NCBI RefSeq assembly: GCF_022669155.1
Contig: NZ_JALBVB010000056.1
Coordinates: 378,958-422,571 of the forward strand
Origin: Kineococcus sp. TRM81007
GTDB taxonomy: Bacteria > Actinomycetota > Actinomycetes > Actinomycetales > Kineococcaceae
DNA: 43,614 nt
Direction: 5' to 3'
The translations under genes were made by a program, and so were the position numbers. Positions 1 to 43,614 of the stretch are shown here, piece by piece. The notes beneath the pieces are model-generated. The model saw nothing but the letters and a program-made list of their open reading frames with translations, was not told the DNA's origin and searched no databases. The number at the start of each line of letters is the position of its first letter. The first letter of the stretch is position 1.

Positions 1-19
1 GCCGACGGTAGGGGCGCCG

Positions 20-41
20 CTCCCGCCGTTCTCGCCGGGAG
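20..41. terminator. Hairpin downstream of the sugar-acid operon
   Basis: Nine-base arms (20-28 and 33-41) with one internal mismatch and a TTCT loop lie about 70 bases beyond the aldolase stop codon. There is no T-tract on either side, so a terminator role is only suggested by position. The rest of 1-113 shows no gene. Confidence 0.3.
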
Positions 42-113
42 GGCTCTCGCTGCCGGATCGTCACGGGATCGACAAGCGCGACCGCGCGCGGCCCGCCCGG
101 TCGCCGGCCCCGC

Positions 114-962
114 TCAGCGCGCGGCGGGGGTGAGCGTGCGCAGGAGCGAGCCGGTGAACCGGTGCGCCGCCGTGCGCCGCGCGGCCTCCAGGGCCAGCAC
201 GTCGTCGCCCGCCGCACGCGCGCGCGGCAGCAGGTCCTGCGTGGCGTCCAGCACGGCCGCGCGCAGCTCGGTGTTGACGTTGACCTTGCCCAGCCCGGCG
301 GCACCGGCGCGGGCGAGGTCCTCCTCGGGCAGGCCGGAGGCCCCGTGCAGGGCCAGGGGGACCGGGCAGCGCTCGCGGACCGCGGCCACCAGGGGCCAGT
401 CCAGCTGCGGCTCGCCCGCGTAGCGGCCGTGGACGTTGCCGACGGAGACCGCCAGCAGCTGCGCGCCGGAGTCCGCCACGAACCCGGCGACCAGCTCGGG
501 GTCGGTCTTGCCGGTGGCGTGCACGCTCAGGGCGCGGTCCTCGTCCCCGGCGATGTCGCCCAGCTCGGCCTCCACGACGGTGCCGGAGGCGGCGGTGAGC
601 TCGCGCACGCGCGCCACGAGGGCGGCGTTCTCGGCGGGGGGCAGCTTCGAGCCGTCCGCGAGCACCGCGTCCACGCCCGCTGCCACCGCAGCCAGCACCA
701 GGTCCACGTCGGTGGCGTGGTCGAGCTGGACGCTGACGGGGACGCTCGCGGCGTCGGCCAGGCCCCGCAGGGCCGCGATGAACCGGGGGCCGTGCCGGCC
801 GCCGGCCACGGTCGGCGGCACGAGCAGCGCCACGGGGGCGCCGGCGTCCTCGGCGGCCTCGACGACGGCCAGGGCGGTGCCGAACTCGTAGCAGCTCAGC
901 GCCGGCAGCGCGGCTCCCACCGCGAGCCGGCCGGCGACGAGCTCGTCCAGGCGCGCCCTCAC
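114..962 (-). CDS. Class II fructose-bisphosphate aldolase family protein
   Basis: A metal-dependent class II ketose-bisphosphate aldolase, 282 residues, the usual length for the GatY/KbaY/FbaA-like group. Visible motifs are QLDH (metal-binding His, near residue 80), EAELG, GNVHGRY (metal-binding His), the LHGASGLPEE loop and KVNVNTELR near the C terminus, so all active-site elements look intact. The GTG start overlaps the dehydrogenase stop by four bases (GTGA), indicating translational coupling. Its partners are a threonate-type dehydrogenase and a DUF1537 kinase, so the substrate is probably a phosphorylated keto-acid sugar made by them rather than fructose bisphosphate. The cleavage products (a triose phosphate plus a small aldehyde or keto acid) are inferred, not seen. 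Confidence 0.88.
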   Translation of the reverse strand: MRARLDELVAGRLAVGAALPALSCYEFGTALAVVEAAEDAGAPVALLVPPTVAGGRHGPRFIAALRGLADAASVPVSVQLDHATDVDLVLAAVAAGVDAVLADGSKLPPAENAALVARVRELTAASGTVVEAELGDIAGDEDRALSVHATGKTDPELVAGFVADSGAQLLAVSVGNVHGRYAGEPQLDWPLVAAVRERCPVPLALHGASGLPEEDLARAGAAGLGKVNVNTELRAAVLDATQDLLPRARAAGDDVLALEAARRTAAHRFTGSLLRTLTPAAR

Positions 963-1867
963 CCGGCGTTCCCGCGCCGGGGGGAGACGACCTCGATCAC
1001 CGAGGAGTCGTCGTCAGCGCCCCGTCCCTGCGCGGCCCCCAGCAGGTACAGCTGCTCGGCGGCGGAGGCCACGGGGGTCGGCAGGCCCGCGGCGCGGGCG
1101 GCGCGGGTGACGATGCCCATGTCCTTGACGAAGATGTCGAGGCGGCTGAGGACCTCGGCGTCCTCCTCCTGCAGCGCCTGCAGCATGCGCGGGCCGCGGT
1201 TGGCGAGCATGAAGGAGCCGGCGGCGCCGGCCGAGAGGGTCTCCAGGGTGGCCGCGGGGTCCAGTCCGAGCCGTTCGGCCAGCGCGAGCGCTTCGGCGCC
1301 GGCGGCGATGTGCACTCCGCACAGCAGCTGGTTGACGGTCTTGAAGGCCTGGCCCTGGCCGGGCTCGTCGCCGATGACGCTGAGCGTGGAGGCGAGCAGG
1401 TCCAGCACCGGCGCCGCCTTCTCGCGGGCCTGCGGCGCGGCGCCGACCACGATCAGCAGGTCACCCGCGCCAGCGCGGGCGGGGCCACCGCTCAGGGGCG
1501 CGTCGACGAGGTGGACGTCGTGCTCGGCGAGGCGCCGGGCGACGTCGACGACGTCGTCGATGCCGACGGTGCTGGTCATGACGACCACGGCGCCGGGGGC
1601 CAGGACGCTCGCGACGCCCTGCTCGCCGAAGAGCACCTCGCGCAGCTGCGCGCCGTCGCGCACGGCCAGCAGGACGGCGTCGGCGCCGGCGGCGGCCTCG
1701 GGTGCGGAGGGGAAGGCCTGCACGCCGGCTCCGGCGGCGAGCTCGAGCCGCTCGGCGGAGATGTCGAAGCCGTGGACGGTCAGCCCCTCGGTCAGGCGGG
1801 TCGCCATGGGCAGGCCCATGGCGCCCAGGCCGAGGACGGCGACGGTGTAGCCGGGGGTGGCGGGCAT
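959..1867 (-). CDS. ltnD: NAD(P)-dependent oxidoreductase, L-threonate dehydrogenase (LtnD)-like
   Basis: A beta-hydroxyacid dehydrogenase of the 3-hydroxyisobutyrate/6-phosphogluconate superfamily, 302 residues. The N-terminal Rossmann motif GLGAMGLPMA is followed by the substrate-binding DAPLSGG motif and the catalytic lysine in AFKTVNQ. It should oxidise the C2 or C3 hydroxyl of a four-carbon sugar acid in the cytoplasm; LtnD is named from its DUF1537 neighbour and exact substrate specificity is inferred. I chose ATG 1867 because GGAG lies 5-6 bases upstream. A GTG at 1924, overlapping the kinase stop, is an alternative that would add 19 residues encoded mainly by the 12-bp tandem repeat. 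The gene lies between the kinase and the aldolase in one operon. Confidence 0.87.
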   Translation of the reverse strand: MPATPGYTVAVLGLGAMGLPMATRLTEGLTVHGFDISAERLELAAGAGVQAFPSAPEAAAGADAVLLAVRDGAQLREVLFGEQGVASVLAPGAVVVMTSTVGIDDVVDVARRLAEHDVHLVDAPLSGGPARAGAGDLLIVVGAAPQAREKAAPVLDLLASTLSVIGDEPGQGQAFKTVNQLLCGVHIAAGAEALALAERLGLDPAATLETLSAGAAGSFMLANRGPRMLQALQEEDAEVLSRLDIFVKDMGIVTRAARAAGLPTPVASAAEQLYLLGAAQGRGADDDSSVIEVVSPRRGNAG

Positions 1868-1880
1868 CGGGTGCTCCTGG

Positions 1881-1916
1881 GTGTTCGCGGGGGTGTTCGC
1901 GGGGGTGTTCGCGGGG
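1881..1916. repeat. 12-bp tandem repeat, three perfect copies
   Basis: Three identical 12-base units lie between the kinase stop and the dehydrogenase ATG. The unit is a multiple of three, so a change in copy number would preserve the frame from an upstream GTG (1924) and would only lengthen a Pro-Ala-Asn-Thr repeat. Confidence 0.9.
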
Positions 1917-1920
1917 GTGG

Positions 1921-3345
1921 TCACGGTGCGGTGAGGGTGCGCACGACGGCGGCCAGGGAGCCGTCGTCGCCGACGTTGCCGGCGAACACCACGTAGGGGG
2001 TGCCCACCGCGGGGCCGTCGACGGGCTCCCACAGCGAGACGATGCCGGGCAGCATCGGCCCGCGCACGAGCGCGCGCCGGATGCCGAGGCCGTGGGCGGC
2101 CACGTCGCTGGAGGTGATGCCGCCCTTGGCGATGACGAAGCGCGGCGGGTGGGCGGCGAGCACGCGCTGCACGACCTCGACGACGGCCGCGGAGACGCGC
2201 CGGGAGATCCCCAGGCTCTCCGCCGGGTCGTCGGTGCGCCGCAGGTCGCGGCTGGTGTGCACGACGACGTCGCCGTCGGCCAGCAGGCGCGCGGCCTCGG
2301 CGGCGACCGCGGCCACGTGCTCCTCGGCGCGCGCGTCGTCGAGGACCTGCGCCACCTCGACCACGAGGGAGCGCACGTCGGGGCGCTCGGCCTGCAGCAC
2401 GGCGAGCTGGCGGCTGGTCAGGCCCACGTGCGAGCCGACGACGACCAGCCCGCCGCCGGGACGCGCCGGGTGCTCGGCGAAGACCTCCGCGGCGGTCAGC
2501 GGGGGGTGCACCTCCTGCCCGGTGCGGGCGCGCACGAAGGGCGGGCCGACCCGGTACAGCAGCTCCTTGCCGGCCTCCTCGGCCCGCGCCAGGCCGAGGG
2601 AGAGCAGGCGCATGTCGTCCTCGGTGACGGCGTCGGCGACCACGGGGGTGGCGCCGGCGACGGGGGCCAGGGCGGCGGCGACGGCGGCGGGGCCGGCGCG
2701 CACGACGCCCAGGTCCAGCACGAGGACGTCCTGCGCGCGGGTGCGCCCGCCCGTCTTCTCCTCGACCCAGGCGCGCAGGTCGGAGCTGCGGTACCCGAAG
2801 GTGGCGTCGCGGGCGAACTCCGTCTCGCCCGCCGGCACCAGCCCCTCGGGGGTGCGCAGGTGGTGCACGCCGCCGACGGTGATCCGGCCGGCGTCGGGGA
2901 AGGCGGGCACGAGCACCACGCCGTCCACGGGGCGCTGCCCGTGCTCGGCGAGGGTGGCGGCGATGACGTCGGTCTCCAGCGGGAAGTGCCCGCGCAGGGT
3001 GGAGTCGCCGCGGCTGACGAAGCGGACGCGGGTGCCGGTGCGCTCGGCGGCGGCCAGCGCCGCCGTGACGACCTGCCGGTTGCGCTCGGCGGCCTCCCGG
3101 GGGTCGAGGCTGCGCGTGTTCGTGAGCACGTAGACGGCGCGGGCGCCGGTGCCCAGGGCCCAGGCGAGGTCGTCCTCCTCCCAGGCGGTCAGGACGGGCA
3201 GGTCCGCGACGGACTGGGTGCCGGTGGGGTCGTCGTCGAGGACGACCAGCACGGTGCCGGTGCGGTCTACGGCCTCGGCGACCCGCTCGGCGGGGACGGC
3301 GACCGGGGAGGGGTAGCGCTGGAGGAGGGTGCCCTCGTCCACCAT
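1921..3345 (-). CDS. otnK: Four-carbon acid sugar kinase (DUF1537; OtnK/DtnK family)
   Basis: An ATP-dependent kinase of 474 residues from the former DUF1537 family, which phosphorylates 3-oxo-tetronate, threonate, erythronate and similar acids. The N-terminal domain carries the DDDPTGTQSV signature (about residues 37-46) and TNTRSL. The C-terminal nucleotide-binding domain has the AKGGITSSDVA motif and a Gly-rich tail. ATG 3345 has AAGGAG five bases upstream (3351-3356). The gene is first after the regulator and lies directly downstream of a promoter/operator. No OtnI isomerase or OtnC decarboxylase is present, so the route differs from the classical oxo-tetronate pathway. The family is secure; the substrate (tetronate or another acid sugar) is not. 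Confidence 0.9.
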   Translation of the reverse strand: MVDEGTLLQRYPSPVAVPAERVAEAVDRTGTVLVVLDDDPTGTQSVADLPVLTAWEEDDLAWALGTGARAVYVLTNTRSLDPREAAERNRQVVTAALAAAERTGTRVRFVSRGDSTLRGHFPLETDVIAATLAEHGQRPVDGVVLVPAFPDAGRITVGGVHHLRTPEGLVPAGETEFARDATFGYRSSDLRAWVEEKTGGRTRAQDVLVLDLGVVRAGPAAVAAALAPVAGATPVVADAVTEDDMRLLSLGLARAEEAGKELLYRVGPPFVRARTGQEVHPPLTAAEVFAEHPARPGGGLVVVGSHVGLTSRQLAVLQAERPDVRSLVVEVAQVLDDARAEEHVAAVAAEAARLLADGDVVVHTSRDLRRTDDPAESLGISRRVSAAVVEVVQRVLAAHPPRFVIAKGGITSSDVAAHGLGIRRALVRGPMLPGIVSLWEPVDGPAVGTPYVVFAGNVGDDGSLAAVVRTLTAP

Positions 3346-3363
3346 GAGAACTCCTTCGTTGTC

Positions 3364-3378
3364 AGATGTCAGACATCT
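3364..3378. promoter_or_regulatory. Palindromic operator for the sugar-acid operon
   Basis: A perfect palindrome with seven-base arms around one central base (AGATGTC-N-GACATCT). It overlaps the predicted -10 box and start region of the kinase promoter. GntR/FCD proteins commonly bind short palindromes with GT...AC cores, and the FCD regulator is the next gene, so repression with relief by a sugar acid is the simple reading. Regulator binding is inferred. Confidence 0.65.
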
Positions 3379-3403
3379 TAGGCTCCGGAGCGGCCCCTGT
3401 CGA
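3375..3403 (-). promoter_or_regulatory. Promoter of the kinase-dehydrogenase-aldolase operon
   Basis: On the minus strand, a -35 box TCGACA (3398-3403), a 17-base spacer and a -10 box TAAGAT (3375-3380) have near-consensus SigA geometry. The -10 box is embedded in the palindrome, giving a classic repressor arrangement. Confidence 0.6.
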
Positions 3404-3414
3404 GGGCGGGGCGC

Positions 3415-4122
3415 TCAGGAGGAGGGGTCGAGCACGTAGCGGCGCAGGTCCTCCGCGGTCTGCTGCAGGTGCGCGTCCATCGCCCGGCGCGCCCGCTCCG
3501 GCTCGCCCGAGCGCACCGCCGCCAGCACCAGGGCGTGCTGCTCGACGGCGTGCGCCTGGATCTGCGGGACGGCGGAGGTCTGCTCGCGCTTCTCGCGCAG
3601 CACCCGCGAGAGCGGGTCCAGCAGCACGGCGACGAACGGGTTGCGCGAGGCGCGCAGCAGCACGTCGTGGAACGCGATGTCCGCGTGCACGAACCCGTCC
3701 ACGTCGCCGTGCCGGTGCGCGGTGCGCATCCGCTCCAGCGACTCCTCCAGCCGCTCCAGGTCGGCGTCGTCGCGGCGCGCGGCGGCCAGCGCGGCGGCGC
3801 CGGTCTCGATCATCCGGCGCACCTCGACGAGCTGCACGGACGTCGCGTCGTCCCCGACGCCGGCGGAGGTGGCCCGCAGCACCGCCTCCAGCCCCGTCCA
3901 CCGCTCCACCGGGTTCACGTAGCTGCCCACGCCCGGCGCGGCGCGCACCACGTTCTGCGCCTGCAGGGTCTTCAGCGCCTCGCGCAGCGTCATGCGGCTG
4001 ACGCCGTGCGCCTCGCAGAGCTCGGCCTCGGTGGGCAGCAGCTGCCCGGCGGGCAGCTCGCCGCGCACGACCTGCTCCAGGATCGTCTCGGCGACCTGGG
4101 TGACCAGCGACGTGCGCGCCAA
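3415..4122 (-). CDS. FadR-subfamily GntR transcriptional regulator (FCD domain)
   Basis: A DNA-binding regulator of about 235 residues. An N-terminal GntR winged helix (LPTEAELCEAHGVSRMTLREALKTL, split here as LPTEAELCEAHGVS and RMTLREALKTL) is followed by an all-alpha FCD ligand-binding domain with the metal- or ligand-binding pattern of Asp, His and His residues (DIAFHDVLL, HAVEQHALVL). I prefer TTG 4122, giving the typical ARTSLV N terminus with a GGGGAGGG ribosome site about eight bases upstream. A GTG at 4140 is in frame and possible. A TAGAGT -10-like box lies at 4175-4180. It sits directly upstream of the sugar-acid operon on the same strand, so it probably controls that operon and responds to an intermediate. 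Confidence 0.87.
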   Translation of the reverse strand: MARTSLVTQVAETILEQVVRGELPAGQLLPTEAELCEAHGVSRMTLREALKTLQAQNVVRAAPGVGSYVNPVERWTGLEAVLRATSAGVGDDATSVQLVEVRRMIETGAAALAAARRDDADLERLEESLERMRTAHRHGDVDGFVHADIAFHDVLLRASRNPFVAVLLDPLSRVLREKREQTSAVPQIQAHAVEQHALVLAAVRSGEPERARRAMDAHLQQTAEDLRRYVLDPSS

Positions 4123-4196
4123 GGAACGGACCCTCCCCACCCGGCGCCGCGGTCCGGCGACCGGGCGCCGGGCGACTCTACCGGCGCGGCCCGGGC

Positions 4197-4664
4197 TCAG
4201 CGGTCGGCGGCCAGGCCGTGCTCGAGGCGCTGCAGCAGGGTCAGCGCGCCCGCGACGCCGGTGCCGTCGCCGTCCAGCGCCCGGTGCAGCCGCCCGGCCC
4301 AGTGGGTGCGCAGCAGGCCGATGTTCCGCGCGGCCAGCGCGGTGGGGTGCAGCGCCACCGCGCGCCCGTCGTGCCCCTCGTGGGAGCGCTCGACGAGGCT
4401 CTTGGCCTCCAGGGAGCGCACGGCCGCGCTGAGGTTGCTGCGCTGCATGCCGGTGGCCGCGGCGGCGGCACTGGGGGAGGTGCCGGGGTTCCGGTCGAGG
4501 TGGCGCATCACGGTGGTCTCGGTGGCCGTCAGCGCGACGACGCCCTCGAGCGCCCCGTGCCGGTGCTGCAGGTCGCGCGCGACGGTCATCAGCAGGTCGG
4601 CGAGGTCGGCGAGGTCGGCGAGGTCGGCGTCCTGCGGTGGCGGCGTCGCCGCGGTCTGTTCCAC
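4197..4664 (-). CDS. MarR-family transcriptional regulator
   Basis: A 155-residue winged-helix protein. The MarR core comprises helices near residues 45-60, a recognition segment (TGMQRSNLSAAVRSLEAKSLV) written in parts as TGMQRSNLSAAV and RSLEAKSLV, and a wing with DGRAVALHPT. The N terminus contains four DLA units encoded by a 9-bp tandem repeat. The GTG start lies six bases after a TACCCT box, suggesting a leaderless mRNA. It is divergent from the MFS exporter, the usual arrangement in which a MarR protein represses a drug exporter and itself. The effector is unknown. Confidence 0.82.
   Translation of the reverse strand: MEQTAATPPPQDADLADLADLADLLMTVARDLQHRHGALEGVVALTATETTVMRHLDRNPGTSPSAAAAATGMQRSNLSAAVRSLEAKSLVERSHEGHDGRAVALHPTALAARNIGLLRTHWAGRLHRALDGDGTGVAGALTLLQRLEHGLAADR
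4594..4629. repeat. 9-bp tandem repeat (four copies) inside the MarR gene
   Basis: Four perfect copies of a nine-base unit encode a repeated Asp-Leu-Ala in the N-terminal helix. It is frame-preserving, so it could vary in copy number by slippage without breaking the gene. Confidence 0.9.
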
Positions 4665-4670
4665 GTCCCC

Positions 4671-4700
4671 AGGGTACGCAGGTGGTTGTGGGGTTATAGT
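4671..4700. promoter_or_regulatory. Divergent promoters for MarR regulator and MFS exporter
   Basis: The minus-strand box TACCCT (4671-4676) ends six bases before the MarR GTG. The plus-strand box TATAGT (4695-4700) serves the exporter. The imperfect inverted repeat GGTT...AACC (4692-4709) covers the exporter -10 and is a candidate MarR site. No good -35 boxes are visible. Confidence 0.45.
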
Positions 4701-4732
4701 TATGGAACCATCACCGACAGACGAGGAACCCC

Positions 4733-6007
4733 GTGCCCGCTCCCGCGCCCGCCGGCGTCACCGGCGCCCCCGCGCTCCCGCCCGTCGAGGGCCACCGCGG
4801 CCTGACCCGCGGTCTGCTGCTCGTGCTCGCCCTGCTGTTCGCGATCGCCCCCTTCGCCACCGACCTGTACCTGGCCGCCTTCCCGCAGATGACCGGCGAC
4901 CTGGGCACCGACGAGACCGGGGTCCAGCTGACGCTGACGGCGTTCCTGGTCGGTTCCGCCGCCGGCCAGCTCGTCTTCGGCCCGCTGTCCGACCGGTTCG
5001 GGCGCGTCCGCCCGCTGATCGCCGGAGCCGCGCTGTGCGTGCTCGCCAGCGCCGCCGCGGTCTTCGCCCCCACCGTCGGGCTCCTCGTCGCCGCCCGCGT
5101 CGCCCAGGGCCTGGGCGGGGCGGCCGGCATGGTCATCGGCCGTGCCGTGGTCGCCGACCTCGTCACCGGCCAGGCGGCCGCGCGCGCCCTGAGCCTGCTG
5201 ATGATCGTCGGCGGCCTCGCCCCGGTCGTCGCCCCGCTCGTCGGCAGCCTGCTCGTCGACCCGATCGGCTGGCGCGGCATCCTCGCCGTCGTCCTCGCCC
5301 TGGCCGTCGTGATGCTCGTCGCGGTGCTCGCCGTGGTGCGCGAGTCGCACCCGCCCGCCCGGCGCGCCGCCGCCCGCGAACTGCGGGCCCGCTCCGGCTC
5401 CACCGCGCGCGACCTGCGCTCGCGCACCTACGTCGGCAACACCGTCGCGTTCGCGTTCGGGTTCGCCGTGATGATGGCCTACATCTCCGCCTCGCCGTTC
5501 CTGTACCAGGAGCTCATGGGGCTGGGGGAGGTGCAGTACGGCCTCGTCTTCGGAGTCAACGCCCTGCTGCTCGCCGCCGTCAGCGGCGTCTCCGCCCGAC
5601 TGGCGGGCGAGCACCCCGTGCACCGGCTGCTCGGTGCCGGCCTGGGCCTGTCCCTGGCGGGTTCCGCGGCGCTGCTGCTGCTCGTGCTGCTCGACGTGCC
5701 CGCCCGGTGGTTCGCGGTCCCCATCGCGGTCGCCGTCGCCGCCCTCGGCCTGGTGCTGGGCAACGGCACCGCGCTCGCGCTGGCCGCGGTGCCCCGCGCC
5801 GCCGGGTCCGCCTCCGCGCTTCTCGGGGCGCTGCAGTTCGCGCTCGCCGCGCTGGTCACCCCGCTGGTCAGCCTCGGCGGCGGCACCAGCCCGCTGAACC
5901 TCGCGGTGGTCATGCTCACCTCGGCCGCCGTGGCCCTCGGCGGTTTCGCCCTGGGCAACGCCGGGCGCCGCCGGGCCGGCGTGCCGGCGCAGCGGCAGCA
6001 CGGCTGA
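4733..6007 (+). CDS. Bcr/CflA-type multidrug MFS transporter
   Basis: A 12-helix major facilitator of 424 residues in the drug:H+ antiporter (Bcr/CflA) group. The motif-A region between TM2 and TM3 reads GPLSDRFGRVRPL, preceded by the Bcr-typical FATDLYLAAFPQM in TM1 (about residues 38-50). TM4 has the RVAQGLGGAAGMVI stretch and TM5 the GGLAPVVAPLVG antiporter-type motif. The GTG start at 4733 has GAGGA about five bases upstream. It is divergent from the MarR regulator, which probably represses it. It should export a small hydrophobic toxic compound across the inner membrane; the substrate cannot be told. Confidence 0.9.
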   Translation: MPAPAPAGVTGAPALPPVEGHRGLTRGLLLVLALLFAIAPFATDLYLAAFPQMTGDLGTDETGVQLTLTAFLVGSAAGQLVFGPLSDRFGRVRPLIAGAALCVLASAAAVFAPTVGLLVAARVAQGLGGAAGMVIGRAVVADLVTGQAAARALSLLMIVGGLAPVVAPLVGSLLVDPIGWRGILAVVLALAVVMLVAVLAVVRESHPPARRAAARELRARSGSTARDLRSRTYVGNTVAFAFGFAVMMAYISASPFLYQELMGLGEVQYGLVFGVNALLLAAVSGVSARLAGEHPVHRLLGAGLGLSLAGSAALLLLVLLDVPARWFAVPIAVAVAALGLVLGNGTALALAAVPRAAGSASALLGALQFALAALVTPLVSLGGGTSPLNLAVVMLTSAAVALGGFALGNAGRRRAGVPAQRQHG

Positions 6008-6010
6008 ACG

Positions 6011-6044
6011 CGGTGGCGGGGCCCCGCGCCGGGCCCCGCCACCG
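6011..6044. terminator. Bidirectional terminator between MFS gene and nad operon
   Basis: Perfect 14-base GC-rich arms (6011-6024 and 6031-6044) around a six-base loop lie exactly between two convergent genes. Confidence 0.75.
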
Positions 6045-6049
6045 GGTGC

Positions 6050-7183
6050 TCACGCCCGCCCGGCCGCGCGCACCGCGAGCGGCAGCGCGCGCAGCACCGC
6101 CTCCACGTCCGCCTCCGTCGTCGACGGCCCCATCGAGAACCGCACCGCGGTGCGGGCGGTGTCGGCGTCCAGGCCGGTGGCCAGCAGCACGTGGGAGGCG
6201 TCCTCCGAACCCGCCGAGCACGCCGAGCCGCTGGAGCACGCGATCCCCGCGGCCTCCAGCTCCAGCAGCACCGTCTCCCCGCCCACGCCCGCGAAGCAGA
6301 ACGAGGCGTGGTGCGGCAGGCGCCGCACCGGGTGGCCGGTCAGCCGCGCACCCGGCACGGCGTCGAGGACCCCGGCGACCAGCCGGTCGCGCAGCGCCCG
6401 CAACCGCGCCGACTCCTCCTCGCGGGCCGCCTCGGCCAGGCCCAGGGCGACGGCCGTGCCGACGGCACCGGCGACGTCCACCGTCCCCGAACGACGGCCC
6501 TGCTCCTGACCGCCGCCGTGCAGCAGCGGTTCCAGCGGCACGGCGCCCCGCACGAACAGCGCGCCGGACCCGCGCAGCCCACCGAACTTGTGCGCCGAGA
6601 CGGACAGCGCGTCCACCCCCAGCTCACCGGTGTCCAGCGGCAGGTGCCCGGCGGCCTGCACCGCGTCGGTGTGCAGGGGGACCCCGTGCGCCCGGCAGAT
6701 CCGCGACACCTCCGCCAGCGGCTGCACCGTGCCGACCTCGTTGTTGGCGTACATGACGGAGACCAGCGCGGTGCCGTCGTCGACGAGCCGCTCCAGCTGC
6801 TCCAGGTCCACGACGCCGAACCCGTCGACGCCCACCTCGTCCACCCGGAAACCCCGCTGCACGAGCGCGCGGGCCGTCTCCAGCACCGCCGGGTGCTCGA
6901 TCGCGGAGACCACGACGCGCCTGCGGTGCGGGTCCGCGCCCGCGATCCCGGTGACGGCCAGGTTGTCGGCCTCCGTGCCGCCACCGGTGAACACCACCTC
7001 CCCAGGCCGGCAGCCGAGGACCTGCGCCACCCCGGAGCGGGCCGCGTCCAGCCCCGCCCTCGCGGCGCGGCCGGCCTCGTGGGCGCTGGAGGGGTTCCCC
7101 GTGACGCTGGTCAGGTACGGCCACACGGCCTCCAGCACCTCCCGGCGCGGCGGGGAGGTCGCGGCGTGGTCCAGGTAGATCAC
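6050..7183 (-). CDS. Cysteine desulfurase (NifS/IscS family) of the NAD operon
   Basis: A PLP-dependent fold-I aminotransferase-like enzyme, 377 residues, that takes sulfur from cysteine as an enzyme persulfide. Visible features are LDHAATSP at the N terminus, TGGGTEADN, the EHPAV histidine, ANNEVGT, SAHKFGG with the PLP lysine at about K199, and the catalytic cysteine in SSGSACSAG (about C322) on a short loop of the IscS/NifS kind. GTG 7183 overlaps the nadC stop (GTGA). As the last gene of nadA-nadB-nadC it most likely supplies sulfur for the NadA [4Fe-4S] cluster, as the nad-linked NifS-like proteins of other bacteria are thought to do. A general housekeeping role is also possible. Confidence 0.93.
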   Translation of the reverse strand: MIYLDHAATSPPRREVLEAVWPYLTSVTGNPSSAHEAGRAARAGLDAARSGVAQVLGCRPGEVVFTGGGTEADNLAVTGIAGADPHRRRVVVSAIEHPAVLETARALVQRGFRVDEVGVDGFGVVDLEQLERLVDDGTALVSVMYANNEVGTVQPLAEVSRICRAHGVPLHTDAVQAAGHLPLDTGELGVDALSVSAHKFGGLRGSGALFVRGAVPLEPLLHGGGQEQGRRSGTVDVAGAVGTAVALGLAEAAREEESARLRALRDRLVAGVLDAVPGARLTGHPVRRLPHHASFCFAGVGGETVLLELEAAGIACSSGSACSAGSEDASHVLLATGLDADTARTAVRFSMGPSTTEADVEAVLRALPLAVRAAGRA

Positions 7184-8076
7184 GGTGCGACCCCCGCCGG
7201 GGCCCCGGCGGCCACCTCGACGTCCAGGCCGAGGTCGAGCGTGCGCGAGTTCTGCGTCAGCGCCCCCACCGAGATCAGGTCGACGCCGGTGCGGGCGATC
7301 GCGGCGACCGTGTCCAGCCGGACCCCGCCGCTGGCCTCCACCAGCGCGCGCGAGACCGCGCGTACCCGGCGCACGCCCTCGGCGAGGTCCTCCAGGGAGA
7401 AGTTGTCCAGCAGCACCACGTCGGGGTCGGCGGCCAGCACGGCGTCGAGCTGGTCGAGGCGGTCCACCTCCACCTCCACCGCCGTGGTGTGCGGGACCCG
7501 CTCGCGCACCCCGCGCAGGGCCGTGGTCACGTCCACGCCCTCGGCCAGCAGCACCGCCAGGTGGTTGTCCTTCACGAGTACCGCGTCCGACAGCGACCAG
7601 CGGTGGTTGCGGCCGCCCCCGGCGCGCACGGCGGCGCGCTCCAGCGCGCGCAGGCCCGGGGTCGTCTTGCGGGTGTCGACGATCCGCGCGCCCGTGCCCG
7701 CGACCGCCGCGACGAACTCCGCGGTGCCGGTGGCGGTGCCCGACAGGTGCTGCAGGAGGTTCAGGGCGACGCGCTCGGCGCGCAGCACGCCGCGGGCGGT
7801 GCCGCTGACGCGGCCCAGCACGTCGCCGGCGGCGAACCGGGTGCCGTCACCGGAGAACTCGCAGCGCAGCAGCGCGCCGCCGCTGAGGGCGGCGGCCTGC
7901 TCGAACGCGGCGACCGCGCAGGCGGTCCCGGCCAGCACGCCGGGCTCGCGGGCGCGCAGCTCCGCGTGCGCGACGGCGCCGGGCGGCAGCAGCGCCTCGC
8001 TGGTGACGTCCCCCCAGGGGGCGTCCTCGGCCAGGGCGGCGGCGACGACCGCCGCGGGGTCGGTCGGGTGCGTCAC
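7180..8076 (-). CDS. nadC: Nicotinate-nucleotide diphosphorylase (carboxylating), quinolinate phosphoribosyltransferase
   Basis: Converts quinolinate plus PRPP to nicotinate mononucleotide, CO2 and PPi, the third step of de novo NAD synthesis. It is 298 residues, of normal length. Type II PRTase motifs seen are EDAPWGDVTSE near the N terminus, LNLLQHLSGTAT, the VDTRKTTPGLRALE active-site stretch, GGGRNHR, KDNHL, VEVEV, and the C-terminal ASGGVRLDTV and DLISVGALTQ. The GTG start overlaps the nadB stop by four bases (GTGA) and its own stop overlaps the next GTG, so it is coupled on both sides. Confidence 0.96.
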   Translation of the reverse strand: MTHPTDPAAVVAAALAEDAPWGDVTSEALLPPGAVAHAELRAREPGVLAGTACAVAAFEQAAALSGGALLRCEFSGDGTRFAAGDVLGRVSGTARGVLRAERVALNLLQHLSGTATGTAEFVAAVAGTGARIVDTRKTTPGLRALERAAVRAGGGRNHRWSLSDAVLVKDNHLAVLLAEGVDVTTALRGVRERVPHTTAVEVEVDRLDQLDAVLAADPDVVLLDNFSLEDLAEGVRRVRAVSRALVEASGGVRLDTVAAIARTGVDLISVGALTQNSRTLDLGLDVEVAAGAPAGVAP

Positions 8077-9653
8077 GCGGTCCTCCGCAGGGTTCGCCGG
8101 CGCGGCGCGCCGGGGGTCTCGGGGTGGTCCTGGCGGTGGTGCGCGCCGAGGCTCTCCGCGCGCAGGGTCGCCGCCGTCACGAGCAGGCGGGCCACCAGCA
8201 GCAGGTTCGCGTCCTCGTGGGCGCGGCGGTCCGCGCCGGGCACGTCACCCAGGTCCAGGGGGTGCTCCTCGGGCGTGAGCAGCTTCGCGGCGACCTGCAG
8301 GCCGGCCTCGTCGCGGAACAACCCGGCGTGCTCCCACAGCGCCGCGCGCAGGTCCCGGCGGGCCACGTGCGAGGCGAGCACGCCGGCGTCGCCGGGCAGT
8401 CGCACCACCTCGTCGGCGGCGAACGACGGCGGTGCGCCGTCCGACCCGGCGGTCACCGCCGCGACGTCGGCGGCCACCCGGGAACCGGTGACCAGCGCCT
8501 CCAGCAGGGAGTTCGACGCCAGCCGGTTCGCGCCGTGCACGCCCGTGCACGCGACCTCGCCCGCGGCCCACAACCCCGGCACCCCCGTGCGGCCGCGCGC
8601 GTCCGTGCGCACCCCGCCCATGAGGTAGTGCGCGGCGGGGGTCACCGGCACCGGTTCGCGGTCCGGGTCGATCCCGGCCGCCGCGCACATCGCGGCGATC
8701 CCGGGGAAGCGCTGCGCGAAACCCCTCCCGGTGCGGGCGCGCAGCCCGGTGGCGTCCAGCAGGGCCGGGCGGCCCCCGTGCGCGGCCACCGCCCGGGCCG
8801 TGGCGCGGGCCACGACGTCGCGCGGGGCGAGTTCCGCGCGCGGGTGGAGCGCGGGCAGGAACCGGTGCCCGGAGGCGTCGAGCAGCACCGCGCCGTCGCC
8901 GCGCACGGCCTCCGAGACGAGGAACGGCTCGTCGACCGCTGCGACCGTGGGGTGGAACTGCACCATCTCCAGGTCCGCCAGGCCGGCGCCCGCGCGCCAC
9001 GCGGCGGCCAGGCCGTCGCCCGTGGCGACGACCGGGTTCGTGGTGCGGCTGAACAGCTGCCCGGCCCCGCCGGTGGCGAGCACCACCGCGGCCGCCTCGA
9101 CGCGGTGCGGCGCGTCCTGCCCGTGGGCGTCGCGCAGCAGCAGGTCGGCGCCCACCACCCGGCCCCCGCGCAGCACCAGGCCGACGAGGAACGCCTCCTC
9201 CCGCACGACGACGTCGCTGCGGCGCACGGCCGTGGCCAGCGCCGCAGACATCGCCGCGCCGGTGCGGTCCCCACCGGCGTGCAGGACGCGCGGGCGCGAG
9301 TGCGCGGCCTCCAGGCCGAGGGCGAGACCGCCGTCGCCGTCGCTGTCGAACCGCGCCCCGCGCTCCAGCAGCGCCCGCAGCGCCGCCGGCCCCGCCGCGC
9401 ACACCGCCTCCACCGCGGCCGGGTCGCACAGCCCGGCGCCGGCGGCCAGGGTGTCGGCCACGTGCGCGGCGACGTCGTCCGCGTCCGCGGCCACGGCGAT
9501 GCCGCCCTGCGCCCACCGGCTGCTGCCGTCGCCGAGGACCGTCTTGGTCGCCAGCACGACCGATCCCGTGCGGGCGGCGTCCAGGGCCGCGGTCATCCCC
9601 GCGACGCCGGCGCCGATGACGAGGACGTCGCAGGAGGAGGCCGCGGGGTTCAC
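8073..9653 (-). CDS. nadB: L-aspartate oxidase
   Basis: A flavoprotein of the succinate dehydrogenase/fumarate reductase family that oxidises L-aspartate to iminoaspartate for NadA; 526 residues. The FAD dinucleotide motif is GAGVAGMTAALDAA at residues about 12-25. SRWAQGGIAVA, ATGGAGQLFSRTTNP, EMVQFHPT, the HYLMGGVRTD segment and GLWAAGEVACTGVHGANRLASNSLLE (seen in parts) are all present, and a C-terminal helical domain ends in HHRQDHPE. The open frame extends far upstream, but GTG 9653 overlaps the nadA stop (GTGA) and begins right at the flavin fold, so I take it as the start. Confidence 0.95.
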   Translation of the reverse strand: MNPAASSCDVLVIGAGVAGMTAALDAARTGSVVLATKTVLGDGSSRWAQGGIAVAADADDVAAHVADTLAAGAGLCDPAAVEAVCAAGPAALRALLERGARFDSDGDGGLALGLEAAHSRPRVLHAGGDRTGAAMSAALATAVRRSDVVVREEAFLVGLVLRGGRVVGADLLLRDAHGQDAPHRVEAAAVVLATGGAGQLFSRTTNPVVATGDGLAAAWRAGAGLADLEMVQFHPTVAAVDEPFLVSEAVRGDGAVLLDASGHRFLPALHPRAELAPRDVVARATARAVAAHGGRPALLDATGLRARTGRGFAQRFPGIAAMCAAAGIDPDREPVPVTPAAHYLMGGVRTDARGRTGVPGLWAAGEVACTGVHGANRLASNSLLEALVTGSRVAADVAAVTAGSDGAPPSFAADEVVRLPGDAGVLASHVARRDLRAALWEHAGLFRDEAGLQVAAKLLTPEEHPLDLGDVPGADRRAHEDANLLLVARLLVTAATLRAESLGAHHRQDHPETPGAPRRRTLRRTA

Positions 9654-10945
9654 GGCCGGACGGCCAGCATGCGCTCCAGCGCGGTGCGGGCGTCGGCCGC
9701 CACCTGCGCCGGCACGCTCACCCGGTTCACCACCTCGCCGCGCACCAGCGACTCCAGCACCCACGCCAGGTAGGCGGGGTGGATGCGGTACATCGTCGAG
9801 CACGGGCACACCACCGGGTCCAGGCAGGTGACGGTGAGGTCCGGGCGGGTGTCGGCCAGGCGGCGCACCATGTTGACCTCGGTGCCGATCGCGAACGCGG
9901 TCCCGGGTTCGGCGGCGTCCACGACCCGCTGGATGTACTGCGTGGAACCGCTCTCGTCCGCGGCGTCCACGACCTCCACCGGGCACTCCGGGTGCACGAC
10001 GACCCGCACGTCCGGGTTCGCGGCCCGGGCCGCCTCGATCTGCTGCACCGTGAACCGCTGGTGCACCGAGCACCAGCCGCGCCACAGCACCACGCGGGCG
10101 TCGGTCAGCGCCTCGGGGGAGTTCCCGCCGCGCGGCTTGCGCGGGTCCCACAGCGGCATGGCGTCCAGCGGCACGCCCATCGCCTTGGCGGTGTTGCGAC
10201 CCAGGTGCTGGTCGGGGAAGAACAGCACCCGCTGCGCGCGCTCGAACGCCCACTCCAGCACCTCGCGGGCGTTGGAGGAGGTGCAGACGATCCCGCCGTG
10301 CGCCCCGCAGAACGCCTTCAGCGCGGCGGCGGAGTTCATGTAGGTGACGGGCAGCACGGGAACCCTGCCGTCGGCGTCCGGTTCCGTGCCGTACAGCGCG
10401 GTGAGCTGCTCCCAGCAGGCGTCCACCGCGTCGATGTCGGCCATGTCGGCCATCGAGCACCCCGCCGCCAGGTTCGGCAGGATCACCGGCTGCTGCGGCG
10501 TGGTGAGCAGGTCGGCCGTCTCGGCCATGAAGTGCACCCCGCAGAACACGACGGCCTCCGCCTCGGGGTGGCGCTGGGACTGCTGCGCCAGCTGGAAGGA
10601 GTCACCGACGAAGTCGGCGTACCGCACGATCTCGTCGCGCTGGTAGGCGTGCCCCAGGATCGTCACCCGGTTCCCCAGGTGCTCCTTCGCGGCGCGGATC
10701 CGGCGGTCCAGCTCCTCCGGCTCGAGCAGGCGGTACTCGGCGGGGATCTGCTGCTGCACCGGGGTGGTGGCCGGGGCCGGGTCCTGCCGTGAGGCGCCCG
10801 CGCCGTACGTCGGTGCGGGCAGCGGCAGGCCGGGGACGGCGTCGAACTGCCAGGGGCCGCTGGGCAGGTCGGGATCGCACGTCTCGCTGTCCACGCTCCC
10901 CGGGGTGCGGGTGAGCAGGGCGATCTGCGTGGGGACGGACGCCAT
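9650..10945 (-). CDS. nadA: Quinolinate synthase NadA
   Basis: A [4Fe-4S] enzyme that condenses iminoaspartate with dihydroxyacetone phosphate to quinolinate; 431 residues. The three cluster ligands are recognisable by motif: FCGVHFM (about C135), CTSSNA (about C221) and VVCPCSTM (about C380). Substrate motifs include GHAYQRDEIV, GDSF, YMNS and FFPDQHLGRN. A roughly 65-residue N-terminal extension rich in Pro/Ala precedes the fold, as in other actinobacteria. ATG 10945 has a GAGAGAG ribosome site. It is the first nad structural gene, 82 bases behind nrtR, with a candidate operator just upstream. Confidence 0.96.
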   Translation of the reverse strand: MASVPTQIALLTRTPGSVDSETCDPDLPSGPWQFDAVPGLPLPAPTYGAGASRQDPAPATTPVQQQIPAEYRLLEPEELDRRIRAAKEHLGNRVTILGHAYQRDEIVRYADFVGDSFQLAQQSQRHPEAEAVVFCGVHFMAETADLLTTPQQPVILPNLAAGCSMADMADIDAVDACWEQLTALYGTEPDADGRVPVLPVTYMNSAAALKAFCGAHGGIVCTSSNAREVLEWAFERAQRVLFFPDQHLGRNTAKAMGVPLDAMPLWDPRKPRGGNSPEALTDARVVLWRGWCSVHQRFTVQQIEAARAANPDVRVVVHPECPVEVVDAADESGSTQYIQRVVDAAEPGTAFAIGTEVNMVRRLADTRPDLTVTCLDPVVCPCSTMYRIHPAYLAWVLESLVRGEVVNRVSVPAQVAADARTALERMLAVRP

Positions 10946-10963
10946 GGCGAGCTCTCTCTCGGG

Positions 10964-10979
10964 GTCAGTGGTCACCGAC
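10964..10979. promoter_or_regulatory. Candidate NrtR operator upstream of nadA
   Basis: An interrupted palindrome GTC-N-GTG-NN-CAC-N-GAC is centred 26 bases upstream of the nadA ATG, in the gap between nrtR and nadA. Position and symmetry suit an NrtR site; I am not matching it to a published consensus. Confidence 0.4.
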
Positions 10980-11027
10980 GGGCGGGCCCGTGGGTCCCGG
11001 TTCCTCGGCGGGGTTTCGGGGGTCTGG

Positions 11028-11720
11028 TCAGGCGAGGGGGCCGGCGGTCTGCAAGGGGCCGGCGGAACCCTCGGGGACGACGGCGCGGTACAGCTTGGGC
11101 GGCCGGTGCCTGCCACCGGTCTGCCGCTCACCGGTCGGCACGATCGTCCCCGAGTGCTCCACCTGGCGGCGGAAGTTCGCCGGGTCCAGCGGGCGCTGCA
11201 GGATCGCCTCGTGCACCTCGCGCAGTTCCGCCAGGGAGAACCTCTCCGGCAGCAGGTGCAGCGCGACGTGGGCGTGTTGCACCTTGGTGCGCAACCGCCA
11301 CAGCGCGTACCGGACGATCTCGTCGTGGTCGAACGCCAGGCCGGTGCAGTCGTCGGCGGCGGTCCAGCGCACGTTCTCGCCCTCCACGGCCGCGGCCGCC
11401 AGGTGGCTGCGCACCAGGGCGGAGTACACCACCGAGACCACGCGCCGGCCGGGGGATCGGTCGGGGCGCCCGAACGTGTACAGCTGCTCCAGGTAGCTGG
11501 GCCGCAGGCCCGTCGTCTCCGCCAGGGTGCGCCGGCCGGCGTCGCTGAGGCTCTCGTCGCCGCGCACCCAGCCGCCGGGCAGCGCCCACTGCCCGCCGAA
11601 CGGGTCGCGCGTGCGGCGCACCAGCGGCAGGTGCACGCGCCGCTCGCCGTCGCGGTCGGGGAGCAGCGCGAAGATCACCGTGGAGACGGCGACGAGGATC
11701 GCCTGCTGGGACTGCGCCAC
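11028..11720 (-). CDS. nrtR: NrtR-type NAD biosynthesis regulator (Nudix plus winged helix)
   Basis: About 230 residues. The N-terminal half is a Nudix fold with QWALPGGWVRGDESLSDAGRRTLAETTG (read in parts), in which the Nudix box is degenerate, as in ADP-ribose-sensing NrtR proteins that bind but may not hydrolyse. The C-terminal half (LRTKVQHAHVALHLLP onward) is the winged helix with LREVHEAIL and the conserved FRRQVEHSGTI wing. NrtR binds ADP-ribose or NAD-cycle products and represses NAD genes. It directly precedes nadA on the same strand. GTG 11720 is chosen because it places eight residues before the fold. An upstream TTG at 11789, close to the predicted transcription start, would add 23 residues. 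Confidence 0.88.
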   Translation of the reverse strand: MAQSQQAILVAVSTVIFALLPDRDGERRVHLPLVRRTRDPFGGQWALPGGWVRGDESLSDAGRRTLAETTGLRPSYLEQLYTFGRPDRSPGRRVVSVVYSALVRSHLAAAAVEGENVRWTAADDCTGLAFDHDEIVRYALWRLRTKVQHAHVALHLLPERFSLAELREVHEAILQRPLDPANFRRQVEHSGTIVPTGERQTGGRHRPPKLYRAVVPEGSAGPLQTAGPLA

Positions 11721-11797
11721 CGTGGACCCGCCGCTCCCTCGTGCCCACCCGGCCCCGCCGCGGGGGAGTAAGGGTGGTTCTGACAACAACTGCGGCG

Positions 11798-11827
11798 AGC
11801 GTAGGGCAGCGCCCCGCCGGCTGACAA
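11798..11827 (-). promoter_or_regulatory. nrtR: Promoter of nrtR (and possibly the nad operon)
   Basis: On the minus strand, a -35 box TTGTCA (11822-11827), an 18-base spacer and a -10 box TACGCT (11798-11803). Transcription would begin near 11791, about 70 bases before the chosen nrtR start and next to a TTG codon at 11789. Confidence 0.55.
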
Positions 11828-11849
11828 GCGCCCCGCGTCGCCGCCGTGT

Positions 11850-12923
11850 TCAGCCGTGCGGCTCCTCCAGCCGCAGGAACCGCCACACCGGGTCCTGACC
11901 CCCGGCCAGCTCGGCCAGCAGCCCGGTGCCCACCGGCAGCCGGTCCAGGTGGTGCACCCCCGCCGGGGCGTCCCCGGCGGCCAGCGCCAGCGCGGTGCGG
12001 GCGACGACCTCGGCCGTCGCGCGGGTCTGCTCCACGCCCGCCACCGCGAACGCGGCGTGCGCGCGCCCGTCCGGCGACCAGGCGTCGGCGCGCGCGGCGT
12101 ACTCCCGGGTGCCCACGTGGACCTGCGACAGGGCGCGCACCAGCGCCGAGCGCACCCGCGGCGAGGTGCCGGCCCGGGTGCCGCGCAACCGGCCCAGCGC
12201 GAACAGGGCGGCCCCCGCGGCGGCCGGTTCCAGCACCAGGCGGGTCGTCACGTCCGCCACCCCCAGGCTCGCGCGCACCGCCGGGGCGTCGGCGACGGCG
12301 AACGGGCGGGCGGTGCGCACCCGCACCCGCCCGGACGGCGAGGCCGGCGGCAGGGCCGTGCGCCGCGCCGCTCCCGGTGCACCGTCCAGCAGCGTGTCCA
12401 CCGTCCAGCGCACCCCCTCGCGGCCGTGGCGCTCCCCGGCGCCCAGCAGCACCGTGATCGCCACCCGCCCCGCGCCGCCGACCGCCTCGTGCGCGGCCCG
12501 TGCCAGCAGGTTGGTCGCCCCCGGTGCCAGCCCCACCGACAGCGCGGCCGTCGCGCCGGTGCGGCGGGCCAGCGGGTCCAGGGCCTCCAGGCGGGCCAGG
12601 TGCGCGGGGGTCGCCCCCACGTCGACGACGGAGACGCCCGCGCCCAGCAGCGCGCGCGCCGCCGCGTCGTCGCCCGCCTCCAGCGCGAGCACGGCGACCC
12701 GCGCACCCGCGGCCGCCCGCACCAGCGCCGCGGTGTCGCGCACGTCGACGACCGCGCCGCGCGCCCCGAGCTCGGCCGCCCGGGCGCGCACCCGTCCCGC
12801 GCCGCGACCGGCGACCACCAGGCGCCGCCCCAGCAGCGGGGCCAGCCTCCCGCTCACCCGTCGGCCCGCGGCGCCCAGCGCGCCCAGCACCACCACGTCC
12901 ACCGGTCCGTCCTCGACGATCAC
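11850..12923 (-). CDS. Saccharopine dehydrogenase-like NAD(P)-binding protein
   Basis: About 357 residues with an N-terminal Rossmann fold: VDVVVLGALGAAGRRVSGRLAPLL (in parts) with the GxxGxxG variant near residue 10, then VVAGRGAGRVRARAAELG and a VVDVRDTAALVRAA strand. This layout is that of the membrane-associated/trans-acting enoyl-reductase group of the saccharopine dehydrogenase family, not of a lysine-pathway enzyme. Substrate and pathway are unknown. GTG 12923 lies seven bases after a CACGAT box, which supports a leaderless start. The open frame continues upstream for 77 codons without family similarity. It is divergent from the transcript that starts near 13024. Confidence 0.75.
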   Translation of the reverse strand: MIVEDGPVDVVVLGALGAAGRRVSGRLAPLLGRRLVVAGRGAGRVRARAAELGARGAVVDVRDTAALVRAAAGARVAVLALEAGDDAAARALLGAGVSVVDVGATPAHLARLEALDPLARRTGATAALSVGLAPGATNLLARAAHEAVGGAGRVAITVLLGAGERHGREGVRWTVDTLLDGAPGAARRTALPPASPSGRVRVRTARPFAVADAPAVRASLGVADVTTRLVLEPAAAGAALFALGRLRGTRAGTSPRVRSALVRALSQVHVGTREYAARADAWSPDGRAHAAFAVAGVEQTRATAEVVARTALALAAGDAPAGVHHLDRLPVGTGLLAELAGGQDPVWRFLRLEEPHG

Positions 12924-12987
12924 GGACGTGATCGTGCCGCCCCGGTGGCGCTGCGGGGCAGGCGGTTCCGCGACCGGCGAAACCGGC

Positions 12988-13017
12988 GTGACAACCCGCG
13001 GGGGGCGGACGTACCGT
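12988..13017 (+). promoter_or_regulatory. Promoter upstream of the 12-codon ORF
   Basis: A GTGACA -35 box (12988-12993), an 18-base spacer and a TACCGT -10 box (13012-13017). The inverted repeat GTACC-N5-GGTAC (13011-13025) overlaps the -10 and the start point, a possible operator. Confidence 0.5.
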
Positions 13018-13049
13018 CGAGGTACACGGGAGAGGAGGTGGTCCGGTAC

Positions 13050-13088
13050 ATGAGTTCTCATCGGACGCGTGAGGTGGCTGCCCGCTAG
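13050..13088 (+). CDS. Candidate 12-residue leader peptide (MSSHRTREVAAR)
   Basis: ATG at 13050 has GGAGG at 13034-13038, an 11-base spacing, and lies about 26 bases after the predicted transcription start. The codons are T-rich for this genome (AGT, TCT, CAT, CGT, GCT), which is common for leader ORFs but also for non-coding sequence. The next plus-strand gene is dtxR, 290 bases on. There is no long downstream hairpin that clearly forms an attenuator. I do not recognise the peptide; it may be a regulatory ORF or chance. Confidence 0.35.
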   Translation: MSSHRTREVAAR

Positions 13089-13377
13089 CAGCCGCGCGAT
13101 GGACGCGGACCGCTCTGGTCGCCCCGCGCGGCGCGGCGAAACCACGGCAGTCACCGGGTCCCCGGGCGCCGGCCCGTCCAGCCGGCCCTCACCCCGCCAC
13201 GCGGGGGAGGAAGCGCCCGGGGGCCTTCTCCTGTCCGGGGGCGGCGGGCGTGCTCACGGGCCCCCTCGGCCGTGCTCGGCGCGGCGTGCCCCCACCGTCC
13301 TGCGCGCCCCGCCGTTCGTCGGTGCCGGGGCGGTGGACCGGTGCGGGCGGGCGCGGCGATGGCCGATGATGGACGCC

Positions 13378-14064
13378 GTGAGCGACCTCATCGACACCAC
13401 CGAGATGTACCTCAAGACGGTCTTCGAGCTGGAGGAGGAGGGCATCGTGCCGATGCGCGCCCGCATCGCCGAGCGCCTGCACCACTCCGGCCCCACCGTC
13501 TCGCAGACGGTGGCGCGCATGGAGCGCGACGGGCTGCTGCACGTCGGCACCGACCGCCGCCTGGAGCTCACCGACGCCGGCCGCACCAAGGCGATGCGCG
13601 TCATGCGCAAGCACCGGCTGACCGAGCGGCTGCTCACCGACGTCATCGGCCTGGAGTGGTCCCTCGTGCACGAGGAGGCCTGCCGCTGGGAGCACGTCAT
13701 CTCCGAGGAGGTCGAGAAGCGCCTCGTCGACATCCTGGACCACCCGCACTCCTCGCCCTACGGCAACCCGATCCCCGGGCTGGAGGAGCTGGGGGAGACC
13801 GGCTCCGCGGAGGACTTCCGCGCCGGTGTGCAGCCCCTGACCGCGGCCGGCGCCGACGGTGGCGCCCTCGTCGTGCGCCGCCTGGGCGAGCCGCTGCAGA
13901 CCGACGTGGCGCTGCTGGCGCGCTTCGCCGAGGCGGGCCTGCGGCCGGGGGCCGAGGTCGTCGTCAAGCCGTCCGCCGGGGGCTTCGGGGTGGCGCTGGG
14001 CGAGGTCGTCGTGGAGCTGAGCACCGCCGAGGCGTCGCACCTGTTCGTCGCCGCCCGGGACTGA
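13378..14064 (+). CDS. ideR: DtxR/IdeR-family iron-dependent transcriptional regulator
   Basis: A 228-residue metalloregulator. It starts at GTG 13378, giving the family's invariant N terminus SDLIDTTEMYL. Metal ligands stand at the textbook positions: M10, H79, E83, H98, C102, E105 and H106. The recognition helix reads SGPTVSQTVARMERDGLL. Residues from about 150 form the C-terminal SH3-like domain, so it is a full-length three-domain IdeR/DtxR rather than the short MntR type. With Fe2+ it should repress siderophore and iron-uptake genes; none are in this window. A GATGAT box ends seven bases before the GTG, which may mean a leaderless mRNA. Confidence 0.94.
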   Translation: MSDLIDTTEMYLKTVFELEEEGIVPMRARIAERLHHSGPTVSQTVARMERDGLLHVGTDRRLELTDAGRTKAMRVMRKHRLTERLLTDVIGLEWSLVHEEACRWEHVISEEVEKRLVDILDHPHSSPYGNPIPGLEELGETGSAEDFRAGVQPLTAAGADGGALVVRRLGEPLQTDVALLARFAEAGLRPGAEVVVKPSAGGFGVALGEVVVELSTAEASHLFVAARD

Positions 14065-14124
14065 CCGCCGCAGCGCGTTCGTCGCCGGTTCGTCACGCGA
14101 CTGCCACGCGGACGTCACCGGGTC

Positions 14125-14154
14125 GTGACATCGGGGGTCCGCAGGGGTTATGGT
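14125..14154 (+). promoter_or_regulatory. Promoter of the riboswitch-NlpC/P60 transcript
   Basis: GTGACA (14125-14130), an 18-base spacer and TATGGT (14149-14154), placing the transcription start at the first conserved bases of the c-di-AMP riboswitch. Confidence 0.6.
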
Positions 14155-14159
14155 CCACC

Positions 14160-14385
14160 CGCTTCCGTGAACGCTCACGCGGGAGCCCTCGAGCGGACGC
14201 CGAGCCCTGCCACCGCGTCGAGGTCCCACGCACACGTGTGGCAGGGACGGGGGAACCAATTTCCCGGGCGCGATCCGACGGCCAGCCGGGCCGGGGTGAG
14301 CGTCCTTGGGGTGAAGCCGGTGAGAACCGGCCGGGCGATGCTCCCGCCCGAACCCGACAGCTCACCTCGCAGGCGTCGGAGAGGC
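14160..14385 (+). ncRNA. c-di-AMP riboswitch (ydaO/yuaA type)
   Basis: Conserved blocks of the ydaO-yuaA aptamer appear in order: GCTTCCG near the 5' end, GGGAGCC, the GCCGAG block, the GGGACGGGGGAACCAA block near 14241-14260, TTGGGGTGAAGCC, CCCGAACCCGACAGCT near 14346-14362 and the closing CACCTCGCAGGCG. This class binds cyclic di-AMP and in actinobacteria usually sits before cell-wall hydrolase genes, where ligand binding turns expression off. Here it precedes an NlpC/P60 protein. Confidence 0.9.
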
Positions 14386-14393
14386 ACACCACC

Positions 14394-15284
14394 TTGACGA
14401 CTCGTGTCCAGGCGCGCCACCGCGCCGACGTCCGTCCCCGCACGACCCTGACCGACCTCGGTGAGGCCCTCAGCCGGCACGCCGGCGGTGTCGGCCGCGC
14501 CGGCGCCGTCGCCGCGGCGACCGGTGGCCTCCTGGCCACCGTCGCCCTGCCGGCCGCGGCCGTCCCGGCCGCCGCCCCCGCCGCCGCCGTGGCGAGCGTG
14601 GGCACGGTCAGCACCGCCGTCAGCGCCGGGCTGACCACGGCCGTCGACTCCGCCTTCGGCACCACCGCCGTCGGCGTGGTCTCCGCGCCCGCCGGGGCGG
14701 CCGCCGTGACCACCCTGACGGCCTTCAGCACCGTGCCGACCCCGGCGCCCCCGCCGCCGCCGGTCGTCGTGGTCGAGCGCAGCGAGCGCAGCGCCGCCGA
14801 CGCACCGGTCGTGGAGGCCTCGGTCCACCAGTCCGCCGTCGACGCGGCCCTGGCGGTCGAGGCCGTCCAGGCCGCCGCCCCGGCCCCCGCCCCGGCCCCC
14901 GCGCCCGCACCGGCTCCGGCCACCTCGCTGGGCCAGCAGATCCTCGCCGTGGCCGACGACTACGTGGGCGTGCCGTACGTGTACGGCGGCAGCACCCCCG
15001 CCGGCTTCGACTGCTCCGGCTACACCAGCTACGTCATGCGCCAGGTCGGCGTGTCCCTGCCGCGCACCGCGAACGCCCAGCTGGGCGCCAGCGCGCGCAT
15101 CTCCCGCGGCGAGGCCGTGCCCGGCGACCTCGTCTTCTTCACCGACGGCGGCCGCGCCTACCACGTCGGCATCTACGCCGGCGACGGGAAGATGTGGGAC
15201 GCCCCCCGCAGCGGCAAGCCCGTCCAGCTGCGCTCCGTGTGGAGCGACTCCGCGGTCTACGGCCGCGTCGCCCCCGTCGCCTGA
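14394..15284 (+). CDS. NlpC/P60-family peptidoglycan endopeptidase, c-di-AMP controlled
   Basis: A secreted cell-wall hydrolase of about 296 residues. A hydrophobic Ala-rich export segment lies at residues 34-68, after a positive N terminus. A low-complexity linker with Pro-Ala repeats (about 115-177) leads to the C-terminal NlpC/P60 domain with the catalytic cysteine in GFDCSGYTSY (about C207) and histidine in YHVGIYAG (about H257), plus GVPYVYGG and PGDLVFF. It should cut the peptide stems of peptidoglycan. The TTG start is placed downstream of GGAGAGG; the unusual start codon and spacing make the exact N terminus uncertain. It is directly downstream of the c-di-AMP riboswitch and ends at a strong terminator. 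Confidence 0.9.
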   Translation: MTTRVQARHRADVRPRTTLTDLGEALSRHAGGVGRAGAVAAATGGLLATVALPAAAVPAAAPAAAVASVGTVSTAVSAGLTTAVDSAFGTTAVGVVSAPAGAAAVTTLTAFSTVPTPAPPPPPVVVVERSERSAADAPVVEASVHQSAVDAALAVEAVQAAAPAPAPAPAPAPAPATSLGQQILAVADDYVGVPYVYGGSTPAGFDCSGYTSYVMRQVGVSLPRTANAQLGASARISRGEAVPGDLVFFTDGGRAYHVGIYAGDGKMWDAPRSGKPVQLRSVWSDSAVYGRVAPVA

Positions 15285-15298
15285 CGACGGCCCCCGAC

Positions 15299-15333
15299 CG
15301 GGCCCGGCACCTCGAACCGAGGTGCCGGGCCCG
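15299..15333. terminator. Strong terminator after the NlpC/P60 gene
   Basis: A perfect 16-bp stem (15299-15314 with 15318-15333) and a three-base loop, 15 bases after the stop codon, followed by TT. Confidence 0.8.
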
Positions 15334-15635
15334 TTCCACGTCCACCGGCACCCGCCGCGCACCGCGGCGAAACACGTGTCCTCGAGCCCCCGCGCGACGT
15401 ACAGTGCGGTCACGACGGCGGGAGGAGCGGAGGCGAGCATGAGCAGTCCCACGACCGCGCGGTGCGCCGGCCCCGCAGCCCCCCGCCCGTACCTGCCCCC
15501 GATGACAGTGGGGGTACCCGCGGTGCGCCGGTGCGCGCACGTGCGTCAGCACGTGCATCCCGCCGCGCACGTCGTCGCTACCAGAGGCGTCGTCCCCACC
15601 GGGGACGGCGCCTCTCGTCGTCCGTGGAGGTGGAT
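15334..15635 (+). other. Structured leader region upstream of the HNH gene
   Basis: About 300 bases without a secure gene. It holds a TACAGT -10-like box (15400-15405) and an ATG-initiated 71-codon frame at 15439-15654 with GGAGG-type ribosome sites. That frame overlaps the HNH start and has odd composition, so I do not call it a gene. A GGGGG/CCCCC inverted repeat lies near 15497-15524, and a very stable hairpin at 15583-15615 ends ten bases before the HNH ribosome site. Confidence 0.4.
15583..15615 (+). other. Stable hairpin just upstream of the HNH ribosome site
   Basis: Fifteen-base arms (15583-15597, 15601-15615), paired throughout with one G-U wobble, around a three-base loop. It is close enough to the Shine-Dalgarno at 15626-15630 to affect translation or act as an attenuator. 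No T-tract follows, so a classical terminator is less likely. Confidence 0.5.
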
Positions 15636-16130
15636 GTGCGCACCCTCGTGCTGAACGCCGGTTACGAGCCGCTCGCGGTGGTGTCCTTCCGGCGCGCCCT
15701 CGTCCTGGTCCTCGCCGGGAAGGCCTCGGTCGTGCTGGCCGACGCCGATCCCGTCGTGGGCGCGACCGTGAGCCTGGAACGCCCCTCGGTGATCCTGCTC
15801 ACCCGCTACGTGCGGGTGCCGCGGGGCAGCGTGGTGCCGGTCAGCCGCCGCGGTGTCCTGCGGCGCGACCACCAGCGCTGCGCCTACTGCCGCGGCCACG
15901 CCGCCACGGTCGACCACGTCCTGCCCCGCAGCCGGCGCGGCCCGGACACCTGGGAGAACCTGGTGGCCTGCTGCGTGCGCTGCAACAACGCCAAGGGCGA
16001 CCGCACCCCGGAGGAGATGGGCTGGACGCTGCCGTTCCGCCCGGCACCGCCGCGCGGCGCGTCGTGGGCGGTGCGGGGCGCGGAGCAGGCCGACCCGCGC
16101 TGGGACGAGTACCTGGCGCAGGCGGCCTGA
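15636..16130 (+). CDS. HNH endonuclease domain protein (actinobacterial)
   Basis: About 164 residues. The N-terminal region VRTLVLNAGYEPLAVVSFRRA (shown in part) is typical of a widespread actinobacterial and bacterial HNH family. The C-terminal HNH domain shows CAYC, VDHVLPRSRGG-like DHV, WENLVACCVRCNNAKGD with paired CxxC zinc-binding motifs, and the conserved N and K residues. GTG 15636 is chosen because GGAGG lies five bases upstream. The cellular role of this family is not established; it is usually a lone chromosomal gene. It follows a long structured leader. Confidence 0.87.
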   Translation: MRTLVLNAGYEPLAVVSFRRALVLVLAGKASVVLADADPVVGATVSLERPSVILLTRYVRVPRGSVVPVSRRGVLRRDHQRCAYCRGHAATVDHVLPRSRRGPDTWENLVACCVRCNNAKGDRTPEEMGWTLPFRPAPPRGASWAVRGAEQADPRWDEYLAQAA

Positions 16131-16185
16131 GGGGCCCGGGCGGCGCCCGGCGGAAAAGGGCGGGCTGCCCACCGCCGCGCGCCGC

Positions 16186-16191
16186 TAGCGT
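16186..16191 (+). promoter_or_regulatory. -10 box of a leaderless ABC exporter mRNA
   Basis: TAGCGT ends six bases before the GTG start, so the mRNA 5' end would coincide with the start codon. No clear -35 is visible. Confidence 0.5.
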
Positions 16192-16197
16192 CGAGCG

Positions 16198-19100
16198 GTG
16201 CCCACCCCGGTCCCGGTCCGTCCCCGGCGCGCCCGTCCCGCGCGCCCGTCGCCCCCGGGGCGCCCCGCCGCGGCCGCCCGCCGCGCCCCGGACCCGCGCA
16301 GCCTGACCGCGGCGCGGCTCGCCGGGCCGCGCGTGGTCGTCGCGACCGCCCTCGCCGTGCTCGCCGCCGCCGGGGAGACCCTCGCGAGCGTCGTGACGGG
16401 CCGCCTCGCCGCCGGGCCGACCACCGGCCTCGTCACTGCCCTGGGCGTGCTGCTCGTCGGCGCCGCCCTGCTCGACACCGCGGGCCGCACGGTGTTCGCC
16501 ACCCGCGTCGGCCGCGCCGAGGGGCGGCTGCGCGCCGACCTGCTCGACGCCGCGCTCGCCCAGCCGCTGCCGGTGCTGGCCGAGCAGGCCGTCGGCGAGG
16601 TCATCGACCGCGTCGACGACGACCCGCGCCAGCTGGCCCGGCTCCTGCGCGAGACCGGGTGGTTCCTGGGGCGCGCCCTGCTGCGCTCCGCGCTGGCGTG
16701 GGTGGTCGCCGGGCTGACGTGGTGGCCGGCGTGGTTCGCCTTCCCCCTGGTGGCGGTCGCCGCGCTGCTGGTGGCCCGGCCGCTGACCGCGGAGGTCGCC
16801 CGCCGCAAGCTGGCCGAGGAGGCCGCCTGGACCGAGCACGCCGCCCAGCTGGAGGAGGCCGTCGCCGCCCGCGACGACGTGCGCGCCGCCCTGGGGCGCC
16901 CGCACGTGCTGCGCCGCTACGCCGAGGGCGCCGCGGTCGTGCTGCGCGCCGTGGGCGCGACCAGCCGCACCGCCTCCGCGGTCGGGCTGCGCACGGCCCT
17001 GGTGCTCTCGCTGCTGCTGGTGGCGCTGGTGCTGGGCGGGGTGGTGCTGGTGCGGCGCGGTGACCTGGGCGTCGCCGACCTCGTGACCACGTGGCTGCTG
17101 CTGGCCGGGTTCGTCGGCGCGCTCACCCAGGTCAGCGACCGCCTGCCGGAGGTGCAGGCGGGGCTGGGGGCCCTCCAGCGCACCCGGGCGCTGCTGACCT
17201 CGCCGCCGGAGCCGGCCGGCGGGGACCCGCTGCCGGCCGGGCCCCTGTCCCTGGAGGTGAGCCGGCTCGACTTCGCCCACCCCGGCGGGTTCGCGCTGCG
17301 CGGGGTGGACCTCACGGTGCCCGCCGGCACCACCTGCGCGCTCGTCGGGCGCAGCGGCTCGGGCAAGTCGACCCTGGCGGCGATGTTCTCCCGCGCGGTC
17401 GAGCCGCCGCCCGGTGCCGTGCTCGTGGGCGGGCGCGACGTGCGGGAGCTGGACCTGCACCAGCTGCGCCGCGCCGTGGGCGTGGTCACCCAGCGCACCG
17501 AGCTGCTGGCGGCGACGCTCGCCGAGAACGTCGCGCTGGCCGCCGACGTGCCGCGCGCCGCCGTGGAGGACGCGGTGGACGCCCTGGGCCTGCGGGAGTG
17601 GGTGGACGCCCTGCCGCAGGGCCTGGACACCCCCCTCGGCCCCGGCGGCACCACCCTGTCGGCGGGTGAGGAGCAGCTGGTGGCGTTCGCCCGGCTGCTC
17701 GTGCGGGACGTGCGGGTCGTCGTCCTCGACGAGGCCACCGCCCGCATGGACCCCGTCACCGAGCACCGCGTCACGGCCGCCGCCGAGCGGCTCCTGGCGG
17801 GCCGCACCGGCCTGCTCATCGCCCACCGCCTGGGCACCACCGCCCGGGCGGGCTCCGTCGCCGTCCTCGACGGCGGCCGCCTCGTGCAGCGGGGGCCGCG
17901 CGCCCGGCTGGCCGCCGAGCCCGGTCCCTTCGCCGACCTGCTGGCCGCCGCCGGCTCCACCAGCCACCCCGACCACCCCGACCACCCCGGCCCCGCGGAA
18001 CCCGCTGGGCCAGCCGGACCCGCCGACCCCGCGCTGCGGCGCCCCGCCTCCGCACCCCGACCGCGCCCGGCCCCGCCCGTGCCGGCGCCGCGCCTGGCCC
18101 GGGCCGTGCTGCGCGCCGTGCGCGTGCACCCGGGGTGGGGGCTGCGCGGCGCCCTCCTGTTCCTGCTGGTGTCGCTGCTCGGCGCCCACGGCGCGGTGAC
18201 CGGCAAGCTGTGGGGCGAGGTCGTCGCCGGGGTCTCCGGGCCCGGCCCGGCGTCCCCGGGCGGTGCGTGGCCGTGGGCGCTCGCGGTGTGCGCCGCCCTC
18301 GTCGCCGGGCCGTTCGCGCTGCGCGGCGCGCTGCGGGTGTACTTCTCCTGGTGGAACGCGGTCGCGCTGCGGACCCGCTGCGCGGTGCTGGCCGGGCAGA
18401 CGCGCCCGCACCGGCTGCCGCGCGTGCCCGCCGGGGAGGTCACGGCCCGCTGCCTGGACTCCGACCGCTTCGTCCTCTACGTGGACCGCTGGGTCGACGT
18501 CGTCATCGGCGGCTGCGTCGTGCTCGTCACCGCCCTCCTGGCGGGCAGCGCCGCGGCGGGCGGCGTCGTCGCGGGGGTCATGGCCGTCTCGGCGCTCGTG
18601 TCCGTCGCCGGCGCCGGGACCGCCGGCCGCAGCGCCACCCGCGCCGGCGACACCCGCGTGCGCTTCGGCCGCTCGCTGGGCTCCGCCGTGGACGCCGCCC
18701 GCACCGTCAAGCTGGCCGCCGCGGCGCCGGACGTGCTCGCGCACCTGCACCGCGTGGACGACGCGCGGGTGCGCGCGTCGCTGCGGGAGTTCCGGGTGCG
18801 GGCCGTGCTGGACGGCGTGCCCGTCGTCCTCGTCCAGCTGGGCCTGGTCCTCACCTGGTGGCTGCACCTGCGCGGCACCTGGGACCTGGCGACGGCGCTG
18901 CTGGTGTCCACGGCCGTGGCCGGCTCCACTTACTTCGGGCAGGTCGCCGGCGCGGTCGTGACCGAGGCGCCGGTGGCGCGCGGGTGGCTGCGCGCCGTCG
19001 CCCAGCTCGCCGGCACCGCCGACGTCCTGCACCCGCCCACCGGCGTGGACCTGGTGGCCGGCACCGCCCCCGCACCGCCTCCGGTGGCCCGCACCCGGCT

Positions 19101-19788
19101 GCGCGCGCTGGAGCTGCGGGGCTTCACCGCCGTCCACGACGACGGCACGGTCGGTGTCGAGGGGGTGGACCTGCGCGTGGCGGCCGGGGAGCTGGTGCTG
19201 CTGACGGGACGGGTGGGCTCGGGCAAGTCCAGCCTGCTGGCCGCCCTGGCGGGTCTGGTGGATCACGAGGGGGTGCTGCGCTGGAACGGCGAGGAGGTCG
19301 CCGACCCGCAGGACTTCCTGCGCCCGGCGCGGGTCAGCCACGTCGCGCAGCTGCCGCGCGTGCTGTCGGGCTCGTTCGCGGACAACGTGGCCCTCGACCA
19401 CGCGGGGGCCGCCCGGCGCCTGCCGGAGGCGCTGGCCGACGCCCGGCTGGCGCCGGACGTGTCGGCCGCGGGCGGTCCGGGCGCCCTCATCGGGCACCGG
19501 GGGGTGCGGCTGTCGGGCGGTCAGGTGCAGCGGCTGGCGCTGGCCCGCGCCCTGGCGTCGGGAGCGGACCTGCTCCTGGCCGACGACGTCTCCTCCGCGC
19601 TGGACGCGCGCACCGAGCTGGAGCTGTGGCAGGCCCTGCGGCACCGGGGCACCACGGTCCTCGGGGCCAGCTCGAAGCGCGCGGCGCTCGCCGTGGCGGA
19701 CCGCGTCGTCGTCCTGGCCGACGGGCGGGTCGCCGGCTGCGGGCCGTGGCGCGACCTCGCGCCGCGCTGGGGCCACCTCGCCGGCTGA
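16198..19788 (+). CDS. Fused two-module ABC exporter (TMD-NBD-TMD-NBD), 1196 residues
   Basis: One polypeptide holds two complete half-exporters. Half one has membrane helices at about 45-330 and NBD1 with Walker A GRSGSGKST (about 384), a divergent signature LSAGEEQ, Walker B VVVLDEAT with the catalytic Glu, and the switch His in IAHR (about 542). A Pro-rich linker (about 590-640) leads to half two with Walker A GRVGSGKSS (about 1004), canonical LSGGQ, Walker B LLLADDVSS in which the catalytic Glu is Asp, and Ser/Lys in place of the switch His (GASSKR). This is the asymmetric pattern of heterodimeric exporters: one competent and one degenerate ATP site, here joined in cis. Substrate is unknown (drug, lipid or peptide). 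The start is leaderless, at GTG 16198. Confidence 0.9.
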   Translation: MPTPVPVRPRRARPARPSPPGRPAAAARRAPDPRSLTAARLAGPRVVVATALAVLAAAGETLASVVTGRLAAGPTTGLVTALGVLLVGAALLDTAGRTVFATRVGRAEGRLRADLLDAALAQPLPVLAEQAVGEVIDRVDDDPRQLARLLRETGWFLGRALLRSALAWVVAGLTWWPAWFAFPLVAVAALLVARPLTAEVARRKLAEEAAWTEHAAQLEEAVAARDDVRAALGRPHVLRRYAEGAAVVLRAVGATSRTASAVGLRTALVLSLLLVALVLGGVVLVRRGDLGVADLVTTWLLLAGFVGALTQVSDRLPEVQAGLGALQRTRALLTSPPEPAGGDPLPAGPLSLEVSRLDFAHPGGFALRGVDLTVPAGTTCALVGRSGSGKSTLAAMFSRAVEPPPGAVLVGGRDVRELDLHQLRRAVGVVTQRTELLAATLAENVALAADVPRAAVEDAVDALGLREWVDALPQGLDTPLGPGGTTLSAGEEQLVAFARLLVRDVRVVVLDEATARMDPVTEHRVTAAAERLLAGRTGLLIAHRLGTTARAGSVAVLDGGRLVQRGPRARLAAEPGPFADLLAAAGSTSHPDHPDHPGPAEPAGPAGPADPALRRPASAPRPRPAPPVPAPRLARAVLRAVRVHPGWGLRGALLFLLVSLLGAHGAVTGKLWGEVVAGVSGPGPASPGGAWPWALAVCAALVAGPFALRGALRVYFSWWNAVALRTRCAVLAGQTRPHRLPRVPAGEVTARCLDSDRFVLYVDRWVDVVIGGCVVLVTALLAGSAAAGGVVAGVMAVSALVSVAGAGTAGRSATRAGDTRVRFGRSLGSAVDAARTVKLAAAAPDVLAHLHRVDDARVRASLREFRVRAVLDGVPVVLVQLGLVLTWWLHLRGTWDLATALLVSTAVAGSTYFGQVAGAVVTEAPVARGWLRAVAQLAGTADVLHPPTGVDLVAGTAPAPPPVARTRLRALELRGFTAVHDDGTVGVEGVDLRVAAGELVLLTGRVGSGKSSLLAALAGLVDHEGVLRWNGEEVADPQDFLRPARVSHVAQLPRVLSGSFADNVALDHAGAARRLPEALADARLAPDVSAAGGPGALIGHRGVRLSGGQVQRLALARALASGADLLLADDVSSALDARTELELWQALRHRGTTVLGASSKRAALAVADRVVVLADGRVAGCGPWRDLAPRWGHLAG

Positions 19789-19809
19789 CGGCCGGCTGAC
19801 GGGCCGGCG

Positions 19810-19839
19810 CCCGCCCGCCGCCACCCGGCGGCGGGCGGG
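19810..19839. terminator. Bidirectional terminator between ABC exporter and ohr
   Basis: Perfect 13-bp arms (19810-19822 and 19827-19839) around a four-base loop lie between two convergent genes. Confidence 0.75.
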
Positions 19840-19845
19840 ACGCCC

Positions 19846-20280
19846 TCAGGCCTGCTCGGCGACGAGCGTCACCGGCACGTTGCCGCGGGTGGCCTTGGAG
19901 TACGGGCACAGCTCGTGGGTGCGCTCCAGCAGCCGCTGCAGCTCCTCGGTGCCCATGCCCTCCACGCTGGCGCGGATGGTGGCGGTGACGGCGTAGCTCT
20001 CGCTCTCCGGCCCGAAGCCGACCTCGACGTGCAGGGTCGACCCCGAGGCGTCCACGCCCATCTCCTTCGCCGCCAGGCCCATCGCGCCCTGGAAGCAGGC
20101 GCCGTAGCCGGCGGCGAACAGCTGCTCCGGGTTGGTGCCGCCGCCGGGGCCGCCGACCTCCTTCGGTGCCTGCAGCACCACGTCGAGGGCACCGTCGTCG
20201 GAGACGGCGCGTCCTCCGCGCCGGCCGCCCGTGGTGGTCACGCGCGCCGTGTAGACGATCTTCTCGGGGGTGTTCACCAT
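19846..20280 (-). CDS. ohr: Organic hydroperoxide resistance protein (Ohr, OsmC family)
   Basis: A 144-residue thiol peroxidase that reduces organic and lipid hydroperoxides using lipoyl-protein reductant. The two redox cysteines stand in the Ohr signatures GYGACFQG (about C62) and HELCPYSKATRGN (about C125), and the N-terminal YTARVTTTGGR...GRAVSDDG distinguishes Ohr from OsmC. The ATG at 20280 is seven bases after TAACGT, giving a probable leaderless mRNA. No ohrR gene lies next to it; the MarR regulator at 4.2 kb is too far and has another partner. Confidence 0.93.
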   Translation of the reverse strand: MVNTPEKIVYTARVTTTGGRRGGRAVSDDGALDVVLQAPKEVGGPGGGTNPEQLFAAGYGACFQGAMGLAAKEMGVDASGSTLHVEVGFGPESESYAVTATIRASVEGMGTEELQRLLERTHELCPYSKATRGNVPVTLVAEQA

Positions 20281-20287
20281 GCCCGCG

Positions 20288-20293
20288 ACGTTA
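20288..20293 (-). promoter_or_regulatory. ohr: -10 box of ohr (leaderless)
   Basis: On the minus strand TAACGT ends seven bases before the ohr ATG. Confidence 0.45.
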
Positions 20294-20406
20294 GGTCGAT
20301 CCGCTCCGGGCCGCACGGGGGAGGCCGGCGCCGTTCCGGGGTGCGAGGGTGGGGGCCACCACGACGGTGGACGTGCGGTGGACACGACGAGCAGGGGGAG
20401 GCCTCC

Positions 20407-20829
20407 GTGGGCGACGGCAGGGACGAGAGCAGGAGCAGGCAGAGCGCCTCGATCGACGCGGTGCTGCGCGAGGTGCTGCGCCAGGGGCGCCTGGACCCGG
20501 GCGCCGAGCGGCTGGCCGCGCAGGGCGTGGACCGGCTGCGCACCTTCCTCGCCGGCGACGCGTCGGTGAACGACGGGACCGGGCGGGCGGCAGCGGCGGA
20601 GGCCACCGCGGAGGCGGTGGACGCGGAGGCGGTGGACGCGGAGGTCGTCGAGGAGGCGGGGGGCGTCGGCGCGCCGGAGCAGCGGCTGCGCCACGTGGTC
20701 CCGCTGCGCGGCGGTGAGCGCGTGGAGGTGGTGGTGCCCGAGCGCTTCACCCGCGCCGACGCCCGGCGCGTCGCCGCGGTCCTGGAGGCGCTGGCGCTGG
20801 ACGACGACGAGGAGGAGGCGCAGGCGTGA
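20407..20829 (+). CDS. Uncharacterised acidic/Ala-rich protein coupled to an S4 protein
   Basis: 140 residues, no family recognised. The N-terminal half (IDAVLREVLRQGRLDPGAERLAAQGVDRL, in parts) looks helical, the middle is an Ala/Glu/Val low-complexity stretch with an internal repeat (EAVDAEAVDAEVV), and the C-terminal part (VVPLRGGERVEVVVPERFTRADARRVAAVLEAL, in parts) looks like a folded beta-alpha unit ending in an acidic tail. GTG 20407 has GGGGAGG six bases upstream. Its stop overlaps the GTG of the S4-domain gene (GTGA), so the two are translated together. No membrane segment or signal peptide. Confidence 0.7.
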   Translation: MGDGRDESRSRQSASIDAVLREVLRQGRLDPGAERLAAQGVDRLRTFLAGDASVNDGTGRAAAAEATAEAVDAEAVDAEVVEEAGGVGAPEQRLRHVVPLRGGERVEVVVPERFTRADARRVAAVLEALALDDDEEEAQA

Positions 20830-21044
20830 GCGCCCAGCGCGACGTGGAGGTCACCGGCACCGTGCGGCTGGGGCAGTTCCTCAAGCTCGTCGGCGCCGTG
20901 GACTCCGGCGGTGAGGCCCGTGAGGTGCTGGCGGCCGGTGAGGTCAGCGTCAACGGCGAGGTCGACGACCGCCGCGGCCGGCAGCTCTCCGACGGTGACG
21001 TCGTCGAGCTCGGCGGGCAGGAGTGGCGGGTCCTCGTCGGCTGA
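20826..21044 (+). CDS. Small S4-domain RNA-binding protein (YaaA/RlbA-like)
   Basis: 72 residues consisting of a single S4 RNA-binding domain: VRLGQFLKLVGAVDSGGEAREVLAAGEVSVNGE (seen in parts) is the S4 helix-loop-strand with the hallmark G-V-NG-V pattern, then DDRRGRQLSDGDVV. Such stand-alone S4 proteins bind structured RNA, probably rRNA or tRNA. The GTG start overlaps the preceding stop by four bases. Confidence 0.87.
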   Translation: MSAQRDVEVTGTVRLGQFLKLVGAVDSGGEAREVLAAGEVSVNGEVDDRRGRQLSDGDVVELGGQEWRVLVG

Positions 21045-21066
21045 CGGGCGGAGCCGTCGACCGGTC

Positions 21067-21813
21067 TCACCGCCCGGGCAGCCGCCACGCGGACACGTGG
21101 GAGGTGCTCGCGGCGGTGAACGGCGACTCGTCCCAGTCCGCCCACCGCCCGGCCGGTTCCATCCCGGCCAGGCGGGCCATGAGGTCCAGCTCCGAGGGCC
21201 ACACCCAGCGGTGCGGGGAGCGGAACAGCGACCCCGCGCCGTCGCGCACCCGGTAGTGGTGCGACACCAGCCGCTGGTTCAGCACGTCGATGGTGTCGAC
21301 GCCGACGTGGTGCTCGCCGACGTGGAAGGGGATCGCCGTCTGACCCGGCGGCAGGCGCTGCAGCGGCGGGACGAACACCTCCACGACGAACACCCCGCCG
21401 GGTTCCAGGTGCCGTGCGGCGTTGCGGAAGCACGCGACCTGCTCGTCCTGCGTGAGCAGGTTCGTGATCGTGTTGTAGACGAGGTAGACGAGGCGGAAAC
21501 CCCCGCAGCCGGGGGCGGTGGCGCTCGCCATGTCCCCGATCGCGACGGGGACCGCGTCGGCACCGGGTTTCTCCCGCAACCGCGCGGCCATGTGCTCGGA
21601 CAGCTCGACGCCCGCCACCGGCACGCCCCGCGCGCTCAGGGGGAGGGCGACGCGCCCCGTCCCCACCGCCAGCTCCAGCGCGGCGCCGTCGGCGGCGCGC
21701 CGGGCGAGGAAATCCACCGTCGGCCCGAGGACCTCGGGGGTGGACGTGAACGCCGACGCCTCGTCGTAGTCCCGGGCCACCTCCGGGCCCCACAGCTGCT
21801 CGGTCGCGCTCAC
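21067..21813 (-). CDS. Class I SAM-dependent methyltransferase
   Basis: 248 residues with a Rossmann-type methyltransferase fold. Motif I reads ALELAVGTGRVALPL (about residues 44-58, with the E-x-G-x-G-x-G variant), the acidic loop VAGVELSEHM binds the SAM ribose, IGDMAS is motif II/III, and the FRLVYLVYNTITNLLTQDEQ stretch (in parts) resembles methyltransferases of the type-11/25 group. The C-terminal WVWPSELDLMARLAGM is typical of the family. GTG 21813 is chosen because the fold begins soon after. Substrate unknown. It is convergent with the S4 gene and divergent from the prp operon. Confidence 0.82.
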   Translation of the reverse strand: MSATEQLWGPEVARDYDEASAFTSTPEVLGPTVDFLARRAADGAALELAVGTGRVALPLSARGVPVAGVELSEHMAARLREKPGADAVPVAIGDMASATAPGCGGFRLVYLVYNTITNLLTQDEQVACFRNAARHLEPGGVFVVEVFVPPLQRLPPGQTAIPFHVGEHHVGVDTIDVLNQRLVSHHYRVRDGAGSLFRSPHRWVWPSELDLMARLAGMEPAGRWADWDESPFTAASTSHVSAWRLPGR

Positions 21814-21970
21814 GCCCCGACGCTCCCACCGGGCGGCGGCGGACCACCAGAGGTTTTCCGGGGGCGGCCGCGGGGGGTACGCCCGCGGGGCCCGAGGGGC
21901 TAGCGTGCGCGGTGCAGGAACCGCGCCGCACACGCCCGGCGCGGGCCTCGAGGACGAGGGAGGAGGACCG

Positions 21971-22036
21971 GTGCACGCGCACGTCCAGCCCGCGGTCACC
22001 ACCGGGAGCGCCGCCGCCGAGGAGGTTCCCGCGTGA
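21971..22036 (+). CDS. Candidate 21-residue ORF translationally coupled to prpD
   Basis: GTG 21971 has AGGAGG at 21961-21966, a strong ribosome site. The frame runs 21 codons and its TGA overlaps the prpD GTG (GTGA). The peptide begins [13 protein letters not shown] and is otherwise Ala/Glu-rich. It could be a leader ORF that couples ribosome loading to prpD, or a chance frame. I know no family for it. Confidence 0.4.
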
Positions 22037-23550
22037 GGGAGCACACCGTCCGCGTCCGCCGCAGCGCCGAGGAGTTCGGCCGCGAGGAGGAACTGGCCTG
22101 GAAGCTCGCCGAGGTGGCCACCGACCCGGTGCCAGTGGACGACGAGGTGGTGGCGATGGTCGTCAACCGGGTCCTCGACGACGCCGCCGTCTCGGCGGCC
22201 GCGCTGCTGCGCGGGCCCGTGGTGGCCGCCCGCGCGCAGGCCCTGTCGCACCCGCCCTCGCGCGGCGGGCGCGGTGGCCTCGTCGCCGGCACCCGCGAGG
22301 CCGTGTCGGTGGAGTGGGCGGCGTGGGCGAACGGCGTCGCGGTGCGTGAGCTGGACTTCCACGACACGTTCCTGGCCGCGGAGTACTCCCACCCCGGCGA
22401 CAACGTCCCCGCCCTCGTGGCGGTCGCCCAGCACGCCGGGTGCGACGGTGCCGCCCTGCTGCGGGGGATCGTCACCGCCTACGAGGTGCAGGTGGACCTG
22501 GTGCGCGCGATCAGCCTGCACCGGCACAAGATCGACCACGTCGCCCACCTGGGGCCCTCGGTGGCCGCGGGGCTGGGGACGATGCTGGGCCTGAGCACCG
22601 AGGTGGTGCACCAGGCGATCGGGCAGGCCCTGCACACCACGACAGCCACCCGCCAGTCCCGCAAGGGCGCCATCTCCACCTGGAAGGCGCACGCCCCCGC
22701 GTTCGCGGCCAAGGCCGCGGTGGAGGCGGCGGACCGCGCGGTGCGGGGGCAGACCAGTCCCGCGCCGATCTACGAGGGGGAGGACGGGGTCATCGCCCGG
22801 CTGCTCGACGGCCCGGACGCCGTCTACGAGGTGCCGCTGCCGGAGCGCGGCGAACCCCGCCGGGCGATCCTCGACACGTACACCAAGGAGCACTCCGCGG
22901 AGTACCAGGCGCAGGCGCTCATCGACCTGGCCCGCCGGCTGCACCGGGAGCACCCCGAGCTGCGCGAGGCCGCGAACGTCGCCTCGATCGTGCTGCACAC
23001 CTCGCACCACACCCACACGGTCATCGGTTCCGGGGCGAACGACCCGCAGAAGCACGACCCCACCGCCAGCCGGGAGACGCTGGACCACTCGGTGCCGTAC
23101 GTCTTCGCCGTGGCGCTGCAGGACGGCACCTGGCACCACGAGCACTCCTACGCCCCGGGACGCGCCGCCCGCCCGGACACGGTCGCGCTCTGGCGGCGGG
23201 TGAGCACCGTCGAGGACCCGGAGTGGACCGCCCGCTACCACGAGAGCGACCCGGCGCGGAAGGCGTTCGGGGCGCGCGCGGTCATCACCCGCACCGACGG
23301 TTCCACCCTCGTCGACGAGATCGCCGTCGCCGACGCGCACCCGCTGGGGGCGCGCCCGTTCGGCCGCGAGGAGTACCTGGCGAAGTTCCGCACCCTGGCC
23401 GCCGGGGTCCTCGACGGCGCCGAGGTGGAGCGGTTCGCGGGCCTCGCGCAGCGCCTGCCGGAGCTGGACGCCGCCGGTGTGCGGGAGCTCGGGATCGTCG
23501 CCCCGCCCGGGTACCTGGAGGCCGTACCGCTGCCGGAGGGGCTGTTCTGA
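22033..23550 (+). CDS. prpD: 2-Methylcitrate dehydratase (MmgE/PrpD family)
   Basis: Dehydrates 2-methylcitrate to 2-methyl-cis-aconitate in the methylcitrate cycle of propionyl-CoA breakdown. 505 residues, the full length of the PrpD branch of MmgE/PrpD. Visible motifs include [28 protein letters not shown] (in parts) near residues 97-125, a core of metal-free dehydratase histidines, [38 protein letters not shown] (in parts) and [15 protein letters not shown] 22033 has GGAGG seven bases upstream. It heads prpD-prpB-prpC. The next gene starts at the overlapping TGATG, so they are coupled. Confidence 0.95.
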
Positions 23551-24473
23551 TGCTGTACTCCACCACCACCCCGGCCGCGAAGCGGAAGGCGCTGCGCGCC
23601 GGCCTCGCCTCCGGGGGACTGCTGCGGTTCCCGGGGGCCTTCAACCCGTTGTCGGCCAGGTTGGTGCAGCGCAAGGGGTTCGAGGGGGTGTACGTCTCCG
23701 GTGCGGTGCTCTCCGCCGACCTGGGGTTGCCGGACATCGGGCTGACGACGCTGCCGGAGGTCGCGGGTCGCGCCGCCGAGGTCGCCCGGCAGACCGACCT
23801 GCCCGTCCTCGTCGACGCCGACACGGGTTTCGGTGAGCCGCTGAACCTGGCGCGCACCGTGCAGGCGCTGGAGGACGCCGGGGTCGCCGCGTTCCACGTC
23901 GAGGACCAGGTGAACCCCAAGCGGTGCGGCCACCTGGAGGGCAAGTCCGTCGTCGACGACGCCGCGGCCGTGCGCCGGGTCAAGGCCGCCGTCGACGCCC
24001 GCCGCGACGGCGACCTCGTCGTCGTCGCCCGCACCGACGTGCGCGGGACGATCCCCGGTCCGGAGGGCCTGCGGGCCGCGGTGGAGCGTTCCCGGATGCT
24101 CGTGGACGCCGGCGCGGACGTCCTCTTCCCCGAGGCGATGGCCGACCTCGCGGAGTTCGAGGCGGTCTGCTCCGCCGTCGACGTGCCGGTCCTGGCGAAC
24201 GTGACGGAGTTCGGCCGCAGCGACCTGTTCACCCACGAGCAGCTGCGCGACGCCGGCGTGCGCCTGGTCATCCACCCCGTCTCGCTGCTGCGGCTGGCGA
24301 TGGGCGCCGCCGACCGCGCCCTGGACGCCCTGGCCGCCGAGGGGACGCTGGCGGGCCGGATCGGGCAGATGCAGACCCGGGCGCAGCTGTACGACCTGCT
24401 CGACTACGCCTCCTACGGCGAGTTCGACTCCGGGGTCCACGACTTCAGCCTGGAGGGCAACAGGGACGGCTGA
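23550..24473 (+). CDS. prpB: Methylisocitrate lyase
   Basis: Cleaves 2-methylisocitrate to pyruvate and succinate. 307 residues, isocitrate lyase/PEP mutase superfamily. The catalytic cysteine is in KRCGH (about residue 130), preceded by VDADTGFG, HVEDQ and followed by ARTDVRG and the FPEAM substrate loop. The ATG overlaps the prpD stop (TGATG). prpC follows after 38 bases. Confidence 0.96.
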   Translation: MLYSTTTPAAKRKALRAGLASGGLLRFPGAFNPLSARLVQRKGFEGVYVSGAVLSADLGLPDIGLTTLPEVAGRAAEVARQTDLPVLVDADTGFGEPLNLARTVQALEDAGVAAFHVEDQVNPKRCGHLEGKSVVDDAAAVRRVKAAVDARRDGDLVVVARTDVRGTIPGPEGLRAAVERSRMLVDAGADVLFPEAMADLAEFEAVCSAVDVPVLANVTEFGRSDLFTHEQLRDAGVRLVIHPVSLLRLAMGAADRALDALAAEGTLAGRIGQMQTRAQLYDLLDYASYGEFDSGVHDFSLEGNRDG

Positions 24474-24511
24474 CCTCCCGGGTCGGCGCGGGCGACGCGA
24501 AGGGGCGTGGC

Positions 24512-25654
24512 GTGAGCACGAGGGAACAGGGCGGGCCGGAGGTCCGCAAGGGGCTGGCGGGCGTGGTGGCCGACACCACGGCGATCTCGAAGGTGAACCC
24601 GGAGACGAACTCACTGCTCTACCGGGGGTACCCGGTGCAGGAGCTGGCGTCCTCCTGCTCGTTCGAGGAGGTCGCCTGGCTGCTGTGGCACGGCGAGCTG
24701 CCCTCGCCCCAGGAGCTGGCCGGCCTGCGCGAGCGGGAACGCGCGCACCGCGCGCTGGACGCGCCGGTGGCGCGCGTGCTGGGGGAGCTGCCGGTCGACG
24801 CGCACCCGATGGACGTCGTGCGCACGGCCGTCAGCGCGCTGGGCGCCCTCGCCCCCGACGCCGCCGACTCCTCCCCGGGGGCGGAGCTCGCCAAGGCCGA
24901 GCGGCTGTTCGCCGCCCTGCCGGCGGTCGTGGCGCTCACCCAGCGCCGCAGGCACGGCCTGGCAGCGGTGGCGCCCCGCGACGACCTCGGGTACGCCGCG
25001 AACTTCCTGTGGCAGGTGCTCGGCGAGGAACCCGCACCGGAGGTCGTACGGGCGTTCGAGGTCTCCCTCGTCCTGTACGCGGAGCACTCCTTCAACGCCT
25101 CCACGTTCACCGCGCGCGTGGTCGCCTCCACGCTGTCGGACCTGCACTCGTCCGTCACCGCAGCGGTGGGGGCGCTCAAGGGGCCGCTGCACGGCGGGGC
25201 CAACGAGGCGGTGTGGGACGTGTTCGAGCGGATCGGCCCGGGGGAGGGGGCCGGTGAGCGGGCCCGCCGCTGGCTCGCGGACGCCCTCGCGCAGCACCGC
25301 AGGATCATGGGGTTCGGGCACCGCGTCTACCGCCACGGCGACTCCCGGGTCCCCACCATGCGTGCCGCCCTCGGCGAGCTGGCCGCCCACCTGGGGCGGT
25401 CGGACGTCCTCGACCTCTACGACGCGCTGGAGGCGGCGGTGCGCGAGGAGAAGGGGATCGAGCCGAACCTGGACTTCCCCGCCGGGCCGACCTACCACCT
25501 CGTCGGGTTCGACACCCCCGTGTTCACGCCGGTCTTCGTCGCCGCCCGGGTCACCGGCTGGACGGCGCACGTGGTGGAGCAGCGCGCGGCCAACTCCCTC
25601 ATCCGCCCGCTGTCGGCCTACGACGGGCCCGCCGAACGGCACCTGACGGGCTGA
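24512..25654 (+). CDS. prpC: 2-Methylcitrate synthase / citrate synthase 2
   Basis: Condenses propionyl-CoA with oxaloacetate to 2-methylcitrate. 380 residues, a short (type II-like) citrate synthase. The N terminus KGLAGVVADTTAISKVN and LYRGYPVQELA are PrpC-typical. Active-site features are the AEHSFNASTFTARV stretch, GPLHGGAN (His), the MGFGHRVYR segment (His and Arg) and the catalytic Asp region FPAGPTYHLVGFD. GTG 24512 has an AAGGGG-type ribosome site. It is the last gene of the prp operon. Confidence 0.93.
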   Translation: MSTREQGGPEVRKGLAGVVADTTAISKVNPETNSLLYRGYPVQELASSCSFEEVAWLLWHGELPSPQELAGLRERERAHRALDAPVARVLGELPVDAHPMDVVRTAVSALGALAPDAADSSPGAELAKAERLFAALPAVVALTQRRRHGLAAVAPRDDLGYAANFLWQVLGEEPAPEVVRAFEVSLVLYAEHSFNASTFTARVVASTLSDLHSSVTAAVGALKGPLHGGANEAVWDVFERIGPGEGAGERARRWLADALAQHRRIMGFGHRVYRHGDSRVPTMRAALGELAAHLGRSDVLDLYDALEAAVREEKGIEPNLDFPAGPTYHLVGFDTPVFTPVFVAARVTGWTAHVVEQRAANSLIRPLSAYDGPAERHLTG

Positions 25655-25996
25655 CCCGAGGCGGCGACGTGCGGCGGCGCGGTCCCCACCGCCGGCGGGA
25701 CGGTGCGGCTCAGGCCCGTGCGGCGCGCTGGACGATCTCGACGGCGGTGCCGCGCAGCTCGCGGTCGGCGTGCTGCGACGGCGACGGCGACGGCGCAGTG
25801 CGTCGACCGCACCCCTGTCCGCATCGGGAGCCGGCCGCGAGCACGGGGCTCGACGGGGCTCGACGGGGCCCGACGGGGCCCGACGTGGCCCGGCACGCCT
25901 GCGCGGGCGCCGTCTGCTTCGCCGGGGCACCCTCCGGGAGCCGTCCGTGCGGCGGCACGGGCCCGTGAGCGCGCCGGGTCGAGGCGCGGCGGGCAG
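25655..25996. other. Gene-free gap between prpC and tRNA-Arg
   Basis: About 340 bases. It contains the 10-bp tandem repeat and a short GCGACG triplet-pair repeat near 25776-25793. Both strands have open frames, but their composition and lack of ribosome sites do not support a gene. Confidence 0.5.
25845..25884. repeat. 10-bp tandem repeat, four units plus a degenerate fifth
   Basis: Units GGGGCTCGAC twice and GGGGCCCGAC twice, followed by a degenerate copy. Because the unit is not a multiple of three, it argues against a gene here. Confidence 0.85.
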
Positions 25997-26069
25997 CGCC
26001 CCCGGCAGGATTCGAACCTGCGACCGTCGGATTAGAAGTCCGGTGCTCTGTCCGCTGAGCTACGGGGGC
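25997..26069 (-). tRNA. tRNA-Arg (anticodon TCT)
   Basis: The cloverleaf is complete on the minus strand. The acceptor stem GCCCCCG pairs with CGGGGGC. The D arm has GCTC-AGCGGACA-GAGC, the anticodon loop is CTTCTAA with TCT at 26034-26036, and the T arm holds GGTTCGAATCC. The discriminator base is G and CCA is not encoded. It decodes the rare AGA/AGG arginine codons. A 10-bp inverted repeat (26069-26091) and a TAGGGT box (26095-26100, minus) lie upstream. Confidence 0.95.
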
Positions 26070-26094
26070 CCGGGCCCGTGCCGGGCCCGGGGGC

Positions 26095-26139
26095 ACCCTA
26101 CCGAGGGCGGAGCGCGCCCGGCGACGACTCGACTAGCCT
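26095..26139. promoter_or_regulatory. Divergent promoters of tRNA-Arg and ettA
   Basis: The minus-strand TAGGGT (26095-26100) would start the tRNA transcript near 26088. The plus-strand TAGCCT (26134-26139) ends six bases before the ettA GTG, a leaderless arrangement. No consensus -35 boxes. Confidence 0.4.
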
Positions 26140-26145
26140 GGGGCC

Positions 26146-27828
26146 GTGCCGGAATTCATCTACGTCATGTCGAAGGCGCGCAAGGCGCACGGGGACAAGG
26201 TCATCTTGGACGACGTCTCCCTCTCCTTCTACCCGGGGGCCAAGATCGGGGTGGTCGGCCCCAACGGCGCCGGCAAGTCGAGCGTCCTGAAGATCATGGC
26301 GGGCCTGGACCAGCCCTCCAACGGCGAGGCGCGACTGGCGCCCGGCTTCAGCGTCGGCATGCTCATGCAGGAGCCGCCGCTGGACGAGTCGAAGACGGTC
26401 CTGGAGAACGTGCAGGACGGCCTGGGCGACCTCAAGAAGAAGATGGACCGCTACAACGAGATCACGGCGTCCTTCGAGGACCCGAACGCCGACTACGACG
26501 CCCTGATGGAGGAGATGGGTCGGCTGCAGGAGGACCTGGACCACGCCAACGCGTGGGACATGGACTCCCAGCTGGAGCAGGCGATGGACGCGCTGCGCTG
26601 CCCGCCCGGCGACGAGCAGGTCACCCACCTCTCCGGTGGGGAGAAGCGCCGCGTGGCGCTGTGCAAGCTGCTGCTGGAGGCGCCCGACCTGCTGCTGCTG
26701 GACGAGCCCACCAACCACCTGGACGCCGAGTCGGTGACGTGGCTGGAGCAGCACCTGGCGAAGTACCCCGGTGCCGTGCTGGCCGTCACCCACGACCGCT
26801 ACTTCCTCGACAACGTCGCCCAGTGGATCCTCGAGCTGGACCGCGGCCGCGCCTACCCGTACGAGGGCAACTACTCCACCTACCTGGAGAAGAAGGCCGC
26901 CCGCCTGGACGTGCAGGGCAAGAAGGACGCCAAGCTGCAGAAGCGGCTGAAGGACGAGCTGGAGTGGGTCCGTTCCAACGCCAAGGGCCGCCAGACGAAG
27001 TCGAAGGCGCGCCTGGCCCGCTACGAGGAGATGGCCGCCGAGGCCGAGCGCACCCGCAAGCTCGACTTCGAGGAGATCCAGATCCCCGCCGGGCCCCGCC
27101 TGGGCAGCGTGGTCATCGAGGCCAAGGACCTCAAGAAGGGCTTCGGGGAGCGCACCCTCATCGACGGGCTGTCCTTCTCGCTGCCGCGCAACGGCATCGT
27201 CGGCGTCATCGGCCCCAACGGTGTCGGCAAGACCACGCTGTTCAAGACGATCGTCGGCCTGGAGCCCCTGGACGGCGGTGACCTGAAGATCGGCGACACC
27301 GTCAAGCTGTCCTACGTGGACCAGTCCCGCGGCGGCCTGGACCCGAAGAAGACGCTGTGGGAGGTCGTCTCCGACGGCCTGGACTTCATCCAGGTCGGCA
27401 ACCAGGAGATGCCCTCGCGCGCCTACGTCTCCGCGTTCGGCTTCAAGGGACCGGACCAGCAGAAGCCCGCCGGTGTCCTCTCCGGTGGTGAGCGCAACCG
27501 CCTGAACCTGGCGCTGACGCTCAAGGAGGGCGGCAACGTCCTGCTCCTGGACGAGCCGACCAACGACCTCGACGTCGAGACCCTCGGCTCGCTGGAGAAC
27601 GCCCTGCTGGAGTTCCCCGGCTGCGCCGTGGTCGTCAGCCACGACCGCTGGTTCCTCGACCGCGTCGCCACCCACATCCTCGCCTACGAGGGCACCGAGG
27701 AGGACCCGGCGAACTGGTACTGGTTCGAGGGCAACTTCGCCGGCTACGAGGCCAACAAGGTCGAGCGCCTCGGCCCGGACGCGGCCCGCCCGCACCGGGT
27801 GACGTACCGCAAGCTCACGCGCGACTGA
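26146..27828 (+). CDS. ettA: Energy-dependent translational throttle protein EttA (ABC-F)
   Basis: A ribosome-associated ABC-F ATPase, 560 residues, two NBDs in tandem with no membrane domain. NBD1 has Walker A GPNGAGKSS, signature LSGGEKRRVAL and LLLLDEPTNHLDAESV. NBD2 has GPNGVGKTT, LSGGERNRLNL and LLLDEPTNDLDVETL. The N terminus PEFIYVMSKARKAHGDKVIL and the arm/PtIM linker with KTKSKARLARYEEM-like sequence identify EttA rather than Uup or an antibiotic-resistance ABC-F. It binds the E site and gates the first elongation step according to ATP/ADP. GTG 26146 is probably leaderless. Its 3' end overlaps the convergent diguanylate cyclase gene by 14 bases. Confidence 0.96.
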   Translation: MPEFIYVMSKARKAHGDKVILDDVSLSFYPGAKIGVVGPNGAGKSSVLKIMAGLDQPSNGEARLAPGFSVGMLMQEPPLDESKTVLENVQDGLGDLKKKMDRYNEITASFEDPNADYDALMEEMGRLQEDLDHANAWDMDSQLEQAMDALRCPPGDEQVTHLSGGEKRRVALCKLLLEAPDLLLLDEPTNHLDAESVTWLEQHLAKYPGAVLAVTHDRYFLDNVAQWILELDRGRAYPYEGNYSTYLEKKAARLDVQGKKDAKLQKRLKDELEWVRSNAKGRQTKSKARLARYEEMAAEAERTRKLDFEEIQIPAGPRLGSVVIEAKDLKKGFGERTLIDGLSFSLPRNGIVGVIGPNGVGKTTLFKTIVGLEPLDGGDLKIGDTVKLSYVDQSRGGLDPKKTLWEVVSDGLDFIQVGNQEMPSRAYVSAFGFKGPDQQKPAGVLSGGERNRLNLALTLKEGGNVLLLDEPTNDLDVETLGSLENALLEFPGCAVVVSHDRWFLDRVATHILAYEGTEEDPANWYWFEGNFAGYEANKVERLGPDAARPHRVTYRKLTRD

Positions 27829-29365
27829 CGGAGGTGCTCGTCGCGTCGTCGCCGGCCACCGGCGCCGTCGCGGCGGGCACCACCCTGTCGCGCCCGCCCT
27901 CCTTCGCGGCGTAGAGGGCGGCGTCGGCCCGCCCGAACAGCTCCACCGGGCTCTCCAGCCCGCTCCACTGCGCCACCCCGGCCGAGAAGGTCTGCCCCGC
28001 CGGTGTGCTGGTGCGCAGGGCGTCGACGAGGTCGACGGCCTCCTGGAGGTCGTGGCCCAGCAGCAGCAGGACGAACTCCTCGCCGCCCCAGCGGCCCAGC
28101 ATCGCCCCGCGGCCCGGGCCCACGCCGGCGTGCGCGGCGTCCAGCCGACCGCGCCACGCGCCCGCCGCCGCGACGAGCAGGCTGTCGCCGGCCTGGTGGC
28201 CGAAGGTGTCGTTGAAGGCCTTGAAGCGGTCCAGGTCGAGGACCGCCACGCACAGCGGTGACCCCTCGCCCCGGGCGCGGGTCTGCATCCGCTCCAGCTC
28301 CGCGTCGCTCGTGCGGCGGTTCGGCAGCCCCGTCAGGGCGTCGGTGCGGGCCATGTCCGCCAGCCGCGACGCCTGCTGCTCCAGGTGGCGCAGCAGCCCG
28401 GACATGCGCGCGACGACGAGCAGGAAGAGCACCACCGACGTCAGCGCGACGGCCCACGCCTCCAGCCGGACGCCCAGGGCGAGCTGGACCAGCAGCGTGC
28501 AGGGCGACAGCAGGCTGGCCAGCGTGAGCGCGGCGAGCCGGCCGCGGGTGAAGCGGGTGTCGGCCTCGGGGGCGGCGTCCGCGTCGGTGAGCCGGCGCAT
28601 CGAGGGGTGCACCGCCGCAGCGGCGAAGCTCACGTACGCGAGCAGGAACGGCAGGTCGCTGAGCCTGTCGTCCAGGGAGTGCATCGTCGTGTACTGGTAG
28701 GTGCAGTCCGCCGCCAGCAGCAGCGCGTTCGCCGCCACCAGCCAGCGGAAGGCCACCGCCCGCGCGCCGGCCGTCGTCAGCAGCCGCACCAGCAGCGCGA
28801 GCAGCAGCACGTCGCCCAGCGGGTAGGCCGCCGCCAGCGCCCGGGCCAGCGTCGAGGAGTCCGCCGACTCCAGCCCCGGTCGCATCAGCAGGACCCAGCT
28901 CATGAGCAGGAACCCGACGGTGAAGATCAGCGAGTCGATCACGCCCTCGCGGTCGCCCTCGCCGCGGCGCGCGTGCACGAACCGCGCGAACCCGGCGGCG
29001 AGGAGGACGTAGCTGGCCAGGTACAGCGCGTCGGCGGGGGAGGGGAAGGGGTCCGTGTCCAGGACCCACGTGTAGACCACCCACAGCAGGTCGGCCAGCG
29101 CCCACAGGCCGACGCCGGCCGTCGTCAGCCACCACCCGCTCGCCGCCAGCGGCCGGTGCCGCCGGACCCCGACGACCATGGTGGCCACGCACCCGAACGC
29201 GATCGCCGAGTACAGCGCGTCGCTCCACGCGCTCTCCGGGAGCGCGACGCAGGCCACCGACAGCACGCCACCGACGACCAGGTGCAGCCGGAACAGCGTG
29301 TCGCCGCGGAAGATGCCCACGCGTACCCATCGGCCGGGTCCCTGCCGCGGCTGAACCCGTCCCAC
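27815..29365 (-). CDS. Membrane-anchored diguanylate cyclase (GGDEF)
   Basis: 516 residues. The N-terminal two thirds hold eight or so hydrophobic helices (about residues 30-330) with no MHYT, PAS or HAMP motif I can recognise, and a short helical stalk (HLEQQASRLADMARTDALTGLPNRR, in parts) leads to a GGDEF domain. The active site reads GRWGGEEF (intact GGEEF), and DLDRFKAFNDTFGHQAGD is the metal/nucleotide-binding stretch. No RxxD inhibitory site is found five residues upstream, so product inhibition is probably absent. It makes cyclic di-GMP from GTP at the membrane. GTG 29365 is the longest reasonable start; GTG 29320 is an alternative. Confidence 0.88.
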   Translation of the reverse strand: MGRVQPRQGPGRWVRVGIFRGDTLFRLHLVVGGVLSVACVALPESAWSDALYSAIAFGCVATMVVGVRRHRPLAASGWWLTTAGVGLWALADLLWVVYTWVLDTDPFPSPADALYLASYVLLAAGFARFVHARRGEGDREGVIDSLIFTVGFLLMSWVLLMRPGLESADSSTLARALAAAYPLGDVLLLALLVRLLTTAGARAVAFRWLVAANALLLAADCTYQYTTMHSLDDRLSDLPFLLAYVSFAAAAVHPSMRRLTDADAAPEADTRFTRGRLAALTLASLLSPCTLLVQLALGVRLEAWAVALTSVVLFLLVVARMSGLLRHLEQQASRLADMARTDALTGLPNRRTSDAELERMQTRARGEGSPLCVAVLDLDRFKAFNDTFGHQAGDSLLVAAAGAWRGRLDAAHAGVGPGRGAMLGRWGGEEFVLLLLGHDLQEAVDLVDALRTSTPAGQTFSAGVAQWSGLESPVELFGRADAALYAAKEGGRDRVVPAATAPVAGDDATSTSVSRA

Positions 29366-29378
29366 CCGTTCGGCCGGT

Positions 29379-29411
29379 CACCGCGACCGGCGGGTGCCCC
29401 CGGTCGCGGTG
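29379..29411. terminator. Terminator after the His-rich mini-gene
   Basis: Perfect 12-bp arms (29379-29390 and 29400-29411) around a nine-base loop. It begins five bases beyond the stop codon of the small ORF on the minus strand and lies just upstream of the diguanylate cyclase start. Confidence 0.6.
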
Positions 29412-29415
29412 CCGT

Positions 29416-29589
29416 TCAGCGGCTCCGGCGCTGCGTGCGCCGGGCGTGGCGGCTGACGACGCGGTCGGCCCAGGCGGCGGCGGCCGCGACCCGGCGGGAG
29501 CCCGCGCAGTGCCGCGGCACGCACGGTGGTCCGAGCGCGTGGTGCGGGTGGTGCCGGTGGTGCTGCAGGACGTGCATCGCGGTGACCAT
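29416..29589 (-). CDS. His-rich 57-residue small protein with own control region
   Basis: ATG 29589 has GAGGAGGG (29597-29604) seven bases upstream. The peptide begins MVTAMHVLQHHRHHPHHA, holds seven His residues in about 13 positions and two cysteines in CVPRHC, then turns Arg-rich. His/Cys clustering suggests metal binding, but no family is known to me. It is flanked upstream by a perfect CRP/GlxR-like palindrome and a -10-like box, and downstream by a 12-bp terminator hairpin; together these support a real, individually regulated gene. No membrane segment. Confidence 0.6.
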   Translation of the reverse strand: MVTAMHVLQHHRHHPHHALGPPCVPRHCAGSRRVAAAAAWADRVVSRHARRTQRRSR

Positions 29590-29620
29590 GACCCAGCCCT
29601 CCTCAAGAGCTCCGTCGCCC

Positions 29621-29636
29621 TGTGATGCACGTCACA
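29621..29636. promoter_or_regulatory. CRP/GlxR-type binding site (TGTGA-N6-TCACA)
   Basis: A perfect two-arm match to the CRP-family consensus, with five-base arms and a six-base spacer, 32 bases upstream of the His-rich ORF. Minus-strand -10-like boxes (TAGTGT, 29634-29639) overlap the site, so binding would more likely repress than activate. The centre bases differ from the TA often seen in GlxR sites. Confidence 0.7.
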
Positions 29637-29677
29637 CTATCTCGCGGTCGTCGCGCCGGCGCCACCCGGAGCGGGGT

Positions 29678-30529
29678 TCACGGCAGCCGCAGCATCCCCT
29701 CCTGCGCCACCGAGGCCACCAGCCGCCGCTGCCGGTCGTACACGCGCGCCGTCGACAGCCCCCGCGCGCCGCCCGCGTTCGGGCTCTCGGCCACGTACAG
29801 GAACCACTCGTCGGCGCGCGCCGGCCGGTGCCACCACATCGCGTGGTCCAGGCTCGCCACGCTCAGCCCCGGGGTGGCCCACACCAGCCCGTGCCGTCGC
29901 AGCACCGGCTCCAGCACGGTGAAGTCCGAGGCGTACGCCAGCGCCGCCCGGTGCACCCCCTCGTCGTCCGGCAGCACCCCCTCCAGCCGCATCCACACCG
30001 CCTGCCGCGCGGTGCGCTCCTCGCCCGGGCGCAGGTAGATCGCCGGTTCCACGTGCCGCACGTCGGTCAGGCGCCCGCGGCCGAGCTGCCGGGCCGCCGG
30101 GTGGTCCACGGCGTCCAGCAGCTCCAGGTCGCTCGTCAGCTCCTCGGGCTCGGGCACCCGCGGCGCCGGCTCGGCGTGGTCCAGCCCCTCGGCCGGCGCC
30201 TGGAAGGACGCGATGCCCGACAGGATCGCCACGCCGTTCTGCAGGGCCTGCACCCGCCGCGCCGAGAACGACCTGCCGTCGCGCAGCCGCTCCACCGCGA
30301 AGTGCACCGGCACGTCCGGGTCGCCCGGGCGCAGGAAGTAGGCGTGCAGCGAGTGCACCGGCCGGTCCCCGGGCACGGTCCGGGAGGCCGCCACCGTCGC
30401 CTGCCCCAGCACCTGCCCGCCGAACAGCCGGGGCCGCCAGCCCGGCAGGTTCGGTGCGGTGAACACGTCGGCGGCGTCGGGGACCGGCCGGACGTCCAGG
30501 ACGGGCAGCAGGGGGCTGGGCTCGCTCAC
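29678..30529 (-). CDS. tesB: Acyl-CoA thioesterase II (TesB family)
   Basis: Hydrolyses acyl-CoA to fatty acid and CoA. 283 residues with a double hotdog fold. The first hotdog shows RLFGGQVLGQA and SLHAYFLRPGDP; the second has SLDHAMWWHRPARADEWFLY and the conserved GGARGLSTARVYD. The catalytic Asp/Gln/Thr triad region (SLDHAMWWH) is intact. GTG 30529 is six bases after TAGCCT (30536-30541), giving a probable leaderless mRNA. It is divergent from the MDR oxidoreductase. Confidence 0.93.
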   Translation of the reverse strand: MSEPSPLLPVLDVRPVPDAADVFTAPNLPGWRPRLFGGQVLGQATVAASRTVPGDRPVHSLHAYFLRPGDPDVPVHFAVERLRDGRSFSARRVQALQNGVAILSGIASFQAPAEGLDHAEPAPRVPEPEELTSDLELLDAVDHPAARQLGRGRLTDVRHVEPAIYLRPGEERTARQAVWMRLEGVLPDDEGVHRAALAYASDFTVLEPVLRRHGLVWATPGLSVASLDHAMWWHRPARADEWFLYVAESPNAGGARGLSTARVYDRQRRLVASVAQEGMLRLP

Positions 30530-30535
30530 GCCCGG

Positions 30536-30590
30536 AGGCTACCCAGCCGGGCACCACCCCCGTGCCGGTGCGCGCCCACGGCGCTAGCGT
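30536..30590. promoter_or_regulatory. Divergent leaderless promoters of tesB and the MDR gene
   Basis: The minus-strand TAGCCT (30536-30541) ends six bases before the tesB GTG. The plus-strand TAGCGT (30585-30590) ends seven bases before the MDR GTG. Confidence 0.5.
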
Positions 30591-30597
30591 CGCGACC

Positions 30598-31563
30598 GTG
30601 CTCGCCGCCCGCGCCGTCCGCAGCTCACCCGACGACCCGCTGTCCGCGCTGGAGGTCGCCGAGCGTCCCGCCGCCGAACCGCCCGCCGGCTGGGTGCGGG
30701 TCGCGGTGCGCGCCGCCGCCCTGAACCGGCACGACCTGTGGAGCCTGCGCGGGGTCGGCCTGCCCGCCGACCGGCTGCCGATGGTCCTCGGCTGCGACGC
30801 GGCCGGCACCACCGACGACGGCACCGAGGTCGTCGTGCACGCCGTCGTGTCCAGCGACGACCACCGCGGCGACGAGACCCTCGACCCGCGCCGCACCCTG
30901 CTCTCCGAGCTGCACCCCGGCACCCTCGCCGAGCACGTGTGGGTCCCGCGGCGCAACCTCCTGCCCAAACCCGCCGGGTGGTCCTTCGAGCGCGCCGCGT
31001 CCCTGGGCACCGCGTGGCTGACCGCCTACCGGATGCTGTTCACCCAGGCGCGCGCCGTGCCCGGGCAGACGGTCCTCGTGCAGGGCGCCGCCGGCGGGGT
31101 CTCCAACGCGCTGGTCTCGCTCGGCGCGGCGGCGGGCCTGCGGGTGTGGGTGACCGGGCGCTCGCCGGAGCGCCTCGCGAAGGCCGCCTCCTGGGGCGCC
31201 GCGGCGACGTTCCCGGCGGGGGAGCGGCTGCCCGAGCGCGTCGACGCCGTGCTGGAGACCGTGGGGAAGGCCACCTGGCAGCACTCGGTGCGCTCGCTGC
31301 GGCCGGGCGGCACGATCGTCGTCTCCGGCGCCACCACCGGCGGCGACGCCCCCGCGATGCTGGAGAACGTCTTCTTCCGGCAGTTGCGCGTCCTCGGCTC
31401 CACCATGGGCACCCGCGAGGAGTTCGAGCGGCTGCTGCGTCTCTGCGAACTGGCCGACCTGGCGCCCGAGGTGGACTCGGTGCACGCGCTCGCGGACGCG
31501 CACGAGGCGTTCGCCCGGCTGGAGTCCGGCGAGGCGGTCGGCAAGGTCGTCGTCACCGTCTGA
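30598..31563 (+). CDS. Zinc-type or quinone-oxidoreductase-like MDR protein
   Basis: 321 residues of the medium-chain dehydrogenase/reductase superfamily. The N-terminal GroES-like domain reads NRHDLWSLRGVGL...LGCDAAG, and the cofactor domain VLVQGAAGGVSNALVSLGAAAGLRVWVTGRS (in parts) has the AxxGGxx NAD(P)H motif of the quinone oxidoreductase group. Zinc ligands of the classical catalytic site are not obvious, so it probably acts as a zinc-free NAD(P)H-dependent reductase on an enone or quinone. GTG 30598 is probably leaderless. Confidence 0.88.
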   Translation: MLAARAVRSSPDDPLSALEVAERPAAEPPAGWVRVAVRAAALNRHDLWSLRGVGLPADRLPMVLGCDAAGTTDDGTEVVVHAVVSSDDHRGDETLDPRRTLLSELHPGTLAEHVWVPRRNLLPKPAGWSFERAASLGTAWLTAYRMLFTQARAVPGQTVLVQGAAGGVSNALVSLGAAAGLRVWVTGRSPERLAKAASWGAAATFPAGERLPERVDAVLETVGKATWQHSVRSLRPGGTIVVSGATTGGDAPAMLENVFFRQLRVLGSTMGTREEFERLLRLCELADLAPEVDSVHALADAHEAFARLESGEAVGKVVVTV

Positions 31564-31674
31564 GCCGGCGACCCGCAGCGGGTGCGTCCGCCGCGGGTCG
31601 CCGGAGCGCTCCGGGCGTGGCAGTGTCGCGGCAGGTGGACCTTCCGCCGACGCGTCGCGCTGGAGGTCCGGGAA

Positions 31675-32583
31675 GTGGTCCAGGGGACGCACCAGGCGGT
31701 GAGCAGGCGCTTCGACCGCGTCGTGGCCCTCTACAACCCCCGCAGCACGGGAGACGGTCCCGGGAACGCCCGCGCGCTGCGCGAGCAGCTCGAGGCCCGG
31801 GCGCGCGGCACGACGGTGGAACTGCACGAGACGCAGCACGCCGGGCACGCCGAGGAGCTCGCCGAGCGGGCCGTCACCGAGCACCCCGCCACCCTGGTGG
31901 TCTCCGCCAGCGGCGACGGCGGTTACCACGAGGTCGTCAACGGCGTCGTGCGCGCCCGGCGGCGGTGCCCGGGTGCCGGGGTGTGCGCGGTGCTGGCCTC
32001 CGGCAACGCCAACGACCACGCCCGCGCCGTGCAGGACCGGCCCCTGGTCGACGCGATCGTCGCGGGGGCGACCTCGGAGATGGACCTGCTGGAGGTGCTC
32101 GTCGACGGGCGGGAACCGCGGTACGCGCACTCCTACGTCGGGTTGGGCATCACGCCGGTGGTCGCGGTGGAGTTCAACCAGCACGATCTTGACGCGGTGA
32201 AGGAGAGCGCGCTGGCGGTGCGCAGCGTCTGGCGGTACCGGCCGCTGTCCATCGTCCACGACGGTCACCGGATCGAGCTCGACAGCCTGGTGTTCGCCAA
32301 CATCGACAGGATGGCCAAGTACGCCACCCTGTCCCGGGTCTCCTCCCCGACCGACGGCACCTACGAGTCGCTGCTGATCCGGCACCGGAGCAAGCTGAAG
32401 CTGCTCGCGAGCGTCCTGCGGGTCGTGCGGGGCACGCACGAGGTCGCCTCGAGGGACGAGCCGTACACCTTCACCACGGGGACGCCGATGCCGCTGCAGA
32501 TGGACGGTGAGGTCCACCGGGTCGACGCCGGCGCGACGGTCACGGTCCGCTGCGTCGCCGGGGCGCTGACCGTCGTCCGGTGA
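31675..32583 (+). CDS. Diacylglycerol/sphingosine kinase-like lipid kinase (DAGK catalytic domain)
   Basis: About 302 residues. The DAGK_cat fold shows VALYNPRSTG (phosphate-binding strand), then SASGDGGYHEVVNGV, the divergent form of the GGDGT-xNEVxNG nucleotide motif. The C-terminal half contains the LSIVHDG, LVFANIDRM and PLQMDGE strands of the second domain. It should phosphorylate a lipid hydroxyl with ATP at the membrane face. GTG 31675 has GGAGG eight bases upstream, which I prefer over longer frames. Confidence 0.78.
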   Translation: MVQGTHQAVSRRFDRVVALYNPRSTGDGPGNARALREQLEARARGTTVELHETQHAGHAEELAERAVTEHPATLVVSASGDGGYHEVVNGVVRARRRCPGAGVCAVLASGNANDHARAVQDRPLVDAIVAGATSEMDLLEVLVDGREPRYAHSYVGLGITPVVAVEFNQHDLDAVKESALAVRSVWRYRPLSIVHDGHRIELDSLVFANIDRMAKYATLSRVSSPTDGTYESLLIRHRSKLKLLASVLRVVRGTHEVASRDEPYTFTTGTPMPLQMDGEVHRVDAGATVTVRCVAGALTVVR

Positions 32584-32679
32584 GGCGCCACCGCGCCCGG
32601 CGCGTGCGCCGGCCGTCCCGCCTCCCGCCGGTGCGGTCCCCGGGGCGGGTCGGTCGCACTCGCGCAGGCTGCTCCGCTC

Positions 32680-32958
32680 GTGGAGCTCTTCGATCCGGGG
32701 AACCCGAACCGGAGCGAGGCGGCCCGGCGGCTCTGCGCCGCTCTCGAGGTCTGGTACACAGCGGTCGACTTCGCGGCGGCTGCGCTGTTCGTCGTCGGCA
32801 GCGTCCTGTTCCTGTGGGAGCGGACGACGACCGCGGGCACCTGGTCGTCCATCGCCGGGTCGGTGTGCTTCGCGCTCGAACCCACGCTGCGCCTGGTGCG
32901 CGAGCTGCGGATGGCCGAGGTGGGCGACACGGAGGACCTGGCGCAGCGCGCGCCGTGA
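32680..32958 (+). CDS. YrhK-domain membrane protein
   Basis: 92 residues with two predicted membrane helices (about 28-48 and 56-70). The pattern FVVGSVLFLW...TAGTWSSIAGSVCFALEPTLRLVREL (in parts) fits the YrhK-like domain, whose function is unknown. GTG 32680 lacks a good ribosome site. It follows the lipid kinase and precedes the TIGR02587/TIGR02588 pair on the same strand; a joint envelope or lipid role is inference. Confidence 0.72.
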   Translation: MELFDPGNPNRSEAARRLCAALEVWYTAVDFAAAALFVVGSVLFLWERTTTAGTWSSIAGSVCFALEPTLRLVRELRMAEVGDTEDLAQRAP

Positions 32959-33096
32959 GGAACCCTCGCAGCGGTCCGCGAGGAGTCGCCCGGGCCCCGC
33001 TCCGGCGAGCGGGGGAGCACCGCCGGCACCGCTGACGCGGCGTGCGGGGTGCGGGGTGCGGGCGGCGCAGCAGCGGGAACGGAGGGAGACGGTGGC

Positions 33097-33912
33097 GTGA
33101 CGCAGGTGGAGAGCCCGGCGCAGGTGCTGCGGGGGCTGGGGCGGGCGTTCGCGGGAGCGGTGCTGTTCGCCCTGCCCATCTTCATGACGATGGAGGTGTG
33201 GTTCCTGAGCGCGACGATCCCGCGCTGGCGGCTGGGGCTGCTGGTGGTCCTCACCGTCGTGCTGGCGATCGGCATGGCGCGCTACGTCGGCTTCATGGGC
33301 GGGCAGCGCACCGGCGTGAAGGACGCCGTCGTCGATGCCGGGGTGGCGTTGCTGGCAGGGGTGGGGGCGGCCACCCTGGTGCTGGCCGTGCTGGCGGTCG
33401 TGCTGCCGTGGGAGGGCTGGCGGTTCTGGGTCTCCGTCGTCGCCCTGGAGGCGTTGCCGGCGACGCTGGGGGCGTGCTTCGCGCGTTCCCAGCTCGGGAG
33501 CTCCAGCCAGCCCGGTGAGCAGGAGACGGCGTACCGACGTGAGGTGTTCCTGATGTGCGCGGGGGCCACGGTGCTCTGCGCGAACATCGCCCCCACGGAG
33601 GAGGTCGTCCTCATCGCCGCCAGGATGACCCCGCTGCACGGCGTCGCCCTGGTGGTCCTGGAGCTGGCCCTCATGCACGCGTTCGTCCACGGCGTCGGGT
33701 TCAAGGGTGGATCGCCCAGCCGCCCGGGTTTCATCTCGGTGTTCTTCCGCTTCACCGTCATCGGTTACGTCGTCGCCACCGCCGTCAGCGCCTACCTGTT
33801 GTGGACCCTGGGCCGCTACGACGGCACGGGGCTGCTCCCAGCGCTGATGCAGGTGGTCGTCCTGGCCCTCCCAGCCAGCCTGGGTGCGGCCGCAGCCCGG
33901 TTGATCGTGTGA
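33097..33912 (+). CDS. TIGR02587 family integral membrane protein
   Basis: 271 residues with seven or so hydrophobic helices from residue 20 to the end. Features recalled for TIGR02587 are GRAFAGAVLFALPIFMTMEVW, the central NIAPTEEVVLIA, and the HAFVHGVGFKGG stretch. Function unknown. GTG 33097 has GGAGA-type sequence upstream. The adjacent TIGR02588 gene almost always accompanies it, suggesting a two-component membrane assembly. Confidence 0.85.
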   Translation: MTQVESPAQVLRGLGRAFAGAVLFALPIFMTMEVWFLSATIPRWRLGLLVVLTVVLAIGMARYVGFMGGQRTGVKDAVVDAGVALLAGVGAATLVLAVLAVVLPWEGWRFWVSVVALEALPATLGACFARSQLGSSSQPGEQETAYRREVFLMCAGATVLCANIAPTEEVVLIAARMTPLHGVALVVLELALMHAFVHGVGFKGGSPSRPGFISVFFRFTVIGYVVATAVSAYLLWTLGRYDGTGLLPALMQVVVLALPASLGAAAARLIV

Positions 33913-33922
33913 GGAGAACGCC

Positions 33923-34330
33923 GTGAGTCCGGATCACGACGACGGCGGCGGCGGCCGGTCCGCCGGTCAGCGGCTGGAGTGGGCGCTGGGGGCCGCGGGG
34001 GCCGCCCTGGTGCTCACCCTCCTGGGCTTCCTCGGGTACCAGGGGACCGCCCGCGACCACGGTCCCCGGCTGCAGGTCCGTGTCGTGGACGTCCAGCGGA
34101 CACCGGCCGGCTTCGCCACCACCGTCGACGTGCTCAACGAGGGCGGTGGCACCGCGCGCAGCGTCCAGCTCTCCGGCGAGGTGACGAGCGGCGGCACGAC
34201 CCTGTCGCAGGCGAACGCCACCGTCCCCTACGTGCCACCGCAGAGCCACCGCCGCGCCGTGCTGGTCTTCGGCACCGACCCCTCCCGGGGAGAGGTGCGG
34301 GTCCGGGCGGTCGGCTACACGGTCCCGTGA
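33923..34330 (+). CDS. TIGR02588 family single-span protein
   Basis: 135 residues: a short cytoplasmic N terminus, one membrane helix (about 19-40), and an extracytoplasmic beta-rich domain (LQVRVVDVQRTPAGFATTVDVLNEG, in parts). GTG 33923 has GAGGAGA about six bases upstream, ten bases after the TIGR02587 stop. Function unknown. Confidence 0.85.
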   Translation: MSPDHDDGGGGRSAGQRLEWALGAAGAALVLTLLGFLGYQGTARDHGPRLQVRVVDVQRTPAGFATTVDVLNEGGGTARSVQLSGEVTSGGTTLSQANATVPYVPPQSHRRAVLVFGTDPSRGEVRVRAVGYTVP

Positions 34331-34372
34331 GCCGGCGCGGTGGGGGCCACCACCCACGCACCCCGGCGTCCG

Positions 34373-34777
34373 TCAGGCGGCCGCGGGCGCCGGCACGCCG
34401 AGGGGTGCGTGCGGGGCGGCCGGTGGCTCCGGCGAGCCGGTCCGCTCGACGGGGGGAGGAGGTCCGCCGATCGCTGCCCGGCACTCGGCGGCGACGTCCC
34501 GGTCCCCGCCGAGGACGCCGTGCAGGTCGAGGACGGTGAACACCCGCTGCGCCTGGTCCGACAGCGCCGCCACCCGCAACCGCCCGCCGCGCCGGTCGGC
34601 GTCGCGCTGCGACCGCACCAGGGCACCGATCGCGTGGCAGTCCACGAAGGTGACGCCGGACAGGTCGACGACGACGCTGCGGGACCGGGCCAGGGCGGCG
34701 GCGACCCCGGCGGTCAGGGGCTCGACGGCCGCGGCGTCCAGCTCACCGCTGACGCTGACGACGCTGACGACCCCCAC
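34373..34777 (-). CDS. STAS-domain protein (anti-sigma factor antagonist-like)
   Basis: 134 residues. The STAS core is residues 1-105, with VVVDLSGVTFVDCHAIGALV carrying the switch region. The usual phospho-acceptor Ser/Thr after the Asp is Cys (about C47), so regulation by an RsbW-type kinase at that position is unlikely. A Pro-rich C-terminal tail follows. The GTG at 34777 lacks a clear ribosome site. No anti-sigma kinase or phosphatase gene lies beside it. It is convergent with TIGR02588 and divergent from the decarboxylase-family operon. Confidence 0.83.
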   Translation of the reverse strand: MGVVSVVSVSGELDAAAVEPLTAGVAAALARSRSVVVDLSGVTFVDCHAIGALVRSQRDADRRGGRLRVAALSDQAQRVFTVLDLHGVLGGDRDVAAECRAAIGGPPPPVERTGSPEPPAAPHAPLGVPAPAAA

Positions 34778-34883
34778 CCAACGGCGACGGACGGAGAGGA
34801 CGGGGAGAGGGTGCAGGGGGTTCCGATCGGTCGCGGGCGGTCTCGGCCCGCTGATGGACCCGCCGGCACGTAGAACGACCCCT

Positions 34884-34902
34884 GCGGGAGCGGAATTCCC
34901 GC
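34884..34902. other. Hairpin 1 of the decarboxylase leader
   Basis: Six-base arms (GCGGGA, 34884-34889, and TCCCGC, 34897-34902) with a seven-base loop, followed by a run of C. Confidence 0.4.
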
Positions 34903-34921
34903 CCCCCCGACCGTCCTCGTC

Positions 34922-34966
34922 CGGTACCCGGCGGCGGGCGCATGGTCCGACCGCCGCCGGGTACCG
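34922..34966. other. 16-bp perfect inverted repeat upstream of the decarboxylase gene
   Basis: Arms 34922-34937 and 34951-34966 are perfectly complementary, with a 13-base loop. It lies 55 bases before the start codon. It could be an RNA hairpin in the leader, a cruciform or an operator. Confidence 0.6.
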
Positions 34967-34970
34967 CCCC

Positions 34971-34999
34971 GGGTGCGGGCGCGGACGCGCCCGGCACCC
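34971..34999. other. Hairpin 3 of the decarboxylase leader
   Basis: Thirteen-base stem with one bulge around a two-base gap, starting four bases after the preceding hairpin and ending 22 bases before the start codon. Confidence 0.5.
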
Positions 35000-35021
35000 G
35001 ACGACAGGGAGGGAACACGCG

Positions 35022-36323
35022 GTGGACCACTCGCGCGCCCCGGTGCTGGAGGCGCTGGCCGCCTTCCAGGAGCGCAGGGACGTCGTCTACGGCCCGCCCG
35101 GCCACAAGCAGGGCCGCGGCGCGGACCCGCGCCTGGTCGAGCTCACCGGTGAGGGCGTCTTCGCCTCCGACGCGCTGAGCCTCAACGGCCGGGACGACCG
35201 GCGCGAGTCGCAGGGAGTGGTCTCGCAGGCCGAGGACCTCATGGCCGACGCGGTGGGCACGAGGAAGGCGTTCTTCTCCACCTGCGGCAGTTCGCTGTCC
35301 GTCAAGGCCGCGGTGATCTCCGTCGCCGGGCCGGGGGAGAAGCTGCTGATCTCCCCGACCGACTGGGGCACCTGCGCCGACATCGCCGGCACCGCCGAGG
35401 TGTGCCACGCGTTCGGCGTCCCGCTCATCGTCGACGAGGCGTGGGGCGCGCACCTGCCGTTCCACCCCGACCTCCCCTCCTGGGGCACGGACGCCGGAGC
35501 CGACGTCGTCGTCACCAGCGTCCACAAGACGGGCGGCGCCATCGAGCAGAGCTCCGTGTTCCACCTGCAGGGCGACCTGGTGAACCCCGACGTCCTGAAG
35601 GAGCGCGAGGACCTGCTGGGCACCACCAGCTCCTCCGCGCTGGTCCACCTCACCCTGGACGGCTGGCGCCGGCAGGTGGTGGAGCAGGGCCGCGAACTCC
35701 TGGGGAGCGCCCTCGAGCGTGCCGCGCGGGTGCGTTCCGCCGTCGACGGCATCGACGGGCTGGACCTCGTGGGCCGCGAGGTCGTGCGCCCGCAGGGCGC
35801 GTTCGACCTCGACCCGCTCGCCCTGACGATCGACGTGCGCCCGCTGGGCATCAGCGGCTACCAGGCCGGCGACTGGCTGCGCGCGAACTGCCACGTCGAC
35901 GCCGGTTCCGCCGACGCCTGCCGCATCGGGGTGCGCCTCACCCACGCCGACGACGACGAGACCGAGCGGCGGCTCGTGGAGTCGCTGCGGCGCCTGACCG
36001 CCGAGAGCGGCGAGATCGAGCGCCAGCCGGAGACCGGGCTGCCGCAGCCGGGTGCGCTGGAACCGCGCACCGCGATGACCCCCCGGGACGCGTTCTTCGC
36101 CCGCGCCGAGCGGGTACCCATCCAGGGCGCCGTCGGCCGGGTCGTCGCCGAACTCTTCTCGCCCTACCCGCCCGGCGTGCCCGTGCTCGCGCCCGGCGAG
36201 GTCGTCGACCAGCAGGTGGTGGACTACCTCACCACCGGTGCCGCCGCCGGGATGCTCGTGCCCGACGCGGCCGACCCCGTCGATGAAGGCGCTGCGCGTG
36301 GTCGCCGGGTGAGCGCGCGGTGA
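35022..36323 (+). CDS. Orn/Lys/Arg decarboxylase-family PLP enzyme with an internal deletion
   Basis: 433 residues versus about 490 for the family. The fold-I elements are clear: VYGPPGHKQGRG, FFSTCGSSLSVKAAVISVAGPGEKLL, TDWGTCAD, the PLP-nitrogen Asp in IVDEAWGAHLPFH (about D138), and the PLP lysine in TSVHKTGG (about K169). Between GPGEKLL and ISPTDWG the normal 55-60 residues, including the RNxHKS motif whose His stacks on PLP, are absent; the frame is kept at about 35343-35351. Activity as a decarboxylase is therefore doubtful. GTG 35022 has AGGGAGGG upstream. Its stop overlaps the DUF1622 start (GTGA). Confidence 0.82.
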   Translation: MDHSRAPVLEALAAFQERRDVVYGPPGHKQGRGADPRLVELTGEGVFASDALSLNGRDDRRESQGVVSQAEDLMADAVGTRKAFFSTCGSSLSVKAAVISVAGPGEKLLISPTDWGTCADIAGTAEVCHAFGVPLIVDEAWGAHLPFHPDLPSWGTDAGADVVVTSVHKTGGAIEQSSVFHLQGDLVNPDVLKEREDLLGTTSSSALVHLTLDGWRRQVVEQGRELLGSALERAARVRSAVDGIDGLDLVGREVVRPQGAFDLDPLALTIDVRPLGISGYQAGDWLRANCHVDAGSADACRIGVRLTHADDDETERRLVESLRRLTAESGEIERQPETGLPQPGALEPRTAMTPRDAFFARAERVPIQGAVGRVVAELFSPYPPGVPVLAPGEVVDQQVVDYLTTGAAAGMLVPDAADPVDEGAARGRRVSAR

Positions 36324-36739
36324 ACGCCGAGGAGGCCGAGGAGCTGCTGCGGGAGGCCGTCGGGTTCCTCGTCACGCTCGTCGAGGCGTGCGGGGCGATC
36401 GTCATCGCCGTCGGCGCCGTGTGGGCGTTCATCCGCTTCGTCGCCGTGGCGGTGCGCGGCGGCGGCGCGCGGCGGTTCGTGCCAGTGCGCCTGACCCTGG
36501 GCCGGTTCCTCGCGCTGGGCCTGGAGTTCCAGCTCGCCAGCGACGTGCTGCGCACCGCCGTGGCGCCCAGCTTCGAGGAGCTCGGCAAACTGGCGGTGGT
36601 GGCGGCCATCAGGACGGCCCTGAACTACTTCCTGTCCAAGGAGATCGCCGAGGAGCGGCGGCAGGTCGCCGAGGACCGGGAGCACGCCGGGCACGACGAC
36701 CCGCCCGCGGGGCGGACGGCGCCGGAGCACGGGCGGTGA
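36320..36739 (+). CDS. DUF1622 membrane protein
   Basis: 139 residues with one or two membrane helices near residues 20-45 and a conserved LGRFLALGLEFQLASDVLRTAVAPSFEELGKLAVVAAIRTALNYFL core (read in parts), the DUF1622 signature. A charged tail follows. Function unknown. Its GTG overlaps the decarboxylase-family stop and its own stop overlaps the next GTG, so three genes are coupled. Confidence 0.87.
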   Translation: MNAEEAEELLREAVGFLVTLVEACGAIVIAVGAVWAFIRFVAVAVRGGGARRFVPVRLTLGRFLALGLEFQLASDVLRTAVAPSFEELGKLAVVAAIRTALNYFLSKEIAEERRQVAEDREHAGHDDPPAGRTAPEHGR

Positions 36740-37041
36740 GCTGGCCGCCGGGGGAACTCCCGGTGCTGCTGTCCCTGGGGCTGGCCGGGGCCGCGCTGGT
36801 GGCGGCGGCCGCGGTGCTGCTGCGCACCCGCCGCCCCGCGCTCGCCCTCGGCGTCGGGCTGGACCTGCTGCTGGCGGCCGGCCTGCTGCGCCTGAGCGCC
36901 GACCAGACGTGGCGGCAGCTGGCCACCGCGGCCGCCGTGGTGGCCCTGCGCCACCTGATCAGCCGGGGCCTGCGGACCGGTGGCGACGCCTGGCGCGGAC
37001 CCCGGCCGGCGCAGGCCGGGGCCCGCGACGCCGGCCGCTGA
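36736..37041 (+). CDS. Small membrane protein coupled to DUF1622
   Basis: 101 residues with two or three predicted helices (about 9-29, 34-52 and perhaps 58-75). No family recognised; it shows a loose resemblance to the DUF1622 core in the ATAAAVVALRHLISRGL segment, so it may be a partner or diverged copy. The GTG overlaps the DUF1622 stop (GTGA). Confidence 0.7.
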   Translation: MSWPPGELPVLLSLGLAGAALVAAAAVLLRTRRPALALGVGLDLLLAAGLLRLSADQTWRQLATAAAVVALRHLISRGLRTGGDAWRGPRPAQAGARDAGR

Positions 37042-37093
37042 CGGCGCGGGCACCGGCAGCGGTCGGTACGGTGCGGACGACGGGGGAGGACAC

Positions 37094-38188
37094 GTGGACG
37101 CCGCTGGGCTGGACGCGCTCATCACCGAGCTGAGCGGGGTGGGCGACCCGCTCGCCGACGCGCTCGTCGACGAGCTCACCGCCCACCCGCAGCAGCGCCA
37201 CCTGCTGGAGCGGGGGTTGCGCGAGGGGCGCGAGGCGCTGGGGGAGCTGCCCGGCGCGCCGGCCCTCGCCGCGTTCCTCGCGGAGCTGGAGGCCCTCACC
37301 GACACCGCGCCCGACCACCTGCTCGAGCGCGCGTCCCTGCCGCACTTCACGATCAGCCCCGCCGAGCACGTCCTCGACCTCGGGGCCGCGGCGTTGATCC
37401 ACTCCTACGCCCCGCCGCGGACCGCCGCCGTCCTCGTCGGCACCGGTGAGCTCACCGGACGCGCCCTGGAACGGGTCACCGACACCGGGCGGTGGAACGC
37501 CGCCGCCCTGGTGCCCGGCTGGCTGCGCCGCGGGGAGCCCGGCTACGTCGCCACCGCGCAGGTGCGGCTCGTCCACGCCCGGGTGCGCCGCTCGGTGCGC
37601 CGCACCGCCGGCGGCGCCGGTCCCGTGCCGCTGCACCAGGTGGACCTGGCGCGGACCTGGCTGGACTTCACCCTCGTGACGATGCGCGCCGACGCCGCCC
37701 TCGGCCTGGACCTCACCGGCGCCGAGGAGGACTCGCTGTACGCGTACTGGCGGCACCTCGGGCTGCTGCTCGGCATCGACCGGCGGCTGCTGGCCGGGGC
37801 CGTCGACCGCGCAGGTGCGGAACTGCTCGCCGAGCGCATCGCCGCCGTCACCGGGCCGCCGAGCGAGGACTCCCGGCGCCTGACCCGCGCCGGGCTGGAC
37901 GCGCTGGCCGGGGCGCTCGCCGACCTCACCCCCGTCCCGGGGCGCCTCGCCGGACCGATGGTGCGCGCCGCCTGCCGCGCGATGCTGGGGGACGACCTGG
38001 CGGACCAGCTCGGCGTGCCCCGCTCGGCCACCGCCGCAGCGGCCCTGCGCCCCCTGGTCGCCCTGACCCGCGTGCGGCGGCGGCTGCTGCGGCGGGACGC
38101 GGTCGCCTGGGACCGGGTCGTGCGGGCCAACGTCGAGGCCACGCGCGCCTTCGCGCTGGACGGCGGACCGGCAGGGTTCGCCCGCTGA
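37094..38188 (+). CDS. MpaB/Lcp-type oxygenase family protein (DUF2236)
   Basis: 364 residues. The all-alpha ER-bound oxygenase/latex-clearing-protein fold is suggested by the central stretch VDLARTWLDFTLVTMRADAALGLDLTGAEEDSLYAYWRHLGLLLGI (read in parts), the family's diagnostic block with the heme-near residues, preceded by HSYAPPRTAAVLVGTGELTGRALERVTDT. Members bind heme b and are oxygenases or of unknown role. GTG 37094 has GGGGGAGGA a few bases upstream. It sits 52 bases after the DUF1622-linked gene, so it could share that transcript, and ends at a strong terminator. Confidence 0.78.
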   Translation: MDAAGLDALITELSGVGDPLADALVDELTAHPQQRHLLERGLREGREALGELPGAPALAAFLAELEALTDTAPDHLLERASLPHFTISPAEHVLDLGAAALIHSYAPPRTAAVLVGTGELTGRALERVTDTGRWNAAALVPGWLRRGEPGYVATAQVRLVHARVRRSVRRTAGGAGPVPLHQVDLARTWLDFTLVTMRADAALGLDLTGAEEDSLYAYWRHLGLLLGIDRRLLAGAVDRAGAELLAERIAAVTGPPSEDSRRLTRAGLDALAGALADLTPVPGRLAGPMVRAACRAMLGDDLADQLGVPRSATAAAALRPLVALTRVRRRLLRRDAVAWDRVVRANVEATRAFALDGGPAGFAR

Positions 38189-38220
38189 GGCGGCCGGGGA
38201 CGGGCACGTCCCCGGCCGCC
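38189..38220. terminator. Bidirectional terminator between MpaB-like gene and GH13 gene
   Basis: Perfect 14-bp arms (38189-38202, 38207-38220) with a four-base loop, immediately after the stop codon of the MpaB-like gene and 18 bases before the convergent GH13 stop. Confidence 0.8.
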
Positions 38221-38238
38221 CCGCCGGGCGGCGTCGCG

Positions 38239-39900
38239 TCAGCCCAGTGCGAACCAGGCGGCGGTGTCGGTGGGCACCGACCCGTCCGCGAGCTCACCGC
38301 TGACCAGCAGCGGGTGCGCACCCGGCGGCACCGCGACCGGCTCCGCCGACAGGTTCAGCACCACCAGCACGCCGCGGGTGCGGAACGCCAGAACGTCTCC
38401 GCCGGTCAGCTCCGCCTCCCACTCCAGCTCACCGCGGCCCAGCGCACGCTCGCGCCGCACCGCCAGCGCGCTGCGGTACAGCTCCAGGGTGGAACCGGCC
38501 ACCCCCGTCTGCGCCGCCACCGACAGCTCCGCCCACTCCGGCGGCTGCGGCAGCCACGACGCGGTTCCCGGCCCGAACCCGTACGACGGCGCGTCGCCCT
38601 CCCACGGGATCGGCACGCGGCAACCGTCGCGGCCGCGGTCCTCACCGCCCGTGCGCGCGAACGCCGGGTCCTGGCGGACCTCCGCCGGCAGGGTCGTCAC
38701 CTCCGGCAGCCCCAGCTCCTCGCCCTGATACACGTACGCCCCGCCCGGCAGCGCCAGCATGAACAGCGTCGCCGCGCGCGCCCGGCGCAGCCCCAGCTCC
38801 GCGTCCGGCTGCGGGTCGTCCGGGCCCACGCCCGAGGTCGGCTCGCCACCGGCCGGGTACCCCAGCCGGCTCGCGTGACGCACCACGTCGTGGTTCGAGA
38901 GCACCCAGGTGGCCGGCGCACCGACGACCTCGTGCGCCTGGAGCGTGGCGTCGATGACCCGCTTGAGCTCACCGGACCGCCACGGTGCGCGCAGGTAGTC
39001 GAAGTTGAACGCCTGGTGCATCTCGTCGCCGCGCACGTAGCGCGCCAGCCGCTCCGGCGGCGTCACCCACGCCTCGGCCACGAGGATGCGCTCGCCGTCG
39101 TAGGAGTCCAGCACCCGCCGCCACTCGCGGTAGATCTCGTGCACGCCCTCCTGGTCCCACATCGGCGGCCGCTCGCCGGAGGCCGCGGAGCCGTTGAGCA
39201 GCTCCTGGTCGTGGTCCCACTCGGGCAGGCCCTCGGCCTTGATGAGCCCGTGCGCCACGTCCACGCGGAAACCGTCGACGCCGCGGTCCAGCCAGAACCG
39301 CAGCACGTCCTCGAACTCGGTGTGGACCTCCGGGTTCGACCAGTCCAGGTCCGGCTGGCTGGAGTCGAACAGGTGCAGGTACCACTGCCCCGGGGCACCG
39401 TCCGGTTCCGTCGCGCGCGTCCACGCCGAGCCGCCGAACACCGAGCGCCACGAGTTCGGCGGCAGCTCGCCCGACGCCCCGCGCCCGTCCCGGAAGACGT
39501 ACCGGGCGCGCGCGGGGGACCCCGGTGGGGAGGCGAGGGCCTCGCGGAACCAGGCGTGGTCCGCGGAGGTGTGGTTCGGCACCAGGTCCATGACCACGCG
39601 CAGGCCCAGCTCGTGGGCGCGCGCCGACAGCGCCTCGAAGTCCGCCAGGGTGCCGAAGACGGGCTCGATGCCGCGGTAGTCGGCGACGTCGTACCCGGCG
39701 TCCTTCTGCGGTGAGGGGTACACCGGGGACAGCCAGACGGCGTCGACCCCGAGGTCGGCCAGGTGCGGCAGGCGGGACGTGATGCCCGGCAGGTCGCCGA
39801 GGCCGTCGCCGTCGCCGTCGGCGAACGAGCGCGGGTAGACCTGGTAGATGACGGCGTCGCGCCACCACGGCGCGGCGGGGGTGGTGTCGGTATCGCTCAC
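38239..39900 (-). CDS. GH13 alpha-glucosidase / oligo-1,6-glucosidase
   Basis: A TIM-barrel glycoside hydrolase of 553 residues. Conserved regions: DLVPNH (region I), GFRVDVAHG with the nucleophile about D214 (region II), ILVAEAW with the acid/base about E276 (region III), and LSNHDVV with the stabilising Asp about D338 (region IV). QPDLDW and GYDVADY are alpha-glucosidase hallmarks. It releases glucose from maltose- or isomaltose-type oligosaccharides in the cytoplasm; no signal peptide is seen. GTG 39900 is seven bases after CATGAT. Two ATGs just upstream are alternatives. Confidence 0.93.
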   Translation of the reverse strand: MSDTDTTPAAPWWRDAVIYQVYPRSFADGDGDGLGDLPGITSRLPHLADLGVDAVWLSPVYPSPQKDAGYDVADYRGIEPVFGTLADFEALSARAHELGLRVVMDLVPNHTSADHAWFREALASPPGSPARARYVFRDGRGASGELPPNSWRSVFGGSAWTRATEPDGAPGQWYLHLFDSSQPDLDWSNPEVHTEFEDVLRFWLDRGVDGFRVDVAHGLIKAEGLPEWDHDQELLNGSAASGERPPMWDQEGVHEIYREWRRVLDSYDGERILVAEAWVTPPERLARYVRGDEMHQAFNFDYLRAPWRSGELKRVIDATLQAHEVVGAPATWVLSNHDVVRHASRLGYPAGGEPTSGVGPDDPQPDAELGLRRARAATLFMLALPGGAYVYQGEELGLPEVTTLPAEVRQDPAFARTGGEDRGRDGCRVPIPWEGDAPSYGFGPGTASWLPQPPEWAELSVAAQTGVAGSTLELYRSALAVRRERALGRGELEWEAELTGGDVLAFRTRGVLVVLNLSAEPVAVPPGAHPLLVSGELADGSVPTDTAAWFALG

Positions 39901-39933
39901 CGTCCCCATCATGCCGACGCGCGCGGGGAGGTG

Positions 39934-39989
39934 CACCGCCGTCGCGCCCCACCGGCGAGCCCGGTGCCCGGCGGGGCGCGACGGCGGTG
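39934..39989. terminator. 17-bp perfect inverted repeat with inner hairpin, pckG terminator
   Basis: Arms 39934-39950 and 39973-39989 are perfectly complementary. The 22-base interior contains its own five-base-stem hairpin. It begins two bases after the pckG stop on the minus strand. Confidence 0.65.
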
Positions 39990-39991
39990 GG

Positions 39992-41923
39992 TCAGACGGC
40001 CTGCCCGGCGGACAGGCGGTACCGCAGCAGGGCCAGGTGGCCGGTGATCTCGTCCGGCAGGCGGGCCCCGAAGCGCGCGAAGTACTCCTCGAGGTGGTCG
40101 ACCTCGGCCAGCCACGCCGCCGGGTCGAGGGCGAACAGCTCCGCGACGTCCTGCTCGGCCAGGTCCAGCCCGTCGAGGTCCAGCGCGCCGTCGGCGGGCA
40201 CGTTGCCCAGGGGGGTGTGCCGCGCGCCCGCCGTCCCCTCCAGCCGGCGGCAGATCCACTCGACCACGCGGGAGTTCTCCCCGAAGCCCGGCCACAGGAG
40301 CCGGCCGTCCCCACCCCGGCGGAACCAGTTCACCGAGTACACGCGCGGCAGGCCCGCCGCCGCCACGCGGTCGCGCATCGACAGCCAGTGCGCGAAGTAG
40401 TCGCCCATGTGGTACCCGGTGAAGGGCAGCATCGCGAACGGGTCGTGGCGCAGTTCGCCCACCGCGCCCTCGGCGGCGGCGGTCCGCTCGCTGGAGACGG
40501 TGGCTCCCATGAACACGCCCTGGCCCCAGTCCAGCGCCTCCGCCACCAGCGGCACGTTGCCGGCGCGCCGGCCCCCGAAGAGGATCGCGTCGACGGGGAC
40601 GCCGTCGGGTGCGTCGATCTCCTCGGCGATCGAGGGACACCGCTTCGCCGACACCGTGAACCGGGCGTTCGGGTGGGCGGCGGGACGGCCGCAGTCCGGC
40701 GTCCAGTCCCGGCCCTGCCAGTCCGTCAGGTGCGCGGGCGGCTCGTCGGTCATGCCCTCCCACCAGACGTCGCCGTCGTCGGTGAGCGCGACGTTGGTGA
40801 AGATGACGTCCTCGCGCAGCATCTCCATGGCGGCCGAGTTCGTGGACCACCCGGTGCCCGGTGCCACGCCGAAGAACCCGGCCTCGGGGTTGAGCGCACG
40901 CAGCCGGCCGTCCGGGCCGGGGTGCATCCAGGCGATGTCGTCGCCGATCGTCTCCACGCGCCAGCCCGGCAGCGTGGGGCGCAGCATCGCCAGGTTCGTC
41001 TTGCCGCAGGCCGAGGGGAACGCCGCCGCCAGGTGGAAAACCTCCTGCTCCGGGCTGGTGACCTTCACCAGGAGCATGTGCTCGGCGAGCCAGCCCTCCT
41101 CGCGGGCCATCGCGGAGGCGATGCGCAGTGCGAAGCACTTCTTGCCCAGCAGCGCGTTGCCGCCGTAGCCGGAACCGAAGGAGAAGATCTCCCGGGTCTC
41201 GGGGAAGTGGGCGACGTACTTCAGGTCGTTGCACGGCCAGGGAACGTCCTCGCGGGAGCGGCCGATGGCGTCCACCAGGGGGAACCCGACGCTGTGCACG
41301 GCCGGCACGAACGGGGTGCCGGGCGTGATCGCCGCCAGCGCCCGGGAGCCCATCCGCGTCATCGTGCGCATGCTGGCCACGACGTAGGGGGAATCGGTGA
41401 TCTGCACCCCCAGGCGCGAGAACGGTCCGCCGACGGGCCCCATGGAGAACGGCACCACGTACATGGTGCGCCCGCGCATGGACCCGGCGAACACGCCCGC
41501 CAGTTCCTCGCGCAGCGCTTCCGGTTCGCGCCAGTTGTTCGTCGGGCCGGCGTCCTCGCGGCGGCGGGAGGCGATGAACGTCCGGCTCTCCACCCGGGCC
41601 ACGTCACCGGGGGCGGAGCGGGCCAGGAAGCTGCCGGGACGCTTCTCGGGGTTCAGCGGGACCAGCGTTCCCGATCGCACCATGAGGGCCGTCAGCCGGT
41701 CGAACTCCGCCTGCGAACCGTCGCACCAGACGACCTCGTCCGGCTGCGTGAGGCGGGCGGTGTCGCGCACCCAGCTCAGCACGGCGCCGTTCCGCGTCGG
41801 GAGACCCTCCAGGCGCGGGTCGCCCGCCGCGCCCGTTCGCTCTCGCGCTGCCGGCACCGGCGGCTGGGGGGTGCGGTCCCGGGTCGGGTCCACGGTCACG
41901 CCAGGGGTCATCTCGGTCGTCAC
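39992..41923 (-). CDS. pckG: Phosphoenolpyruvate carboxykinase (GTP)
   Basis: 643 residues of the GTP-dependent class typical of actinobacteria and animals. It converts oxaloacetate plus GTP to PEP, CO2 and GDP. The P-loop reads FPSACGKTN with the reactive Cys (about 306), preceded by the R-loop [20 protein letters not shown], and [30 protein letters not shown] (in parts), and followed by [19 protein letters not shown] 41923 has GAGGAG eight to nine bases upstream. It is divergent from the RamB/PrpR-like regulator, which fits acetate/propionate control of gluconeogenesis. Confidence 0.96.
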
Positions 41924-41966
41924 GGCGGCGGCTCCTCGCGATCGGCGGTGGTGCGGTGGCTTGCCT

Positions 41967-41978
41967 CGTGACTTCACG
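41967..41978. promoter_or_regulatory. Short palindrome in the pckG-ramB intergenic region
   Basis: CGTGA-CT-TCACG, five-base arms, 44 bases upstream of the pckG GTG. It shares the TCAC/GTGA core with the longer palindrome at 42034-42050, so it may be a second site for the same regulator. Confidence 0.4.
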
Positions 41979-42033
41979 ATGGAGCTCTCGTCCAAGGCCC
42001 CACAAGGAGCGGTTCCCGTGAAGATCGGGCCTT

Positions 42034-42050
42034 CTTCACCTATGGTGAAG
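42034..42050. promoter_or_regulatory. Palindromic operator overlapping the regulator's -10 box
   Basis: CTTCACC-TAT-GGTGAAG, perfect seven-base arms. It covers the TATGGT -10 box (42041-42046), which ends seven bases before GTG 42054. This is the position expected for autoregulation. Confidence 0.6.
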
Positions 42051-42053
42051 TCC

Positions 42054-43583
42054 GTGTCCCCGTTGCGCGTCGCGGCGCTGGAGCCGCTGTCCGAGACGTC
42101 CGCCGGCGAGCCCCCGGGCCGCCGGGGCCTGGACGCCCTGTCCGTGGGGCGCCGCATCCGTCACCACCGCCGCGCGCGCGGCCTGACCCTGGCTCAGCTG
42201 GGTGAGGCCGTCGGCACGGCGCAGTCCCTGCTCTCGCAGGTGGAGAACGGCAAGCGCGAACCCCGCCTGTCCCTCATCGCCGCCGTCGCCGAGGCCCTCG
42301 GCACCACCCCCGCCGACCTGCTGGACCCCGCGCCGCCGCCCAACCGGCGGGCGGCGCTGGAGATCGAGCTCGAGCAGGCCCAGCGCAGCCCGCTGTTCCG
42401 CTCCCTGGGACTGCCGCGCGTCGCCCCCAGCAGCAAGCTGCCGACCGAGGCGCTGGAGGCCCTCGTCGCGCTGCACGGTGAACTGGCCCGCCGCCACGAC
42501 GCCTCCAACGCCACGCCGGAGGAGGCGCGCCGCGCCAACACCGAGATCCGGCTGCTGATGCGGGCCGTCGACAACCACCTCCCGGAGATCGAGGAACTGG
42601 CGGAGGAGATGGTCCGCGCCGCCGGGTACACCGTCGGTGCCCTCACCCACCGGCAGGTGGCCCGCATGGCGCAGGAACTCGGTTTCTCCATCATCCACGT
42701 CGATGACCTGCCGCACTCCACCCGCACGGTCACGGACCTGGCGCACGGGCGCATCTACCTGCCCCCCGCCTCCATCCCCGGCGGCCACGGCCTCAGGTCG
42801 CTGGCCCTGCAGGCGATCGCGCACCGGATCCTCCAGCACGAGCGCCCCGCCAGCTACACGCAGTTCCTGCGCCAGCGCCTGGAGATCAACTACTTCGCCG
42901 CCGGCTGCCTGCTGCCGCGCAGCGCCGCCGTCGAGTTCCTCTCTGCCGCCAAGGCGGACAAGGACCTGGCCGTGGAGGACTTCCGCGACGCCTTCGGGGT
43001 GACCCACGAGGCCGCCGCGCACCGGCTGACGAACCTGCTCACCTCCCACCTGGGGATCCCCGTGCACTTCCTGCGCGTCGGTGACGACGGTGCCCTGTAC
43101 CGGGGCTACGAGAACGACGGGGTCCCGTTCCCGCAGGACGCCTCCGGTGCGATCGAGGGGCAGCCGGTGTGCCGGGAGTGGACGGCGCGCACCGTGTTCG
43201 ACGTCCGCAACCGCACCACCGAGAACTACCAGTACACCGACACCCCGGCGGGGACGTTCTGGTGCTCCAGCCAGACGGGTTCCACCGAGCACGGCGGGTT
43301 CTCCATCACCGTCGGGGTGCCGTACGCGCACGCCAAGTGGTTCCGCGGGCGCGACACGCGCGTGCGCCGCCGCAGCAGCTGCCCCGACGCCTCGTGCTGC
43401 CGCCGGCCGGCCGCGCAGCTGGAGGAGCGCTGGGCCGACGCCGCCTGGCCCAGCGCGCGCCTGCACGCCCAGACCCTCGCACCCCTGCCGTCGGGCCGGT
43501 TCCCCGGCGTCGACGACGTCGAGGTGTACGAGTTCCTCACCTCCCACGCCCCCCGCCCGGACGCCACCGGCTCCCCGGGCTGA
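42054..43583 (+). CDS. RamB/PrpR-type regulator (XRE HTH, IrrE-like, C-terminal Fe-S region)
   Basis: About 509 residues. An XRE helix-turn-helix ([38 protein letters not shown], in parts; about residues 30-85) is followed by a long helical region, an IrrE/ImmA-like domain and the short-chain fatty acyl regulator C-terminal domain. Cysteines in [12 protein letters not shown] (about 443-449) match the Fe-S ligand cluster of mycobacterial PrpR; an earlier WCSSQ may add a ligand. RamB and PrpR control acetate, glyoxylate and methylcitrate genes in response to acyl-CoA. Two in-frame codons upstream (42042, 42045) are alternative starts. It is divergent from pckG and complete at 43583. Confidence 0.9.
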
Positions 43584-43598
43584 CCCCGCCCCTCCCCA

Positions 43599-43614
43599 CC
43601 GTGATCTTGCACGG
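43599..43614. repeat. Inverted repeat at the window edge
   Basis: CCGTG...CACGG arms of five bases at the last 16 bases. It may be the start of a terminator or of an interspersed element cut by the window end. Confidence 0.2.

Follow-up and report, generated by a model that had tools for sequence, protein, structure and literature searches.

Organization of the locus

The window that we analysed, a 43,614-nucleotide stretch of Kineococcus sp. TRM81007, lies on contig C55 of a genome of 4.2 Mb in 60 contigs (G000). That the genus is Kineococcus is indicated by G008, another member, in which 8,001 bases of a 182,572-base contig show 100% identity to NC_009806.1 of Kineococcus radiotolerans. Within a 312-base intergenic stretch it carries a frame of 57 codons plus stop (29416..29589, minus strand; hereafter the mini-gene), the product of which would be a small, basic and His-rich protein. 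Upstream lies a gene for an acyl-CoA thioesterase of the tesB type (29678..30529, minus strand), which falls below the NCBIfam tesB equivalog cut-off (245 vs 293 bits), and downstream a gene for a GGDEF-domain protein (27815..29365, minus strand). The GC content of the mini-gene stretch is 77%. A Shine-Dalgarno sequence, GAGGAGGG, stands 7 bases 5' of the ATG (29597..29604, minus strand), a palindrome of the GlxR/CRP type precedes it at 29621..29636, and a strong hairpin follows the stop codon (29379..29411, minus strand). Both the 57-codon frame and the strong Shine-Dalgarno sequence claimed in the initial annotation of this DNA were thus borne out. The frame alone is unsurprising, since a closed ATG-initiated frame of 57 or more codons arose in 15.6% of 3,000 shuffles of the intergenic stretch. 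The frame together with its Shine-Dalgarno sequence, and the exact palindrome, are surprising, as a frame of at least 50 codons with GGAGG 4–10 bases ahead occurred in 0.185% of 20,000 shuffles and about 0.008 exact palindromes are expected per window under a first-order model.

Distribution in related genomes

The tesB gene is present in all 11 genus genomes, that of G004 being the nearest (89%) and those of the other nine ranging from 70 to 80%. An ortholog of the mini-gene lies behind tesB in G004 (E 2.7e-12, 67% over residues 1–52; 61% identical over the whole protein alignment). Overall, the mini-gene was found in 2/11 genus and 2/12 family genomes, namely G000 and G004, when as many as 150 candidates were scored in each genome, and in 2 of 396 order genomes (E<=1e-4), where the number scored was only 16 per genome. 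At E<=0.1 the family search gave a match in 4 of 12 genomes, the two additional ones, at 0.05 and 0.08, being dropped as weak. The protein search returned a match at E<=1 in 55 of 59 genomes, of which only G000 and G004 fell below 1e-3 (next 0.00103); a match in G001 lay within a region covered by longer open reading frames and was dropped. Searching with the intergenic DNA (E<=1e-3) gave matches in 41/59 genomes, at length only in G000 and G004 (239 bases, 76%), while the others were short GC-rich pieces and were dropped as well. None of the other nine genus genomes showed the palindrome pattern, with C and G variants allowed, between 100 bases before and 700 bases after the tesB stop. Two contig pattern scans (597 and 591 matches), from which records near the window's genome were possibly excluded, yielded no relative at E<=1e-3, and a literature search found no paper on the mini-gene. 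Plasmid or phage relatives were rejected, as tblastn returned nothing up to E 0.1 (P0001 only).

By reading, a GGDEF-type frame closely follows tesB in G008, and the end of an ABC-F-type gene follows it in G006. In G004 (contig C696, L002) the GGDEF gene is missing from the locus and the mini-gene faces an ABC-F-type gene, the two being separated by a perfect inverted repeat of 20 bp. When G000 was aligned with G008, gaps allowed, the edges of the insertion could not be placed cleanly. The simplest account is a gain of the mini-gene in the branch leading to G000 and G004; alternatively, it may have been lost elsewhere in the genus.

A putative GlxR/CRP operator

The palindrome, TGTGATGCACGTCACA at 29621-29636, is an exact TGTGA-N6-TCACA, as had been claimed, and is the sole site in the window at up to one mismatch. 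At that tolerance 0.39 sites would be expected in the window, and at least one occurred in 31/100 shuffles. In G004 the half-sites are identical at 10/10 positions and the spacer at 4/6, so that both copies of the mini-gene (2/2) keep the exact consensus. Across the genus the exact motif was found 17 times, in 7/11 genomes, compared with 3 for the reversed control pattern; in G000 alone there are 4, only about five times the 0.79 expected from a first-order model of the window. A candidate regulator is also encoded. Indeed, all 11 genus genomes contain an HTH_Crp_2 match over the cut-off (best E 2.9e-17 to 2.4e-16; the proteins of G000 and G004 alone were translated), and the G000 protein, with both cNMP_binding and HTH_Crp_2 domains, aligns over residues 16–239 with the Crp/Fnr regulator of 3i54 (E 1e-84), the GASRETVNKALADFA helix being common to both. 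Conservation in G004, enrichment in the genus and the presence of the regulator support the original reading as a CRP/GlxR-like site, and the palindrome is most likely an operator for the GlxR/CRP ortholog. The GlxR consensus is 5'-TGTGA-N6-TCACA-3', and GlxR activates ldhA (PMC7999487); in Corynebacterium glutamicum 209 GlxR sites have been described (PMC3917453). Kineococcus goes unmentioned in the accessible parts of these two papers.

Six of the 17 exact motif sites stand, by reading, before asp23-type genes (L072, L078, L079, L080, L081 and L083); the two of these genes that were tested are both Asp23 (PF03780), and one divergent neighbour encodes a sigma factor whose regions 2 and 4 are of the ECF type. 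All six sites share a register 33 bases past the site (CTCTATC in three, CTCCAAC in two and CTCGAAC in one), which suggests that the motif is used in Kineococcus. These asp23-type genes, some of which stand divergently to ECF-sigma-type genes, probably form a cAMP-GlxR-controlled envelope-stress module. At two further loci, L077 (G000) and L075 (G005), the palindrome precedes apparently the same gene in two species, which suggests a conserved target. The layout of site, GGAGG and ATG recurs in 23/396 order genomes. Of the 24 places listed, 22 lie outside G000 and G004; no short product there exceeds 4 His, a count reached by one 47-aa frame.

Direction of regulation and transcript end

The centre of the palindrome lies 39.5 bases from the ATG in G000 and 40.5 in G004, with the Shine-Dalgarno sequence in between. 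Classical activators bind at -41.5 or -61.5, and these positions would place the transcription start at or inside the mini-gene frame. The site is therefore too close for classical activation, and repression appears likelier, by geometry alone, as the initial annotation had predicted. That annotation had also placed the site over -10-like boxes. Weak -10-like bases (GATAGTGT, 29634..29641, minus strand) do overlap the palindrome, as does the box TAGTGT (29639-29634); they are only partly conserved, with GATAGT in G000 and GATGAT in G004, and the box is not kept as TANNNT, since the aligned place in G004 reads TGATGT.

A somewhat unlikely alternative is that the gene is real and the palindrome is not its repressor site: transcription would begin at an unmapped start or read through from tesB, or the site would activate the gene or serve another CRP-family protein. 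This would agree with the scan of 29000-30000, which recognised no promoter (0 sigma-70-like sites), with the motif lying 98–112 bases from the start codon in L078, L079 and L080, a distance that suits activation, and with a second strong HTH_Crp_2 match in G004 (C87, E 1.1e-15). However, the spacing at the mini-gene leaves no room for the classical activator positions. Read-through is further argued against by a 12-bp perfect inverted repeat after tesB in G004, because of which the mini-gene would be a separate unit there.

The hairpin after the mini-gene has 15-nt arms (29397-29411 and 29379-29393) that are 93% complementary, its stem beginning at the fifth base past the stop. For the 39-nt piece the folding energy is -32.7 kcal/mol (z -5.6), a value matched by 0/200 shuffles. 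Of the terminator hairpin claimed earlier, the strong GC-rich stem is thus present and the T-tract is not: no T-run follows and the scan of 29000-30000 returned 0 terminator-like sites, so that the hairpin is only a possible terminator. In G004 the mini-gene stop is followed, 24 bases on, by a perfect inverted repeat of 20 bp (z -4.0, computed on a longer piece); this hairpin has another sequence than that of the window and a different distance from the stop (24 vs 4 bases). A ten-base perfect inverted repeat (29569-29578 and 29624-29633) also joins the operator to codons 4–7, and its pairing would enclose the Shine-Dalgarno sequence. This repeat is perhaps due to chance, as it is absent from the inverted repeats listed for G004; the hairpins of the Shine-Dalgarno region do not exceed shuffles in stability in either copy (z -0.5 and -0.9).

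Nature of the encoded protein

The two predicted proteins, of 6.5 and 6.6 kDa, have a pI of 12, with 11–12 Arg and Lys residues against a single acidic one, and contain 9 and 7 His and 2 and 1 Cys, respectively. No match was found in Pfam (E<=0.01) or NCBIfam (E<=1), and a PDB profile search gave 15 hits, mostly to eS21, with a best E of 0.032, which we took as chance. AlphaFold2 on the two rows predicted helices at residues 4–13 and 25–56 (mean pLDDT 69.6, pTM 0.40), with block pLDDT of 82–91 for residues 31–57 and a poorly defined start. We tentatively picture a small, cationic helix with affinity for nucleic acid or the ribosome and with a metal-capable, His-rich start, a prediction that is doubtful and forms the weakest step of our explanation.

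The first reading of the locus, a cAMP-controlled small metal-binding protein, strikes us as somewhat improbable. H11, H13, H16, H17, H27 and C28 are indeed conserved in G004, among them 4/7 N-terminal His and 1/2 Cys; C23, H6, H10, H14 and H48 are not, so that of the reported His cluster followed by two Cys, which is present in the window, one Cys alone persists in the ortholog. Neither the family searches nor the eS21 hits favour metal binding, the conserved part is dominated by the Arg-rich helix, and, given how basic the protein is, metal binding is only one possibility. Metallothionein-type proteins carry several conserved Cys in CxC/CxxC motifs, and such an identity was rejected, as the window protein has two Cys with four residues between them, one of which is conserved.

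Coding evidence

That the frame encodes a protein is indicated by the ortholog in G004, which keeps the frame, the ATG and the GGAGG of the Shine-Dalgarno sequence. Over codons 1–49 the two copies differ by 33 bases and a single whole-codon gap, and 33/48 residues are identical, compared with 25.85 when the same substitution types are placed at random (P=0.00055). The same holds for the core codons 20–49 (23/30 identical, null 18.18, P=0.00245) and for all 56 aligned codons (34 identical, null 26.97, P=0.00185). The dN/dS of codons 1–49 is 0.54, the lowest of six frames tested (others 0.68–1.48), with 0.35 for the core and 0.62 for the whole frame, compared with 0.35 for tesB; the dS of the mini-gene (0.42–0.47) is twice that of tesB (0.20). 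GC3 is 0.96 and 1.00 in the two copies, resembling the neighbouring genes. The initial annotation had proposed a dominance of third-position substitutions as a check, and this was seen in codons 20–49 (10/18) and not in codons 1–20 (4, 7 and 5 by position, 5/16 third) or in the whole frame (18/45). We saw no genome in which the flanking genes are kept and the frame is broken, the case named at the outset as speaking against a gene; the other nine genus genomes lack any detected copy. Given that amino acids are conserved beyond what the base changes predict, in a comparison of two sequences only, we take the mini-gene to be probably a real, protein-coding gene.

It is quite unlikely that no protein is made and that the locus specifies a non-coding or regulatory RNA, or a chance frame in conserved DNA. 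Frames of this length are common by chance, a hairpin stands at the end of the mini-gene and the first 20 codons have a weak coding signal; against this, amino-acid identity exceeds the null, the Shine-Dalgarno sequence and ATG are conserved, and the gap is a whole codon. A known RNA family was rejected, as a search of 28800-30200 against Rfam was empty up to E 1. The probability of a His-codon leader peptide of an attenuator, suggested by a run of CAC codons followed by a hairpin, is negligible, as the next gene in the window is the GGDEF gene and that in G004 is an ABC-F-type frame convergent with the mini-gene, and no histidine gene lies downstream in either.

Interpretation and comparison with known systems

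Overall, our best explanation, which we consider reasonably probable, is that the locus forms a small transcription unit complete in itself, which encodes a cationic His-rich protein and is repressed through the palindrome as a GlxR/CRP operator. At the level of sequence, the frame and the operator are conserved in one ortholog, amino acids are conserved above chance and the regulator gene is present. For transcription, binding, the sign of regulation and function, we infer the following. The unit would span 29379-29641 and yield a 6.5-kDa, strongly basic, His-rich product restricted, as far as searched, to one Kineococcus branch. The mini-gene would probably be read from a promoter of its own that overlaps the palindrome or stands immediately before it, and the transcript would end at or near the hairpin. 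By occupying the promoter or the start site, the cAMP-bound regulator would prevent transcription, and the protein would thus be made at low cAMP. A bolder version, which we consider unlikely, is a recently gained cassette behind tesB, comprising promoter, GlxR operator, small protein and hairpin end; it would encode a new family of helical proteins, cationic and His-tailed, that are turned on by a fall in cAMP.

The mini-gene is a young, ordinary small gene, and its arrangement is not exceptional; wider mechanisms do not hinge on it. If expressed, it would add a small protein that matches nothing in Pfam or NCBIfam and offer a clean example of a very young gene brought under a global cAMP regulator. 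The locus further points towards a regulon of the GlxR type in Kineococcus, to which Asp23-type genes, some beside ECF-sigma-type genes, would belong.

With the regulon of GlxR and other actinobacterial CRP proteins the mini-gene shares the exact consensus, a CRP-type regulator gene in the genome and a site conserved with the gene in 2/2 copies, whereas its predicted site lies far nearer the ATG than do the sites of the asp23-type genes in Kineococcus. Hpn-like proteins are His-rich small metal-binding proteins; the mini-protein resembles them in being short and in its His cluster and Cys, and differs in the lack of a family match, the partial conservation of its His and its strongly basic helix. 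Like lineage-restricted (orphan) small genes, the mini-gene is short, occurs in only two close species as searched and evolves faster than tesB; unlike them, it carries a conserved putative operator of a global-type regulator.
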